DNA of 64,000 nt from Clostridiales bacterium. Its GTDB lineage: Bacteria > Bacillota > Clostridia > Oscillospirales > Butyricicoccaceae. The stretch covers positions 81,077-145,076 of the forward strand of contig JALFIV010000033.1 in the NCBI GenBank assembly GCA_022775385.1, read 5' to 3'. The position numbers and the translations under genes were made by a program. Under the pieces are notes generated by a model. The model was given only the letters and a program-made list of their open reading frames with translations. It searched no databases and had not been told where the DNA came from. This document shows positions 1 through 64,000 of the stretch, in pieces. Each line of letters begins with the position of its first letter. The first letter of the stretch is position 1.

Positions 1-2
1 AC

Positions 3-815
3 GACCAGCATGACCAGCTCGGGATTTTCCCGTTTGCCGTACAGGTTTCTCCCTGTCCGGTAGATTACGGCGAAACCGCATCCGGCAATTATTTTAATCT
101 GCTGAATCAGACCATTACGGATCTGTACGACGGTGTACAGGCTCTTGTCGATCAAAATTCCGCGCAGATTGATCGTTTACAGGAGTTAGGTGGAATTACC
201 GATGTCACGCTGGCGGGAGCGTCAATTGTGTCCGACCTAGTGGCGACAATACCGGAAGCGACCAGTGAGACGGACGGATACATGACAGCGGAGCAAGCCG
301 AGAAACTGTCGAATGCAGTAACAGACATTGCACTTGGCACAAGTGACGCGACGCTTGGAAAAACAGGCAGCGTAGTAACGATACCAGAAGCGACCAGTGA
401 GACGGACGGATTTATGACGACGGATCAAGTGACTAAGGTTGCAAATGCAGTCACCGATATCAAGGTTGACGGCACGGCACTGACCAAAACAAATGGTGCA
501 GTCAATCTTCCGGCGGCTACGGAGTCGAATCCGGGCGTGATGACGGCGGAACAGGTTACCGCGCTGACAACCGCGCAGGCGGACGCGACGGCGGCGCTCG
601 GACAGCTTGTTAAGGTCCATGTACAAGGCACGACCGATATGTACGGCAAGATATCGCTGCCGGACAGCAAGATCTATCCGCTGGCTGCACTGAGCAACAC
701 GTTTGCGATCACCGGTGAGTACAATCTCCGTGTGGTCAATGTGTCGACGGACAGTGCGATACTCGCAAAGAATACCGCGGTTGATTTCTGGATCATCGGT
801 CTAAAGAAAGGGTGA
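3..815 (+). CDS. Phage tail/baseplate-associated fibre-like protein, 5' partial
   Basis: Frame is open from base 3 to the stop at 813-815; repeated IPEATSETDGYMTAEQ-type motifs; directly upstream of holin and endolysin. Confidence 0.6.
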   Translation, partial: DQHDQLGIFPFAVQVSPCPVDYGETASGNYFNLLNQTITDLYDGVQALVDQNSAQIDRLQELGGITDVTLAGASIVSDLVATIPEATSETDGYMTAEQAEKLSNAVTDIALGTSDATLGKTGSVVTIPEATSETDGFMTTDQVTKVANAVTDIKVDGTALTKTNGAVNLPAATESNPGVMTAEQVTALTTAQADATAALGQLVKVHVQGTTDMYGKISLPDSKIYPLAALSNTFAITGEYNLRVVNVSTDSAILAKNTAVDFWIIGLKKG

Positions 816-819
816 TTCG

Positions 820-1158
820 ATGAATTGTGCAGCATTTTTAATCACGTTTGTGTTTATCGTATTTGATTTTTTCAGCGGACTTGTGAAGGCATTTGCAACG
901 AATCATTTTACCAGCACAAAGATGAGGGAAGGTTTATTTCATAAGATCGGACTCGTGTTGTGTGTCGTGCTGGGCTATCTGATTGATTTTGCACAGGTCT
1001 ACTTGAACCTCGGTTTTTCTGTTCCAGTGACCGGCGCGATCTGTACATATATCGTTCTTATGGAAATCAGCTCGATTTTGGAAAACTTATGCGAGATGAA
1101 CCCGAACCTGATGCCGGATAAGCTGACGGAGATTTTCGGAGGCGGTCATCATGAGTAA
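820..1158 (+). CDS. Phage holin family protein
   Basis: Hydrophobic ~112 aa protein (FIVFDFFSGLVKAF..., GLVLCVVLGYLIDF) overlapping the start of an endolysin. Confidence 0.85.
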   Translation: MNCAAFLITFVFIVFDFFSGLVKAFATNHFTSTKMREGLFHKIGLVLCVVLGYLIDFAQVYLNLGFSVPVTGAICTYIVLMEISSILENLCEMNPNLMPDKLTEIFGGGHHE

Positions 1159-2497
1159 GCAGATTTCGGACAACTGTCTCACGCTGGTCAAACGCTGGGA
1201 GGGCTGTGATCTCACGGCGTACCGCGATCCGGTCGGCGTCTGGACGATCGGCTACGGTACGACCGATGCGGACAGGTCCATCACGGGTGTGACCATCAAA
1301 AAGGGACTGAAAATCAGTCAGGAGACGGCGGAAAGCTGGCTCAGGAAGTCGCTTGAGACCAAATATCTGCCGCTCGTGCTCAAGTACGACGACCGGTATC
1401 ACTGGAATCAGAATCAGCTGGATGCACTCGTCTCGTTTGCGTATAACATCGGATCGATCGACCAACTGACCGCAAACGGAACGCGCTCGATCGCGCAGAT
1501 CAGCGCGCACATCACCGCATATAATAAGGCGGGAGGCAGGGTGCTGAACGGTCTGACCAATCGACGCCGCGAGGAAAAAGCATTGTTTGACAGGAAGGTG
1601 AGCACGGTGAGTACGAAGAAATACACTGTCACGTTCCAGACCGAGAGCAAATACAAGGTCGTCAGATACGGCGGCAACTCGGTTTACAACTCCGCCTGCG
1701 GTCCGGCATCGCTGTGCAATGCACTGCGGGCGGCGGGCATCGCGGATGTCGGTCTGCTGACGATGTGTAAGCTCGCGGTGTCCTGCGGCGCAAGGGTGGA
1801 CGGCGGGACGGATATGCAGACGCTCCTCAAGGCGGCGTCGGAAAAGTACGGATTTTCCTTCACCGGCACCTACAAGAACGCCTATCTGCGGAAGCATCTC
1901 AAAGCGGGTGGCACAGCGATCCTGCACGCGGGAAGCGCGTACCAGTTGTTTGCGAACGGCGGACACTTTGTCGCGGCGGTGGGTGCATCCGGTGATGTCA
2001 TTACCGTGCTCGACTCGTATTGGTACGACGGCAAGTACACGAGCACGACGCTCCGCAGGGACAACGTCAAGGTGATCGCCAAGGGCGTCATCCAGACCAG
2101 CCTGATCCAGTGCGGAAAGGCGACGATCGACCGCAATCCGAGCTATTATCTGATCATGCCGAAGCCTAAGACGGCAACGACCACTGCCAAGGTCAACGCC
2201 CGATCCGGCGCGGGCGTGACCAAGCGCAAGCTCGGCACGATCGACAAGGGCGCAACGCTGACGGTGCTGGAGGAGACCAGGAACTGGATCAAAACCGGCG
2301 TCTGGATCGCGAAAAAGCACTGTGAGTTGGAGGATGGCAGGGCGGTGACGCTGGCCAATCTCAACGCCAGAGCGGCCAACAGCATCAAGTCGGACAAGGT
2401 CGGCACGATCCGCAAGGGCGTGACATTGTCCGTGCTGGAGATGACCGAGAATTGGGTTAAGGTGTCCTTTTGGGTCGCGCGGAAGTATACGAAGTAA
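1151..2497 (+). CDS. Multidomain phage endolysin: GH24-type lysozyme + C39-like peptidase domain + two SH3-like repeats
   Basis: KRWEGCDLTAYRDPVGVWTIGYGTT (GH24); ACGPASLCNALRAAG...GHFVAAVG...LDSYW (C39-like); KVNARSGAGVTKRKLGTI and NLNARAANSIKSDKVGTI (SH3-like). Confidence 0.85.
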   Translation: MSKQISDNCLTLVKRWEGCDLTAYRDPVGVWTIGYGTTDADRSITGVTIKKGLKISQETAESWLRKSLETKYLPLVLKYDDRYHWNQNQLDALVSFAYNIGSIDQLTANGTRSIAQISAHITAYNKAGGRVLNGLTNRRREEKALFDRKVSTVSTKKYTVTFQTESKYKVVRYGGNSVYNSACGPASLCNALRAAGIADVGLLTMCKLAVSCGARVDGGTDMQTLLKAASEKYGFSFTGTYKNAYLRKHLKAGGTAILHAGSAYQLFANGGHFVAAVGASGDVITVLDSYWYDGKYTSTTLRRDNVKVIAKGVIQTSLIQCGKATIDRNPSYYLIMPKPKTATTTAKVNARSGAGVTKRKLGTIDKGATLTVLEETRNWIKTGVWIAKKHCELEDGRAVTLANLNARAANSIKSDKVGTIRKGVTLSVLEMTENWVKVSFWVARKYTK

Positions 2498-2510
2498 AAG
2501 ACATGGCAAA

Positions 2511-2550
2511 GCCCCAGAGGACCATTGAATCCTCTGGGGCTGTTTCTTTT
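2511..2550 (+). terminator. Rho-independent terminator after endolysin
   Basis: GCCCCAGAGGA...TCCTCTGGGGC followed by TGTTTCTTTTTC. Confidence 0.85.
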
Positions 2551-2648
2551 TCTATTTATAGAATGGTATATTTCTGGAATCTTTATAGATAAAAAGAGCA
2601 ATATATGGTATATTTAAGGAAAATATCGTCTTAAAGGAGAAATCTAGA

Positions 2649-3506
2649 ATGAGAAAAAGAATCTCTGAATCGAATATATTTCCGCAGTTCGACTTATTTA
2701 CAGAATACCAAAAGATTGAGAGTTTGATTTCTGAAAGACAAATTATTGGACAAATTAATCAATTCGGAAGAAATCTTACTCCCCAATTTACTATTGAGGA
2801 TTATATAGGACAATTGTATTTTAGCGACTGGAATTTACGCGGAACTTTTGTTTCTATAGAGGATATGCGCCAAGGGTTAGGGATCAAAAAAGAGAATTTC
2901 AACGCTGAAATCATTAGTCAGGACATGGTTTTGGATTTTCTTCAATATGCAGCTAATCTATGCAATAGAACTTGTCTGACCATAAATAGATGCAAAGTGG
3001 CATATATTGCAGATAAGAATTATCTTAGTATGCTGATAGAAATTATCACGAAGTTTGTGAAACATTTGGGTGCGGAGATTTCAATAGAGCCGGACGGTTC
3101 TGAAGTTTTTGTTGTCTATAAAAATGAGCTGGGAATTGTAGTTGCCGACGACCATCCGGATATTAAAGATAGCATTGTCGAGTACAAAAAGATTGATAAT
3201 AGGGGGGATTTAACGAGAAAAGGTGAAATACTATGCACTCTTTTTAAAAAGCTAGAGCCAGTTGAGAAAAAACTAAAAAGAACTGAGTATCGGAACCTGT
3301 GCGATGATACTACCTTTTTGTTCAATAGGACAGGTATACGGCATTGTGTTGAAACAGACAGAATTGCCAGTGAAACATTTTTAAAGATGAAACCAGAGGA
3401 ATTAGAAATATGGTATGATAGAACATTTGATATGTTTTTATCGTGTATGGTTATTTCTAAATATTTAGATATTAAAAATGAAATTAAGGATATAAAACGT
3501 ACATAG
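2649..3506 (+). CDS. Hypothetical protein, AT-rich accessory gene
   Basis: 285 aa ORF with AAAGGAG upstream; composition much more AT-rich than its neighbours. Confidence 0.7.
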   Translation: MRKRISESNIFPQFDLFTEYQKIESLISERQIIGQINQFGRNLTPQFTIEDYIGQLYFSDWNLRGTFVSIEDMRQGLGIKKENFNAEIISQDMVLDFLQYAANLCNRTCLTINRCKVAYIADKNYLSMLIEIITKFVKHLGAEISIEPDGSEVFVVYKNELGIVVADDHPDIKDSIVEYKKIDNRGDLTRKGEILCTLFKKLEPVEKKLKRTEYRNLCDDTTFLFNRTGIRHCVETDRIASETFLKMKPEELEIWYDRTFDMFLSCMVISKYLDIKNEIKDIKRT

Positions 3507-3531
3507 TAGGGAATGAGGTGGAATAGCGTGA

Positions 3532-3573
3532 CCGGAAACGGAGCTTGAAATGGCTCTGTTTCCGGATTTTTTG
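3532..3573. terminator. Strong terminator hairpin, probably bidirectional between convergent genes
   Basis: CCGGAAACgGAG...CTCtGTTTCCGG then ATTTTTTG. Confidence 0.75.
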
Positions 3574-3576
3574 TAT

Positions 3577-4415
3577 TCAAGATTTCGGTGCATCGGAGGG
3601 CGGAACAAATTCATAGGCCGCGTGATGGCTGCTCAAATCAAAGACCGGTTTTCCGCGCTCCCACAGCCGAACGCGGATCTCCGCATTGCTGCTTTCACGA
3701 ATCGTGCCGGTCATATTGCCCTTGACAGGGGAGTGAAGCGCAAACCCATCGTGGGAAGGGTGGATATCCACTTCCAGCAGGAGCTTTCCCTGCGACAGGC
3801 AGATGTGGTGCGGACCGGCGCGAGGATGAGGACGCCGCGGTAGGTTGCGAGGCGGTATTCGCGGCCGCCGTACATAACAGCGCAGATGCATCCCTGAAAG
3901 CGGATGACGCAGAACGGGATATGCGCAATCGACACCATAATCGAGCGCGGCTCAGGAAAGCTGTTGCACTGCAGCCAGAGATACGAGCTGGGAAAGGACG
4001 TGCCGCTGTCCGTTTCGATGTATCCGTCGCCGCCGTCGAAACAGTATGGTTTGCCGTGAATGGTCACGCTGCCGCGGAGCGCGTGCGACATACTGATGAC
4101 GCCGTGGCGGCATTCCATCGGGAAGAATCGAAACGGTCCCATGATGTCCGTGTGCAGCGGCGTCAGCGCTCCGTAGGCGATCTCGCCGCTGATACCGGGA
4201 AGGTCGATCCTGCATCCGCGCCGCGAGAACTGACAGTCTCCGGCTCGGATGATTCCGCTGTGTACCGACAGCTCCGGCACGTCAAATTGCTCGGAACCGT
4301 CGGTGGAGATCACCTGAATGAATGCGCCGTGTTCGGTTCGTCCGGGAATGAACGCGGCCATATTCTGATCGTTTTGATGCTTGAAATACCAGCCCTCGAA
4401 GCGATTGTGTTTCAT
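3577..4415 (-). pseudogene. Tocopherol cyclase-like family gene with apparent 1-nt frameshift
   Basis: N-terminal frame 4415->3711 (MKHNRFEGWYFKHQ...); expected C-terminal part (HHICLSQGKLLLEVDI...) continues in the frame of ORF 3577-3891. Confidence 0.65.
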
Positions 4416-4666
4416 GGGACTTCCTCCGGTGTGATTTACTGAGAACAGTATGGACCGGTATCCGTGAAATAATTTGTCCAGGAAAATATATTATTGTTAA
4501 TTCATCTAGACATAATATATTTCATTGACAATATTTTGAATTTGGGATATTCTAAAATAAAGAACAACTGTTCGAATAAATATATTTCAGGTATTCTTTT
4601 ATTTTTTGGTGGATTATGTTATACTTTGTTTAGTATTGCAAGATTTTTCAGAAAGGATACTGTTCC

Positions 4667-5608
4667 ATGTCTAAAAAGGTTTATTTTTATAAAGTAGAAT
4701 TGTTTGATGAATCTAATAATAGAACTGCAAATTATGCTGATATAAAGTCACTTATTTCGCAAATTATTGATAGACATGCCAGTACTTGTTCTGATTTCAA
4801 AGTTGTTGATCTTTCACGTGAGGAACAATTGCACTATTTGGCGGATATTTTTGACTATAATGATAGTTTTCTGTTTATGCGTCTTAGCGCTCAAAAACCC
4901 ACTGGTAGTTATTTGCATCGGAATTACTCCACTAATATTCCTAATGAACTCTTGGAGGGAATTAGTGAGGATCAAGAAGGTATTGAGATTTATACATATG
5001 TATTACTGAATTATCAAACTGGTATTTTGGCATATTTGAGCCAAAAAGGTGCACCAAGTGTATCTGTTTTGAATTATTTTTTTGGAAAATATAATAACAG
5101 TTTTTCACTCAAACTCACTAAAATTCCAAATTCACGTGGTATCGAACTCATTTATAATACTCCCGAATCTCATATTTCTCAGATTGAAATCGAAGTACCA
5201 GTTCCAAGTGCTGATATGTTGCAATCAGTATTTCATTGGGATCAAAATGATATCTTAGATGCACAAACTATGGAAAATCTTAAATTTACAGTTCGACTGT
5301 CTGCTGACAAACGGAAAATGGTTACACAAACAGATCAAGAGACTCAAAGGATTATTGATATTATCAAAGAGAAATTACCTTTTTATCGTAAGGCTAAACT
5401 TCGTGCAAAAGCAAAAAATATTAAAACTCGAGAGTTTAATTTCTTTGAGGATTATTATAATTACCCAGTTGAGATTCCGACCTATAAGACTGTCGATCAT
5501 CATAAAGTTTATTATACTGCAAACGAATTTGTTTCAATATATAGAGATCATTTGCAGATGGCATATTATGAGAGTATAGATATATTAAAAGAAATTACAA
5601 ATCGATAA
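4667..5608 (+). CDS. Uncharacterised accessory protein (possibly DUF6731-like; unverified)
   Basis: 313 aa, AT-rich; AGAAAGGAT SD upstream; paired with downstream membrane gene 15 bp away. Confidence 0.75.
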   Translation: MSKKVYFYKVELFDESNNRTANYADIKSLISQIIDRHASTCSDFKVVDLSREEQLHYLADIFDYNDSFLFMRLSAQKPTGSYLHRNYSTNIPNELLEGISEDQEGIEIYTYVLLNYQTGILAYLSQKGAPSVSVLNYFFGKYNNSFSLKLTKIPNSRGIELIYNTPESHISQIEIEVPVPSADMLQSVFHWDQNDILDAQTMENLKFTVRLSADKRKMVTQTDQETQRIIDIIKEKLPFYRKAKLRAKAKNIKTREFNFFEDYYNYPVEIPTYKTVDHHKVYYTANEFVSIYRDHLQMAYYESIDILKEITNR

Positions 5609-5623
5609 GGAGTAGTATTTTTT

Positions 5624-6223
5624 ATGAAACAGCATATGGTAATTCTTAAAACAATTAAATATGCTGTTGTTTTTGTTGTTTTGGGATGTTTGAATACTCA
5701 TTTTCCATTTATCCCTCTTCCAAAAACTTCGAATGCAGAAGACATATATTCTGTTTTTATTACTGTCAGCACTGTTTTTGCAGGTTTTTCTTTCACCGCA
5801 TTGGGGTTGTTGCTCGGGCTATCTTCGGAAACACTGATTCAAAAAATAAAAAATACTTCAATAATGATAGATAAGGTTCGTCGAATAGTCTATAGTATTG
5901 TATGTTTCATGGTTTCCGCAATTTTGTCATTGATAGAAGTTCTTAAGATTACTGACAATATCATTTTGAATATATCAAATTTAGAATCGAGCTTAGACCA
6001 TGTTATCAATCATATTCAGAATGTTTTATACATGCTTAATATTGGATTTTTAATATGCGGTATTTTTTATTTTTCGATTGCAGTATACGATTTATATCAT
6101 CTTCTAAAGCGCATCTATTCATATAATTCTGCAGAAAGCAAAGCAAGGATTTCTGCTGTTCGGGAAGCGCTTGAACGAAATAAACGCATATTAGAGGATT
6201 TGGATAATGATAATGATGATTAA
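5624..6223 (+). CDS. Predicted four-TM membrane protein, partner of the upstream gene
   Basis: Hydrophobic segments IKYAVVFVVLGCLN, VFITVSTVFAGFSFTALGLLL, IVYSIVCFMVSAILSLI, IGFLICGIFYFSIAV; AAGGAG SD. Confidence 0.75.
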   Translation: MKQHMVILKTIKYAVVFVVLGCLNTHFPFIPLPKTSNAEDIYSVFITVSTVFAGFSFTALGLLLGLSSETLIQKIKNTSIMIDKVRRIVYSIVCFMVSAILSLIEVLKITDNIILNISNLESSLDHVINHIQNVLYMLNIGFLICGIFYFSIAVYDLYHLLKRIYSYNSAESKARISAVREALERNKRILEDLDNDNDD

Positions 6224-6235
6224 TTATGAAACACA

Positions 6236-6266
6236 CCTGCAGAAACATATTCTGCAGGTTGTTTTT
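6236..6266 (+). terminator. Terminator of the two-gene AT-rich island
   Basis: CCTGCAGAA ACATA TTCTGCAGG TTGTTTTT. Confidence 0.8.
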
Positions 6267-6271
6267 ATGTT

Positions 6272-6715
6272 TCTATCCCCCTCCTCGACCGCAAAGACCG
6301 TATGAGTATGTACAGCGGACTCGAAGTCCGTGTTCCGTTCTGTGATCATCGGATTGCGGAATATCTGTATCATGTGCCGTGGCAGTGGAAAGACTTGAAC
6401 GGAGTGGAAAAGGGACTGCTGCGCGAGGCGGTCAGGGGATGGCTGCCGGATGAAGTGCGTCTGCGCAAAAAGAGTCCGTATCCCAAGACACACAATCCGG
6501 CATATCTCGAGGCGGTTTCGGAGCGTCTGCGCGGTCTGCTTGCGGAGGGGAGCTCGCCGATGTTTGATCTGGTGCGCAAGGATCGGCTGGAAAGTCTGCT
6601 GACCGATACCCGCGCACAGCCGTGGTACGGACAGCTGATGACAACCCCGCAGACCATCGCGTATTTTCTGCAGCTGGATTACTGGATGCGCACCTATCAT
6701 GTGCGTGTTCTGTGA
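6272..6715 (+). pseudogene. asnB: Asparagine synthetase (AsnB) C-terminal remnant
   Basis: In-frame PLLDRKDRMSMYSGLEVRVPFCDHRIAEYLYHVPW... matches the AsnB synthetase domain; N-terminal amidotransferase and ATP-binding parts absent. Confidence 0.8.
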
Positions 6716-6748
6716 GAGGATTGTTTTTTCGCAGTATACTGAAAACAA

Positions 6749-6779
6749 GGGCAGTCACACTCGTGCGGAGTGACTGCCC
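6749..6779. terminator. Terminator hairpin between asnB remnant and convergent PH-domain gene
   Basis: GGGCAGTCAC...GTGACTGCCC. Confidence 0.7.
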
Positions 6780-6809
6780 CTGTTCGGTTTCATTTCATCC
6801 GTATTTCTG

Positions 6810-7181
6810 TCAGAACGTGTTTGCGGCGATCGCCTGACCGATTGCAACGATATCGGAGCCGCCGGTAAATTCAAACCGCACCTTGCCGAGACCGGAGAGA
6901 TAGATTTCGAGTTCGCTGTCCAGATCAAGGACGCCGGCGGTTTCTACGGAGAACGCAGAGATTTTGTTGTAGATGAGAGAGGTATAATCCTTCTTTTTAC
7001 CGGTGATTCCCTGTACATTGACGGAGATCACCCGTTTGTCTGTGAATACCACGTAATCACGCAGCGCAGTATAACTGGAGATCACTCTTTCTCCCGGAAC
7101 GAGCAGTGCGGCAACATCTCCGATGCGGGAATCTTTGTCCATTCTCAGCTTGATAATGGCACCGTTTTTGAAATCGATCAT
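6810..7181 (-). CDS. PH-domain-like protein
   Basis: ATG at 7181 with GAGGAGG SD; LLVPGERVISSYTALRDYVVFTDKRVISVNVQGITGKKKDYTSLIYNKISAFSVETAG typical of bacterial PH domains. Confidence 0.75.
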   Translation of the reverse strand: MIDFKNGAIIKLRMDKDSRIGDVAALLVPGERVISSYTALRDYVVFTDKRVISVNVQGITGKKKDYTSLIYNKISAFSVETAGVLDLDSELEIYLSGLGKVRFEFTGGSDIVAIGQAIAANTF

Positions 7182-7379
7182 GTTTCTTTCCTCCTCACAA
7201 GAAAAATGGGAAATGGGGTTGGAAGCTCTTGCGAAAATGCGTTTCCAAACCACATCTCTCGGTCTGAGCTTCTGTATGGATCTGATGTTACAATTTATCC
7301 CACTTCTATTCAATCACGATTACCGTCAAAATGCAAGAAAAATCTGCAAGACAGCGGGGATGTCCGATTCAGCCTCATC

Positions 7380-7408
7380 TTGCAAACCTCCCTTCGATCC
7401 CGTATAAT
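7380..7408 (+). promoter_or_regulatory. SigmaA-type promoter upstream of ispD
   Basis: TTGCAA-17 bp-TATAAT. Confidence 0.6.
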
Positions 7409-7443
7409 ATGGGTAATGTGTGAAGAGGGAGCGGATAGAAACG

Positions 7444-8163
7444 ATGTTTGGAAAGAAAAAGAAGCAAACGCCGAAGGGGACGCTGGTCTATGCGGTGCTG
7501 CCCGCGGCAGGCACGTCGAGCAGAATGAACGGAGAAAACAAGCTGATGCTGGATCTGTGCGGAAAACCGGTGATCCGCCGGACGCTGGAGGCATTTGAGG
7601 CGTGTGAGGTGATCGACGGCATTGTGATTTCCTGCCGGGAGGAACAGCGGGAGGACTATCACGCGCTGTACAAAGCATGGGGACTGACCAAGCCGCTGAT
7701 CACGACTGTCGGCGGAGAGACGCGTGAGCACTCGGTGTATCAGGGCGTTCTCGCCTGTCCGCCGGAGGTCGGCTATGTCGCGATTCACGACGCCGCCCGT
7801 CCGTTCATCCTGCCGGAGCTGATCGCCAAAACGGTGGAGACCGCGCGCAGAGATACGGCGGCGGCGCTGGCGGTTCCGGTCAAGGACAGTATCAAGCGCA
7901 TTCAGAACGGACGGATGGTGGAGGATGTCCGACGTGATTCGATTGTCGCGGCACAGACGCCGCAGACCTTTGATATCGACCTGATCCGCGCGGCGCTCAA
8001 GCATGCGCTGGAATCCGGCATTCCGATGACGGATGATATCGGCGCGGCGGAGACCATCGGACAGCCGACCACGATCATCCAAGGCGACTATAACAACATC
8101 AAAATCACGACACAGGAGGATCTCCTGATGGGCGAGCGGATTATAAAGGAGCGCATGGGATGA
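7444..8163 (+). CDS. ispD: 2-C-methyl-D-erythritol 4-phosphate cytidylyltransferase
   Basis: [39 protein letters not shown]. Confidence 0.93.
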
Positions 8164-8633
8164 GAATCGGACACGGATACGACGTACACCGCCTGAAAGA
8201 GGGCAGAAAGTGCATCATCGGCGGGGTGGAGATCGCGCACACCGCCGGTCTGGACGGACACAGCGATGCGGATGTCCTGACCCATGCGGTCATGGACGCC
8301 CTGCTCGGCGCGGCCTGTCTGGGTGATATCGGCCATCTGTTTCCGGACAATGACGATGCGTTTCTCGGCATCGACAGTCTGATTCTGCTGCGCCGCGTCC
8401 ATGCGGTTCTGCGGGAGCACGGCTACCGGCTGGGAAATCTGGATGCGACCATCATCGCACAGGCGCCCAGAATGGCGCCGCACATCGACGCGATGCGCAG
8501 AAATATTGCGGACTGTCTGGAGGCGGACATCGGCGCGGTCAGCATCAAGGCGACCACGGAGGAGCGTCTGGGCTTCACGGGGGAAAAGCTGGGGATTGCG
8601 GCGCATGCGGTCTGCCTGCTGGAGAACATCTGA
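8160..8633 (+). CDS. ispF: 2-C-methyl-D-erythritol 2,4-cyclodiphosphate synthase
   Basis: [43 protein letters not shown]. Confidence 0.95.
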
Positions 8634-8745
8634 CAATTGCACACAGCGCAGTCTTCCGCTCCGGCGGGAGGCTGTTTTTTTGCACGGATTTCCGCTCCGC
8701 CGCATACAATGGGAACAGCCCGCAAGGACACAGGGGGAGTGCGGT

Positions 8746-8961
8746 ATGAGAGAAATGGGATGGATTGTCTGCTGTACCCAGAATGAGGCGTTACAGCTGA
8801 TGCGGCAGCTGCGGCGGTGCGGGATTTCGGGGACGGTCACCCGTCCGGCGCACAGACGGCACAAGTCGTGTTCCTGGGCGGTGCAGATTGCACGCGGTCA
8901 GCGGGAGCAGGCGGCGGCATGTCTGCGCACGGAATCAATCAAATGGGAATGGATGGAGTGA
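8746..8961 (+). CDS. DUF3343-like small protein
   Basis: 71 aa, SD AGGGGGAG; next to class V aminotransferase. Confidence 0.5.
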   Translation: MREMGWIVCCTQNEALQLMRQLRRCGISGTVTRPAHRRHKSCSWAVQIARGQREQAAACLRTESIKWEWME

Positions 8962-8963
8962 CC

Positions 8964-10106
8964 ATGATTTATCTGGACAATGCGGCGACGACGCTCGGCA
9001 AGCCGGCGGCGGTGGGGCGGGCGGTGCTGGATGCGATGGCACACGCGGCGAGTGCGGGACGCAGTGCGCATGGACCGGCGGTCTGTGCGGCGAATATTCT
9101 GTTTGACACGCGGCGGATTGCGGCGCGGCTGTTTGATGCGGAGGATCCTGCACGGGTGATTTTTACCGCGAATGCAACCGAGGCGCTGAACACCGCGATC
9201 TTTTCGATGGGGAACTATGCGCGGCACTTTGCCGTGACCGGCATGGAGCACAACGCGGTACTCCGTCCGATGCAGGCGCTGTGCCGGAAGGGCGCGCGGA
9301 TGGATGTCCTTCCGACGCCGCTGTGGAGACCGGACATTCTGCTCGACAGTCTGACGCGGAAATGCCGCGAGGGACTGGACTGTCTGATTGTCAATCATGT
9401 CTCCAACGTATTCGGCTACTGCCTGCCGCTCGGGGAGATTGACGGCATTCTGTCGCAGTACGGCGTACCGTTGATCGTGGACGCCTCGCAGTCGGCGGGA
9501 ATCTGTGAGATATCCTGCCGGAAGCTTCCGAGCGCGGCGGCGGTGTGTATGCCGGGACACAAGGGATTGTACGGTCCGCAGGGAACCGGACTGCTGATCG
9601 CGCTCGCGGATGAGGTCACCGAGCCGTTCCGGTACGGCGGCACGGGGAGCCGGTCGTCGGAGGCGCAGATGCCGGATGAACTGCCCGACCGTCTGGAGGC
9701 CGGCACGCACAACATCGCGGGAATCGCGGGTCTGTTCGAGGGCATCCGCTTTGTCGAACAGGTGGGAACGGAGGCGGTCGCGCATCACGAGCGCGCCCTG
9801 CGCCGTCAGCTGACCCGTCTGCTGCGCGGGATGCCGGAGATCACCTGCTATGCCGCCCCGAAGGAGGAACTGCAGACCGGCGTGCTCTCGGTCACCTGCC
9901 GCGGCCTGTCCTGCGAACAGCTCGCACAGGGACTGGCACAGCGCGGCATCTGTGTGCGCGACGGACTGCACTGCGCGCCGCTTGCCCACCGGACGGCGGG
10001 GACGGAGGAGAGCGGAACCGTCCGGTTTTCTCCGGGATGGTTTCAGAACAGCCATCAGATCAAGCGCACGGCGGAGGCGGTCCGGCGCATTTTATCCGAC
10101 AGCTGA
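8964..10106 (+). CDS. Class V aminotransferase / cysteine desulfurase-like protein
   Basis: MIYLDNAATTLGKPAAV, GMEHNAVLRP, VDASQSAG, PGHKGLYGPQGTGLL. Confidence 0.9.
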   Translation: MIYLDNAATTLGKPAAVGRAVLDAMAHAASAGRSAHGPAVCAANILFDTRRIAARLFDAEDPARVIFTANATEALNTAIFSMGNYARHFAVTGMEHNAVLRPMQALCRKGARMDVLPTPLWRPDILLDSLTRKCREGLDCLIVNHVSNVFGYCLPLGEIDGILSQYGVPLIVDASQSAGICEISCRKLPSAAAVCMPGHKGLYGPQGTGLLIALADEVTEPFRYGGTGSRSSEAQMPDELPDRLEAGTHNIAGIAGLFEGIRFVEQVGTEAVAHHERALRRQLTRLLRGMPEITCYAAPKEELQTGVLSVTCRGLSCEQLAQGLAQRGICVRDGLHCAPLAHRTAGTEESGTVRFSPGWFQNSHQIKRTAEAVRRILSDS

Positions 10107-10235
10107 GGAAGATAACCGGTTTTCCTGCGATCCGCTATTCACAGGAGCAGAAATATATGATAAACTAAAACAGAATAAAATGATTTTTTCCGGTTTTCGG
10201 AACAACCTGATTGAGGATAAGGAAGAGTAATCTGA

Positions 10236-11114
10236 ATGTTTAATGGCGCAATCCAATTATTTTTGCAGAATTTCACATCGATGCGTGTCAACGATGTGGT
10301 AGATATTGTTGTTGTCACATTCCTGATCTATCATTTTATCCGACTGGTTCGCGAAACCAGCACCTCGCAGATTATCCGCGGCGTGCTTGTTCTGCTGGCC
10401 GCCGTGGTCGTGTCGGATCTGCTGGATCTGGTTGTGCTCAGCACCCTGTTTCATACGATCATCACCTGGGGCATCATTGTTCTGGCGATTGTCTTTCAGC
10501 CCGAGCTGCGAAAGATGCTCCGCCGCGTGGGTGAGACCGGTGTGGCGTCGCTGTTTTTCTCCCGCCAGAGCAAGATCTCCATGGAGGAGGCCATCGTCAA
10601 GGAGATGGTCAAAGCCTGCAAGGAGATGTCCTGGTCGCGCACCGGTGCGCTGGTGATCTTTGAGCGGAGTGATTCGCTCGACGAGATCATCAAGACCGGC
10701 ACGCAGGTGAATGCCAAGGTCGTCGATGAGCTGATCCGCAACATCTTTTACGAAGGAGCGCCCCTGCACGACGGCGCGATGATCATCCGTGACGGACAGA
10801 TCTGCGCCGCCGGCTGTGTCCTTCCGCTGTCGGACAACCGCAATCTCGCCAAGGAGCTGGGAACCCGCCACCGTGCGGCGGTCGGCATGAGCGAGCGTGC
10901 GGATTCGGTCAGTCTGGTGGTCTCGGAGGAGACCGGCGCGATCTCCGTCGCAATCCGCGGTCAGCTGAAGCGAAATCTGATTCCGGAGCAGCTCGAGGAA
11001 CTGCTGACGGAGGAGCTGATTCCGCAGGCCGAGGAAGAGGAACAGGAACAGAAGGTCTCCCGTGTGGATGCCTTCCTTGAAAAGCTTTTGGGAATCCGAG
11101 GAGGCAGATCTTGA
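10236..11114 (+). CDS. cdaA: Diadenylate cyclase CdaA
   Basis: N-terminal TM helices and DAC motifs (APLHDGAMII, GTRHRAAVGMSE). Confidence 0.95.
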   Translation: MFNGAIQLFLQNFTSMRVNDVVDIVVVTFLIYHFIRLVRETSTSQIIRGVLVLLAAVVVSDLLDLVVLSTLFHTIITWGIIVLAIVFQPELRKMLRRVGETGVASLFFSRQSKISMEEAIVKEMVKACKEMSWSRTGALVIFERSDSLDEIIKTGTQVNAKVVDELIRNIFYEGAPLHDGAMIIRDGQICAAGCVLPLSDNRNLAKELGTRHRAAVGMSERADSVSLVVSEETGAISVAIRGQLKRNLIPEQLEELLTEELIPQAEEEEQEQKVSRVDAFLEKLLGIRGGRS

Positions 11115-12343
11115 AACAGTGGTTAAAAAAATATGATCTTTTAACCTTGATCATCTCGTTTGTTCTTGCAGTCGGTCTCTGGTGCTATGTCATGAACCAG
11201 GAGAACCCGACCCGCACGCTGGAATACCGCAATATCAACGTACAGCTGCAGGGGGCGGACGATCTGTACAACACATACAATCTCTCGGTCATCGAGGGCG
11301 CGGAGTCCACGGTCGACGTCCGCGTCTCGGCACAGAACAGCCGTCTTGCCAATCTGACGGCGTCGCAGATCAAGGTCGTTGCGAATCTGAAGGACTCGAT
11401 CTCCACGCCGGGAACCTATGATCTGGCGTATGAGGTCATTCTGCCGGAATCCGGCATGACCTGTGTGGAGAGCAATCCGTCCACCGTCAGCGTCACGGTC
11501 GACCGCATCGAGACCAAGTCGGTGCCGGTCGAGGTCGAAATCAGCGGCAAGACCCCGGAGGGATACAAAATCGGCGAGCCCGAGCTGCAGTCGGATACGG
11601 TCAACATCACCGGACCGGAGAATGAGCTGGACCGCGTCGCCAAGGCGGTCGTCGAGCTGGACGCAAAGAAGCTCAAGCAGTCGATTTCGGACGTCAGCTC
11701 GGAATACACCCTGGTCGACAGCAGCGGCAGAGCGGTCGACATGACCAACATCAGCCGCGAGGCGACCCGCGTCAAGGTATCCGTACCGGTTCTGCGCGTC
11801 CGCGAGGTCCCGCTGACGGTTTCGCTGACGCCGGAGGACGCCATCGAGTCCAAGAACGCCTCGGTCAAGCTGTCGTCGGACACCGTCAAGATTCAGGGCG
11901 ATCCGGAGGCGGTCGGTGCGATTTCGTCCATCGAGGTCGGCTCGATCAACATCAACAACGCAGAAAACGGCGATTCGTTCACGTTTGCGATCACGCCGCC
12001 GACCGGCATCACGCTGGCGGACGGTCAGGAGAGCAGCGTCCGTGCGGTTCTGAGCATGGACAGCACGGAACAGCGCAAGTTCCATGTGACCAACATCACG
12101 GTGACCGACACGGCACAGAGCGATGCCAAGGCGGTGGAGCTCATGACGCAGGAACTCACGGTGACACTGGTCGGCACAAAGAAAACACTGGATCAGCTGA
12201 ACGCTGACGATATCCATGTCGTGGCGCAGGTTAACACCGCGGAGCTCACGGCGGGCAGCCACAAGGTCGGCGTGACCATCGAGACGCCGAATGCGGTCTC
12301 GGTCAGCGGATCGTACAGCGTGGAAGTATCGGTTTGGGAATAA
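11111..12343 (+). CDS. cdaR: YbbR-domain protein CdaR
   Basis: Overlaps cdaA; N-terminal TM and repeated YbbR domains. Confidence 0.9.
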   Translation: MKQWLKKYDLLTLIISFVLAVGLWCYVMNQENPTRTLEYRNINVQLQGADDLYNTYNLSVIEGAESTVDVRVSAQNSRLANLTASQIKVVANLKDSISTPGTYDLAYEVILPESGMTCVESNPSTVSVTVDRIETKSVPVEVEISGKTPEGYKIGEPELQSDTVNITGPENELDRVAKAVVELDAKKLKQSISDVSSEYTLVDSSGRAVDMTNISREATRVKVSVPVLRVREVPLTVSLTPEDAIESKNASVKLSSDTVKIQGDPEAVGAISSIEVGSININNAENGDSFTFAITPPTGITLADGQESSVRAVLSMDSTEQRKFHVTNITVTDTAQSDAKAVELMTQELTVTLVGTKKTLDQLNADDIHVVAQVNTAELTAGSHKVGVTIETPNAVSVSGSYSVEVSVWE

Positions 12344-12350
12344 CAAGCAT

Positions 12351-13937
12351 ATGTCTATTTTAGTAAACAATATCCGCATCCCGCTGGAGGCGGACACGGA
12401 GGAGGCGTTCCGCACCGCCTGTGCGCGGTGTGATCTGCCGCTCGGGCAGGTGACCGCCTCGGTGTACCGCGAATCGCTGGATGCACGGCGCGGGACGATC
12501 ACGCGCGTGCTCTCCGTCCTGCTGGACGGGATCCCGGAGGAGCAGGCGCTTGCCGAGCGCATCAACCGTCCGGATGTCCGGTACAAAAAGCCGGCGGAGG
12601 AGCCGAAACCCGCGGGACACAAGCCGCTCGCCCACCGTCCGGTGGTTGTCGGACTGGGACCGGCGGGACTGTTCGCGGCGCATCTGCTCGCGAAAAACGG
12701 CTACCGTCCGATTGTGCTCGAGCGCGGCGACTGTGTGGAAGACCGCGACAGGGCGGTCGAGGAGTTCTGGCGCGGCGGCGCGTTCTCCGAGCGGAGCAAC
12801 ATCCAGTTCGGCGAGGGCGGCGCGGGAGCCTATTCCGACGGCAAGCTGATGACGCGCATCCACGATCCGCTCAGCGAGGTCGTACTGCACACGCTGGTGG
12901 CGCACGGCGCGCCGGCGGACATCCTGACCAAGGCAAAACCGCACATCGGGACGGACATCCTCAAGGACGTCGTCCGCTCGATGCGCGAGGACATCATCCG
13001 GCTGGGCGGCGAGGTGCATTTCCGCACCGCACTCACCGGCATCATTCAGAAAAACGGGCGCCTGACCGGCATTCTGGCGGACGGACAGGAGATTGCCTGC
13101 GAGCAGCTGATTCTCGCAATCGGCCACAGCGCGCGTGACACGTTTGTCCGGCTGCACGACTGCGGACTCCGGATGGAGCCCAAGCCGTTTTCGGTCGGCG
13201 CGCGCATCGAGCATCTGCAGAGCGCGATCGACAGAGCGCGCTACGGACGGGCGGCGGGACATCCCGCACTGCCGCCGGCGGAGTACACGCTGTCCCACCG
13301 GCAGAACGGCAGAGCATGCTATTCGTTCTGTATGTGTCCGGGCGGACAGGTGGTCGCGGCGCAGAGCGAGGAACACACGGTGGTCACCAACGGCATGAGC
13401 TATCACGCCAGAGACGGCGTCAACGCCAATGCGGCGGTCGTGGTCTCGGTCGGACCGGAGGACTTTGACGGCTCGTCGGTGTTCGCTGGCATGGAGTTCC
13501 AGCGCAGGATTGAGCGCGCCGCCTACCGAGCCAACGGAAGCTATCGTGCGCCGTGTCAGCGCGTCGGCGATTTTCTGGAGGACAGACCGAGCAGAACATG
13601 CGGCTCGGTTCATCCGACCTATCCGGTCGGTGTCCGGTACGGGACGCTCACGGGCGTCCTGCCGGAGTTTGTCCTGCGTGAGATGCGCGACGGACTGCGC
13701 GTGTTCGGCAGAAAGATCCGCGGCTATGACGCGGCGGATGCGCTGCTGACCGGACCGGAGACCCGGACGTCCTCTCCCATCCGCATTGTGCGCGGAGAGG
13801 ATCGGTACAGCACCGGACTGACCGGTGTCATCCCGTGCGGCGAGGGCGCCGGCTATGCGGGAGGCATCATGAGCGCCGCGGTGGACGGATTGTCCTGTGC
13901 GTCGCGGATTATGGACGAATATCGTCCGTTTGATTAA
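12351..13937 (+). CDS. FAD-dependent dehydrogenase (COG2509-like)
   Basis: VVVGLGPAGLFAAHLLAKNGYRPIVLERG; GEGAGYAGGIMSAAVDG. Confidence 0.88.
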   Translation: MSILVNNIRIPLEADTEEAFRTACARCDLPLGQVTASVYRESLDARRGTITRVLSVLLDGIPEEQALAERINRPDVRYKKPAEEPKPAGHKPLAHRPVVVGLGPAGLFAAHLLAKNGYRPIVLERGDCVEDRDRAVEEFWRGGAFSERSNIQFGEGGAGAYSDGKLMTRIHDPLSEVVLHTLVAHGAPADILTKAKPHIGTDILKDVVRSMREDIIRLGGEVHFRTALTGIIQKNGRLTGILADGQEIACEQLILAIGHSARDTFVRLHDCGLRMEPKPFSVGARIEHLQSAIDRARYGRAAGHPALPPAEYTLSHRQNGRACYSFCMCPGGQVVAAQSEEHTVVTNGMSYHARDGVNANAAVVVSVGPEDFDGSSVFAGMEFQRRIERAAYRANGSYRAPCQRVGDFLEDRPSRTCGSVHPTYPVGVRYGTLTGVLPEFVLREMRDGLRVFGRKIRGYDAADALLTGPETRTSSPIRIVRGEDRYSTGLTGVIPCGEGAGYAGGIMSAAVDGLSCASRIMDEYRPFD

Positions 13938-13952
13938 AAAGGAGGAATTGTG

Positions 13953-14363
13953 ATGCAGCAGAATGCGATTGTAACCGAGCTGCTTCCGAATAATATTGCG
14001 CGTCTGCAGATTCAGCGGCAGACCGCGTGCGGCCACGACTGCAGCAAATGCGGCGGCTGCGGAGAGATGTACACCGCCCCGATCTTTGTCGAGGTGAAAA
14101 ACCGGATCCACGCCGAGGTCGGCGATCTGGTCAAGGTCGAGGGCAGCTCGAAGAACGTCCTCGGTCTTGCGGCGATTGTCTACGTCATCCCGTTTGTCCT
14201 GTTCTTTGTGTTCTACGCGATTGCGGCGGCGATGCACTCGTCCATCCCGGGTGTGTTCGCCATGATCGGCCTCGCGCTCGGCATTCTGGGCGCCAAGCTG
14301 TTCAGCGACTATCACAAGAAGCACGCCAAGCCGGTCTATGAGATGACCCGCATTCAGGCATAA
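13953..14363 (+). CDS. SoxR-reducing system protein RseC family
   Basis: CGHDCSKCGGCG plus two TM segments. Confidence 0.75.
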   Translation: MQQNAIVTELLPNNIARLQIQRQTACGHDCSKCGGCGEMYTAPIFVEVKNRIHAEVGDLVKVEGSSKNVLGLAAIVYVIPFVLFFVFYAIAAAMHSSIPGVFAMIGLALGILGAKLFSDYHKKHAKPVYEMTRIQA

Positions 14364-14367
14364 CCGG

Positions 14368-15246
14368 ATGTTCGGCTTTATCCGCCCGCTGAAAAGCGAG
14401 CTCAAGGTCCGCGAGTGGGAGCGGTTTCAGTCGGTCTACTGCGGACTGTGCCATACGATCCGGTCGCGGTACGGCATCGCGCAGACCCTCCTGCTCAGCT
14501 ACGACTGCACCTATCTCGCGCTCGTGCTGGACAGCACATCGGCGGGCTGTGAGACCTGCCGCCGGCGGTGCATTACCCATCCGTTCCGAAGGAGGACCTG
14601 TGCGCACGAGAGCGACGGCATCCGCCACGCGGCGGCGGTCAGCGTGATCCTGAACTGGCACAAGCTGCAGGACACGATTGACGACGAGAAGGGCTGGAAA
14701 CGTCTCGGCGCGAAGCTCCTGCGTCTGCTGCTCCGTCGCGGCTACCGGAAGGCACAGCGCGACAATCCGGAATTTGACCGCGCGGCCGCCGAACAGCTCC
14801 GGACGCTCAGCCGGATTCAGGACGAGCAGACCGCGTCGCTGGATATTCCGGCGGACACCTTTGCCGGTCTGCTGCGCGCGGCGGTTCCGCAGGAGCGGGA
14901 GGACGCCCGGATTCTCGGCGAGATGTTCTATCACACCGGACGGTGGATCTATCTGATCGACGCGTGCGATGATCTCGCGGACGATTTTGCATCCGGCAGC
15001 TACAATCCGGTTCGTCTGCGCTTTTCGCTCACTCAGCCGGATCTCACCCCGTGGAAGCAGGGACTGAACCACACTCTGCTGCAGTCGCTTGCGGCATCCT
15101 ATCATGCATATATTCTGCTGGACAGAAAGAAAGACGGCGGAATTATAGAAAATATTCTGTGCCAAGGTCTGCCGGAGGTCACGCGGCAGGTTTTGAACGG
15201 TACATTTGATCAAAACGGAGGAAAAAACAGGCATGGATCCATATAA
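14368..15246 (+). CDS. DUF5685-like protein
   Basis: MFGFIRPLKSELKVREWERFQSVYCGLCHTIRSRYG. Confidence 0.7.
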   Translation: MFGFIRPLKSELKVREWERFQSVYCGLCHTIRSRYGIAQTLLLSYDCTYLALVLDSTSAGCETCRRRCITHPFRRRTCAHESDGIRHAAAVSVILNWHKLQDTIDDEKGWKRLGAKLLRLLLRRGYRKAQRDNPEFDRAAAEQLRTLSRIQDEQTASLDIPADTFAGLLRAAVPQEREDARILGEMFYHTGRWIYLIDACDDLADDFASGSYNPVRLRFSLTQPDLTPWKQGLNHTLLQSLAASYHAYILLDRKKDGGIIENILCQGLPEVTRQVLNGTFDQNGGKNRHGSI

Positions 15247-15859
15247 AATTCTCGATATCTCCCCGAATGCGACGGATGATGAAGTAAAGAGCGCCTACCG
15301 CGAGCTGGCGCGCAAGTATCATCCGGACAACTACGTCAACAACCCGCTGGCGGATCTGGCGCAGGAGAAGATGCAGCAGATCAACGAGGCGTATGACGCG
15401 ATCATGAAGGAGCGCAAATCCGGCGGCTCGGCGCGTTCGGGCGGGTATCAGAGCAGCGGCGGCTACCAGAGCGGCGGCTATGGCTACGCCGGTCAGTCGG
15501 CCGGATATCGCGGCGCCAACGCCAATATCTACAATCAGGTGCGCAACGCGATCAATGTCGGCAACATCGGCATGGCGGAGGGACTGCTCGACCGCGTGTC
15601 CGACCGCGACGCGGAATGGCACTATCTCCGCGCGAATGTCTGCTACCGCAAGGGATGGTTTGATGAGGCGATGCAGGAGATCAACCAGGCCTGCGGCATG
15701 GAGCCGAACAACTACGAATACCAGCGCACGAAGCAGGTGCTCAGCCAGAGTGCCCAGTACGGCGGCTACCGTCCGACGCAGGGCAACGATGCGATGGACT
15801 GCTGTGCGCAGCTGCTGTGTCTCAACTGCCTGTGTGACTGTATGGGAGGCGGCTGTTAA
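15233..15859 (+). CDS. J-domain protein with Cys-rich C-terminus
   Basis: MDPYKILDISPNATDDEVKSAYRELARKYHPDN; C-terminal CCAQLLCLNCLCDCMGGGC. Confidence 0.85.
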   Translation: MDPYKILDISPNATDDEVKSAYRELARKYHPDNYVNNPLADLAQEKMQQINEAYDAIMKERKSGGSARSGGYQSSGGYQSGGYGYAGQSAGYRGANANIYNQVRNAINVGNIGMAEGLLDRVSDRDAEWHYLRANVCYRKGWFDEAMQEINQACGMEPNNYEYQRTKQVLSQSAQYGGYRPTQGNDAMDCCAQLLCLNCLCDCMGGGC

Positions 15860-15865
15860 GTGGCA

Positions 15866-16375
15866 ATGGATAGGAAAAACAGGAATGGGACGCTTGCGAT
15901 GGGCGGCGTCCTCTCGGCGCTGGCGCTGATGTTTCTGCTGGCGGCGTCGATGCTGCCGGCCGGACGTCTGGGATGCGCGGCACTAGCCGGTGTGGTCGGC
16001 GCCGTGGTGCTCGTCCGCTGCGGCTGGAAAACCGGGATGATGAGCTGGATTGCCGTCTCGGTGCTCTCCCTGCTGCTCTCGCCGAGCAAGGGGAGCGCGA
16101 TGCTGTATACGATCTTTTTCGGTCCGTATACGCTGATGAAAAACCGCATCGAACGGCTGAACCGCGCGCCGCTCGAGTGGCTGCTCAAGTTTTTGTTCTG
16201 CATGGCGGTCTCGGTCCTGGTCTTTTTCTTCTCCGCCGACATCCTCGGTCTGTTCCCGCCGGTCATCGCCGGCAAGCTCTGGCTGTTTCTTCCGGCGGTC
16301 GCGGTGGTCTTTCTCGCGTATGATGTCGTGTTCTCCAAGATGATCGCGATGCTCATCGCCCGTCTGCCGAAATAA
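15866..16375 (+). CDS. Predicted membrane protein
   Basis: Several hydrophobic segments; alternative GTG start at 15860. Confidence 0.65.
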   Translation: MDRKNRNGTLAMGGVLSALALMFLLAASMLPAGRLGCAALAGVVGAVVLVRCGWKTGMMSWIAVSVLSLLLSPSKGSAMLYTIFFGPYTLMKNRIERLNRAPLEWLLKFLFCMAVSVLVFFFSADILGLFPPVIAGKLWLFLPAVAVVFLAYDVVFSKMIAMLIARLPK

Positions 16376-16400
16376 AACACAAAAAACCGATGAATTTCTT

Positions 16401-16484
16401 CAACCCGTATGTCTTGACGGCAAGATATACGGGTTGTTATAATATACTGAAGACCCTTTTGTAATGAGTGAAAGAAAAGGGTCT
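16401..16484 (+). promoter_or_regulatory. Promoter embedded in an inverted repeat plus 5'UTR hairpin upstream of yicC
   Basis: CAACCCGTAT/ATACGGGTTG; TTGACG (16414) -18 bp- TATAAT (16438); AGACCCTTTT/AAAAGGGTCT (16451-16460/16475-16484). Confidence 0.65.
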
Positions 16485-16516
16485 CTGAGTAATGCATGAA
16501 AACAGGAGGGACCGGC

Positions 16517-17392
16517 TTGAAAAGCATGACTGGATACGGCAGAGCCCGTATGACCATCAGCGATCGGGAGATTACCGTCGAGATCCGTTCGGTAAACCAT
16601 CGCTATCTGGATGTCACCGTCAAGGCGCCGCGCATCTACGGATTTCTGGATGAGGCGGCGAAGAGCGCAATCGGCAAGTGGATTGCACGCGGCAAGGTCG
16701 ACATCTACATTTCCATCGACGCATCCGATGCCGGAGATGAGACCATTGTACTGAACAAGCGGATTCTGGAGAATTATCTGGATCTGCTGCATGAGATCCG
16801 CGACACCTATTCGCTGACGGACGACATCAGCGTGATGAGTATGGCGAAGCTGCCGGATGTGTTCACGGCGGAGAAGCAGGAGGCGGACGCCGAGGAGATC
16901 AAGCGCGATGTGCTGACAGTGCTTAGCGCCGCGGCGGAGGATTATGCCGCAATGCGTGAGCGCGAGGGCGAGAAGATGCGCGAGGACATCCTGAACCGGC
17001 GCGAGACCATTCTCGGTCTGGTGTCTCAGGTCGAGGCGCGCTCCCCGAAGGCGGTGGAGGAATACCGCGCCAAGCTGACCGCGCGCATGAACGAGGTGCT
17101 GTCGGACACGACGATTGATCCCCAGCGCATACTGGCGGAGGCGGCGATCTATGCCGACCGCACCGCGGTGGACGAGGAAACCGTCCGTCTGCGCAGCCAT
17201 ATGCAGCAGCTCCAGCTGATGGCGGACGACACCCATCCGACCGGCCGCAAGCTGGACTTCCTGGTACAGGAGATGAACCGCGAGGCGAACACCATCGGCT
17301 CCAAGGCAAACGACATGGAGCTTGCCAAGATTGTGGTCGATCTCAAGGCGGAGATTGAGAAGATCCGCGAGCAGGTTCAGAACATCGAGTAA
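16517..17392 (+). CDS. YicC/YloC family endoribonuclease
   Basis: TTG start after [47 protein letters not shown]. Confidence 0.92.
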
Positions 17393-17406
17393 AGGAGCAT
17401 TCGCGT

Positions 17407-17667
17407 ATGAAGCTCATCAACATTGGTTTCGGCAATCTGGTTTCTGCCGACCGGGTGATTGCGGTGGTCGCACCGGAGTCCGCACCGGTCAAGCGTATCG
17501 TGCAGGAGGCACGGGAGCGGCAGATGGTCATCGACGGCACCTACGGACGGCGCACGCGCGCGGTTCTGGTGATGGACAGCGACCATGTTGTGCTCTCGGC
17601 CATCTCGCCGGATGCGATTGCGGGACGCGCAGACAGCCGGGACGAGGAATCCGAGGTGGCAGAATGA
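17407..17667 (+). CDS. remA: RemA/DUF370 family regulator
   Basis: [32 protein letters not shown]. Confidence 0.92.
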
Positions 17668-18257
17668 AAGAGCAGAAGGGCACACTGTTTGTGCTGACCG
17701 GTCCGTCCGGCGTCGGCAAGGGAACCCTGCTGTCGCATGTGCTCCCGCAGCTGGACTCGCTGTTTTTGTCGGTCTCCGCGACCACACGCGAGCCGCGTCC
17801 GGGAGAGCAGGACGGTGTCCATTACTATTTCCTGAGTCCGGAGCAGTTCCGCAGCCGGATCGAGGACGGTGCGTTTCTCGAGCATGCGCAGTTCAGCGGA
17901 AACTATTACGGCACGCCGTCCGCACCGATTGACGAGCATCTGAGCCGCGGCGAGGATGTGGTTCTTGAGATCGAGGTGCAGGGCGCGATGCAGATCCGTG
18001 AAAAGCGTCCGGATGCGGCGATGATCTTTGTCGCGCCGCCGGACTTTGCGACGCTGGAGGCGCGCCTGCGCGGCCGTCAGACCGAGGCGGAGGACGCGAT
18101 TGCACTTCGTCTGGAAACCGCGAAGCACGAGCTGCAGCAGATTCCGAAGTTCGACTACGTCGTCATCAACGACGACCTCACCCGTGCGGAGGAGGAGCTC
18201 AAGGCCGTATTCCTTGCGGAGCGCGCCCGCACGATGCACCGCACGTTCCATATTTAA
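17664..18257 (+). CDS. gmk: Guanylate kinase
   Basis: [33 protein letters not shown]. Confidence 0.95.
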
Positions 18258-18320
18258 TTTGTCATTCACGTGCACGGCCGAGGCGGCCGTGCGGGATATC
18301 ATTGAAGGAGAGATACACTT

Positions 18321-18632
18321 ATGTTAAATCCGTCTATGCAGGATCTGATGAAGAAAGTCAACAACCGCTATCTGCTGGTCAATCTGGCGGCACAGCGTGC
18401 GCGCGACATCGCGCTCAAGGCGGAAGCGGCTGAGGAGAAGATTCCGGATAAGCCGGTCAAGCTTGCGCTGGACGAGATCGCCGCAGGTAAGATTGAATAC
18501 TGCGAGGGTCCGAAGCCGGAGCCGGCGGCGCCGGTGGAGGATGTTCTTGCATCCATCGATCTGGACGCAGTGGACGAAGATGTTCTTCTGGACGACGAGC
18601 CGGAAGAGGACGACACGGTAGAGGAGCTGTAA
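18321..18632 (+). CDS. rpoZ: RNA polymerase omega subunit
   Basis: NNRYLLVNLAAQRARDI...KPVKLALDEIAAGKI; synteny after gmk. Confidence 0.92.
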   Translation: MLNPSMQDLMKKVNNRYLLVNLAAQRARDIALKAEAAEEKIPDKPVKLALDEIAAGKIEYCEGPKPEPAAPVEDVLASIDLDAVDEDVLLDDEPEEDDTVEEL

Positions 18633-18636
18633 GCCC

Positions 18637-19845
18637 ATGGACGTTTCCGGAAAGACGGTTGTACTGGGCGTGACGGGCGGCATCGCCGCCTACAAGGCCT
18701 GTGATCTGGTCAGCCGGCTGAGGAAGAAAAACATCGAGGTCCGCGTCATCATGACCGAGCATGCCTGCGAGTTCGTCCAGCCGCTCACCTTTGAGGTGCT
18801 GTCCAACGCGCGCGTCGTGACCGACCAGTTCAACCGCGATTTCCCGTGGGAGGTCGAACACATTGCGCTGGCAAAGGCGGCGGATGTGTTCGCGGTCGTT
18901 CCGGCGACGGCGAATTTCCTCGCCAAGGCCGCAAACGGCATCGCGGACGACATGCTGTCCACGACGGTGCTCGCGACCCGCGCACCGCTGGTGATCGCAC
19001 CGGCGATGAACACCGCGATGTACGAGCATCCGGCGACACAGCAGAATATCGAGACCCTTCGTGCGCGCGGCGCGCAGTTTGTCGAGCCGGCGAGCGGTCA
19101 TCTGGCGTGCGGTGATTCCGGAAAGGGAAAGCTCGCGGATGTCGAAGTGATCGAAGAGGCGGTTCTGTCCGCGCTGACTGTCAAGGATCTCGCGGGAAAG
19201 ACCGTCACGGTCACGGCGGGACCGACGCGCGAGGCGCTCGACCCGGTGCGTTTTCTGTCCAACCATTCGACGGGAAAGATGGGCTATGCCATCGCGCGCT
19301 GTGCTGTGCGCCGCGGCGCACGTGTGAATCTGATCTCCGGACCGGTCTCGCTGACCCCGCCGCAGGGCGTCAATCTGATTCCGGTCACCTCCGCCTGCGA
19401 GATGCGCGAGGCGGTTTTGGAGGCACTGCCGCAGTCGGATATCGTTGTCAAGGCCGCCGCGGTCGGAGACTACCGTCCGGCGGAGTACGCCGACAACAAG
19501 ATCAAGAAAAAGAACGATGACATGAGCGTTTCGCTGGTGCGCAATCCGGACATTCTGGCGGAGATCGGCACCCTGCGCCGGGACGATCAGGTGATCTGCG
19601 GCTTCTCGATGGAGACCCGCGATCTGCTGGAGAACTCGGCGAAAAAGCTGAACGCGAAAAACTGTGACGTCATCGTCGCAAACAATCTCAAGACCAAGGG
19701 CGCGGGCTTCGCGGGAGACACCAATGTGGTCACCCTGCTGTACCGTGACGGTCGGGTGGAGCCGCTTGAGCTGATGAATAAGGGCGATGTGGCGGACATT
19801 CTGCTGGATCGTCTGGCCGCGCTCTCGGCGAAGCAAAACGTATGA
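18637..19845 (+). CDS. coaBC: Phosphopantothenoylcysteine decarboxylase / phosphopantothenate-cysteine ligase
   Basis: VLGVTGGIAAYKACDLVSRL; APAMNTAMYEHPA; TAGPTREALDPVRFLSNHSTGKMG. Confidence 0.95.
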   Translation: MDVSGKTVVLGVTGGIAAYKACDLVSRLRKKNIEVRVIMTEHACEFVQPLTFEVLSNARVVTDQFNRDFPWEVEHIALAKAADVFAVVPATANFLAKAANGIADDMLSTTVLATRAPLVIAPAMNTAMYEHPATQQNIETLRARGAQFVEPASGHLACGDSGKGKLADVEVIEEAVLSALTVKDLAGKTVTVTAGPTREALDPVRFLSNHSTGKMGYAIARCAVRRGARVNLISGPVSLTPPQGVNLIPVTSACEMREAVLEALPQSDIVVKAAAVGDYRPAEYADNKIKKKNDDMSVSLVRNPDILAEIGTLRRDDQVICGFSMETRDLLENSAKKLNAKNCDVIVANNLKTKGAGFAGDTNVVTLLYRDGRVEPLELMNKGDVADILLDRLAALSAKQNV

Positions 19846-22298
19846 CAAGCCAGATTTGCCGTGCAGCGGTCAGCGCGGCAAATTTTGCATTTGACCGATT
19901 ATATGACTACCGTATCCCGGCGGAGCTGGAAAACCTGGTTCAGCCGGGTATGCGCATCCTTGTCCCGTTTGGAAAGGGAAACCGTCTGACCGAGGCGTTC
20001 GCCGTTCAGGTGATGCAGACATCGGAGGTGGAAAACCTCAAGGAGGTTCAGTCCGTGCTCGATCTCGAGCCGGTGCTGGATGAGCATCAGATTCATCTGG
20101 CGGCATGGATGTGCTCGTCGCTGTACAGCACGTTTTTCGACTGCGCCAAGGTGATGCTGCCCTCCGGACTGTGGTTCCGCCACGAGGAGTGGTATCAGCT
20201 CGCGGACGGGATCACACAGGAGCAGCTGGACGCGCGGGCACAGCACGAGCCGATTCTGACGCTGTTCTCGGTGAAAAAGCCCAGACGCTCGCTCAAGGAC
20301 ATCCGCGCCGAGGTGCCGGATTCCAATCTGATGCGGCGGCTGAACGAGCTGTGCCGGCAGGAGATCCTGCGGTTTTCCAGCTCGTTCTCGCGCAAGATCG
20401 GGGACAAGAGCGTCAAAATGTTGGCGCTCGATATGCCGGCGGATCAGGCGGCGCGGCGGGCGGAGCGCGGACGCAGTCCGGTTCGTCTGGAGGTCGTGGG
20501 CTGTCTCGCGGACGGCGGAGCGCTCAGCCGGCAGGAGCTGATGTATCAGACCGGCGCGTCAGCCGGCATCCTCTCCACCATGGTAAAGCAGGGCATCCTG
20601 CGTGAGTGGGAGGAAGAGGCATTCCGTATGCCGGACTTCTCGCACTGTGAACGCGAGCCGATGGGAACGCTGACAAACGCGCAGCGGGAGGCGTACGACC
20701 GCATCTCCCCGCGGATGGATACCGATCAGCCGGAGGCGGCGCTGCTGTACGGCGTGACCGGAAGCGGAAAGACGCAGGTGTACCTGCATCTGATCGAGCG
20801 GGCGCTCCGGCAGGGAAAGGGCGCACTCGTGCTCGTTCCGGAGATCGGCTTGACCCCGCAGATGATCCGCCGCTTTGTCTGCTGTTTCGGCGCCTCGCGT
20901 GTCGCGGTGCTTCATTCGGCGCTGTCGGTCGGGGAGCGGTATGACAGCTGGAAGCGTATCCGCTCGGGCGAGGCGCAGGTGGTGGTCGGCACGCGCTCGG
21001 CGGTGTTCGCACCGGTGCAAAACCTCGGACTGCTCGTCATCGACGAGGAACAGGACGATGCGTACAAATCCGAGCAGTCGCCGTGCTATCACGCCCGGGA
21101 AATCGCCAAATACCGCGTGATGCAGGAAAAAGCGCTGCTCGTGCTCGGCTCGGCGACGCCGTCGATTGAGACTTTTTACGGTGCGAAAACCGGAAGGTAT
21201 CCGATGGCGGTTCTGCGGGAACGCTATGCAGGGACACAGCTGCCGCAGGTCACGATTGCGGACCAGCGCGAAGCGGCGCGGCAGGGATGCTTTGGCTCGA
21301 TCGGACCGGTTCTGCGCGATGCGGTTGCGGAAACCCTCCGTGACGGGCATCAGGCGATTTTGTTTCTGAACCGGCGCGGCGCCGCGCGGCAGGTCACCTG
21401 CACCGGATGCGGCTGGCGTCCGGAGTGCCCGTCGTGCAGCGTCTCGATGACCTATCACTCCGCCAACCACCGGCTGATGTGTCACTACTGCGGCCATTCC
21501 GAGCCGCTTCCGCGCGCCTGTCCGGTGTGCGGCAGTACGCACCTCAAGACCGAGGGTGCGGGCACCCAGCGCGTGGAGCAGGAGCTGCACGAGCTGTTTC
21601 CGAAGGCGCGTGTACTGCGCATGGATGCGGACACGACGCGGGCGAAAAACGCCCATGAAAAACTGCTCGCGGAGTTTGCCGCGGGCGGTGCGGACATCCT
21701 GCTCGGCACCCAGATGGTCACCAAGGGACTGGATTTTGACCGGGTCGCGCTGGTCGGTGTCATTGACGCCGATCAGATGCTGTTTGCGCAGGACTACCGC
21801 GCGCGGGAGCGCACGTTTTCACTGCTGACACAGGTGGTCGGACGGGCGGGACGGCGCGATGTGCGCGGACGGGCGGTCATTCAGACCTACTCGCCGAATC
21901 ACGACGTGATTCTGAACGCCGCGCGGCAGGACTACGAGCGGTTTTATGAACAGGAGATCGAGCTGCGGCAGGCGCTGCAGTGTCCGCCGGCGGCGCAGAT
22001 TCTGACGCTGACCGCCTCGGCGGAGAGCGAGCGCGACGTGCTCGAGGCGCTGGTCTATGTGCGTCAGCGGATTGAGGGTCTGATGAACGATCAGTTTGCG
22101 GATTTCCGCTATCCCGTGCTCGGACCGGCTCCGGCATCCGTGCTGCGCGTCATGAACCGGTATCGGTATCACCTGACCATCCGATGCCCCGACAACAGGA
22201 GAAGACGAGAGCTGATCGGCGGGATTCTGCGGGAGTTTGCCGCGAATCGTCAGTTCCGTTCGGTCGCTCTGTTTGCGGATGTCAATCCGCTGGAATAA
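19842..22298 (+). CDS. priA: Primosomal protein N' (replication restart helicase)
   Basis: LLYGVTGSGKTQVYL; Cys-rich zinc-binding region CTGCGWRPECPSCSVSMTYH. Confidence 0.95.
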   Translation: MTSQICRAAVSAANFAFDRLYDYRIPAELENLVQPGMRILVPFGKGNRLTEAFAVQVMQTSEVENLKEVQSVLDLEPVLDEHQIHLAAWMCSSLYSTFFDCAKVMLPSGLWFRHEEWYQLADGITQEQLDARAQHEPILTLFSVKKPRRSLKDIRAEVPDSNLMRRLNELCRQEILRFSSSFSRKIGDKSVKMLALDMPADQAARRAERGRSPVRLEVVGCLADGGALSRQELMYQTGASAGILSTMVKQGILREWEEEAFRMPDFSHCEREPMGTLTNAQREAYDRISPRMDTDQPEAALLYGVTGSGKTQVYLHLIERALRQGKGALVLVPEIGLTPQMIRRFVCCFGASRVAVLHSALSVGERYDSWKRIRSGEAQVVVGTRSAVFAPVQNLGLLVIDEEQDDAYKSEQSPCYHAREIAKYRVMQEKALLVLGSATPSIETFYGAKTGRYPMAVLRERYAGTQLPQVTIADQREAARQGCFGSIGPVLRDAVAETLRDGHQAILFLNRRGAARQVTCTGCGWRPECPSCSVSMTYHSANHRLMCHYCGHSEPLPRACPVCGSTHLKTEGAGTQRVEQELHELFPKARVLRMDADTTRAKNAHEKLLAEFAAGGADILLGTQMVTKGLDFDRVALVGVIDADQMLFAQDYRARERTFSLLTQVVGRAGRRDVRGRAVIQTYSPNHDVILNAARQDYERFYEQEIELRQALQCPPAAQILTLTASAESERDVLEALVYVRQRIEGLMNDQFADFRYPVLGPAPASVLRVMNRYRYHLTIRCPDNRRRRELIGGILREFAANRQFRSVALFADVNPLE

Positions 22299-22327
22299 CA
22301 TCAACGACAACCAAGGAGGAATTTTCC

Positions 22328-22795
22328 ATGATTCGAGAGATTATCAAGCATCCGGATCCGGTGCTGTATAAAAAGTGCCACGCGGTCACCAAGTTTGACG
22401 CGAGACTGGGCAAGATTCTGGACGACATGGCGGACACGATGATGTCCGCAAACGGCGTCGGACTCGCCGGTCCGCAGATCGGTATGCTGCGCCGCATCTG
22501 TGTCGTCCTCGACACCACCGACAACGACAAGGTCATCGAGCTGATCAATCCGGAGGTTGTCGAGACCTCCGGTTCCCAGACCGGAACCGAGGGCTGCCTG
22601 AGCTTCCCGGATGAATTCGGCACGGTCACCCGTCCGCGCGTCGTCACCGTCCGCGCACAGGATCGGCATGGCGAGTGGTTCACGCTGACGCGCGAGGATC
22701 TGACCGCGCGCGCGTTCCTGCACGAGATCGACCATCTGGACGGCCACGTGTTCAAGGAGAAGGTCGAAGATATCTTCGAGCCGGAAGCGGAGTAA
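22328..22795 (+). CDS. def: Peptide deformylase
   Basis: GVGLAGPQIG; EGCLSFP; FLHEIDHLDG. Confidence 0.95.
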   Translation: MIREIIKHPDPVLYKKCHAVTKFDARLGKILDDMADTMMSANGVGLAGPQIGMLRRICVVLDTTDNDKVIELINPEVVETSGSQTGTEGCLSFPDEFGTVTRPRVVTVRAQDRHGEWFTLTREDLTARAFLHEIDHLDGHVFKEKVEDIFEPEAE

Positions 22796-22808
22796 GGAGA
22801 GAGCCCGG

Positions 22809-23750
<942 letters not shown>

Positions 23751-23797
23751 ACCCGCCGAAGGGGAAAAGAGAGCAATTCCAAAAGGAGGAATGTGTG

Positions 23798-24529
23798 ATG
23801 ATTCCCGGTTATTATGGTTACGGTGTCGGATATCATTCCGGATATTCGATCTATTTGATTTTGATGGCGGTCTGCTTTGTGTTCTCGCTGTGGGCGCAGG
23901 CATCGGTCAATTCCGCCTTCCGGCGGTATTCCCGCGTGGCGACGCGGCGGGGTCTGACCGGACGGCAGGCGGCGGAGTGCGTGCTGCGCGCAAACGGCGT
24001 CAGCGGCATTCAGTTCGCCCGCATCGGCGGAAGCTTGACCGACAACTTCAACCCGACTACCGGCGTCATCAGCCTGTCGTCGGATGTCTATGACTCCACC
24101 TCGGTCGCATCGGTCGGCGTGGCGGCACATGAGGCCGGTCACGCGGTTCAGCATGCGGTCGGCTATGGTCCGATCCGCCTGCGCATGGCGATCATTCCGA
24201 TCTGTTCGTTCGGCTCCCGCATGTCGTGGCCGCTGCTGGTCATCGGTCTTGCGGTGGGCATCACACCGCTGATCGGTCTGGGCGTCGCGTTTTTCGCGCT
24301 GTCCACCCTGTTTCAGCTGGTGACGCTGCCGGTCGAGCTGGATGCCTCCCACCGTGCGCTTGCGGCACTGCGGGACGGCGGACTGCTGACCGAGGACGAA
24401 CTGCCGATGGCGCGCAAGACGCTGACAGCCGCAGCGATGACCTATCTTGCGGCGCTCGCGACCAGTATCGTACAGCTGCTCCGTCTGCTGGCGATTTTCG
24501 GAAACAGACGCGGAGGACGGGATGACTGA
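23798..24529 (+). CDS. YugP-like zinc metallopeptidase
   Basis: HEAGHAVQHAVGY; several TM segments. Confidence 0.88.
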   Translation: MIPGYYGYGVGYHSGYSIYLILMAVCFVFSLWAQASVNSAFRRYSRVATRRGLTGRQAAECVLRANGVSGIQFARIGGSLTDNFNPTTGVISLSSDVYDSTSVASVGVAAHEAGHAVQHAVGYGPIRLRMAIIPICSFGSRMSWPLLVIGLAVGITPLIGLGVAFFALSTLFQLVTLPVELDASHRALAALRDGGLLTEDELPMARKTLTAAAMTYLAALATSIVQLLRLLAIFGNRRGGRDD

Positions 24530-25859
24530 GACCAGAAAAACCGCGCGGGAGGCCGCGGCGCGGGCGCTGTTCGCGATTGAGGAGAACGGTGCATGGAGCG
24601 CGCAGGCGGTTCAGCGCGAAGCGGCGGAGATGGATAAGCGGGATGCGGCGCTGGCGACGGCGCTCGTCGGCGGTGTGCTTCAGCACAAGGCGATGTGCGA
24701 TTTCTACCTGTCCCATTTTTCCAGCGTCCGGCTGAAGAAACTCCAGCCGCGCATTTTGACCCTGCTGCGGCTTGCGGTCTATCAGATCGTCTGGATGGAC
24801 CGCATTCCGGATTCGGCGGCGGTCAACGAGACGATCCGGCTGGCAAAATCGCTGTGTCATGCCGGCAAGCGCACGACGGGATACCTCAACGGCGTCCTGC
24901 GCGCGGTGGCGCGGAGCAGGGACAATCTGCCCAGGCCGGACTGCGCGACCAAAGAGGAATTTTACTCGCTGTTTTACAGCACGCCGCGCTGGCTGACCGC
25001 GCTGCTGATCGAGCAGTTCGGCGAGCGCGAGACAAAAAAACTGCTGGAGGCGAACAACCGGCCGGCGCCCACCGTCCTGCGGGTCAACACCCTGCGTGCG
25101 GATGCGGAAAGCATACTGCGTGAGCTGACCGAGCAGGGCGTGCAGGCGGAGCGCCACCCGTCCATTCCGAACTGCCTCGTGGTCAAGGGAACCGGCAGCA
25201 TCGCATCGCTGCCGTGCTTTGCGGACGGACGGGTGACGGTACAGGACGGCGCGAGCCAGATGAGCGTGTACGCACTCGACCCGATGCCGGACAGCACGGT
25301 GATCGACTGCTGCGCTGCGCCGGGCGGAAAGAGCTTTTTCCTGTCCGAGCGCATGAAAAACACCGGCACGGTGTACTCCTGCGATATCTTTCCGCATAAG
25401 CTTACCAAGATCCGCGAGGGCGCACAGCGGCTGGGCTGCACGAATGTGACCGCATTCCTGCAGGATGCGTCTCAGTTCCGTCCCGAGTGGGAGGAAACGG
25501 CGGACTATGTCCTGTGCGACGTCCCGTGCTCCGGTCTGGGCATCATCCGGAAAAAGCCGGAGATCCGCTACAAGGATCCTGCGGAGCTGATGCAGCTGCC
25601 GGAGATTCAGCGGGCGATTCTGGACAACTGCGCGCGCTATGTGCGTCCGGGCGGCACGCTGGTCTATTCGACCTGTACGGTGCTGGAGCGGGAGAATCAG
25701 GACGTTGTCCATGCGTTTCTCGCATCCCATCCGGACTTCCGGCTGAGCCGGTTTTCTCTGCCGGTCTGCGATACCGCTGTGGAGGGGGAAATCACCCTTC
25801 TGCCGCATGTTCACGGAACCGATGGTTTTTTTGTTGCAAAATTAGTAAAAATGGATTAG
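24522..25859 (+). CDS. rsmB: 16S rRNA m5C967 methyltransferase
   Basis: NusB-like N-terminus; CCAAPGGKSFFLSERM; DVPCSGLGIIRKKPEIR. Confidence 0.93.
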   Translation: MTETRKTAREAAARALFAIEENGAWSAQAVQREAAEMDKRDAALATALVGGVLQHKAMCDFYLSHFSSVRLKKLQPRILTLLRLAVYQIVWMDRIPDSAAVNETIRLAKSLCHAGKRTTGYLNGVLRAVARSRDNLPRPDCATKEEFYSLFYSTPRWLTALLIEQFGERETKKLLEANNRPAPTVLRVNTLRADAESILRELTEQGVQAERHPSIPNCLVVKGTGSIASLPCFADGRVTVQDGASQMSVYALDPMPDSTVIDCCAAPGGKSFFLSERMKNTGTVYSCDIFPHKLTKIREGAQRLGCTNVTAFLQDASQFRPEWEETADYVLCDVPCSGLGIIRKKPEIRYKDPAELMQLPEIQRAILDNCARYVRPGGTLVYSTCTVLERENQDVVHAFLASHPDFRLSRFSLPVCDTAVEGEITLLPHVHGTDGFFVAKLVKMD

Positions 25860-25907
25860 TATAATGGTGTATGAGATTGTGCAGACAGATAAGGAGCATC
25901 GTTTTTT

Positions 25908-26954
25908 ATGACAAAACCGGAGATCAAATGCAGAACGATACCGGAGCTGAAGGAAGAACTCGCGGCGCTGGGGGAAAAGCCGTTCCGCGCACAGCAGATC
26001 TTCCGCTGGATGCATACCGGGGTCTCGGATTTTGACGAGATGACAAATCTGTCCAAACCGCTGCGCACCAAGCTGCGGGAGAACTATCTGCTCACCGCGC
26101 CGCGCATCGTGCGCAAGCAGGTCTCGGCGCTGGACGGAACAATCAAGTACTTATGGGAGCTGCACGACGGAAACTGTGTGGAGAGCGTCTTCATGCGTTA
26201 TCACCACGGCAATTCCGCCTGTGTGTCCAGTCAGGTCGGCTGCCGCATGGGATGCAAGTTCTGTGCCTCCGGCATCGGCGGTCTGGTTCGCAGTCTGTCT
26301 GCGGGGGAGATTCTTGACCAGATCCTGTTTATGCAGAAGGACACGGGGGAGCGGATTTCCAACATTGTACTGATGGGAACCGGTGAGCCGCTGGACAACT
26401 ATGACAACGTGCTCCGGTTTCTGGAGCTGGTCGGCTCGCCCGACGGGCTGAACATCGGACAGCGCCATATCTCGCTGTCCACCTCCGGACTGGCGGATCA
26501 GATCGACCGTCTCGCGGAGGAGAAACTTCAGATCACGCTGTCGGTCTCGCTCCATTCGCCGGACAACGAGTCGCGCAGCGCGATGATGCCGGTCAACCGG
26601 TCGTATCCGGTGGAGCGGCTGATCCGGTCGTGCCGTCACTATTTCGATGTGACCGGACGGCGGGTCTCTTACGAATACACGATGATTGACGGGGTGAGCG
26701 ACCGCCCGTGGCAGGCGAAAAAACTCGCGGCACTGCTGCACGGACGTCCGGCGCATGTCAATCTGATCCCGCTCAACGCGGTGACCGAGAGCGGGCTTCG
26801 GCCTTCGACCAGACAGCATGTCAGCGCATTCCAGAAGATTCTGGAGTCGAGCGGTGTGACGGCGACGGTGAGACGGACACTCGGTCCGGACATCGACGCC
26901 TCCTGTGGACAGCTGCGGCGGAGTTATATCGAGCAATCCAACGAGAAAGAGTGA
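25908..26954 (+). CDS. rlmN: 23S rRNA (adenine2503-C2)-methyltransferase
   Basis: CVSSQVGCRMGCKFCASG radical-SAM motif. Confidence 0.95.
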   Translation: MTKPEIKCRTIPELKEELAALGEKPFRAQQIFRWMHTGVSDFDEMTNLSKPLRTKLRENYLLTAPRIVRKQVSALDGTIKYLWELHDGNCVESVFMRYHHGNSACVSSQVGCRMGCKFCASGIGGLVRSLSAGEILDQILFMQKDTGERISNIVLMGTGEPLDNYDNVLRFLELVGSPDGLNIGQRHISLSTSGLADQIDRLAEEKLQITLSVSLHSPDNESRSAMMPVNRSYPVERLIRSCRHYFDVTGRRVSYEYTMIDGVSDRPWQAKKLAALLHGRPAHVNLIPLNAVTESGLRPSTRQHVSAFQKILESSGVTATVRRTLGPDIDASCGQLRRSYIEQSNEKE

Positions 26955-26958
26955 TGAA

Positions 26959-27693
26959 ATGAACGTATACGGCAAGACAGATAAGGGCCTGGTTCGGTCG
27001 AACAATCAGGACACCTATCGCACAGAACTGAATCAAAACGGATGCGCTTATCTCATCCTCTGCGACGGCATGGGCGGTGCCCGTGCGGGAAATGTGGCGA
27101 GCGAAAAGACGGCGGAGGTTTTCCTGCAGTATCTGCAGGAGCACTGTGAGCCGGAGATGCAGCGCGATGAACTGGCACAGATTCTGGTCGACGGCGCGGC
27201 ACTGGCCAACAGGACGGTATACGAGATGGCGGAAAACGACCCCGGGCAGTACAGCGGCATGGGTACGACGCTGGTCGGCGGTGTCGCGGTCGGAAACCGG
27301 GTCGTACTGGCAAACATCGGCGATTCGCGCGCCTATGTGATCGACGGCGGACGGATTGCGCAGGTGACGGAGGATCACTCGGTTGTGGAGGAAATGGTCC
27401 GCGCCGGAAAACTCACCAAGGAAGAAGCGAGACACTACCCGGGACGCAATCTGATCACCCGTGCGGTCGGTGTCGACGCGGACGTCGAGCCGGATCTGTA
27501 CGAAGTGATCCTGCGGGACGGACAAATTCTGCTGCTCTGCTCCGACGGACTGAGCGGCATGCTCACGGACAGCGAGATCGCGGAGATCGTCGCGTCCGAA
27601 GAGAATTTTGAGCGCGCGTGCGAAACGCTGATCGCGGGTGCATGCGGCGCAGGCGGAACTGACAACATCACGGTTGTTTTATATACAAAGTAG
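26959..27693 (+). CDS. prpC: PP2C-type Ser/Thr phosphatase
   Basis: GLVRSNNQD; LCDGMGG; IGDSRAY; GGTDNITVV; next to PASTA kinase. Confidence 0.93.
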   Translation: MNVYGKTDKGLVRSNNQDTYRTELNQNGCAYLILCDGMGGARAGNVASEKTAEVFLQYLQEHCEPEMQRDELAQILVDGAALANRTVYEMAENDPGQYSGMGTTLVGGVAVGNRVVLANIGDSRAYVIDGGRIAQVTEDHSVVEEMVRAGKLTKEEARHYPGRNLITRAVGVDADVEPDLYEVILRDGQILLLCSDGLSGMLTDSEIAEIVASEENFERACETLIAGACGAGGTDNITVVLYTK

Positions 27694-27703
27694 GAGATAG
27701 AAT

Positions 27704-29776
27704 ATGTCTGATAATATCGGCAAAGTTTTTGGCGGCCGCTATGAAGTGCGCGAGATCATCGGCACCGGCGGTATGGCCGTTGTGTACAAAGCATATGACA
27801 CCGTGCTGCATCGTTATGTGGCAATCAAGGTTTTGAAAGAAGAGTTCGCGGCGGACAACGAGTTCCGCAAGCGTTTTAACAACGAGGCACAGGCGGTAGC
27901 CAAGCTGTCTCACAATAATATCGTTTCGATCTATGACGTCTCGCAGGATCACTCCGAGGCGGAGTACATCGTCATGGAGCTGTGCGAGGGCGTCACGCTC
28001 AAGGATTACCTGCGCAAGAAGCATCATCTGTCGTGGCAGGAGACGGTTTACTTCTCCCAGCAGGTGGCGCGCGCACTGGATCACGCGCACAGCCGCGGCA
28101 TCATCCATCAGGACATCAAGCCGCATAACATCATGCTGCTGCGCGACAGCACGGCAAAGGTGATGGACTTCGGCATCGCAAGCTTCGCCAACAGCCAGGA
28201 GACCAAGAAGGTCTCGGAGGCGATCGGCTCGGTGCACTACATCTCGCCGGAACAGGCGAAGGGCATCAAGGTCGACTACCGAACGGATCTGTATTCGCTC
28301 GGCGTTGTCATGTACGAGATGCTGACCGGCACTCTGCCGTTCCGCGGCGATACCGCGGTGGCAGTCGTTATGCAGCACATCAACACGGTTCCGCCCAAGC
28401 CGAGTGAGCTGATGCCGGATATTCCGCCGGCGATGGACGAGATCGTCATGCATGCGATGTGTGCGAATGCGTCCCAGCGGTACAGCTCCGCCATGGAACT
28501 GCTCAACGATCTGGAGCGTATCCGCAGCAATCCGAATTTGTATCTGAACTACACCAACCGCGCATCCTCCGCCACCCGGGCGATCCGCTACGATGACGAG
28601 GAGCAGGCGACGCAGCTCATCCGCGGCGTTCCGGTGGATCCGGACGCGGGCTATCATATGTATGAGGACGACGATGAGGAGGAGTACGAGGAGTACACTC
28701 CGCGCCGCGGCGGCAGAAAGAAGCAGCCGTCGGGCACCGGCATCATCATCGGTGGCCTGGTTGCGGTAGTTGCGGCCGCGCTGTTTGCGCTGTGGGCGAT
28801 CTTCAGCGGCGGCTCCAACGTCAAACTGACTGTGCCGGACTTTGTCGGCATGAACTACTACGAGGAAATCGAAGGAACCAACTACGAGAAGCAGTTCACC
28901 ATCCGCGTCGAGGAGGCACCGATTGAGGACGAGACCGACTACGAGGACGGCGAAGTCATGATGCAGGATCCGGAGGCGGGCGAGAAGGTCAAGCGCGGCG
29001 GAAAGATTTCGCTCATGATCGCCTCGCTGGGCGCCGACGCCGAGGCACAGCCGGAGGAGGACACCGAGGAGGAGCCGGAGGAAGAGCTGGTCAATATTCC
29101 GTCGGTCGAGGGAAGCTCGTATCAGAACGCGGCTTCTGCACTCAAGGCACTCGGACTGAAGGTCTCCCGGGAAGAGGAAAACTCGGACACGGTGGATAAG
29201 GACGATGTCATTTCGTCCGATCCGGCCAGCGGCGAGGAGGTCGAGAAGGGTTCGACTGTCACACTGACGGTATCCATCGGACCGAAGGAGGAAAAGGTCT
29301 CCGTGCCGAATCTGTTCGGAATGACACAGAGCGAGGCGGTTTCCGCCTTGGAAAAGCTCGGTCTCTCGGTCGGTGACATTGACATGGAGGAGAGCGACGA
29401 GCCGGTCGGCACCATCATCCGTCAGACGGTCTCGCCGGGAAACGAGGTCGCAAAGGGAACGTCCGTCGGTATCGTGCTTGCAGCCGAGCCGCCGGAGTAT
29501 GAGGACGAAGAATTCCCCGAGGAGGCCGATCCGTCGGATTCCAGCGTGGGTTTTACTAAGGACGGCGGAACGACCTATATCAAAATTGCTCTGCCGTCCG
29601 ACCGCAGCAGTGTCAACGTCCGTGTTACGGTCGCCGGAAATACGCTGTACGACAGCTCGGTGAACTGCAACCGCGATTCATTCACCGTTCATGCCTCGTA
29701 TTCCGGAACCGAACGGGTTCAGGTGACCATGGACGGACAGACCATCTACGACGGTGACTATAATTTTGCATCATGA
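27704..29776 (+). CDS. prkC: PASTA-domain Ser/Thr protein kinase
   Basis: GTGGMAVVYKA; IIHQDIKPHNIM; TM segment; PASTA repeats. Confidence 0.94.
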   Translation: MSDNIGKVFGGRYEVREIIGTGGMAVVYKAYDTVLHRYVAIKVLKEEFAADNEFRKRFNNEAQAVAKLSHNNIVSIYDVSQDHSEAEYIVMELCEGVTLKDYLRKKHHLSWQETVYFSQQVARALDHAHSRGIIHQDIKPHNIMLLRDSTAKVMDFGIASFANSQETKKVSEAIGSVHYISPEQAKGIKVDYRTDLYSLGVVMYEMLTGTLPFRGDTAVAVVMQHINTVPPKPSELMPDIPPAMDEIVMHAMCANASQRYSSAMELLNDLERIRSNPNLYLNYTNRASSATRAIRYDDEEQATQLIRGVPVDPDAGYHMYEDDDEEEYEEYTPRRGGRKKQPSGTGIIIGGLVAVVAAALFALWAIFSGGSNVKLTVPDFVGMNYYEEIEGTNYEKQFTIRVEEAPIEDETDYEDGEVMMQDPEAGEKVKRGGKISLMIASLGADAEAQPEEDTEEEPEEELVNIPSVEGSSYQNAASALKALGLKVSREEENSDTVDKDDVISSDPASGEEVEKGSTVTLTVSIGPKEEKVSVPNLFGMTQSEAVSALEKLGLSVGDIDMEESDEPVGTIIRQTVSPGNEVAKGTSVGIVLAAEPPEYEDEEFPEEADPSDSSVGFTKDGGTTYIKIALPSDRSSVNVRVTVAGNTLYDSSVNCNRDSFTVHASYSGTERVQVTMDGQTIYDGDYNFAS

Positions 29777-29794
29777 GAAATTCGAAGGGATAAC

Positions 29795-30682
29795 ATGAGT
29801 GAAAACGGAATTATTTTAAAGGGAATCGGCGGATTCTACTATGTCGATACGGCCGCGGGTCTTGTGGAATGCAAGGCTCGCGGCAAATTCCGCATTCAAG
29901 GCGGAAAACCGGTGATCGGAGACCGGGTCACCATCCAGTTGAATGACGACGGGACCGGATACATCCTGTCCATGGAGCCGAGAAAGACCGAGCTGCTGCG
30001 TCCGGCGGTCGCCAACATCGACCAGCTGCTCATCGTCTGTACGGCGGCGCCGCCGAAAACCGAACCGTTCCTGATCGACAAGATCACCTCGATCGCGTCG
30101 CGCAAGAACATGGACACGGTTATCGTCATCAATAAAGTCGATCTCGACCGCGGCGATCATCTCGCGGCAATCTACACCAAGGCGGGATTTCCGGTCTACC
30201 GCGTCAGCGCCGAGACCGGAGAGGGGATTGAGGAACTCCGCGGCTGTCTGCGCGGACGCATCTCCGCGTTCGCCGGCAACTCCGGCGTCGGAAAATCCAG
30301 CCTGCTCAACCGGCTGTATCCGCAGTTCCACGCGCAGGTCGGCACGATAAGCGAGAAGATCGAGCGCGGACGGCACACAACCCGCCATGTCGAGCTGATG
30401 AAGCTGCCGGAGGGCGGTTATCTGGCGGACACGCCGGGATTCTCCGCATTTCAGGCGGAAAAGATGGATCTCGTGCTGGCGGCCGATCTGCAGGACACAT
30501 TCCGCGAGTTTGAGCCGTATCTCGGACGATGCCGCTTTACCGGCTGCGCGCATGTCAAGGAAAAGGGCTGCGCGGTCCGCGCGGCGGTCGAGGCGGGAGA
30601 GATTCCGAAGGAGCGCCACGAGAGCTACTGCCGGCTGTACGAGAGTGTCAAGGACATCAAGGAATGGAGTCTGAACAAATGA
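29795..30682 (+). CDS. rsgA: Ribosome small subunit-dependent GTPase A
   Basis: AGNSGVGKSSLLN; circularly permuted GTPase; C-terminal zinc motif. Confidence 0.94.
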   Translation: MSENGIILKGIGGFYYVDTAAGLVECKARGKFRIQGGKPVIGDRVTIQLNDDGTGYILSMEPRKTELLRPAVANIDQLLIVCTAAPPKTEPFLIDKITSIASRKNMDTVIVINKVDLDRGDHLAAIYTKAGFPVYRVSAETGEGIEELRGCLRGRISAFAGNSGVGKSSLLNRLYPQFHAQVGTISEKIERGRHTTRHVELMKLPEGGYLADTPGFSAFQAEKMDLVLAADLQDTFREFEPYLGRCRFTGCAHVKEKGCAVRAAVEAGEIPKERHESYCRLYESVKDIKEWSLNK

Positions 30683-31299
30683 CGGCGCTGATTCTGGCCT
30701 CCGCACCCGAGCGGGAGTACGATTATGTCCGCGAGCTGGCACAGCAGGCCGACTGCATCGTCTGTGCCGACGGCGGCGTGCGCCATGCGCGCGCGTGCGG
30801 ACTGCATCCCGATCTGGTGATCGGGGATTTTGACTCGGGAACCCTGCCGGCGGACTGCGAGGTCATCCGGCTGAAACCGGAGAAGGACGACAGCGATCTG
30901 ATGTGCTGTGCCAGAGAGGCAATCCGCCGCGGTGCGGATACGATCTGGATCGCCTGTGCATCGGGCGGACGCATCGACCATTTTCTCGCCAATCTGTTCC
31001 TGCTCGAGTATCTCGGCCGCGAGGGGATCGACGCGCTGTTTTTTGACAGCCGCAACCGCGTCCGCTTTCACGGCGGCGGCACACAGCGGTACACGGCGGA
31101 TCCGGCCTACCGCTACGTCGGGATCATCCCGCTGGATGCACAGCTGCACGGCGTGACCCTGCGCGGACTCAAGTATCCGCTGACGGACGCCGAGCTCGAC
31201 CGCGCGTCGGTCATCAGTATTTCCAACGAGGCGGTGTCGGCGGAATACAGCATTGCAATCGAAGACGGACGGGCATTGGTCGTCGAAAGCCGCGACTGA
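30679..31299 (+). CDS. thiN: Thiamine diphosphokinase
   Basis: CADGGVRHARACGLHPDLVIGDFDS; KDDSDL; GGRIDHFLANL. Confidence 0.9.
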   Translation: MTALILASAPEREYDYVRELAQQADCIVCADGGVRHARACGLHPDLVIGDFDSGTLPADCEVIRLKPEKDDSDLMCCAREAIRRGADTIWIACASGGRIDHFLANLFLLEYLGREGIDALFFDSRNRVRFHGGGTQRYTADPAYRYVGIIPLDAQLHGVTLRGLKYPLTDAELDRASVISISNEAVSAEYSIAIEDGRALVVESRD

Positions 31300-31336
31300 T
31301 GCCGTTTGATCGAATACAAACAAGGAGGATATGAAC

Positions 31337-31573
31337 ATGAACGTATACAAGACAAAGGGAACCTGCTCCCGTGAGATCCGTTACAGCGTCAAGGACGGCA
31401 TTGTGGAGGATATCGAGGTCATCGGCGGCTGCGCCGGCAATCTGGCGGGCATCTGCCGCCTGATCAAGGGCATGCCGGTCGAGCAGGTGATCAAGGCATT
31501 CAAGGGTGTTGACTGCAACGGACGCGGCACTTCCTGCCCGGATCAGATTGCAACCGCGCTGGAACAGGCTTGA
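31337..31573 (+). CDS. TSCPD-domain small protein
   Basis: GGCAGNLAGICRLIKGM...CNGRGTSCPDQIATAL. Confidence 0.85.
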   Translation: MNVYKTKGTCSREIRYSVKDGIVEDIEVIGGCAGNLAGICRLIKGMPVEQVIKAFKGVDCNGRGTSCPDQIATALEQA

Positions 31574-31630
31574 TTTGCATGATGAACACGTGCAAGTTGC
31601 AGAGCTGAATACTGCATTTATGCAAAATGA

Positions 31631-31659
31631 CGCCGTTCGGGATGCGAACGGCGTTTTTT
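31631..31659 (+). terminator. Rho-independent terminator
   Basis: CGCCGTTCG GGATG CGAACGGCG TTTTTT. Confidence 0.85.
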
Positions 31660-31711
31660 GTGTGCAATGTTCTGGAAAAATAAAAACGGGGCAAAAAATG
31701 TGAAAATGCGG

Positions 31712-31740
31712 TTGAAAAAATCATATTCCTAGTCTATAAT
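31712..31740 (+). promoter_or_regulatory. SigmaA-type promoter
   Basis: TTGAAA-17 bp-TATAAT. Confidence 0.65.
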
Positions 31741-31833
31741 GAGTAAGACTTCAAAAGAAATGTAACTGTGCGTTTCGCAAGTAACCGAAATTCAACAGGC
31801 AAATGATACATTTGGTTCTGAAAGGAAATGATG

Positions 31834-33033
31834 GCAATGGTTAAACCAATTTCAAAAATTGCTTCCGCAATCAGCCCGTCCGCAACCCTCGCAATCAATG
31901 CGCTGTACAAGCAGATGCAGGCTGACGGCATCGATGTCGTCGGATTCGGCGCAGGCGAGCCGGATTTCAACACGCCGGACAACATCAAAGCGGCCGGAAT
32001 CGCGGCAATTGAGGAGAATCAGACGAGATATACCCCGGCAGCCGGTCTGATGTCGCTGCGCAAGGCGGTCTGTGCGCGCATGAAGGAGGACCTCGGTCTG
32101 GACTACGAGCCGTCGCAGGTTGTTGTTGCCTCGGGTGCAAAGCACAGTGTGTATGCCGCCATCATGGTATGCTGTGATCCGGGCGACGAGGTCATCATCG
32201 CCGCACCGTACTGGCTGAGCTATTCCGAGATGGTCCGCATGGCGGGCGCCGTTCCGGTTGAGGTCGTTGCATCCAAGGAGCAGCACTTCAAGATCACGGC
32301 AGAGCAGCTGGAGGCAGCCATCACCCCGAAGACCAAGATGTTCATGCTGAACTCGCCGTCCAACCCGACCGGCATGGTCTACACGAAGGAAGAGCTGGAG
32401 GCGCTTGCAGCGGTCTGCGAGAAGCACGGCATCTATGTTCTGGCGGATGACATCTACTATAAGCTGGTATATGACGGAATCGAGTACACCTCCATCGCAT
32501 CGGTATCCCCGGCGATGAAGGAACAGTGCATCATTGTCAACGGTGTCTCCAAGACCTACGCGATGACCGGCTGGAGAGTCGGCTACACGCTGTCCAACGA
32601 GACTGTGGCAAAGGCGATGTCGAGCTATCTGAGCCACTCCACCGGCGCACCGGCAACGCCGGCGCAGTATGCCGCCATCGAGGCTCTGACCGGTCCGCAG
32701 GACTCGGTTGAGACCATGCGTCAGGAGTTCGAGAAGCGCCGCGACCATCTGGTAGAGCGCATGAACAAGGTTCCGGGCGTCTCCTGCCTCAAGCCGCAGG
32801 GCGCATTCTATGTTATGATGGATATGTCCGGCTTTGTCGGCAAGGAGATGTACGGTCATGTGATCGAAAACGATGTCGATTTCGCACAGCTCTTCCTGGA
32901 GAAGGGTCTGGTTGCCACCGTTCCGACTTCTGCGTTCGCGGCGCCGAATTATCTGCGCTGGTCGTATGCGACCTCGCTCGAGCAGATCGACAAGGGCATC
33001 GACCGTCTGGAAAAGTTTATCGCTGAGGCGTAA
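31834..33033 (+). CDS. PLP-dependent class I/II (aspartate) aminotransferase
   Basis: GAGEPDFNTPDNIK; NSPSNPTGMVY; NGVSKTYAMTGWRVGY. Confidence 0.93.
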   Translation, partial: AMVKPISKIASAISPSATLAINALYKQMQADGIDVVGFGAGEPDFNTPDNIKAAGIAAIEENQTRYTPAAGLMSLRKAVCARMKEDLGLDYEPSQVVVASGAKHSVYAAIMVCCDPGDEVIIAAPYWLSYSEMVRMAGAVPVEVVASKEQHFKITAEQLEAAITPKTKMFMLNSPSNPTGMVYTKEELEALAAVCEKHGIYVLADDIYYKLVYDGIEYTSIASVSPAMKEQCIIVNGVSKTYAMTGWRVGYTLSNETVAKAMSSYLSHSTGAPATPAQYAAIEALTGPQDSVETMRQEFEKRRDHLVERMNKVPGVSCLKPQGAFYVMMDMSGFVGKEMYGHVIENDVDFAQLFLEKGLVATVPTSAFAAPNYLRWSYATSLEQIDKGIDRLEKFIAEA

Positions 33034-33058
33034 GACAGATCAGATCCAAATAGATACG

Positions 33059-33101
33059 GGACTCACCGATACGGCTTTGTATCAGTGAGTCCTAATTTTT
33101 T
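33059..33101 (+). terminator. Rho-independent terminator
   Basis: GGACTCACCGATAC...GTATCAGTGAGTCC then ATTTTTT. Confidence 0.85.
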
Positions 33102-33214
33102 GACAAACAATCCGATGTTTTGTGTACAAATGATATTGAAGTTTCGGACAATATCCCCTAAAATAATAACAGCTGTATTCGGCGCGGAGAGTGCGCCGGG
33201 AAAGGAACGTAACT

Positions 33215-34645
33215 ATGAGCAATATTTATGAAAGCCCGTTTTGTTCGAGATATGCAAGCCCGGAGATGCTGTATGTCTTTTCGCCGGATATGAAGTTCTC
33301 CACCTGGAGACGTCTTTGGGTGTCTCTGGCTAAGGCGGAGAAGGAGCTCGGTCTGCCGATCACGCAGGAGCAGATCGACGAGATGGAAGCAAACATCGAC
33401 AACATCGACTACGATGTCGCCAGAGCGCGTGAGAAGGAAGTCCGTCACGACGTCATGGCACACGTTTATACCTTCGGCAAGGCCGCACCGAAGGCCGCCG
33501 GCATCATCCATCTGGGTGCGACCAGCGCTTACGTCGGCGACAACACTGACATCATCCAGCTCAAGGAGGGTCTGCTGCTCGTCCGCAAGAAGCTGGTTGC
33601 CGTCATCCGCAAGCTGAGCGCATTTGCTGACGCACACAAGGATCAGCCGACCCTCGGCTTCACGCATTTCCAGCCGGCACAGCTGACCACCGTCGGCAAG
33701 CGCGCGACCCTCTGGATCAACGAGCTGCTGATGGATCTGGACGAGGTCGAGTTCCGCATCGCAAACCTGCGTATGCTCGGCTCCAAGGGTACGACCGGCA
33801 CGCAGGCGAGCTTCATGGAGCTGTTCGACGGCGACCATGAGAAGATCAAGAAGATGGAGCAGATGATCGCCGACGACTTCGGTTTCCCGGGTGTCGTTCC
33901 GGTTTCCGGTCAGACCTACTCCCGCAAGATCGACGCACAGGTTGTCGCAACCCTCGGCGGCATCGCACAGTCCGCGAGCAAGTTTGCCACCGACATGCGT
34001 CTGCTCCAGCACCTGAAGGAGCTGGAAGAGCCGTTTGAGGCTCATCAGATCGGCTCCTCCGCGATGCCGTACAAGCGCAATCCGATGCGCTCCGAGCGTA
34101 TCTGCGCACTGGCACGCTATGTCATCACGGACACGCTGAATCCGGCGTTCACCTCCGCGACCCAGTGGTTCGAGCGCACGCTGGATGACTCCGCAAACAA
34201 GCGCGTCTCCATTCCGGAGGCATTCCTCGGTGTCGACGCCATCCTGAACATCATGATCAACATCGCAGAGGGCATCGTGGTTTACCCGAAGGTCATCGAG
34301 CAGCGCGTGATGAGCGAACTGCCGTTCATGGCGACCGAGAACATCATGATGAGTGCGGTCAAGCGCGGCGGAAACCGTCAGGAACTGCATGAGCGCATCC
34401 GCCAGCACTCCATGGCGGCCGGCAAGCGCGTCAAGGAGGAGGGTCTGGACAACGACCTGATCGACCGCATCGCCGCCGACCCGATGTTCGGCCTGACCAA
34501 GGAGGAGATCGTCGCAGAGCTCGATCCGAAGGCATACATCGGCCGTGCACCCCAGCAGGTCGAGGACTTCATCGCAAACGACGTCATGCCGCGCATCCGC
34601 CCGTATCTGGACGACGAGGAGCTCAAGGTCGAAATCAACTTGTAA
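33215..34645 (+). CDS. purB: Adenylosuccinate lyase
   Basis: GSSAMPYKRNPMRSERI; THFQPAQLTTVGKRA. Confidence 0.95.
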   Translation: MSNIYESPFCSRYASPEMLYVFSPDMKFSTWRRLWVSLAKAEKELGLPITQEQIDEMEANIDNIDYDVARAREKEVRHDVMAHVYTFGKAAPKAAGIIHLGATSAYVGDNTDIIQLKEGLLLVRKKLVAVIRKLSAFADAHKDQPTLGFTHFQPAQLTTVGKRATLWINELLMDLDEVEFRIANLRMLGSKGTTGTQASFMELFDGDHEKIKKMEQMIADDFGFPGVVPVSGQTYSRKIDAQVVATLGGIAQSASKFATDMRLLQHLKELEEPFEAHQIGSSAMPYKRNPMRSERICALARYVITDTLNPAFTSATQWFERTLDDSANKRVSIPEAFLGVDAILNIMINIAEGIVVYPKVIEQRVMSELPFMATENIMMSAVKRGGNRQELHERIRQHSMAAGKRVKEEGLDNDLIDRIAADPMFGLTKEEIVAELDPKAYIGRAPQQVEDFIANDVMPRIRPYLDDEELKVEINL

Positions 34646-34676
34646 GCGCAAGAATTGGAATAATATAGCAGCCATG

Positions 34677-34708
34677 CCCCGGCAGGATTTCCTGTCGGGG
34701 TCTTTTTT
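34677..34708 (+). terminator. Rho-independent terminator
   Basis: CCCCGGCAGGA TT TCCTGTCGGGG TCTTTTTT. Confidence 0.88.
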
Positions 34709-34790
34709 GACAAAAGACGGAGAAAAATGGTATTTCACAAAGAGGAATGGGGAATTCTCTGTGAAATTTTGTTGAATTTCGCCAGTTTAT

Positions 34791-34819
34791 TTGACTTCCA
34801 CACCCGTTTCGTATATAAT
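34791..34819 (+). promoter_or_regulatory. SigmaA-type promoter for secDF
   Basis: TTGACT-17 bp-TATAAT. Confidence 0.7.
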
Positions 34820-34856
34820 ATAACCGTTCATTGTCACAATCTAGGAGGCGACTAAT

Positions 34857-36149
34857 TTGAAAAAGAGTATTCTGTCCTTTGTGGCTGTTCTGCTGGTAAT
34901 TGCATTGCTCTGCTGTACAGCTGTCTTTGGACTCACCGTCGGACCGATCCAGATCCCCAACGTGCTGGATGAAGAAAACGGCATCCGCCGCGGACTGGAT
35001 CTGGTGGGCGGTTCATCCATCACGTTCGAAGCACAGCTTCCGGACGGGTACAACACATCCAACCTGCAGTCGGATATGAATTCCGTGCAGGCGATGATGA
35101 CCAAGCGTCTGGATTCCCTCGGCTACACCGAAGCGACGGTCGAGCTGGTGGGAGACACCCGCATCAAGGTCGACATCCCGGCGATCTCCGACCCGCAGGA
35201 AGCGGTCGAGGTTCTGGGCGCAACCGCACAGCTGCAGTTCCTGAATGCCGACGGCGAGGTCATCCTCGGCGGCTCGGACATCAAGAGCGCATCGGCAGGC
35301 TACGGCAAGGTCAGCCAGACATCGGTTGCGGAGGAGCACTATGTCAACGTTGAGTTCACCGACGAGGCCGCGGAGAAGTGGACGGAAGCCACCAAGCTCG
35401 CGGCACAGGCGGAGGACGGCAAGAACTACATCAAGATCGTCATGGACGAGGAAACCCTGTCCTCTCCGTCCGTCTCCAGCGAGTATGCGGAGACCGGCAT
35501 CACGGGCGGCGGATGCATCATTTCGGGCAATTTCGATGCGGATTCCGCAAGAACGCTTGCCGAGCAGATCAACATCGGCCAGCTGCCGTTCACGCTGGAA
35601 GAGGTATCCATGAGCGCGGTCGGACCGTCCCTCGGTGAGAAGGCGCTGTCCACCAGCCTGACGGCGGGCGCCATCGGCATTCTGCTCGTCATGATCTTCA
35701 TGATCGTCATGTACCGTGTACCGGGCTTCATTGCATCCATCGCACTGCTGTTCTACACCGCACTGGACGCCGTCATCCTGACGGTTGCCCATGTCAATCT
35801 CTCCCTGCCGGGCATCGCAGGCATCATCCTGTCCATCGGCATGGCGGTCGACGCCAACGTCATCATCTTTGAGCGAATCAAGGACGAACTGCACAACGGC
35901 AAGACCGTCCGCGCGGCGATCGACTCCGGCTTCAGCCGCGCATGGACCGCGATCATCGACTCGAACATCACGACGATCATTGCTGCCGTTGTCCTGTACT
36001 TCTTCGGCTCCGGTACGGTAGTCGGCTTTGCGATCACGTTCGGCATCGGCGTTGTTCTGTCCATGTTCACGGCGGTTACCGTCACTCGTTTCCTTCTGAG
36101 ACGGATTGTCGAGTTCAATATCCGCAATCCGAAGCTCTACGGCGCGTAA
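34857..36149 (+). CDS. secD: Protein translocase subunit SecD
   Basis: TTG start after AGGAGG; GIRRGLDLVGGSSITF; LPGIAGIILSIGMAVDANVIIFERI. Confidence 0.94.
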   Translation: MKKSILSFVAVLLVIALLCCTAVFGLTVGPIQIPNVLDEENGIRRGLDLVGGSSITFEAQLPDGYNTSNLQSDMNSVQAMMTKRLDSLGYTEATVELVGDTRIKVDIPAISDPQEAVEVLGATAQLQFLNADGEVILGGSDIKSASAGYGKVSQTSVAEEHYVNVEFTDEAAEKWTEATKLAAQAEDGKNYIKIVMDEETLSSPSVSSEYAETGITGGGCIISGNFDADSARTLAEQINIGQLPFTLEEVSMSAVGPSLGEKALSTSLTAGAIGILLVMIFMIVMYRVPGFIASIALLFYTALDAVILTVAHVNLSLPGIAGIILSIGMAVDANVIIFERIKDELHNGKTVRAAIDSGFSRAWTAIIDSNITTIIAAVVLYFFGSGTVVGFAITFGIGVVLSMFTAVTVTRFLLRRIVEFNIRNPKLYGA

Positions 36150-36167
36150 GAAAGGAGAGGAGTTATC

Positions 36168-37277
36168 ATGGAAAAGAAACGGTTTTCTATCGTTAAGAAA
36201 TTCCCGATTTTCGCAATTATCTCTTTGATTCTGATTGCGCCGGGTCTGATCGGACTGGTTACCCTGCCGTTTGGTCTGAATCTGTTCAATATGGATGTCG
36301 ACTTTGTCGGCGGCACCAGCATGACCTTCAACCTGCACACCGAGGTCACCAGTGAGATGTCGGGTGAGGAGATCCCGCAGCTGGTCGAGAACGCCTGCGG
36401 TGTGGCTCCGTCCACCGTACAGAAGACGGGCGAAAACAATGAGTCGGTACTCATCAAGTGCACCGAGCTGGACAACGGTCAGCAGACCGCGGTTGTCAAC
36501 GCGATGCAGGAGAAATACAGCCTGACGGATGAGGACACCGAGAGCGTCGAGCATGTCAATGCCACCATCGGCCGCGAGGCCCAGAACAAGGCGGTCACCG
36601 CGGCGGTCATCGCAGTCCTGCTCATGCTGCTGTACATCACGATCCGTTTTGAGTTCACCTCCGGTCTTGCGGCGGTCACCTGTCTGGCGCACGACCTGCT
36701 GGTCATCCTGTCGGCATATATCGTCCTGCGCATCCCGTTCAACACGACGTTTATCGCGGTTGCGCTGACGATCCTGGGCTACTCGATCAACGCGTCCATC
36801 ATCGTGTTCGACCGCATCCGTGAGAACCGCCGGTTCGCACGCCGCGAGAGCTTTGAGGATACGGTGGAGGTCAGTGTCTGGCAGACGGTACGCCGCACGC
36901 TGTTCACGTCGATTACGACCCTGCTGACCATCGGCATGATCTTTATCTTCGGTGTCACCTCGCTGCGTCAGTTCACCCTGCCGATCATCATCGGTATCGT
37001 CGCGGGCGGCTATTCCTCGATCTTCCTGGCCGGCTCACTCTGGGCAAAGTACCGCGGCATGCTCCGCAAGAACCGCCGCGCAAAGGCATCGGCCAAGCTG
37101 GCATCCCGTGACGCGGGCAAGCCGAAGACGGCATCCGAGACCGAGGAGTCCAAGGCGGACGCACCGGTACCGGAGGCACAGCCTGCTCCGGCAACACCGG
37201 CGCCGGCTTCCGCAGCAGCTCCGGCTCAGCGGAGAAACAACTCCAAGAAAAACAAGAGAAAGAAGAAAAAGCACTGA
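36168..37277 (+). CDS. secF: Protein translocase subunit SecF
   Basis: VDFVGGTSMTF; LGYSINASIIVFDRIREN. Confidence 0.93.
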   Translation: MEKKRFSIVKKFPIFAIISLILIAPGLIGLVTLPFGLNLFNMDVDFVGGTSMTFNLHTEVTSEMSGEEIPQLVENACGVAPSTVQKTGENNESVLIKCTELDNGQQTAVVNAMQEKYSLTDEDTESVEHVNATIGREAQNKAVTAAVIAVLLMLLYITIRFEFTSGLAAVTCLAHDLLVILSAYIVLRIPFNTTFIAVALTILGYSINASIIVFDRIRENRRFARRESFEDTVEVSVWQTVRRTLFTSITTLLTIGMIFIFGVTSLRQFTLPIIIGIVAGGYSSIFLAGSLWAKYRGMLRKNRRAKASAKLASRDAGKPKTASETEESKADAPVPEAQPAPATPAPASAAAPAQRRNNSKKNKRKKKKH

Positions 37278-37294
37278 GTGCGTGATTGGAATGA

Positions 37295-37326
37295 GGCAGT
37301 CGGATGAGAATCCGGCTGCCTTTTTC
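37295..37326 (+). terminator. Rho-independent terminator after secF
   Basis: GGCAGTCGGAT GAGA ATCCGGCTGCC TTTTT. Confidence 0.88.
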
Positions 37327-37410
37327 TGTACGCTCTGCATCAGACAAGCAGCAGAAAAATGAACAAATTCAAACGAAATGTATCAAATATTGCAAATATC
37401 CACAAGGAAA

Positions 37411-37439
37411 TTGACAAATGTATAAAAAATTGATATAGT
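37411..37439 (+). promoter_or_regulatory. SigmaA-type promoter
   Basis: TTGACA-17 bp-TATAGT. Confidence 0.65.
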
Positions 37440-37479
37440 CTAATTATTATTTCATTTGCATGGAAGGGGTGGATCTGCG

Positions 37480-39693
37480 ATGGAGGAGCTTGAAGCAAGG
37501 AAACAGAATACTGTCCCCCGATTTGTATGGGGAATGAATCCTGAAAAGGCAAGCCTGACGGAGCAAGAGTACCACAGTTTTCACGATACCGTTCCGGTTG
37601 TACGGATGACCGAGCGGACGACACATCCGATCCGCGAGATTGCAGGATTCAAGACCTGCCCGGGACACTGCCTGCAGAACGGCGCGTTTGAACTCTGGGG
37701 CGGTGTGAATTTTACAATTCAATCCCAGCACGCGACCTATGTCGAGCTGGTATTGTTTGAACGTCACGCGGAGGCACCATTTGCCGTACTGCCGTTTCCG
37801 GATGACTACCGGATCGGCAATGTCTATTCAATGATTGTATTCGGTCTGGATATTGAAGATTTCGAATATGCATACCGGATGGACGGTCCATACGATCCGG
37901 AAAAGGGTCTGTTGTTTGATCGGAAGAATCTGCTGCTCGATCCGTATGCCCGTGCGGTTGCCGGTCAGTCGGACTGGGGAACCCGTCCGCTGAGCGGCTT
38001 TGATTACCGTGCGCGTGTCACCAAGACCGGATTTGACTGGCGCGGTGTTCACCGTCCGCAGATCCCGATGAACGATCTGATTATCTACGAGGCACATGTG
38101 CGCGGTTTTACCCGCGATCCGTCCTCAAACGTCAGCAATCCGGGTACATTTGACGGACTGATGGAGAAGATTCCCTATCTCAAGGAACTGGGCGTCAATG
38201 CGGTCGAGCTGATGCCGATCTTTGAGTTCGATGAGATGAACGCGATGCGCGTACACGACGGTAATCTTCTGCTGGACTACTGGGGTTATAATCCAGTGTG
38301 TTTTTTCGCCCCGAACACGGCGTATTCGGCACACAAGGAGTTCACCAACGTCGGCGATGAACTGCGCCGGCTGATCCGTCAGCTCCACCGCAACAATATG
38401 GAGGTCATTCTCGACGTCGTATTCAACCACACGGCGGAGGGAAACGAGGACGGTTCGATTTTCTCTCTCAAGGGTGTCGACAACATTTATTATATGCTCG
38501 CTCCCGATGGATCGTATTACAACTTCAGCGGATGCGGCAATACTGTAAATTGCAACCATCCGATTGTACAGCAGCTGATTCTGGACTGTCTGCGCTACTG
38601 GGTGGTGGAATATCAGGTCGACGGCTTCCGCTTTGACCTCGCGTCCATCCTCGGACGAAATGAGGACGGAACGCCGATGAACAAGCCGCCGCTGCTGGAG
38701 CGGCTGGCCTTTGATCCGATTCTGGCCGATGTCAAGCTGATTGCCGAGGCGTGGGATGCCGGCGGACTGTATCAGGTCGGCTCGTTCCCGTCCAGAGAAA
38801 AGCGCTGGTCGGAGTGGAACGGAAAATACCGCGACGATATGCGCTGTTTCCTCAAGGGCGACAGCGGCATGGCAACGCTTGCGACCTACCGCATCCTCGG
38901 CTCTCCCGACCTGTATCATCCGGAGATCCGCGGCGACGGCGCCTCGGTCAATTTCCTGACCTGTCACGACGGCTTTACGCTGGCGGATCTGTTTGCATAC
39001 AATGTCAAGCACAACGAGGCAAACGGCTGGGACAATACCGACGGCGAGAACAACAACAACAGCTGGAACTGCGGTGTGGAGGGCGAGACCGACAATCAGG
39101 ACATCAAGAACCTCCGCCGCCGTATGCAGAAAAACGCGATTGCGGTGCTCATGTGCTCGCGCGGCACGCCGATGATTCTCGCGGGCGACGAATTCGGCAA
39201 TTCGCAGTTCGGAAATAACAACGCCTACTGTCAGGACAACGAGATCTCCTGGCTGGACTGGAATCTGCTAGAAAAAAACAGCGATCTGTTTGAATTCTTC
39301 CGCTATATGATCCATTTCCGCCGGGAGCATCCGATCCTGCGCAAGCATACCGAACCGGCGCGCAGCCGTTTCCCGGAGTACAGCCTGCACGCGAAGGAAC
39401 CGTGGGATGCCAACTATCAGGAAGACACCCGCGTGATCGGCGTAGCGTTTGCCGGACGCAATGAGGCGGATACCGAAGATGATATCATCTATATCGGCAT
39501 CAATTCGCACTGGGATGCGCATACGATTCGTCTGCCGGAGCTGCCGGGACGGATGCAGTGGCATCTCGCAGTGAACACCAACGGTGCCCATCCGGACGAC
39601 TGCTATGCACCGAAGGATATGCCGAAGATTTACAACGGTGTATTCACCATGCCGCCGCGCACAGTGATCATCGCACAGGCGAAAATCGTATGA
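37480..39693 (+). CDS. Glycogen debranching enzyme / isoamylase-type GH13
   Basis: YEAHVRGFTRDPSSNV; DVVFNHTAEGNE; DGFRFDLASILGR; GDEFGNSQFGNNNAYCQDN. Confidence 0.92.
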   Translation: MEELEARKQNTVPRFVWGMNPEKASLTEQEYHSFHDTVPVVRMTERTTHPIREIAGFKTCPGHCLQNGAFELWGGVNFTIQSQHATYVELVLFERHAEAPFAVLPFPDDYRIGNVYSMIVFGLDIEDFEYAYRMDGPYDPEKGLLFDRKNLLLDPYARAVAGQSDWGTRPLSGFDYRARVTKTGFDWRGVHRPQIPMNDLIIYEAHVRGFTRDPSSNVSNPGTFDGLMEKIPYLKELGVNAVELMPIFEFDEMNAMRVHDGNLLLDYWGYNPVCFFAPNTAYSAHKEFTNVGDELRRLIRQLHRNNMEVILDVVFNHTAEGNEDGSIFSLKGVDNIYYMLAPDGSYYNFSGCGNTVNCNHPIVQQLILDCLRYWVVEYQVDGFRFDLASILGRNEDGTPMNKPPLLERLAFDPILADVKLIAEAWDAGGLYQVGSFPSREKRWSEWNGKYRDDMRCFLKGDSGMATLATYRILGSPDLYHPEIRGDGASVNFLTCHDGFTLADLFAYNVKHNEANGWDNTDGENNNNSWNCGVEGETDNQDIKNLRRRMQKNAIAVLMCSRGTPMILAGDEFGNSQFGNNNAYCQDNEISWLDWNLLEKNSDLFEFFRYMIHFRREHPILRKHTEPARSRFPEYSLHAKEPWDANYQEDTRVIGVAFAGRNEADTEDDIIYIGINSHWDAHTIRLPELPGRMQWHLAVNTNGAHPDDCYAPKDMPKIYNGVFTMPPRTVIIAQAKIV

Positions 39694-40745
39694 CCGAACA
39701 GCAGAGACTGGCACAGGTGCCGGAGCTGCTGCTGCGGTGGTATGACGGCAGCAGGCGGATTCTTCCGTGGCGTGAAAACCCGGAGCCGTATCGGGTCTGG
39801 GTATCGGAAATTATGCTGCAGCAGACTCGGGTGGAGGCGGTGATTCCGTACTTTGAGCGGTTCCTGTCCGCGCTCCCGACGGTTTCCGATCTGGCGCAGG
39901 CGCCGGAGCCGCAGCTGATGAAGCTGTGGGAGGGACTGGGCTATTACAGCCGCGTCCGCAATCTGCAGAAGGCGGCACAGGTGGTCTGTGAGCAGTACGG
40001 CGGCAAGATGCCGGATACGAGCGAACAGCTGAGCAAGCTCCCCGGCATCGGCGCGTATACCGCCGGTGCGATCGCGTCCATCGCGTTCGGAGAACGCTGT
40101 ACCGCGGTGGACGGCAATGTCCTGCGCGTCATCTCCCGCGTGCTCGAGCGCGGGTGGGATATCCGTGCGGTGTCGGTCAAGAAGCAGGTGACCGCGCTGG
40201 TCGCAGAAATTGTTCCGGATGACCGTCCGGGTGATTTCAATCAGTCGCTGATGGAGCTGGGTGCGATGGTCTGTCTGCCCAACGGACAGCCGAAATGTGC
40301 ATCCTGTCCGCTGTATGCGCTCTGCCTGAGCCGCGAGCACGGACGGCAGGAGGAGATCCCGGTCAAGCCGCCCAAAAAGCAGCGTCCGGTGGAAGAGCGC
40401 GTCGTATATCTGCTGTTCCGGGACGGAAAAACCGCGCTGCACAGACGCCCGTCCGACGGTCTGCTCGCCGGTATGTGGGAGTTTCCCAACCGGCTTGTGT
40501 CGGAGAAGGAAGGCACCTGTGTTACGGTACCGCTGACCGATATTTCGGAGGGAAAGCGTGCGGGACACGTGTTCACCCATCTGGAATGGCAGATGCGCGG
40601 CATCACGGCACAGGCGCAGGAGGCAGGAGATTACTGCTGGGTGACTGCGGATCAGCTGCGGGACGAGATTACCCTGCCGACGGCGTTCCGCGTCTACCGG
40701 AAACAGGCACTGCAGATTTTGGAGAAACAGCGCGCAAACAACTAG
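39690..40745 (+). CDS. mutY: A/G-specific adenine glycosylase
   Basis: RILPWRENPEPYRVWVSEIMLQQTRVEAVIPYF; HhH LPGIGAYTAGAIASIAF; 4Fe-4S Cys cluster. Confidence 0.95.
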   Translation: MTEQQRLAQVPELLLRWYDGSRRILPWRENPEPYRVWVSEIMLQQTRVEAVIPYFERFLSALPTVSDLAQAPEPQLMKLWEGLGYYSRVRNLQKAAQVVCEQYGGKMPDTSEQLSKLPGIGAYTAGAIASIAFGERCTAVDGNVLRVISRVLERGWDIRAVSVKKQVTALVAEIVPDDRPGDFNQSLMELGAMVCLPNGQPKCASCPLYALCLSREHGRQEEIPVKPPKKQRPVEERVVYLLFRDGKTALHRRPSDGLLAGMWEFPNRLVSEKEGTCVTVPLTDISEGKRAGHVFTHLEWQMRGITAQAQEAGDYCWVTADQLRDEITLPTAFRVYRKQALQILEKQRANN

Positions 40746-40752
40746 ACGAAGC

Positions 40753-40784
40753 AGGCACGCGGAGCGCTTCCGCGTGCTTTTTCT
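40753..40784 (+). terminator. Rho-independent terminator
   Basis: GCACGCGGA GCGC TTCCGCGTGC TTTTTCT. Confidence 0.85.
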
Positions 40785-40865
40785 CCATATACACTAGAAA
40801 AAATTCCAATCGTATGCAGAAATAACCTGCAGGACAGCAAAAGGGGAAATGGGAGGTGTCTCTGT

Positions 40866-42389
40866 ATGGAAAACCAGGAGATTGCCAAGGCGCTGGACGA
40901 ACTGCTGGACGAAATTGCGAAGGATACGGAAGAGCGGCATGACGAGGAAATCCGCCGCTGGCTGACGGCGGGAACGATGCGGATCTGGGCGGCGAACCAT
41001 CTGCTGTCGGAGGATTATCTGCGCGTTCTTCCGGTGTTCACCGGACAGGCCTGTACGGCGGCGCAGGTGATCACGGCGCTGGACTGTGCCGGAGAGCCGG
41101 GGCGGATGCTTGCGGTTCCGGCGTTCTTCCGGAAGATCGCCGCGCGCGATGCCGAACAGGGGACAAGCAGGAGCCGTGACACTGCGGAGGCGGTCGGACG
41201 GTTTCTTGTGCTGGCCGCGCTGGTCAACGGCGATTTCACGATGGAGGAAGCCGCGGCACTGCGGGAGATCACCGATCTGCTGTTTGATTACTGCGATGCA
41301 CAGGGGGTCGCCGCCGGAGCGGTTCGGGAGGATCATGTCGACAAAGTGACGCCGCTCAGCAGGACGGGATACTACCAAAATGCGCCGGAGGATGCGGAAC
41401 ACGCGGATGCGGCGGAGCCGGTCAATCAGATTCCGCCGAACTGTGCGCCTGACGGTCATCCGGATAGAGAGAATGCGCCGCCGCCGTGCTCTGTGCCGGA
41501 GCAGAATACGGAACCCGAACCGGCGGACGCATCCGTTCGAACGACCCCGCCCGCGGAGCAGACGGAAGAAACGCTGGAGAGCGTCCTGTCCGAGCTTCAC
41601 GCATTGGTCGGACTGGACAACGTCAAAAGCGATGTGCAGAGCCTGATGAACTTTATCCGGATCTGTCAGCTGCGGACACAGCGCGGCATGAAAGTTCCTG
41701 TGATTTCGTATCATCTGGTGTTCACCGGAAATCCCGGAACAGGAAAGACCACGGTGGCGCGTCTGGTCGCCAAATTGTATTATCTCATGGGGATTCTCCC
41801 ACAGGGACAGCTGGTGGAAACCGACCGGAGCGGTCTGGTGGCGGGATATCTCGGTCAGACCGCAATCAAGACGCAGAAGGTCATTCAGGAGGCGCTGGGA
41901 GGCGTTCTGTTTATCGACGAAGCGTATGCACTGGCAAACGATCCGGAGGACAGCTACGGCAAAGAGGCGATCGAGACCATTCTCAAGGCGATGGAGGATC
42001 ACCGCGGCGAACTGGTTGTCATTGTCGCCGGATATGACAATCTGATGCATCAGTTTATCGATGCCAACCCGGGACTGCGTTCGCGGTTCAATAAGTATTT
42101 TCACTTTCCGGATTACAGCGGAGCGGATCTGCTGCGTATTTTCCGGCGGTTCTGTGCGTCAAACGGATATACGCTGGCGGAGGATGCGGCGGAGCCGCTG
42201 CAGAACAAGCTGAATGAGATGTATGAAAACAGGGAGGAGCATTTCGGCAATGCGCGGGCAGTCCGCAATCTCTTTGAACACGCGATCCATCATCAGGCAG
42301 ACCGGCTCGTCATGGACAATGACATCACCGATCGGGAATTGACCGAGCTGACACGGGATGATGTTCTTGACGCCATGGAGGGGAGATAA
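40866..42389 (+). CDS. CbxX/SpoVK-type AAA+ ATPase with extra N-terminal helical domain
   Basis: LVFTGNPGTGKTTVARLVAKLYY; GGVLFIDEAYAL; VIVAGYDNLMHQFIDANPGLRSRF. Confidence 0.88.
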   Translation: MENQEIAKALDELLDEIAKDTEERHDEEIRRWLTAGTMRIWAANHLLSEDYLRVLPVFTGQACTAAQVITALDCAGEPGRMLAVPAFFRKIAARDAEQGTSRSRDTAEAVGRFLVLAALVNGDFTMEEAAALREITDLLFDYCDAQGVAAGAVREDHVDKVTPLSRTGYYQNAPEDAEHADAAEPVNQIPPNCAPDGHPDRENAPPPCSVPEQNTEPEPADASVRTTPPAEQTEETLESVLSELHALVGLDNVKSDVQSLMNFIRICQLRTQRGMKVPVISYHLVFTGNPGTGKTTVARLVAKLYYLMGILPQGQLVETDRSGLVAGYLGQTAIKTQKVIQEALGGVLFIDEAYALANDPEDSYGKEAIETILKAMEDHRGELVVIVAGYDNLMHQFIDANPGLRSRFNKYFHFPDYSGADLLRIFRRFCASNGYTLAEDAAEPLQNKLNEMYENREEHFGNARAVRNLFEHAIHHQADRLVMDNDITDRELTELTRDDVLDAMEGR

Positions 42390-43283
42390 ATGAGCAGACA
42401 TAGTTTTACGCAGTGGCTCTGCCGGGAGACGCTCTCTGCCAAAGGAGCGCTGCTGATGCTGTATGAGCGGCGGGATCAGATGAAGTATCAGGAAGGACCG
42501 CGGCTGGAACACAGCTATATGGAACAGATCGGACCGTATGAGGAACCGGTCATCCGGGCGGAAATCGAATGTGAAATCCTGAAAAAGAAACAGCAGATGA
42601 TTCAGACTGCGATCAATCGGAGAGAGCCGGTGGATGAGGCCGCCATCGATGCGGAACTGGAGCAGATGCGTCAGCAGATGTTCCGGGAGGCAGAGGGAGA
42701 TGCGGCGCCGCAGGAATATGCCGTGCTCTCGGATGAGCAGAACGAACAGCTTCGGGAGCTGTACCACAAAATTGTCGCGGAATTTCATCCGCAGATGCAT
42801 CCCGAGCTGACACAGGCGCATCGGGAGTTGTTTCAGAAAGCGCAGGATGCATACCGGCGGCGGGATCTTTCGGCACTGCAGCTCATCTATGATATGCTGA
42901 AAAGTGCACAGGGAGATGGGCTGGGACTGCTTCTCACAGTCAGTATCGGCGCCGGCGATGAGAATGCGGAGGCATCTGCCGAGGAGTTTGACACCGACTA
43001 TTCGCTCGCCGCAGAGCTGTACGATAGCTTCGCGCCCACCGGCGAAGACGCTGTTTTCCACGGGGAGTGTGCGCGGTGCCGGGAGCTGACGGAGGAGGTC
43101 ACACGCGAGATGGATCTCATCCGCAGTGCGTTTCCGTTTACGGCGGCGGAGATGCTCGCCGATCCGGAGAAGATCCGGGCGTATAAGGAAGAACTCGCTT
43201 ACCGTCTGCGCACGGCACAGCAGGAGCGGGAAAGACGGGAGCGCGAGATCAAAGAAATGATAGAAAGTGTGGGTCAGTCATGA
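42390..43283 (+). CDS. J-domain-like protein lacking canonical HPD
   Basis: ELYHKIVAEFHPQMHPELTQAHRELFQKAQDAYRRRDLSALQLIYDML; HPQ where HPD is expected. Confidence 0.65.
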   Translation: MSRHSFTQWLCRETLSAKGALLMLYERRDQMKYQEGPRLEHSYMEQIGPYEEPVIRAEIECEILKKKQQMIQTAINRREPVDEAAIDAELEQMRQQMFREAEGDAAPQEYAVLSDEQNEQLRELYHKIVAEFHPQMHPELTQAHRELFQKAQDAYRRRDLSALQLIYDMLKSAQGDGLGLLLTVSIGAGDENAEASAEEFDTDYSLAAELYDSFAPTGEDAVFHGECARCRELTEEVTREMDLIRSAFPFTAAEMLADPEKIRAYKEELAYRLRTAQQERERREREIKEMIESVGQS

Positions 43284-43735
43284 ATCAGCAGGAACAGCAG
43301 GCGCCGCAGTCCTTCCGCGGCAGAATGTATCAGAGAGACAGCGCTCGTCCGAAGGAAAACCGGATTCTGGTGCTCAAGACCGGAATTGCCGGACTGCAGT
43401 TTAACATCGAAAACGAGGAGGAGCGCAGAGCGCTGCAGGAGATCACACCCGGAACAGAGCTGATGCTGTTCCGCGAACCGGATAATGAGTATGATGAATG
43501 GGCGATTGCGGTTCATCTGACACAGCAGGACAAGCTTGGATTTATATCACGATTCAAAAATGAGACCATTGCCCGGCTGATGGACGCCGGAAAGAAGTTC
43601 GTGGGTGTGGTCGACGATCCGGAGACCGATCCGGAGGCGAAGGAGATTGCGGAAAAGGAACTGCGCAGGAGCCGGCGCGCACCGACGGAGAACATGGCGC
43701 TTCCGTTTTCCATCTATCTGATCGAGGAGGCGTGA
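43280..43735 (+). CDS. HIRAN-domain-like protein
   Basis: TGIAGLQFNIENEEERRALQEITPGTELMLFREPDNEYDEWAIAVHLTQQDKLGFISRFKNETIARLMDAGK. Confidence 0.72.
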   Translation: MNQQEQQAPQSFRGRMYQRDSARPKENRILVLKTGIAGLQFNIENEEERRALQEITPGTELMLFREPDNEYDEWAIAVHLTQQDKLGFISRFKNETIARLMDAGKKFVGVVDDPETDPEAKEIAEKELRRSRRAPTENMALPFSIYLIEEA

Positions 43736-43898
43736 GGACGGAATCGGGATGCCGTCCGCTGGTTCGTTACACCCAGAAACCTCACGGAAAAACCGTCTGT
43801 TTTTGCCTCAATTCATGGTGTGTTTGAGGATTGACGCACACAGAGTATCGCTGTATACTGAACCCGTTTTGAAATTTAGGGAAAAGTAGGAGAATCCA

Positions 43899-45158
43899 AT
43901 GAGTGGTACTTTGACGCGCCGGGTGTGCCCGAGCGCACTGGCGGGACGGTTGTTTTTTCTGTGTGCACTGACGTATATCATCGCGCTGTTCGGCAGACTG
44001 AGCTATTCCTCGGTCATGGCGGAGCTGATTGCATCCGAGGGACTGAGCAAGAGTCAGGCGGGACTGATCGGCACAGCGCTGTGCGGTGTATACGGTGTGT
44101 TTCAGGTATTCAGCGGCATGATCGGCGACCGGATCAGCCCGAAAAAGCTGATTTTCACCGGCGTGATGGGATCGGCAATTCTGAATCTGATTATGGGAAT
44201 GACCGGATCGTACTCGATTATGCTGGTTGTCTGGGCGGTCAACGGTGTATTCCAGTCGTTTGTCTGGTCGCCGGTCGCCCGTATTTTCGCCGAGATGATG
44301 CCGCCGGAGCGGCGGAAAAAGTCGTGTAGCGATGCGGCGATCACCTATCCGCTGGCGACTGTGCTGGTCTATCTGCTCGCGTCGGTCATGCTCGCCACGC
44401 TCGGATGGCGCAGTGTCTTTCTGATTTCCGCGGCGATGATGATTGCCGTTTCGATCTACTGGCTGTTCCGCATGACCTGGTTTGAGAGGCAGACGCGGGA
44501 GAACGGCGAGATCGAGACCATTGAGCTCAACGAACAGGAACAGAAAAACGGTGACAGCCTGCTCCGTCTGATGATGGTCTCCGGTGTCATTTTTGCGGTG
44601 GTCGGCGCGCTGTCTCACGGCATGCTGCGCGACGGCATTCAGTCGTGGGTCCCGTCTTTGATGACGGAGAATTTCCATTTCGGCACCTCGCTGTCGGTCG
44701 CACTCGCCATCATTCTGCCGCTCGTGAATATCTCCGGCGTGTTTATCACCAAGGCGATTGCCAAAAAACACATTCGCAACGAGCTGAACGGTTCCGCAGG
44801 ATTTTTCTGTGTGACGATTGTCTCGCTTTTAATTCTGTACGCGGTGTGTGACAGCAACGCGGTTCTGTCTCTGCTCATGATGACGGTTGCAAGTACCTGC
44901 ATGGTCGGATCAAACATCATGCTGATCAATCTGATGCCGATCCATTTCGGCGTTATCGGCCGTTCGTCCTCGATCACCGGCGTGCTCAACTGCTCCGCCT
45001 ATCTGGGTTCGGCGCTGTCGAGCTACGGCATCGGCGTCGTCGCCGAGCATTTCGGATGGAGGGGCGCAGTACTGGTGTGGGTGATCTTCTCGGTCTTTGC
45101 CATGTTCCTCGCGCTGTGCGGCTCCCGCCGGTGGGGAAGATACCGTCATAATATCTGA
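43899..45158 (+). CDS. MFS transporter
   Basis: ~12 hydrophobic segments; FSGMIGDRISPKKLIFTGVMGSA. Confidence 0.88.
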   Translation: MSGTLTRRVCPSALAGRLFFLCALTYIIALFGRLSYSSVMAELIASEGLSKSQAGLIGTALCGVYGVFQVFSGMIGDRISPKKLIFTGVMGSAILNLIMGMTGSYSIMLVVWAVNGVFQSFVWSPVARIFAEMMPPERRKKSCSDAAITYPLATVLVYLLASVMLATLGWRSVFLISAAMMIAVSIYWLFRMTWFERQTRENGEIETIELNEQEQKNGDSLLRLMMVSGVIFAVVGALSHGMLRDGIQSWVPSLMTENFHFGTSLSVALAIILPLVNISGVFITKAIAKKHIRNELNGSAGFFCVTIVSLLILYAVCDSNAVLSLLMMTVASTCMVGSNIMLINLMPIHFGVIGRSSSITGVLNCSAYLGSALSSYGIGVVAEHFGWRGAVLVWVIFSVFAMFLALCGSRRWGRYRHNI

Positions 45159-45171
45159 GAACGAAAAAATG

Positions 45172-45205
45172 TGCTGTAATTAGGGAAAACTCCCCGATTA
45201 CAGCA
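45172..45205. terminator. Inverted repeat downstream of MFS gene
   Basis: TGCTGTAAT...ATTACAGCA. Confidence 0.6.
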
Positions 45206-45264
45206 CAAAAAAATTCCTTGCAATTAATTTGCAGGTATGCTATCATTGTTTTGTTGGAAAATTA

Positions 45265-45383
<119 letters not shown>

Positions 45384-45416
45384 TTTTTCTAATGTAAATA
45401 TATTGCTATATACACC

Positions 45417-45436
45417 TTGCCATTTGTTTGCCACTT
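45417..45436. promoter_or_regulatory. Candidate left integrase arm-type sites
   Basis: TTGCCATTT and TTGCCACTT spaced 11 bp. Confidence 0.5.
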
Positions 45437-45544
45437 GAAGCCTGACATAATATATCTTTTTCACCTTTGAGATTCTACGAAAAAAACAGCAATCCGCTAT
45501 CTTGTAGCCGGTTGCTGTCCTCATTTATGTACAGAGAAGGGCGG

Positions 45545-46240
45545 TCAAATATGATCGCCCGCCTGTTCCTGTCTGATCTCACGCTTGTATTTGTAATAGC
45601 TGTTCCTGCTGATGCCCGCCAGCGTGATAACATCCGAATCATCAAGGTGTCCCTCAAAGTCCTTGCTGTGCTTCTGTATGATCTGCTTTGCGGCAATAGA
45701 TTTCTTGGTAGTGATCTTTGCACCCGCCGCGCGTCCTACCTGCTTGCCCTGTGCCTGCGCTCTGCGCACGCCCTCCGATGTTCTCATATGCAGATAGTCA
45801 ACCTCATGCTGTGCAGTCTCAAACGCCGCCTTGATCTGATTCTCTGCCAGAATCATCAAAGCGCGGTTTACACCTTCCAGAATCGCGTCTGCTACGTCTG
45901 TTCCGGTCATTGCAATTTGCGCGGTTGCCTTGAAGTTCTCTGTATTCAATGGGGCGTCCTTGATGAATACGAGATTGACGCCGCGTTCATACAGTTCTTT
46001 ATAGGTCTCAAACCCTTCGGTTGCGGTTCGTGCCATTCTCGACACTTCGTCAAATACCACGGTGTCACCCTCTCGCAGAGTTTTTTTCAGCTTATTCCAC
46101 GCTGGTCTATCCATGGTTGTTCCCGTGAAGGATTCTGTAATCACAACCGCGTCCGGATAAACAGACTTGATGTTGTATATCTGTCTTTCCAACTTCTGCT
46201 CCTTCGTGCTTACTCTCGCATATCCGAACACCCGTGCCAT
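45545..46240 (-). CDS. Serine recombinase / resolvase
   Basis: MARVFGYARVSTKEQKLERQ; FDEVSRMARTATEGFE; AAGGAG SD. Confidence 0.9.
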   Translation of the reverse strand: MARVFGYARVSTKEQKLERQIYNIKSVYPDAVVITESFTGTTMDRPAWNKLKKTLREGDTVVFDEVSRMARTATEGFETYKELYERGVNLVFIKDAPLNTENFKATAQIAMTGTDVADAILEGVNRALMILAENQIKAAFETAQHEVDYLHMRTSEGVRRAQAQGKQVGRAAGAKITTKKSIAAKQIIQKHSKDFEGHLDDSDVITLAGISRNSYYKYKREIRQEQAGDHI

Positions 46241-46442
46241 GCTAACCTATCTCCTTTTAGTACCAGTTTTGACGGTCGTTTATTTCTATACTTATATTCT
46301 AGCATAAAAACGCCCGTTTCGTCAACAGTTTTGGTACTATTCAAGATAGGTTTATTTTGCTACTGGGAATAATCTTGTTTGGTATCCGTTTGCACTTTAG
46401 CTATTTTAACTACTAAAGTAAATGAAGAAAAGAATCACTCCG

Positions 46443-46973
46443 TCATGCTGGAATGCTGGCGGGTCTTTCGTGCTTGTTTCTGCAAAACAGCCTTTTTCCT
46501 TTTAGATGGTTATCTCTCCACGTGCCATTGTCTGTGAACGTCCTGACGCGCTCCACCAATTCTTTCTGATTCTCAGGCGTGAACCGGTAATAGCTTACAT
46601 GAATGATCGCGCTACCTGATTCTGTCCGTGCAACCTCCCGCAACAGCTGAACCGGTGCATTCGTCACAAGATGCACGGTGAATGTTCCGCTTGTTTCCGG
46701 TTCGATGATATACAGATATTCCAGCGATTCCGAACGATTTCTGACAATGCGCATGATTGCCTGCATATATTCTACCGCGTGATCGTATGTGAATGCGCCC
46801 TTGATGAAATGACGGAAACGGGCAGACTTTCCCACAGTGAGGCAATAGTAGCTCATTCCGTCTGCAAAATCTCGTTGCAGATATCTTTCCAATTTCTCAA
46901 CCGCGCGCTTGTTGTTTTGTTTCCTAATCGGCTTGGAAGATTCAAAGCACTTCTTTGCTCTTGCGGTTTTCAC
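46443..46973 (-). CDS. Rep-like protein, probably degenerate
   Basis: GTG start with GAGGAG SD; YLYIIEPETSGTFTVHLVTNAP resembles the FIRVIENKHGEGRFHIHMLLNATG region of the Rep at 48193-48984. Confidence 0.55.
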   Translation of the reverse strand: MKTARAKKCFESSKPIRKQNNKRAVEKLERYLQRDFADGMSYYCLTVGKSARFRHFIKGAFTYDHAVEYMQAIMRIVRNRSESLEYLYIIEPETSGTFTVHLVTNAPVQLLREVARTESGSAIIHVSYYRFTPENQKELVERVRTFTDNGTWRDNHLKGKRLFCRNKHERPASIPA

Positions 46974-47031
46974 AGCTTTTCTCTCCTCTGTCTTGACTTG
47001 CGGGTTATGGTCTCCGGATTTTGGCGGGAAG

Positions 47032-47193
47032 GGTTTCAAATGCTGTCGCGCTTGCTTCACAACGCCCCGTGCGCGCTGTTCTGGCAGGCATGGGAACGGT
47101 ATGGCATTGTGTCGGCTTGCGCGTGTGGCTGGCTGTCGCCAGATTCTGGCGGGATAGGGAAGGGGACAGACACGGCGGCTCTGCATCCGGCAG
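47032..47193. repeat. Direct repeat copy A, 162 bp
   Basis: Near-identical, gap-free match to 47237-47398 at 205-bp offset. Confidence 0.88.
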
Positions 47194-47236
47194 GTGGTAC
47201 AGATAGTTCACACATAGTTTCGGTGCAAAAGAAAGC

Positions 47237-47398
47237 GGTTTCAAATGCTGGCGCACGCGCCTTGCAACGCCCTGTGCGCGCTGTTCGCGTTGCTATGGGA
47301 ACGATATGGCATTGCGTCGGCTTGCGCGTGTGGCTGGCTGTCGCCAGATTCTGGCGGGATAGGGAAGGGGACAGACGCGGCGGCTCTGCATCCGGCAG
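47237..47398. repeat. Direct repeat copy B, 162 bp
   Basis: See copy A. Confidence 0.88.
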
Positions 47399-47744
47399 AC
47401 GGCATGGAATACTTTCACGGTTTTAAGCGCTAAAGTATTCGCGTAAAGAAAACACCCTCGCATTTGTCCTACGTTGCCCTGTATTGCGTGGGAACTATCG
47501 CAATACATCAGGTACGGCAAACGCACGCGCACACGTACGCACGCGCACCGGCGATGGGTTTTGGGAATATTTTGTGCACAAAGTAGGGCGTTCGGTCGTG
47601 GGGAAACGCGGCAGAAACGCCGCGCAAACAGGGGGGGATAGTTCACGGCACCCGCCCCGTGTCTGATCGGGATTGCCGCGTATTTTTTTGCGCTGAATGT
47701 GTGCCTGTTGTCCTGCCTTGCACCGATACAGTTGATTTTCGAAC

Positions 47745-47760
47745 AAGAACATTTGTTCTT
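47745..47760. promoter_or_regulatory. LexA-box-like palindrome
   Basis: AAGAACATTTGTTCTT contains GAAC-N4-GTTC. Confidence 0.4.
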
Positions 47761-48192
47761 AACCTGAGTTATCTTCTGTCCCTGTTCTGCATGGTCAGTA
47801 ACGAGCGAAAGAACCTGATGGTCTGCGCGTCCACTTTGCTTCGGTTCGTTTTGCTGTCTCTGCTCATGCTAGTGTCTTGTCCCTTGGCTCTGATCTCATG
47901 CGTTGTGTCAGAACAATCATGAAGCTGTGTACAGCCGTGCAAGCCCTGCCCACTGACCAGTGACCAGATACACGCCTGCGCTCCCGTCCTGATCTGTGAC
48001 CAGCAGACCGGCAGGCGGGCGGGGTCGCGCGCGTGTGTATATTTTCCGTTCCCTACTTTTCAGTATAAGAACATTTGTACTGTCGGGCAAGATGCTTGGT
48101 GTGATTTCTCACAGCGCGTTACTAAGATATACATTATTCCTAGCCTATTACAAAGCGTTCCGCTTTGTTCCTGTCTCTGTATTTATGTAGGC

Positions 48193-48984
48193 TTACAGGC
48201 GCATTCTCCCGCCCGTATCCCTGTATTCTCTGTCTGTCCTGCTTGCCCGCTTTGTCCGTGATCTTTGGCTCTGCGGTTTCAAGGCATACTTACAGTATGC
48301 AAAGATGCCCCACTCATTTCTTATTTCCTCTGATTCAATGATTTCTGCGCCGACTGGCGGGATGATAGAAGCGTTATCATGTACCCATTCACCCGTGATC
48401 TCAGGGCGTACCAGATTGCGTGAACCGCTCCAACGGCGCACACCCGCCGCCGCTGTGTGCCGTTCCTTGGTCAGATAATACACGATGCCTGAGGCAAAGC
48501 GCGCGTCATCCCCGTACTTGTTCAGATATTGAATATCAATATCCGTTCCGAACTCCCACAGTGACCGGACTTCTTCAAAGTCATTGCCGCCTGTCGCGTT
48601 CAACAGCATATGAATATGAAAGCGTCCTTCGCCGTGCTTGTTCTCAATCACGCGGATAAATTTTACTTCCTGTCCGCGCCGCTTGCGTTCCGCTCTCAGC
48701 TTTCGTATAAATCGCTGGAATGCAGAAATAACACCGCGCCGGTCTGGTGGAAGATGGGCGTTATCAAACGACAGTGTGACCATGTAATCCCGTCCCGTGA
48801 AGTTTGCCGCCGCGACATATTCAAATTGCTTATTGCTCTGCTTTGCATTCAGCTTCTTTCGCGCAAGGGAAGATAGCTTCTGCTTTTCGTGCCGCTGTCG
48901 CGGCGTGTCGCTCGGTTCTGGTCGGTTGTATGTCACTACCTCAACCAGTGCGCCCGCCCGCACTGTGCGTCTGTATCGTGCCAA
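48193..48984 (-). CDS. Rolling-circle (HUH) replication initiator
   Basis: TTG start after AGGAGG; DYMVTLSFDNAHLP, GRFHIHMLLN (HUH motif), downstream Tyr residues. Confidence 0.75.
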   Translation of the reverse strand: MARYRRTVRAGALVEVVTYNRPEPSDTPRQRHEKQKLSSLARKKLNAKQSNKQFEYVAAANFTGRDYMVTLSFDNAHLPPDRRGVISAFQRFIRKLRAERKRRGQEVKFIRVIENKHGEGRFHIHMLLNATGGNDFEEVRSLWEFGTDIDIQYLNKYGDDARFASGIVYYLTKERHTAAAGVRRWSGSRNLVRPEITGEWVHDNASIIPPVGAEIIESEEIRNEWGIFAYCKYALKPQSQRSRTKRASRTDREYRDTGGRMRL

Positions 48985-49053
48985 TAAAAAGCCTCCTGTT
49001 TTTCATTGCAAATGCCTACGCCCGCCGCAACCACTGCGGCGGGCGTATTTAAC

Positions 49054-49443
49054 TTATAACAGCGTCCACGTTTGAAGCTGTTTCCGTTCCGGTTCTCCTA
49101 ATAGAATGTTATATGTAGTCCACGACGATTGACGCTGCCCGAATACCTCCTGCACTGCGTCGCCTATCTCAATTGGAAGAACAAGAATTGTTTTCCCGTT
49201 CGCTCTGGCGTTTCCGCGTCTGTGATAGCCTTTGATGTACGCATAGCAGTTCTTGATACTCCTATCAAGCCGCTTGCTGTCCTGCATGTCCGCAAGCGGC
49301 TTTCCCTCAGTCTGTTCAATCCGTTCTTTTGCGATACCGTCCAGCTGATTCAAGAACTGTTCCAGCTGTGACGGTTTCATATACGGTTTGCCGGTTGTCA
49401 TATCGACATAGCCGCGCATATACAAGAAATCCTCTAATAGCAT
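49054..49443 (-). CDS. Hypothetical protein of element 1
   Basis: 129 aa ORF in a compact minus-strand cluster. Confidence 0.55.
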   Translation of the reverse strand: MLLEDFLYMRGYVDMTTGKPYMKPSQLEQFLNQLDGIAKERIEQTEGKPLADMQDSKRLDRSIKNCYAYIKGYHRRGNARANGKTILVLPIEIGDAVQEVFGQRQSSWTTYNILLGEPERKQLQTWTLL

Positions 49444-49464
49444 TGTTGCTGTCCTCCTGTACTG

Positions 49465-49725
49465 TCATCGGTTTGCGTCCCGATAACCCCGCAAGTACCA
49501 TGTCCAGTGCGCGTGTGTGCCGGTCTTGTCCACAAGGTCATCAAATGACTTGCCGTCTGTCATCGTCACCAGCAGGCATTTTTCGCTTGCTGGAAGCTGG
49601 AAAAGGAAGTCATTCAGCTGTTCCAGTGTCTTTGCCTGTCTGCTGTTCTTTGCGTCCCGATATCCCAATAACCACGACAGTTCATTGATACCACAGCACA
49701 CCTCAACCATATCATGTACTGTCAT
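49465..49725 (-). CDS. Hypothetical protein of element 1
   Basis: 86 aa ORF in a compact minus-strand cluster. Confidence 0.5.
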   Translation of the reverse strand: MTVHDMVEVCCGINELSWLLGYRDAKNSRQAKTLEQLNDFLFQLPASEKCLLVTMTDGKSFDDLVDKTGTHAHWTWYLRGYRDANR

Positions 49726-49731
49726 CGTCTT

Positions 49732-50019
49732 TTACCCCTTATATCCTGCCTGTGTCATCTTGTCGCCGCTGGAAACAGCCCCCGCCAAAGAGCCGCCGCC
49801 GCTGTGTGTTTTGCGCTTGACCGGCACAAACACAACCGCTTCATGTTCCAGCGTGTCAATGTCCTGCGCCATCTTCTGAACGGTTTCCCTCCATAGTGCC
49901 GCCGCGTCACCGTCGAACATTCCCGCCAGTGCCGCCAGTGCGGTATAGTGTGCGCGCAAATGGCGCGCCGCCATTCTGATTCTGATAGCCGCAGAAATCT
50001 GTCTGTTATGTACATTCAT
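49732..50019 (-). CDS. Hypothetical protein of element 1
   Basis: 95 aa ORF overlapping the upstream gene. Confidence 0.5.
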   Translation of the reverse strand: MNVHNRQISAAIRIRMAARHLRAHYTALAALAGMFDGDAAALWRETVQKMAQDIDTLEHEAVVFVPVKRKTHSGGGSLAGAVSSGDKMTQAGYKG

Positions 50020-50275
50020 TCATATCACCTGCATAAACCTTCGATAATTTGTTGATGTCCTTCTGCATATCATATACAAGCTGGTCATACACAAGGAACG
50101 ATTCCACGAACTTAACCGCCCACAACGGCGTGTCCTGCGGCAGGTTGAACAGGTCAACGCCGCATTCGTACATATGACCACGCATCGTGTTTACGTTATT
50201 GTGCTTCAATTCAACGTCAATCAACGCCGCGTCTGTCCGTGCGAACACCGACTTATAGAAATCTTCTCTTGTCAT
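50006..50275 (-). CDS. Hypothetical protein of element 1
   Basis: 89 aa ORF. Confidence 0.5.
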   Translation of the reverse strand: MTREDFYKSVFARTDAALIDVELKHNNVNTMRGHMYECGVDLFNLPQDTPLWAVKFVESFLVYDQLVYDMQKDINKLSKVYAGDMNECT

Positions 50276-50284
50276 CGTGCGCCC

Positions 50285-50404
50285 TCACAGTCCGTATTTT
50301 GCAATGTCTTTGACCAGGAAACCGGCAAAGAATCCTGCTCCGGCACTCCCCGCAATCAGCGCGGCAAGTGCCATGGTTGTGGATATGATTTCAAAAGCAA
50401 TCAT
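50285..50404 (-). CDS. Small single-TM protein (39 aa)
   Basis: MIAFEIISTTMALAALIAGSAGAGFFAGFLVKDIAKYGL; AAGGAG upstream. Confidence 0.5.
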   Translation of the reverse strand: MIAFEIISTTMALAALIAGSAGAGFFAGFLVKDIAKYGL

Positions 50405-50595
50405 GTTTACTCCTTGCTCCGGCGGGCGTGATCTGCTATTATAAATAGTAGATAGACGCCCTTGTGTGTTTGTCGTGTGAATCCCTCTCGGTGCTTTGGT
50501 CGGCGGCTGAGAGGGCTTTTCTTTTGCCTGCGCCCGCCCCTGATCGGACAGGGAAGAAGTACGGCGGCGGGCGCGCCGCGTTGCTCCGTGCCATG

Positions 50596-50850
50596 TCATT
50601 CCTGTACCGGTCTGATCTGACCGTAGCGGTTCGGCTGTGTCATCTGCACGGGATTGGTGAGGAAGTCAAGCAGGTCATAGTAGTTAATCATCTTTCCATG
50701 ACCAACACGAATAGACGGAACAACACCGGACTTTACCAGCCCGCGCACAAAATGCAGTGTTACCCGTGTGTCCGGATCGTCATTCTTGAGCATTTCAACC
50801 GCTTCGGCTGGGTATCTCATCAAAGGAGTGCTTGCTTTTGATTCTGTCAT
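50596..50850 (-). CDS. Excisionase/MerR-like DNA-binding protein
   Basis: VTLHFVRGLVKSGVVPSIRVGHGKMINYYDLLDFL; start overlaps upstream HTH gene. Confidence 0.6.
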   Translation of the reverse strand: MTESKASTPLMRYPAEAVEMLKNDDPDTRVTLHFVRGLVKSGVVPSIRVGHGKMINYYDLLDFLTNPVQMTQPNRYGQIRPVQE

Positions 50851-51068
50851 GGCTGTACCTCCTGTGTGTCAATAATTTCGGTTACGTCAACGCCGATTGC
50901 TTTTGCGATTTTGCCGATAGTTGAAAGGCTTGCCCTTCCTCTTTTTAAGCAAGTGTCAACTGTCGCACGTGGTATTCCCGCTTTCATTGCTACCTCTTTC
51001 GTATTTAAGCAAGCACGGGCGCACGCTAAATCATATTTTTCCCTAACTATATTCATATTTTCCTCCAA
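50847..51068 (-). CDS. XRE-family HTH protein
   Basis: LNTKEVAMKAGIPRATVDTCLKRGRASLSTIGKIAKAIGVDVTEI. Confidence 0.75.
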   Translation of the reverse strand: MEENMNIVREKYDLACARACLNTKEVAMKAGIPRATVDTCLKRGRASLSTIGKIAKAIGVDVTEIIDTQEVQP

Positions 51069-51070
51069 AT

Positions 51071-51122
51071 AAACGCGTTTGCGATATACCTATACTCTCA
51101 TAATAAACGCATTTTCGATATA
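51071..51122. promoter_or_regulatory. Operator-like direct repeats between divergent HTH genes
   Basis: AAACGCGTTTGCGATATA and AAACGCATTTTCGATATA, 34-bp period. Confidence 0.55.
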
Positions 51123-51189
51123 TGTCAACCCCTTTATTCTGCTTGCGTTTGCGTTCATCCTATGTTTTAATAATAGAGTAGGTGAGATT

Positions 51190-51714
51190 ATGGAAAAAAA
51201 CATTCATGATATGATAAGAGAATTCTTGAAAACCGCAAATATAAGCAACCGAAAGTTTGCTAAATTTGCGGGGATTCCTGTTTCTTCTTTTCAGACTATG
51301 CTTGATAGAGAAAGTGAATTAAAGGCTTCGACATACGTTAAAATTTCAAGTGCAATGTATATAATTATGTGTCAGGCACCCGACGTTAGAACAGTTGTCA
51401 ATAATGGCATTATAATTGAAACACCAACAAAAGAGCGTGAACGGCTATTTGAAATATTTGACCTTATCACTGAGTTATCTTTTGATGCCGATGCGAATCA
51501 AAACATAAAGAACAGCGCGATAAATACTACAAAAACAGAAGAATCTATTTATAAGAACGAACCTCTGGAAAATAAAACACTTCTTGCTTTTCACTCTCTT
51601 AATGAAGAAGGACAGAAAGCGGCTGTTGACCAAATCGAACTACTGACGCAAATCCCCAAATATCAAAAACAGATAAAAAAAATCCCGCCCGAAAATGGAC
51701 AGGATGATAATTGA
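51190..51714 (+). CDS. HTH-domain repressor-like protein
   Basis: NISNRKFAKFAGIPVSSFQTMLDRESELKASTYVKIS. Confidence 0.65.
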   Translation: MEKNIHDMIREFLKTANISNRKFAKFAGIPVSSFQTMLDRESELKASTYVKISSAMYIIMCQAPDVRTVVNNGIIIETPTKERERLFEIFDLITELSFDADANQNIKNSAINTTKTEESIYKNEPLENKTLLAFHSLNEEGQKAAVDQIELLTQIPKYQKQIKKIPPENGQDDN

Positions 51715-51739
51715 CTTTCTTCTCTTGTGCGGTTATACT
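51711..51739 (+). promoter_or_regulatory. Promoter of predicted antisense RNA
   Basis: TTGACT-17 bp-TATACT. Confidence 0.55.
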
Positions 51740-51745
51740 TGAGAT

Positions 51746-51936
51746 AGAAGAAGGGCACTGCTGGTATGCTGTGCGCCCTTGGTGCAGTTTTCTAAAGAAG
51801 AAGTAACCGCTAGTTTTGCAGGCTCGGCGGTCACACAAGAACAGAAAAGAAGGGCACTGCTGACAGTTGTCCCTCACTTATTTTACTTCAAAGAAGTAAC
51901 CGCGAGCGTAGGAACTTGGCGGTTACTTCTTTTTAT
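51746..51936 (+). ncRNA. Predicted antisense antitoxin RNA, type I TA
   Basis: Promoter at 51711; ends at 13-bp perfect stem AAGAAGTAACCGC/GCGGTTACTTCTT plus TTTATATA, overlapping the 3' end of the toxin gene. Confidence 0.5.
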
Positions 51937-52009
51937 ATATCTGAACAATAAGAGATATAATGCCGATGATGACAAGCGTATATGTAAATAACGCTTCGTA
52001 TGAAACCAT
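51923..52009 (-). CDS. Small holin-like membrane toxin, 28 aa (type I TA candidate)
   Basis: MVSYEALFTYTLVIIGIISLIVQIYKKK; SD GAAGGGAGG upstream; not in ORF track because of its length. Confidence 0.7.
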   Translation of the reverse strand: MVSYEALFTYTLVIIGIISLIVQIYKKK

Positions 52010-52181
52010 GGGCAACCCTCCCTTCGTCGACAGACTACGGAGGGTAAAGAAGTTGCCCTCCATCCGAAAGGTTAGAAGGGCGAACCGCCTACCGTTTTAC
52101 TGGCAGTGCCAACACCACAATATCATACCATTCGACAAAATACAAGCGTCTGTATCACAGAACGGAAAGGGCGGGTGAATC

Positions 52182-53582
52182 ATGGCGTCTTTCAGAAAGC
52201 GCGGCAACAGTTATGAAATCAGGGTGTCCATGGGCTATGATCTGAACAATCATCAGATTATTCGATACCGCACATGGACACCGCCCGCCGGTATGTCTGA
52301 ATCAAAAGCCGCGAAAGAAGTACAGCGTCAAGCGGTTCTGTTTGAAGAAGAATGCAAACGCGGGCGGGTTGTTTCCGGTTCAACAAAGTTTGCTGAATTC
52401 ATTCAAATCTGGTTTGATGACTATGCGTCTGTTCAGCTTCGCCCCACAACGATTCAAGGGTATCGACAACTGTTTAAGCGAATTATTCCTGCTCTTGGTC
52501 ATCTTCGGATGGATCGCATACAGCCGCACCATTTACAGGCGTTCTACAAGAACCTTGCCGAACCAGGCATTAGAGATGATGGGAAACTTCGGTTCAAATG
52601 TGATCTTGACGCAATGCGAAATGAAAAAGGATGGACACAAACGAAACTTTCTGATCTGGCGGGCGTGTCCATTACTACAATCAGACAAATAGCGGCGGGT
52701 AAGAATGTCAGCAAAGAGACTGCGGAAAAGGTTTCCGCCTGCTTTGATGCTTCTGTTGCTGATCTGTTTGAACCGCTTTCAGTTAATGCGGTTCTTTCAT
52801 CCAATTCCATCAGCCATTATCACAAGGCAATTTCTTCTGTGCTCAAAACTGCTGTTCAATGGGGATATATCACAGACAATCCATGCGACAGAATCAGCCC
52901 ACCAAAGGTTGAACGGAAAGAAGCCGCGTATCTGGATGACAAGCAGACACTGGAACTGCTTGATCTGCTGGAAACTATTCCAGATTCAAAATATGATTTC
53001 TATGTCGCTTATACCATGTTATTGTTCACTGGATTGCGCCGGTCTGAATTGCTTGGCTTGCGCTGGCATGATGTTGATTTGAATACTGGCGTTCTGTCCG
53101 TACGTCAAACTGTTAAGTATATAGAGGGAAAAGGCGTCATATTTGATGATACGAAAACCGGTTCTTCTCGTCGTAGCTTCAAAATGCCTGCTGATTTAAT
53201 CCCTCTGCTGAAGAATTATAGGGCTTGGCAGAATGCCCGCCGCCTGCGCATGGGCGACAGGTGGGAAGATAATGGTTTGCTGTTCACCAATGATTTCGGC
53301 GCACCTATGCGCCCCGATACACTGTCCAGCAACTTTCGCCGTCTGATATCCGGCAGTGGACTTCCTGACATTCACCTTCACAGTCTCAGACACACAAACG
53401 CTACGTTGCTGATCGCAAACGGCACGAACGTTCAGACGGTGGCAAAGCGTCTAGGTCATAGTACCTCTAGCACCACAACCCGAATATACGCGCACGCAAT
53501 ACAAGCGGCAGACGCCGCCGCCGCGGATGCTGTCCCGCTATTCCGTACATCACGGGAAAAAAGCAAGGGTGGGGCGGGATAG
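52182..53582 (+). CDS. Tyrosine integrase with internal XRE-like HTH insert
   Basis: Catalytic motifs TGLRRSELLGLRW, HLHSLRHTNATLL, STTTRIYAHA; insert RNEKGWTQTKLSDLAGVSITTIRQIAAGKNVSKETAEKVSACF. Confidence 0.92.
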   Translation: MASFRKRGNSYEIRVSMGYDLNNHQIIRYRTWTPPAGMSESKAAKEVQRQAVLFEEECKRGRVVSGSTKFAEFIQIWFDDYASVQLRPTTIQGYRQLFKRIIPALGHLRMDRIQPHHLQAFYKNLAEPGIRDDGKLRFKCDLDAMRNEKGWTQTKLSDLAGVSITTIRQIAAGKNVSKETAEKVSACFDASVADLFEPLSVNAVLSSNSISHYHKAISSVLKTAVQWGYITDNPCDRISPPKVERKEAAYLDDKQTLELLDLLETIPDSKYDFYVAYTMLLFTGLRRSELLGLRWHDVDLNTGVLSVRQTVKYIEGKGVIFDDTKTGSSRRSFKMPADLIPLLKNYRAWQNARRLRMGDRWEDNGLLFTNDFGAPMRPDTLSSNFRRLISGSGLPDIHLHSLRHTNATLLIANGTNVQTVAKRLGHSTSSTTTRIYAHAIQAADAAAADAVPLFRTSREKSKGGAG

Positions 53583-53594
53583 GTCGCCCTTTGC

Positions 53595-53644
53595 TTGCCA
53601 CTTATTTGCCACTTGTTTGCCATCGTGCCACTTATTTGCCACTT
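53595..53644. promoter_or_regulatory. Candidate right integrase arm-type sites
   Basis: TTGCCACTT at 53595, 53606 and 53636 plus near matches at 53616 and 53625. Confidence 0.5.
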
Positions 53645-53760
53645 GCGCACTTCATTGTATATGGATTGAAATGTTCTTAAAATAAAATAAACTCTCTATA
53701 CTATGCATTGATTTTCATTATAATATTCCGTTATATCTTGAATCAAACTTATTTCTTGAT

Positions 53761-53849
53761 ACTGGGGGTCAAGAAGCCGTGGGTTCAAGTCCCGCCACTC
53801 GGACCATGTGAAAGCCTGATTTCTTCGGAAATCGGGCTTTTTTGTAACT
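53761..53849. repeat. attR of element 1
   Basis: See 45295-45383. Confidence 0.9.
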
Positions 53850-53859
53850 GTTTTTAATT

Positions 53860-54697
53860 TGTGCCTTCTTTTACGACATTCTGACGACAGAATTTCCGAT
53901 TTAATTCCGCGCGAAATGCTTCTACATCCGGATGTACATAGACAGCGGCAGTGATTTTTAATATCATGATGCCCGAGTAATTTGCTGATCGTATAGATGT
54001 CAACACCCCTACGCATCAGCTGTGAGGCGTAGCTGTGCCGGAGTTCATGCGCGGTACAGCGGTATTCCTCCGGGAACGACAGGAAGAAATGATATACGCG
54101 TCTGGAAAAATGATTGGGTTCTTTGAAGCCGTCTCCGCGCGGAGCAGGGAAGACTTACAGGGATCGCTTCGGCTGACGCTGGATCAGAGCAAGCGTGTCA
54201 GGCATCAGCGGGATAGTCCGATAGCTGTTCCACTTGGGCGGTCTGACTGCAGGACGTCCGTTCTCCGGAGATACGGACCGCTGAACGTGCAGAATCGCAC
54301 GCTCCATGTCGATATCGCCCCACATCAGCCCCGGAAGCTCCCCGCGCCGCAGACCGGTCTCCAGCAGGAATACAATGGCATCGAATGTTCCGGAAGCTTC
54401 TGCTTTAATCTCGTCGATCTGCTGATCGGTAAGTGTTCTGCGCTCTTTCGGCTTTGCCTCTGAGCGCGTCTGCACATACTTGCACGGGTTTTTGTAAATT
54501 AAGTCATTGTCAATAGCCGTATCAAAGATTGCGGACAGCGTGATCCGCAGCTTCTTCAGCAGGGAGGCGGAGCAGCTGGTTTTGCCGGCGAAAAATCCCT
54601 GAATGTCTGCGGGACGGATGTCAGCCAGCTTCCTGCCGACGGTCGCTTTGTATTCGAACCGTCCGTCATTGCGCTGATGCTTCTTTTTCCGTGCCAT
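53860..54697 (-). pseudogene. Tyrosine integrase of element 2, inactivated
   Basis: MARKKKHQRNDGRFEYKATVGRKLADIRPADIQGFF lacks much of the N-terminal domain; HELRHSYASQL and VYVHPDVEAF recovered only after frameshifts near 54150 and 53955. Confidence 0.8.
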
Positions 54698-54827
54698 AAA
54701 AACATCTCCTTTATTTACTTTTCGGGTTTGATATAGTAAAATAAAGGGGTAGAAAGACCGTCGAAAGTTTTCTACCCCATGCCCGTCTCTGGTGTTGGCG
54801 CACCGGAGGCGGGATTTTTTTGTTTGA

Positions 54828-55790
54828 TTAATTCTTACCTTTTTGCTCAACAGGGAACGTGAAAGCACGTTCACCATTGTTTTTGTCTGGATCAAATCCT
54901 CCAAGCATCACATAGTTTATGTTTTTAATGCTATTGTCTGAATAGAAAATGCAATAGAGCTTATCGTTTTCAGCATCATACCATATGCCAGAAGAGTAAT
55001 CAGATGAAGTATTTCCGTACTTATCTACGCTTTCAATAGCAGATTTGTTTTCCATCCATTCCTTTACAGAAGCATAATCACCCCAGACTTCAATAACAAT
55101 TGCATTTTTGATCTTAGTATTTCCAGCAGTGAATGAATTGCGAGCTTTGACGCTCATAACAGACAAACCATTAATAGTTCCATCCAGCCGGTCATAATTA
55201 TATGGTGTGCCGAATTCGCCCTCTGCTCCTATGAGGCGCCCACGACATTCCTCATCTTCCAGAACCTCTGGATCGGAAGATTCTGTGCTAGATTTCTCTT
55301 GTGTAACCTCAACAATAGCAGTATCATCAGCAGAGGTATCTTCTGGGGGGAGCATAATAATTCCTGCACACAAAAGCACGGCAGATAGTATTACCGCAAT
55401 CCCTAGAGGTATTCTTGCTTTCGTGCGAATCATTGGATTTATTATTAATCCGCTGAGCATCATTAAGCCAGCTGACGTAGTGGAATCAAGAAGAAAAAGT
55501 ATACCTAAAAGGATAAAGAAAACTGAGACTATCCATCCAAAAATAGGAGGAATATTTTTGTGAGACTGACCTTGATAATCACTTGCAGATGAGGTGTTTG
55601 TGTGATTATTCTCGGTTGCTTTTTGAACAGTATCGCTTGCAGCCTTGATATTATGCCACATATTTTCACGATTTTGGAGTTTTCTCCCTTTCTTTATTGC
55701 TTTTTTATTGAGAGAATAACCACAATGTGGGCATATTTTTGCTTTATCTGAAATCTTGTTTCCGCATTCAATGCATTTAATCAATGCCAT
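54828..55790 (-). CDS. Zinc-ribbon membrane protein
   Basis: MALIKCIECGNKISDKAKICPHCGYSLNKK plus hydrophobic segments; GGAG SD. Confidence 0.7.
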   Translation of the reverse strand: MALIKCIECGNKISDKAKICPHCGYSLNKKAIKKGRKLQNRENMWHNIKAASDTVQKATENNHTNTSSASDYQGQSHKNIPPIFGWIVSVFFILLGILFLLDSTTSAGLMMLSGLIINPMIRTKARIPLGIAVILSAVLLCAGIIMLPPEDTSADDTAIVEVTQEKSSTESSDPEVLEDEECRGRLIGAEGEFGTPYNYDRLDGTINGLSVMSVKARNSFTAGNTKIKNAIVIEVWGDYASVKEWMENKSAIESVDKYGNTSSDYSSGIWYDAENDKLYCIFYSDNSIKNINYVMLGGFDPDKNNGERAFTFPVEQKGKN

Positions 55791-55848
55791 GATCAATTCT
55801 CCTTAACTTCTCTCTACAAATACTTGCGTTGCAGGAGAGATAAAAATC

Positions 55849-56469
55849 TTATTTTACCAAGCTGGTAAAAGCGACTGCCTTGCCGAGGATTCGGATATCA
55901 TTCATCCGCTCACCAAAGTATGATTTTGGTTCATATGCCGGATTCTCCGGTTTGAGCGTAATATAGTCCTCGTAGAGGTATACGCGCTTCAGAGTTGCCT
56001 CATCATCTACCAATACAGCCGCGATCTGTCCGTGCTCGACTCTCGGCTGTTGGCGGATGTACACGATATCGCCGTCATTGATACGGGCATTTATCATACT
56101 GTCACCCTTGCAACGAAGGCAAAAATCAGCATCAATGCTTTCATCCATATCAATATATTCATCAATATTTTCTTCCGCAAGAATTGATTCTCCGCAGGCA
56201 ATTGTGCCGAGCAGGGGAACTTTTTTTGTTTTTGGAAGAGGCATGATATTTGGTATTCTGAGAAAATCCGTGGATGGACGATCAAAAAAGTAATTCGGCG
56301 TTACATTCAGGGCACCGCATAACAACTCAATTGTATCTGGATCAGGGCGATTCTGATCGTTTTCCCAATTGCTAATAGAATTATGTGCAGCGCCGATCAT
56401 AGCGGCAAGCTCTTTTTGAGTTAATTTGCACGACTTGCGGGCTGAACGCAATTTAGCTCCAAATGTCAC
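55849..56469 (-). CDS. XRE + S24 peptidase phage-type repressor
   Basis: LTQKELAAMIGAAHNSISNWENDQNRPDP; LRCKGDSMINARINDGDIVYIRQQ. Confidence 0.88.
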   Translation of the reverse strand: MTFGAKLRSARKSCKLTQKELAAMIGAAHNSISNWENDQNRPDPDTIELLCGALNVTPNYFFDRPSTDFLRIPNIMPLPKTKKVPLLGTIACGESILAEENIDEYIDMDESIDADFCLRCKGDSMINARINDGDIVYIRQQPRVEHGQIAAVLVDDEATLKRVYLYEDYITLKPENPAYEPKSYFGERMNDIRILGKAVAFTSLVK

Positions 56470-56510
56470 GAAGAATACACCTCCTTAGTTTGATGAGGTT
56501 AATGTATCAC

Positions 56511-56617
56511 AAAATTTCGAAATTGTAAATAAATATTTCGATAATTTCGAAAATTCATATCGAAATTTCGAAAATATCGAATATTATAGTAGATAGAGTT
56601 TCGAAAATATCGAAGTT
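56511..56617. promoter_or_regulatory. Operator array with repeated TTTCGAAA/ATATCGAA elements
   Basis: At least seven TTTCGA/ATCGAA-type half sites between divergent repressor and cro-like genes. Confidence 0.7.
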
Positions 56618-56630
56618 TGGAGGTGAATAA

Positions 56631-56852
56631 ATGAACGTAGGAAAGCGGGTTTTCGAATACTTGAAGCAAAACGGCATTTCTCAGACTCACATAAGCAAGG
56701 AATCCGGAATTCCATTGCCAAAGCTAAACTTAGCTCTCAACGGAGAACGGAGACTGACTTTCGAAGAGTATGAAGAAATCTGTTGGGTATTAGGAGTATC
56801 TGTAGATCAGTTTCTTTCTCCGAGAAAACCAAATAACGAAGAACCGAGGTGA
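56631..56852 (+). CDS. Cro-like XRE HTH protein
   Basis: FEYLKQNGISQTHISKESGIPLPKLNLALNGERRLTFEEYEEICWVLGV; GGAGG SD. Confidence 0.78.
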   Translation: MNVGKRVFEYLKQNGISQTHISKESGIPLPKLNLALNGERRLTFEEYEEICWVLGVSVDQFLSPRKPNNEEPR

Positions 56853-57263
56853 CAACCATGACTATGTATTACGAGGAGACGGCGCTCGTCGAGCAGATCA
56901 AGCGCAGCGAGGAGATCGAACGGAGAAGAAAGGGGTGGGAACAGGAATGAATTACAAACAGGAAGACACACAGAAGATCATCAATGAGATGCGGACGGCA
57001 TCGCGCCGGACGGATTGCGAGGAATAAAAATGCGCCCAGCGGGACGGACGTCCCAACTGAGCGCACGTATGAAAAAAAGACAATATTATTATATCACAGA
57101 AACAGGAGAAAGCAACATGAATGTTTCAAAAAAATCCGGTGAAGTTGTCATTGATCTGCTGAGTGCGACACTGACATAGACACGGCTGGATTACAAAAAG
57201 CTGAAGGAAAGCTATGAGCGCCTGCTGCAGGACCAGCGCGACTACAACCACGATCTTCCGGCG

Positions 57264-58463
57264 ATGAACACGGAGAATCAGGAGCTGAAGCGTCAGCTTG
57301 CCGAACAGAACAATAGCTGGAATGCAAGGCGCATCCGCAACGAGCTGACCGCCGGCATTATCCAGGGCGAAAGCATGGGGAAGATTGCGAACCGGTTTTA
57401 CTCCGTGATGGGGAGCAACCGGAAAGCGGCAGTGCGCAACGCACGCACGGCGGTGACCTCGGCGCAGAACGGCGGACGGATGGACGCGATGCGGCGGGCG
57501 TTGGAGCAGGGATATCCGGCGAAAAAGCAGTGGGTCGCGACGATGGACGAGCGCACCAGACTGTCGCACATCCTGCTTGGCGGCGAGACCGTGGATGCCG
57601 ACAAGCCGTTTTCAAACAGACTGATGTACCTGGGAGATCCGGACGGCGACCCGTCTGAGGTGTACAACTGCCGCTGTACTATGGTGGACGCAGACGACCG
57701 GTTCCGCACCGCGCAGGACGATGAGCTGGACGCGATGTATCAGGCGTGGAAGGCGGAGAAGCTGGATGCGGTTGCAAAATCCTACAATTCTGATATAATG
57801 GAATCAGATCTAGGAAAATTCAAGAAGCGTCTGCGTGCAGACGACAGGATAACAAAAGAGTACTATGCCGAGTTAAAAGAAAAGTTTTCTCACGGTGCAG
57901 ACGATGCAAAGAAAATGTTTGAGAAGTTTGTTCCTCCAGATAGCGTTGAAAATTCTGATTTCGAAGGTACGGCGCGGTTTAATACAAGGACAAAGAAAAT
58001 ATCCATGCATTATCAGGCGGACTTACATAACGAAAGAGGCGCTTGCGCTACTTGGTTTCATGAGCACGGTCATTTGATTGATGACGCAATGGGTAGTGTT
58101 TCAAATAGTGATGAGTTCATGGATATCCTGCGAGAAGATGCGATCGCATATCGAAAGAACTTCGGAAAGGTAAACAATTTGACAACGTGGGACAAGATCG
58201 ACCGAGGAGTATCAGTGGAGTTGAACGACATGAGAAGGCATTCGGCAGTATCGGATATTTTCGAAGGCGTAACAAACGGAAATGTTTCTGGAGTTGCGGG
58301 TCACAGACCAGGTTACTGGGACGATGACTCGAACATTACATCTGAAGCATTCGCTCATATGTTTGAAGCACAGTTTGATAAAGCTCGCTATGAAGAAATG
58401 AAAAAGTATTTTCCGAACGGAATGAAATATTTTGAAGCGTTGATGAAGGAGGCGTTGAAATGA
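57264..58463 (+). CDS. MuF (SPP1 gp7-like) minor head protein C-terminal half fused to zincin-like toxin domain
   Basis: WNARRIRNELTAGIIQGESMGKIANRFYSVMGSNRKAAVRNARTAVTSAQNGGRMDAMRRA...YNCRCTMV, then AT-rich C-terminal domain with HEHGH and SEAFAHMFE. Confidence 0.75.
   Translation: MNTENQELKRQLAEQNNSWNARRIRNELTAGIIQGESMGKIANRFYSVMGSNRKAAVRNARTAVTSAQNGGRMDAMRRALEQGYPAKKQWVATMDERTRLSHILLGGETVDADKPFSNRLMYLGDPDGDPSEVYNCRCTMVDADDRFRTAQDDELDAMYQAWKAEKLDAVAKSYNSDIMESDLGKFKKRLRADDRITKEYYAELKEKFSHGADDAKKMFEKFVPPDSVENSDFEGTARFNTRTKKISMHYQADLHNERGACATWFHEHGHLIDDAMGSVSNSDEFMDILREDAIAYRKNFGKVNNLTTWDKIDRGVSVELNDMRRHSAVSDIFEGVTNGNVSGVAGHRPGYWDDDSNITSEAFAHMFEAQFDKARYEEMKKYFPNGMKYFEALMKEALK
57551..57761. 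repeat. MuF tip-proximal repeat copy 1 (211 bp)
   Basis: Same length as, and highly similar to, 58841-59051. Confidence 0.9.
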
Positions 58464-58675
58464 AAAAATGCTTTAAGATTGCTTCACGTAAGTTTTTCAG
58501 TCATTTTAGATATTTCGCGGAATTACCTCCGAATATTGATTTCGACGAAGAGGAATACGCAGACCTGCTTCTCAAGTGTGTGGAGGACAATTTCGACTAC
58601 ACGATAGAAATGTATGGAACTGTTCCGTCAAAGTCTCATTGGGAATATAAGGATCTTGAAGTAATTATTGACTGA
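58460..58675 (+). CDS. Candidate immunity protein for MuF toxin
   Basis: 71 aa acidic protein; ATGA overlap with toxin stop. Confidence 0.5.
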   Translation: MKKCFKIASRKFFSHFRYFAELPPNIDFDEEEYADLLLKCVEDNFDYTIEMYGTVPSKSHWEYKDLEVIID

Positions 58676-58732
58676 CCACATACCGCCCATCTTCGGATCG
58701 GCGGTTTTGTTTTACCAAAAAGAGGTGATACG

Positions 58733-59099
58733 ATGGCAGAGCTTGTTATTAGGTCGGACAACGCCGACAAGATCAAGCAGGCACTGCACGATCAGGTGTT
58801 GCAGGCGCTGGATGAATGTGGCGTGATTGCGGCGAAGGCGGCGCAGCAGACTGTCGCACATCCTGAAGGGACAGGAGACCGTGGATGCCGACAAGCCGTT
58901 TTCCAACGGACTGATGTACCCGGGCGATCCGGACGGTGATCCGTCCGAGGTGTACAACTGCCGCTGTACGATGGTGGACGCAGACGACCGGTTCCGCACC
59001 GCGCAGGACGATGAGCTGGACGCGATGTATCAGGCGTGGAAGGCGGAGAAGATTGGCACGGAAACGGTTGCAAAGGGCGGAAGAAATGGTATAATTTAA
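58733..59099 (+). pseudogene. gp10-like phage gene start joined out of frame to a second MuF segment
   Basis: MAELVIRSDNADKIKQALHDQVLQALDECGVIAAKAAQQTV then frame change into SRLSHILKGQETVDADKPFSNGLMYPGDPDGDPSEVYNCRCTMVDADDRFRTAQDDELDAMYQAWKAEK. Confidence 0.7.
58841..59051. repeat. MuF tip-proximal repeat copy 2 (211 bp)
   Basis: See 57551-57761. Confidence 0.9.
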
Positions 59100-59138
59100 A
59101 CAAAGAAAAAACCACTGACAAAGATTTCGCCAGATGGA

Positions 59139-59570
59139 ATGCATATCTTGAATCCAATGGACGCACAGCGATATAAACGCATGAAGTCCAAGTTAGCGGA
59201 ACAGGGGTGTCCAGTGGTTGCAGCATCTGGTGATGACGTACAGTTTTTGCTTGCGTTTGGCGCAGAGGCCATTTCTGATGAATACGGCATTATGCACTTA
59301 GGCGATATTCCGAGTGCATCAGCTTTCTTTGAGGAAATTATACATTTTTCGCAGTTGAAAAAGTACGGAATACTGAATTCTGATGACTACATTGAGCGCG
59401 CGGCCAGAGAAGTAGCTGCAAACCGAAAGCTGCTTCGCCATGGAAAAGCATATGGATTTACGAAAGAGGACTTTGAGGAGATTTCAACGAATTTAAAATA
59501 CTGGGAAGCAGATTTCAGAAAGAAAGCAGGTGTTCCATATGACGAAAGTAACAGCAAAAGGGAAATTTAA
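59139..59570 (+). CDS. Orphan toxin-tip-like protein with EExxH motif
   Basis: ASAFFEEIIHFSQLKKYG...ERAAREVAANRKLLRHGKAYGFTKEDFEEI; lies after duplicated MuF segment. Confidence 0.5.
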   Translation: MHILNPMDAQRYKRMKSKLAEQGCPVVAASGDDVQFLLAFGAEAISDEYGIMHLGDIPSASAFFEEIIHFSQLKKYGILNSDDYIERAAREVAANRKLLRHGKAYGFTKEDFEEISTNLKYWEADFRKKAGVPYDESNSKREI

Positions 59571-59721
59571 TACTTCGTTTGGAATGGCTTTTTTGGTCGA
59601 GAATCCACCGGCGTTACGAGTTGGGGAAAGCATTTCCGTTGACGGAGATGTATATCAGATTAAGCGGATTGTATTGCCATCCCGTCCAACAGACGCAGAT
59701 GTAGTTGCGATCTATGTTTAA
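59539..59721 (+). CDS. Small protein overlapping orphan toxin, candidate immunity
   Basis: MTKVTAKGKFNTSFGMAFLVENPPALRVGESISVDGDVYQIKRIVLPSR; overlaps upstream ORF by 32 nt. Confidence 0.5.
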   Translation: MTKVTAKGKFNTSFGMAFLVENPPALRVGESISVDGDVYQIKRIVLPSRPTDADVVAIYV

Positions 59722-59747
59722 ACATAAAACCGCTGAGGTGGTATAGT

Positions 59748-59969
59748 GTGAAATGGCTTGACAATATGACCTCAGCGATTGAGCGCGGAGAAACCGGAGT
59801 TTGTCCGTGCTGCGGAAAGACTTTAGTGGAAGAATATGATATTTGCAGTGAATGTGGATGGGAAAACGATCCGATTCAGCGAGAAAAGCTTGATCTTAGT
59901 GGCGGAGCCAATCGGATGTCACTGAAGGAAGCCAGAGCCGCTTATGCTGCTGGAAAAACGGTACAATAA
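59748..59969 (+). CDS. CPCC-type cysteine-rich small protein
   Basis: GVCPCCGKTLVEEYDICSECGWENDP. Confidence 0.65.
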   Translation: MKWLDNMTSAIERGETGVCPCCGKTLVEEYDICSECGWENDPIQREKLDLSGGANRMSLKEARAAYAAGKTVQ

Positions 59970-60150
59970 CACCGCCTTGCTTTTGCTTGGCGGTTTTCTT
60001 ATGCCCGAACAGATGAATGATTATGATTTGCCCTTATAACAGGAAACGAGAAACACAGGTGCTGCAGTGGACGCAGAGCAATGACGACGGAGAGAACATC
60101 AACCTCCAGCAGATTGAAACAACAACATTCTCTTTCTATCCTGACACAAT

Positions 60151-60191
60151 GATCATGTGAAAGCCTGATTTCTTCGGAAATCGGGCTTTTT
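60151..60191. repeat. Third partial att copy (terminator part only)
   Basis: CATGTGAAAGCCTGATTTCTTCGGAAATCGGGCTTTTT, identical to the element 1 attR version including the G variant. Confidence 0.85.
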
Positions 60192-60600
60192 CACAGTATT
60201 TTTCGAAATGGAGATAAAATGAAGAAAAAGATGGAACGAAATGATGGAGCTATTATTAAAGATAACAGAAATCGACGATTGTTGAAAAGGAGTATATTAT
60301 TGATCCTATTGTTGAGTTAGTATTTAAGATAATTCTAATTTTTAATAGAGGCATTTTTATATAGAAACGGGCGGAATGCTTCAATTGATTCATTATAAGA
60401 AAAGGGTGTTGTGATTAATTATTCTATTATATGGAATATGGCGGGCTAATAATAAGTGAGCTGCAGGAATTTCACAGTGCCCGACACAAAAGGATGAAAT
60501 GTGCCATCCTGAAGGGGTTATGGCTCAGAATAGTTGACTCTTGCGGATCATTTTTAACATAAATTTATCATATGATTTGTGCTTTATCTCCTAATTCGAC

Positions 60601-60629
60601 TTGAAAATGGGAAGAATGGCTGGTATAAT
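60601..60629 (+). promoter_or_regulatory. SigmaA-type promoter for surface protein gene
   Basis: TTGAAA-17 bp-TATAAT. Confidence 0.6.
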
Positions 60630-60741
60630 TTATGCAATATATAAAAATCGATGAAAAACAGGATGCCAAACACAGGGGTTCACGGCGTTCTGTGCTGAGT
60701 TGATTTATCCGTCATCTTCCAAAATGATTTGGAAAAGGAGA

Positions 60742-63531
60742 ATGAAACTGGCAAAACAGAACAATGCAAAAAAAGTGCTGGCAACCATGCTGGCCGCATC
60801 TATGACCGTCGGCAGTGCGGGAACAATTGCGCTTGCCGATGAGGTAGAGACCGGAGCCGAGGAAGCTGTCGATGTCAGCACTGTGACAACGGTTTCGGAC
60901 GCTCCGGCTCCGGAAGCTCCGGCGGCCGAAGACACCTCTTCCGGCGAGTCCGCAGAGTCGGGATCCACGGCAATCATCACGGTTGACGATCCGGAGATTA
61001 CCGCGGCTAATGAAGAAACTGCAGCAAAGAATGAAGAGGCTGCAGACAAGAATGAGGAAACGGTCGACGAGAACAACGAAACGGCCGACAAGAATGAGGA
61101 AATCTCTGATGGTGAGGTTGAAAATCCGGATCTTGACCTGAAGGACAAGCCGGAGACGCCGGATACGTCGGATAAAACGCCGGAAGATGCCAATTCGGAC
61201 ATTCAGGACTACAATTCTGATGTGGACGACTACAATGATTCCGCAGACAAGTACAATGAGGATGTCGCTGACTACAATGACAAAGCGAATGCCTACAACG
61301 AAAAGGTTCAGGAAGAGTACGAGTCTGCGAAGAAGGAATATGATGATGCCAAGGCCGCATATGAAGAAGAACTGAAAAAGTACGAAGAGGACAGCAAGCA
61401 GTACGAATCGGATAATGCGGCATATCAGCAGTATCTGAAGGACAAGGAAGCATATGAAAAGGCATATGAAGACTATCTGGCAGCGCTGGAGCAGTACGAA
61501 AAGGACAACGCGCAGTACGAAAAGGACGATGCGGCGTATCAGCAGTATCTGAAGGATAAGGCTGCGTATGACAAGGCATATGCAGAATATCTGGCTGCGA
61601 TGGAGCAGTACAAGAACGACAAGAAGGCATATGATAAGTATCTGGCTGCGAAGGAAGCATATGACGATGCCAAGGCCGCTTATGATACCGCGCATGCACA
61701 GTGGGTCATCGAGTCCGGCATCTATGATGGTGTCGTTGGTTACAATGACTTCATCGATACAAAAAATACAGACATTGCTTCACAGAATGCAGACATCGCG
61801 GCAAAGAACGATGCACTGAAGGACAGCATCGTCTCCGGAACGGTAAAGGATGCATCGGAGAACGATCAGGCAATCCAAGACAATGTCAAAACGACGGCCG
61901 CTGTCAAAGAGGGCGTCAGGCGTGCGCTCGCTCAGTACACGGTACTTCAGACGAAGAAAGCTGCTCTGATTAAGATGAAGTCGAAAATTGAGTCGTATTC
62001 CGGAAAGATCGGCGACGAGGATTATGGTGATTACCTGAGAAAGGTAAAGGATTATAACACGCTCGTCGATGAGTACAACAAGGATATTGCGGCATACAAT
62101 GCTGCGGTTGATGCGTACAACGAAGCAGTAGATAACTATAATTCCACGAAGGATACGGAGGATGTCACCAACGGCAGTACCGAAACCGGAACGGCTGACT
62201 GGGGCAACATCAAGTCTGATTCCACGCTGACCCATATTGATGTCAAGTACAGCGCCGCTTCGACCAAGGACAAGGAGACGATCGACAACGGAGACGGAAC
62301 CACTTCTACGAACTACACCGATACCGTAACCGGTTATACGGTAACGGGTATTTATCCGACAAGTGACTCCAAGAGTTATGGTGTCAATTATACCAGCAAT
62401 GGTATACAGAAGACCCATAGCTTGCAGAAGAGCAGAGATGAATTTACGTCGATCAGACGCAATCTGAGCTTTAAGGGCGACTCGGTTACCGTAAGCTTCT
62501 ATATGACCGTCGAGGATTTGGCGGGCAAGAAAACCGGTCTGACGATTCAGCTCGACCCGAGTTCGGTTTATCCGGAGGGTACGTATTACAACGGCTCGAA
62601 TGCAAGCAGACTGGCAAAGTATAAGGATACCGAAGGCAATAGCATTCCGACCGTCACGATAGACGGTAAGAAATACTATGACATCAGCGGTATGTCAGTA
62701 TTTGTTGTTTCTACCATGACCTGTGACGGATTCAGATGGGAGACAAAATCCGGCAAAACACAGGGAAAACCGAACGGTCTTGATCTGGTTCTCAGCCTGC
62801 AGACGCTGTTTGATATCCACAAGGGTGCAACCGAAAAGACGCTGGCATTCCTCTCCTATGAGAGCCAGCTGAATGCAAATGCAGAACTGGGCGATGAGCC
62901 GAAGTTCGATCAGACCGAGCCGGACAAGGTCGGGGAGCCGACTGAGCCGACTGCACCGGAGAAACCGGACGAGGTAGAGAAGCCGACTGCGCCGACTGCA
63001 CCGGAATTGACGGTGACCGAACCGGATAAGGTTGGTAAGCCGACTGCTCCGACTGCGCCGACCGCGCCGAACGCGCCGACCGAAGTCAAGAATCCTGGCG
63101 ATGCGCCGATCAAGCCGGTATTTGACAAGACCGAACCGACCGAGCCGACCCTGCTGGGAATGCTCGAGAACGTAGAGCGTCTCGAGCAGCTGACCGAGTA
63201 CGAACAGACCACGGTTGTCATTCCGGATGAGGATGAGCCGGAGGAGGAAGACCCTGAGACGGACGAGCCGGAGGACGCCCCGGACGATAAGAAGAAGGAG
63301 AAAGGGAAGCGCGTCTGCGGTGAAGCCTCGCTCTATTCCTCCCGGCAGATGGGGCTGACCATCCTGAATCGTCTGGGTGTGACGGGGCAGAAGCCGCCTG
63401 TGGACACACCGGCCCCTGCGCCTAAGGCACCGGAAACCCCGCCCGCCCCGGTCATCGACCTGGACGGCAAGACCGAGGACGGCTCGATGCCGTTCAATAT
63501 TCTCATGAAACAGCTGGAACTGATGCACTGA
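60742..63531 (+). CDS. Secreted Tyr-periodic coiled-coil surface protein with phage-derived-looking 3' end
   Basis: Signal peptide KKVLATMLAASMTVGSAGTIALADE; YN heptads; QQYLKDKxAYxKAYxxYLAAxEQY repeats; PTAPTAP linker; start codon uncertain (60700-60742). Confidence 0.75.
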   Translation: MKLAKQNNAKKVLATMLAASMTVGSAGTIALADEVETGAEEAVDVSTVTTVSDAPAPEAPAAEDTSSGESAESGSTAIITVDDPEITAANEETAAKNEEAADKNEETVDENNETADKNEEISDGEVENPDLDLKDKPETPDTSDKTPEDANSDIQDYNSDVDDYNDSADKYNEDVADYNDKANAYNEKVQEEYESAKKEYDDAKAAYEEELKKYEEDSKQYESDNAAYQQYLKDKEAYEKAYEDYLAALEQYEKDNAQYEKDDAAYQQYLKDKAAYDKAYAEYLAAMEQYKNDKKAYDKYLAAKEAYDDAKAAYDTAHAQWVIESGIYDGVVGYNDFIDTKNTDIASQNADIAAKNDALKDSIVSGTVKDASENDQAIQDNVKTTAAVKEGVRRALAQYTVLQTKKAALIKMKSKIESYSGKIGDEDYGDYLRKVKDYNTLVDEYNKDIAAYNAAVDAYNEAVDNYNSTKDTEDVTNGSTETGTADWGNIKSDSTLTHIDVKYSAASTKDKETIDNGDGTTSTNYTDTVTGYTVTGIYPTSDSKSYGVNYTSNGIQKTHSLQKSRDEFTSIRRNLSFKGDSVTVSFYMTVEDLAGKKTGLTIQLDPSSVYPEGTYYNGSNASRLAKYKDTEGNSIPTVTIDGKKYYDISGMSVFVVSTMTCDGFRWETKSGKTQGKPNGLDLVLSLQTLFDIHKGATEKTLAFLSYESQLNANAELGDEPKFDQTEPDKVGEPTEPTAPEKPDEVEKPTAPTAPELTVTEPDKVGKPTAPTAPTAPNAPTEVKNPGDAPIKPVFDKTEPTEPTLLGMLENVERLEQLTEYEQTTVVIPDEDEPEEEDPETDEPEDAPDDKKKEKGKRVCGEASLYSSRQMGLTILNRLGVTGQKPPVDTPAPAPKAPETPPAPVIDLDGKTEDGSMPFNILMKQLELMH

Positions 63532-63585
63532 GCATCGTCCGGCTGTTTTTATAACCGCAATATGTGAATTATGGAGGTAAACAAA

Positions 63586-64000
63586 ATGAGCAAGATTCTG
63601 GAACTGCGCAATAAGCGCAACACCCTCTGGGAACAGACCAAGGCGTTCCTGGAGCAGCACCGCGGCGAGAACGGCCTTGTGGCCTCCGACGCTGTGGAGC
63701 AGTACAACAAGATGGCGCAGGAGGTCAAGGACCTGGGTACGGAGATCGAGCGTCTGGAGCAGCAGGCGCAGATTGACGCCCAGCTGGCGGCGCCCACTTC
63801 CACCCCTGTGCACGGCAACCCCAAGGCCAGCGCCCCCAAGGACAAGGATGCACGTCCCACCGCGACCGCTGAGTACAGCGATGCGTTCTGGAACATGATC
63901 CGCGCCCGCGGCAGCTACGGCGAGATCCACAACGCACTGTCCATCGGCGAGGATACCGAAGGCGGCTACACTGTGCCGGACGAGTTCGAGAAGAAGCTGG
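63586..64000 (+). CDS. HK97-like phage major capsid protein, 3' partial
   Basis: MSKILELRNKRNTLWEQTKAFLEQHR coiled-coil delta-like N-terminus then EYSDAFWNMIRARG...IGEDTEGGYTVPDEFEKKL. Confidence 0.85.
   Translation, partial: MSKILELRNKRNTLWEQTKAFLEQHRGENGLVASDAVEQYNKMAQEVKDLGTEIERLEQQAQIDAQLAAPTSTPVHGNPKASAPKDKDARPTATAEYSDAFWNMIRARGSYGEIHNALSIGEDTEGGYTVPDEFEKKL

Follow-up and report, generated by a model that had tools for sequence, protein, structure and literature searches.

RexAB of phage lambda was the first abortive-infection system to be linked to anti-phage defence, and its trigger is still unknown. It combines RexA (PF15969; PDB 8TWQ), a soluble protein of RexA fold, with the four-TM protein RexB (PF15968) encoded 15 nt downstream, both within the prophage's cI operon. 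RexABpp of P. putida (PP_5643/PP_5644), likewise a prophage-borne two-gene system, was found by remote homology only and pairs a RexA-fold DNA-binding sensor with a four-TM effector (PMC12894663). Its activity was tested in that publication, i.e., RexA overproduction inhibits growth only with RexB present, and the uptake of SYTOX Green and propidium iodide goes up. Further temperate-phage pairs with a membrane protein are known from actinobacteriophages, namely CarolAnn gp44/gp43, Sbash gp30/gp31, whose genes have their own promoter (PMC6426606), and Butters gp30/gp31, for which PMC12894663 describes a reversed wiring with the cytosolic protein as effector. In the same 2026 paper, only five RexAB-like systems are counted, all of them in Proteobacteria or Actinobacteria hosts. 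Two neighbours of this group are relevant as well. RdgC has the fold in common with RexA; it binds DNA, has no membrane partner and does not count among the Rex-type proteins (PMC11077077). PDC-M67 (M67A + M67B) is an uncharacterised PADLOC candidate, for which our literature search found no publication naming it.

Here, we compare these systems with two genes, A and B, from a Clostridiales bacterium (Butyricicoccaceae). They lie in a stretch of 64,000 nucleotides, in the following called the window. We read the pair as a divergent cassette of the RexAB type that serves superinfection exclusion (abortive infection) and belongs to a temperate phage, and assign this reading a probability of roughly 0.78. 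The respective features are, in window coordinates:

1 to 6283: right end of a prophage of 31.9 kb in total (contig C91, about 55441-87360)
1151 to 2497: prophage lysozyme gene
4525 to 4553, plus strand: candidate sigma-70-like promoter, TTGACA-17-TATTCT (10/12; consensus scan only)
4667 to 5608, plus strand: protein A gene, rexA-like, presumed sensor (ORF, ATG, Shine-Dalgarno)
5624 to 6223, plus strand: protein B gene, rexB-like, presumed membrane effector (ORF, hydropathy, AF2 model, position beside A)
6235 to 6259, plus strand: intrinsic-terminator-like hairpin, 10 bp stem and T tail (terminator scan)
6280 to 6291: right attachment junction attR, exchange within CTCGA[T/C] (comparison of attL, attR and intact asnB)
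6284 to 6715, plus strand: 3' part of host asnB, about 140 aa of the AsnB C-terminus (Pfam Asn_synthase)

The architecture of the cassette agrees with what had been proposed for it. Both genes are on the plus strand, separated by a gap of 15 nt, and each has a Shine-Dalgarno sequence, i.e., AGAAAGGA located 9 nt upstream of the ATG of A, and AAGGAG located 11 nt upstream of B. The GC content of the island (4440-6270) is 30.5% compared to 54.3% across the window, such that the predicted AT-rich island within GC-rich surroundings is recovered. Protein A has 313 aa and is predicted to be soluble with a two-domain RexA/RdgC fold. Protein B has 199 aa with four hydrophobic helices (hydropathy peaks at residues 5, 46, 88 and 134) and a charged C-terminal tail. 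A strong terminator-like hairpin closes the cassette within the prophage, before the asnB homology, which restarts at about 6284; terminator-like sites are enriched in the region (3 vs. 0.5 expected from shuffles). The promoter candidate belongs to a scan with 18 such matches vs. 11 expected, as AT-rich DNA yields many of them; if used, it would give the cassette a promoter of its own like that of the Sbash genes.

The original prediction had placed this cassette beside a prophage and next to a simply truncated asnB. The link to the prophage stands; the position beside it and the simple truncation of asnB do not. The 5' part of asnB is found on contig C91 (54050-55441), 31.9 kb upstream of the 3' part, and ends about 24 bp short of where the gene for a large serine recombinase (515 aa) has its stop codon. 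Joining the flanks opens the asnB frame again (...FMQTLLDRKDRMSMYSGLEV...), and the joined flanks show 88% identity over 200 bases to the intact asnB of the congener G008, compared to 28% on the prophage side. In five congeners, asnB is still a long reading frame (628-672 codons). Between the two parts of asnB are genes for terminase (TerL), portal, a tape-measure-like protein and lysozyme, as well as (by reading) an XRE-type repressor with a divergent HTH gene. Given that the 5' part is found so far upstream and beside a serine integrase, everything between the two parts belongs to one prophage that has inserted into asnB, and the A+B pair is thus inside the prophage. That is, asnB is split by the prophage, and its interpretation as a decayed pseudogene was rejected, since the 5' part is on the same contig and the joined flanks are in frame.

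Within this prophage, no cassette follows the A+B pair, and attR is reached after about 60 bp. The genes for integrase, repressor, TerL and portal protein are upstream of the window, and the repressor is near the end opposite to the pair. With regard to the exclusion reading this is a counterpoint, as the window cassette is found next to attR, has a terminator of its own and is not downstream of the repressor, unlike lambda rexAB. On the circular phage genome, the pair would adjoin the integrase across attP, like the homologous pair in Acetoanaerobium phage ANDSL2_ph1.

For protein A, an AlphaFold2 model was built on a shallow six-sequence alignment (as for protein B), with pLDDT 77.7 and pTM 0.75. 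In a Foldseek search of the PDB, the best match of this model is lambda RexA (8twq), with E 2.8e-8 and probability 1.00. Next are Iml3-Chl4 and RdgC, the latter with marginal matches on ranks 4 and 6 (E 3e-3 to 5e-3). Both of these were named as relatives of RexA when its crystal structure was published (PMC11077077). By these matches, the predicted model is assigned the fold expected of a RexA component, i.e., a split globular domain plus a dimerisation domain. At 10% identity, its superposition with RexA reaches a TM-score of only 0.30, which may be explained by the large rearrangement that the two domains of RexA must undergo to bind DNA according to Adams et al. (PMC11077077). Independently of the model, we compared the A profile with lambda RexA using hhalign. 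The match covers 214 columns, is collinear over most of the length, and scores 31.5 vs. a maximum of 20.6 in 150 shuffles; among 115 proteins, lambda RexA ranks first. The homologue of A in genome G390 shows a sub-threshold match to Pfam RexA (17 bits vs. cut-off 25), and a sequence-profile search of solved structures gave no match for A. Taken by predicted fold and by profile, these comparisons identify protein A as RexA-like.

For protein B, the likeness to RexB is fainter. Hydropathy and the all-helical AF2 model (pLDDT 73.8) both provide the four TM segments of a Rex membrane partner. Lambda RexB ranks first among 10 multi-TM proteins when compared to the B profile and is above all 150 shuffles, where the match itself is weak and short (single-comparison E 0.006, 50 columns). 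Better agreement is found for the B homologue of locus L025, which matches PADLOC's RexB model with E 3.1e-6. The only match in a profile search of solved structures, a designed helical protein, is irrelevant and was discarded. Searching BFVD with the B model yields a weak best E-value of 0.15; here, the A model (second match) and the B model (with its weak E-value) both match proteins of the same phage, ctylc9.

A small membrane protein encoded in a two-gene operon could also belong to an ordinary toxin-antitoxin or holin-like lysis pair without relation to Rex, and one B homologue indeed shows a marginal match to Pfam Phage_holin_5_2 (E 0.05). We hold this explanation to be the least credible of those considered here, as separate lysin genes are kept in the inspected prophage loci with the pair located outside the lysis cassette, protein A is predicted to have a RexA fold, and an antitoxin of 313 aa would be large.

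Compared directly, the window pair and lambda RexAB share about 10-15% identity, which is below family thresholds, and the window proteins are longer (A by 34 residues compared to RexA, B by 55 compared to RexB). Neither protein passes the Rex models of Pfam or PADLOC, nor are A and B of the window assigned to any family in Pfam, PADLOC, PHROGs or NCBIfam; matches to Cac1_C, DsbD_2 and Translin were below the cut-off at chance level and were rejected. Likewise, searching the genomes of the family with Pfam RexA (PF15969) and RexB (PF15968) gave nothing above the cut-off and no match in the window's own genome (G000). Other members of the family do match the models of PDC-M67, i.e., the A homologue of L025 matches PDC-M67A (6.6e-5) and B of L014 matches PDC-M67B (1.3e-5). 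For the window itself, B matches M67B weakly (E 0.31) and A shows no match to M67A. We thus see, at the level of sequence models, an apparent link to or overlap with PDC-M67.

Next, we consider the distribution of the family. A single-sequence search with protein A in 149 related genomes identified one further homologue (27% identity). Profile searches with A found 6/291 genomes of the class and 5/399 of the phylum, where both counts include the window's genome, the latter also includes two partial hits that were rejected, and all frequencies are rough since the genome samples are drawn subsets. The rejected phylum-level hits (L022/L026 and L023/L027) are short and partial, lie in housekeeping regions and lack a B partner, and were considered chance. 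A profile search with protein B brought two further loci with both genes as well as an orphan B without A, while the weak hits L071-L074 were dismissed as chance matches, two of them within much longer reading frames. Scanning the genome contigs with back-translated peptides found no homologue, since the A/B family is too divergent for such scans.

Altogether, 12 distinct A loci are known (the window, L003 from ANDSL2_ph1, L012, L013, L014, L015, L016, L017, L024, L025, L068 and L070). A homologue of B adjoins A in all of them (12/12), directly downstream on the same strand in 11/12 and convergent in L068 (606-1995), where the pair is beside an ImmA-like gene (by reading). Judged by neighbouring genes, the surroundings are phage, prophage or phage-like for 9/12 loci. 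Four of the loci (L012, L014, L015, L024) were independently recovered as IMG/VR viral contigs, and the pair is carried by the IMG/VR contigs L011 and L028-L032. In ANDSL2_ph1, whose host belongs to the Clostridia (Bacillota) and whose metagenomic relative is L011, the pair is beside the integrase. In L025 (7638-16599), the pair is part of a defence island, namely HsdM-HsdS-HsdR (type I restriction), the RexAB-like pair and then ApeA. In L016, the neighbours are a C5 cytosine methylase and an SNF2 helicase, with ZorD- and DISARM-like PADLOC matches. Adjacency in 12/12 loci along with mobile and defence neighbourhoods means that the suspected defence or abortive-infection pair stands on both points where it could have failed, i.e., co-conservation and location in accessory regions; the RexA-like predicted fold and profile of A point in the same direction.

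The mostly phage-borne occurrence would also suit a pair that works mainly for its own phage, in the choice between lysis and lysogeny or in some other function of lysogeny, and that affects other phages little. According to PMC11077077, lambda RexA is able to bias the bistable switch without RexB. The placement of the pair between HsdMSR and ApeA (L025) or beside methylase and helicase (L016) speaks against such a role, as does its distance from the repressor in the window prophage, and we regard it as very improbable.

If the window pair is a RexAB-type exclusion cassette, it might work as follows. Protein A probably dimerises and clamps DNA, as its fold suggests. It would wait in the lysogen until being switched on by a replication or recombination intermediate of another phage or by a phage protein, a step that is transferred from lambda, CarolAnn and P. 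putida. Activated A would turn on B, a RexB-like four-helix membrane protein, which may oligomerise into a channel or otherwise damage the membrane. The infected cell would halt growth, leaving the incoming phage with little or no progeny. The parallel to RexABpp within this scheme is drawn from its published description. A point against the scheme is that CarolAnn gp44 and gp43 are not recovered by the profiles of the A/B family.

The same gene layout is compatible with reversed roles as in mycobacteriophage Butters, i.e., A would be the toxic antiviral effector and B would hold it inactive until infection. Since Butters gp30/gp31 is a described case (PMC12894663 and PMC7542560) and homology cannot distinguish the two wirings, this assignment keeps some weight. 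We nevertheless consider it unlikely, as the membrane protein is the effector in three described Rex-like systems besides lambda according to PMC12894663. In L017, A is frameshifted and B is intact; B being the restrainer of A would allow this as well, and the locus is therefore not decisive.

Concerning novelty, the pair was originally labelled uncharacterised. This applies to the family, which is new to Pfam, but not to its kind, as RexAB is classic. The novelty lies in the family itself, which is divergent, spans Bacillota-type genomes and is not recognised by current models, and in its apparent link to PDC-M67. Its placement in Bacillota follows from the host of ANDSL2_ph1 and from gene content. 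If the exclusion reading is true, temperate phages of Bacillota would repeatedly carry RexAB-type exclusion as cargo too, in roughly 1-2% of the sampled genomes, and it would have been missed because the sequences fall below current models. The divergent pairs would then help to find the conserved surfaces of RexA and RexB and would open the trigger question to tests in new hosts. More tentatively, the family could be a large unnamed RexAB-type immunity branch in Bacillota phages and defence islands that unites lambda RexAB and PDC-M67 as one superfamily. NA37/NdpA may then be a third component in some loci, since the gene of the 37-kD nucleoid-associated protein NA37 adjoins the pair in two unrelated loci (L017 10368-11357, L024 10527-11540). 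We think of this extension as possible rather than probable.

Finally, some observations concern the insertion site and the remaining prophage. asnB is split at the same point by different foreign DNA in 3/12 genomes of the genus (L048, L049, L058, L059), including the congeners G007 and G009, where an apparent integrase gene end follows the 5' part (by reading). Given these congeners, asnB seems to serve repeatedly as an attachment site within the genus. In G009, a gene for an RNA 2'-phosphotransferase-like protein (KptA-type, by reading; L049 1532-2197 of the reverse complement) is found upstream of the asnB junction, i.e., where the window has the RexAB-like pair. Near the integrase, the 31.9-kb prophage encodes a nucleotidyltransferase-HEPN-like fusion (224 aa, L057 4585-5259, minus strand) and an exonuclease/BRCT-like protein (568 aa, L057 5367-7073, minus strand), both by reading, which are possible further conflict genes. 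Just 3' of the prophage lysozyme gene is an AT-rich orphan gene of 285 aa (window 2649-3506, plus strand, about 34% GC) without family match, possibly a second lysogenic cargo gene. Also within the right end of the prophage, a tocopherol-cyclase-like gene of 234 aa with host-like GC content (window 3711-4415, minus strand) has congener relatives (L036-L038) with 42-48% identity, aligned only up to residue 198.
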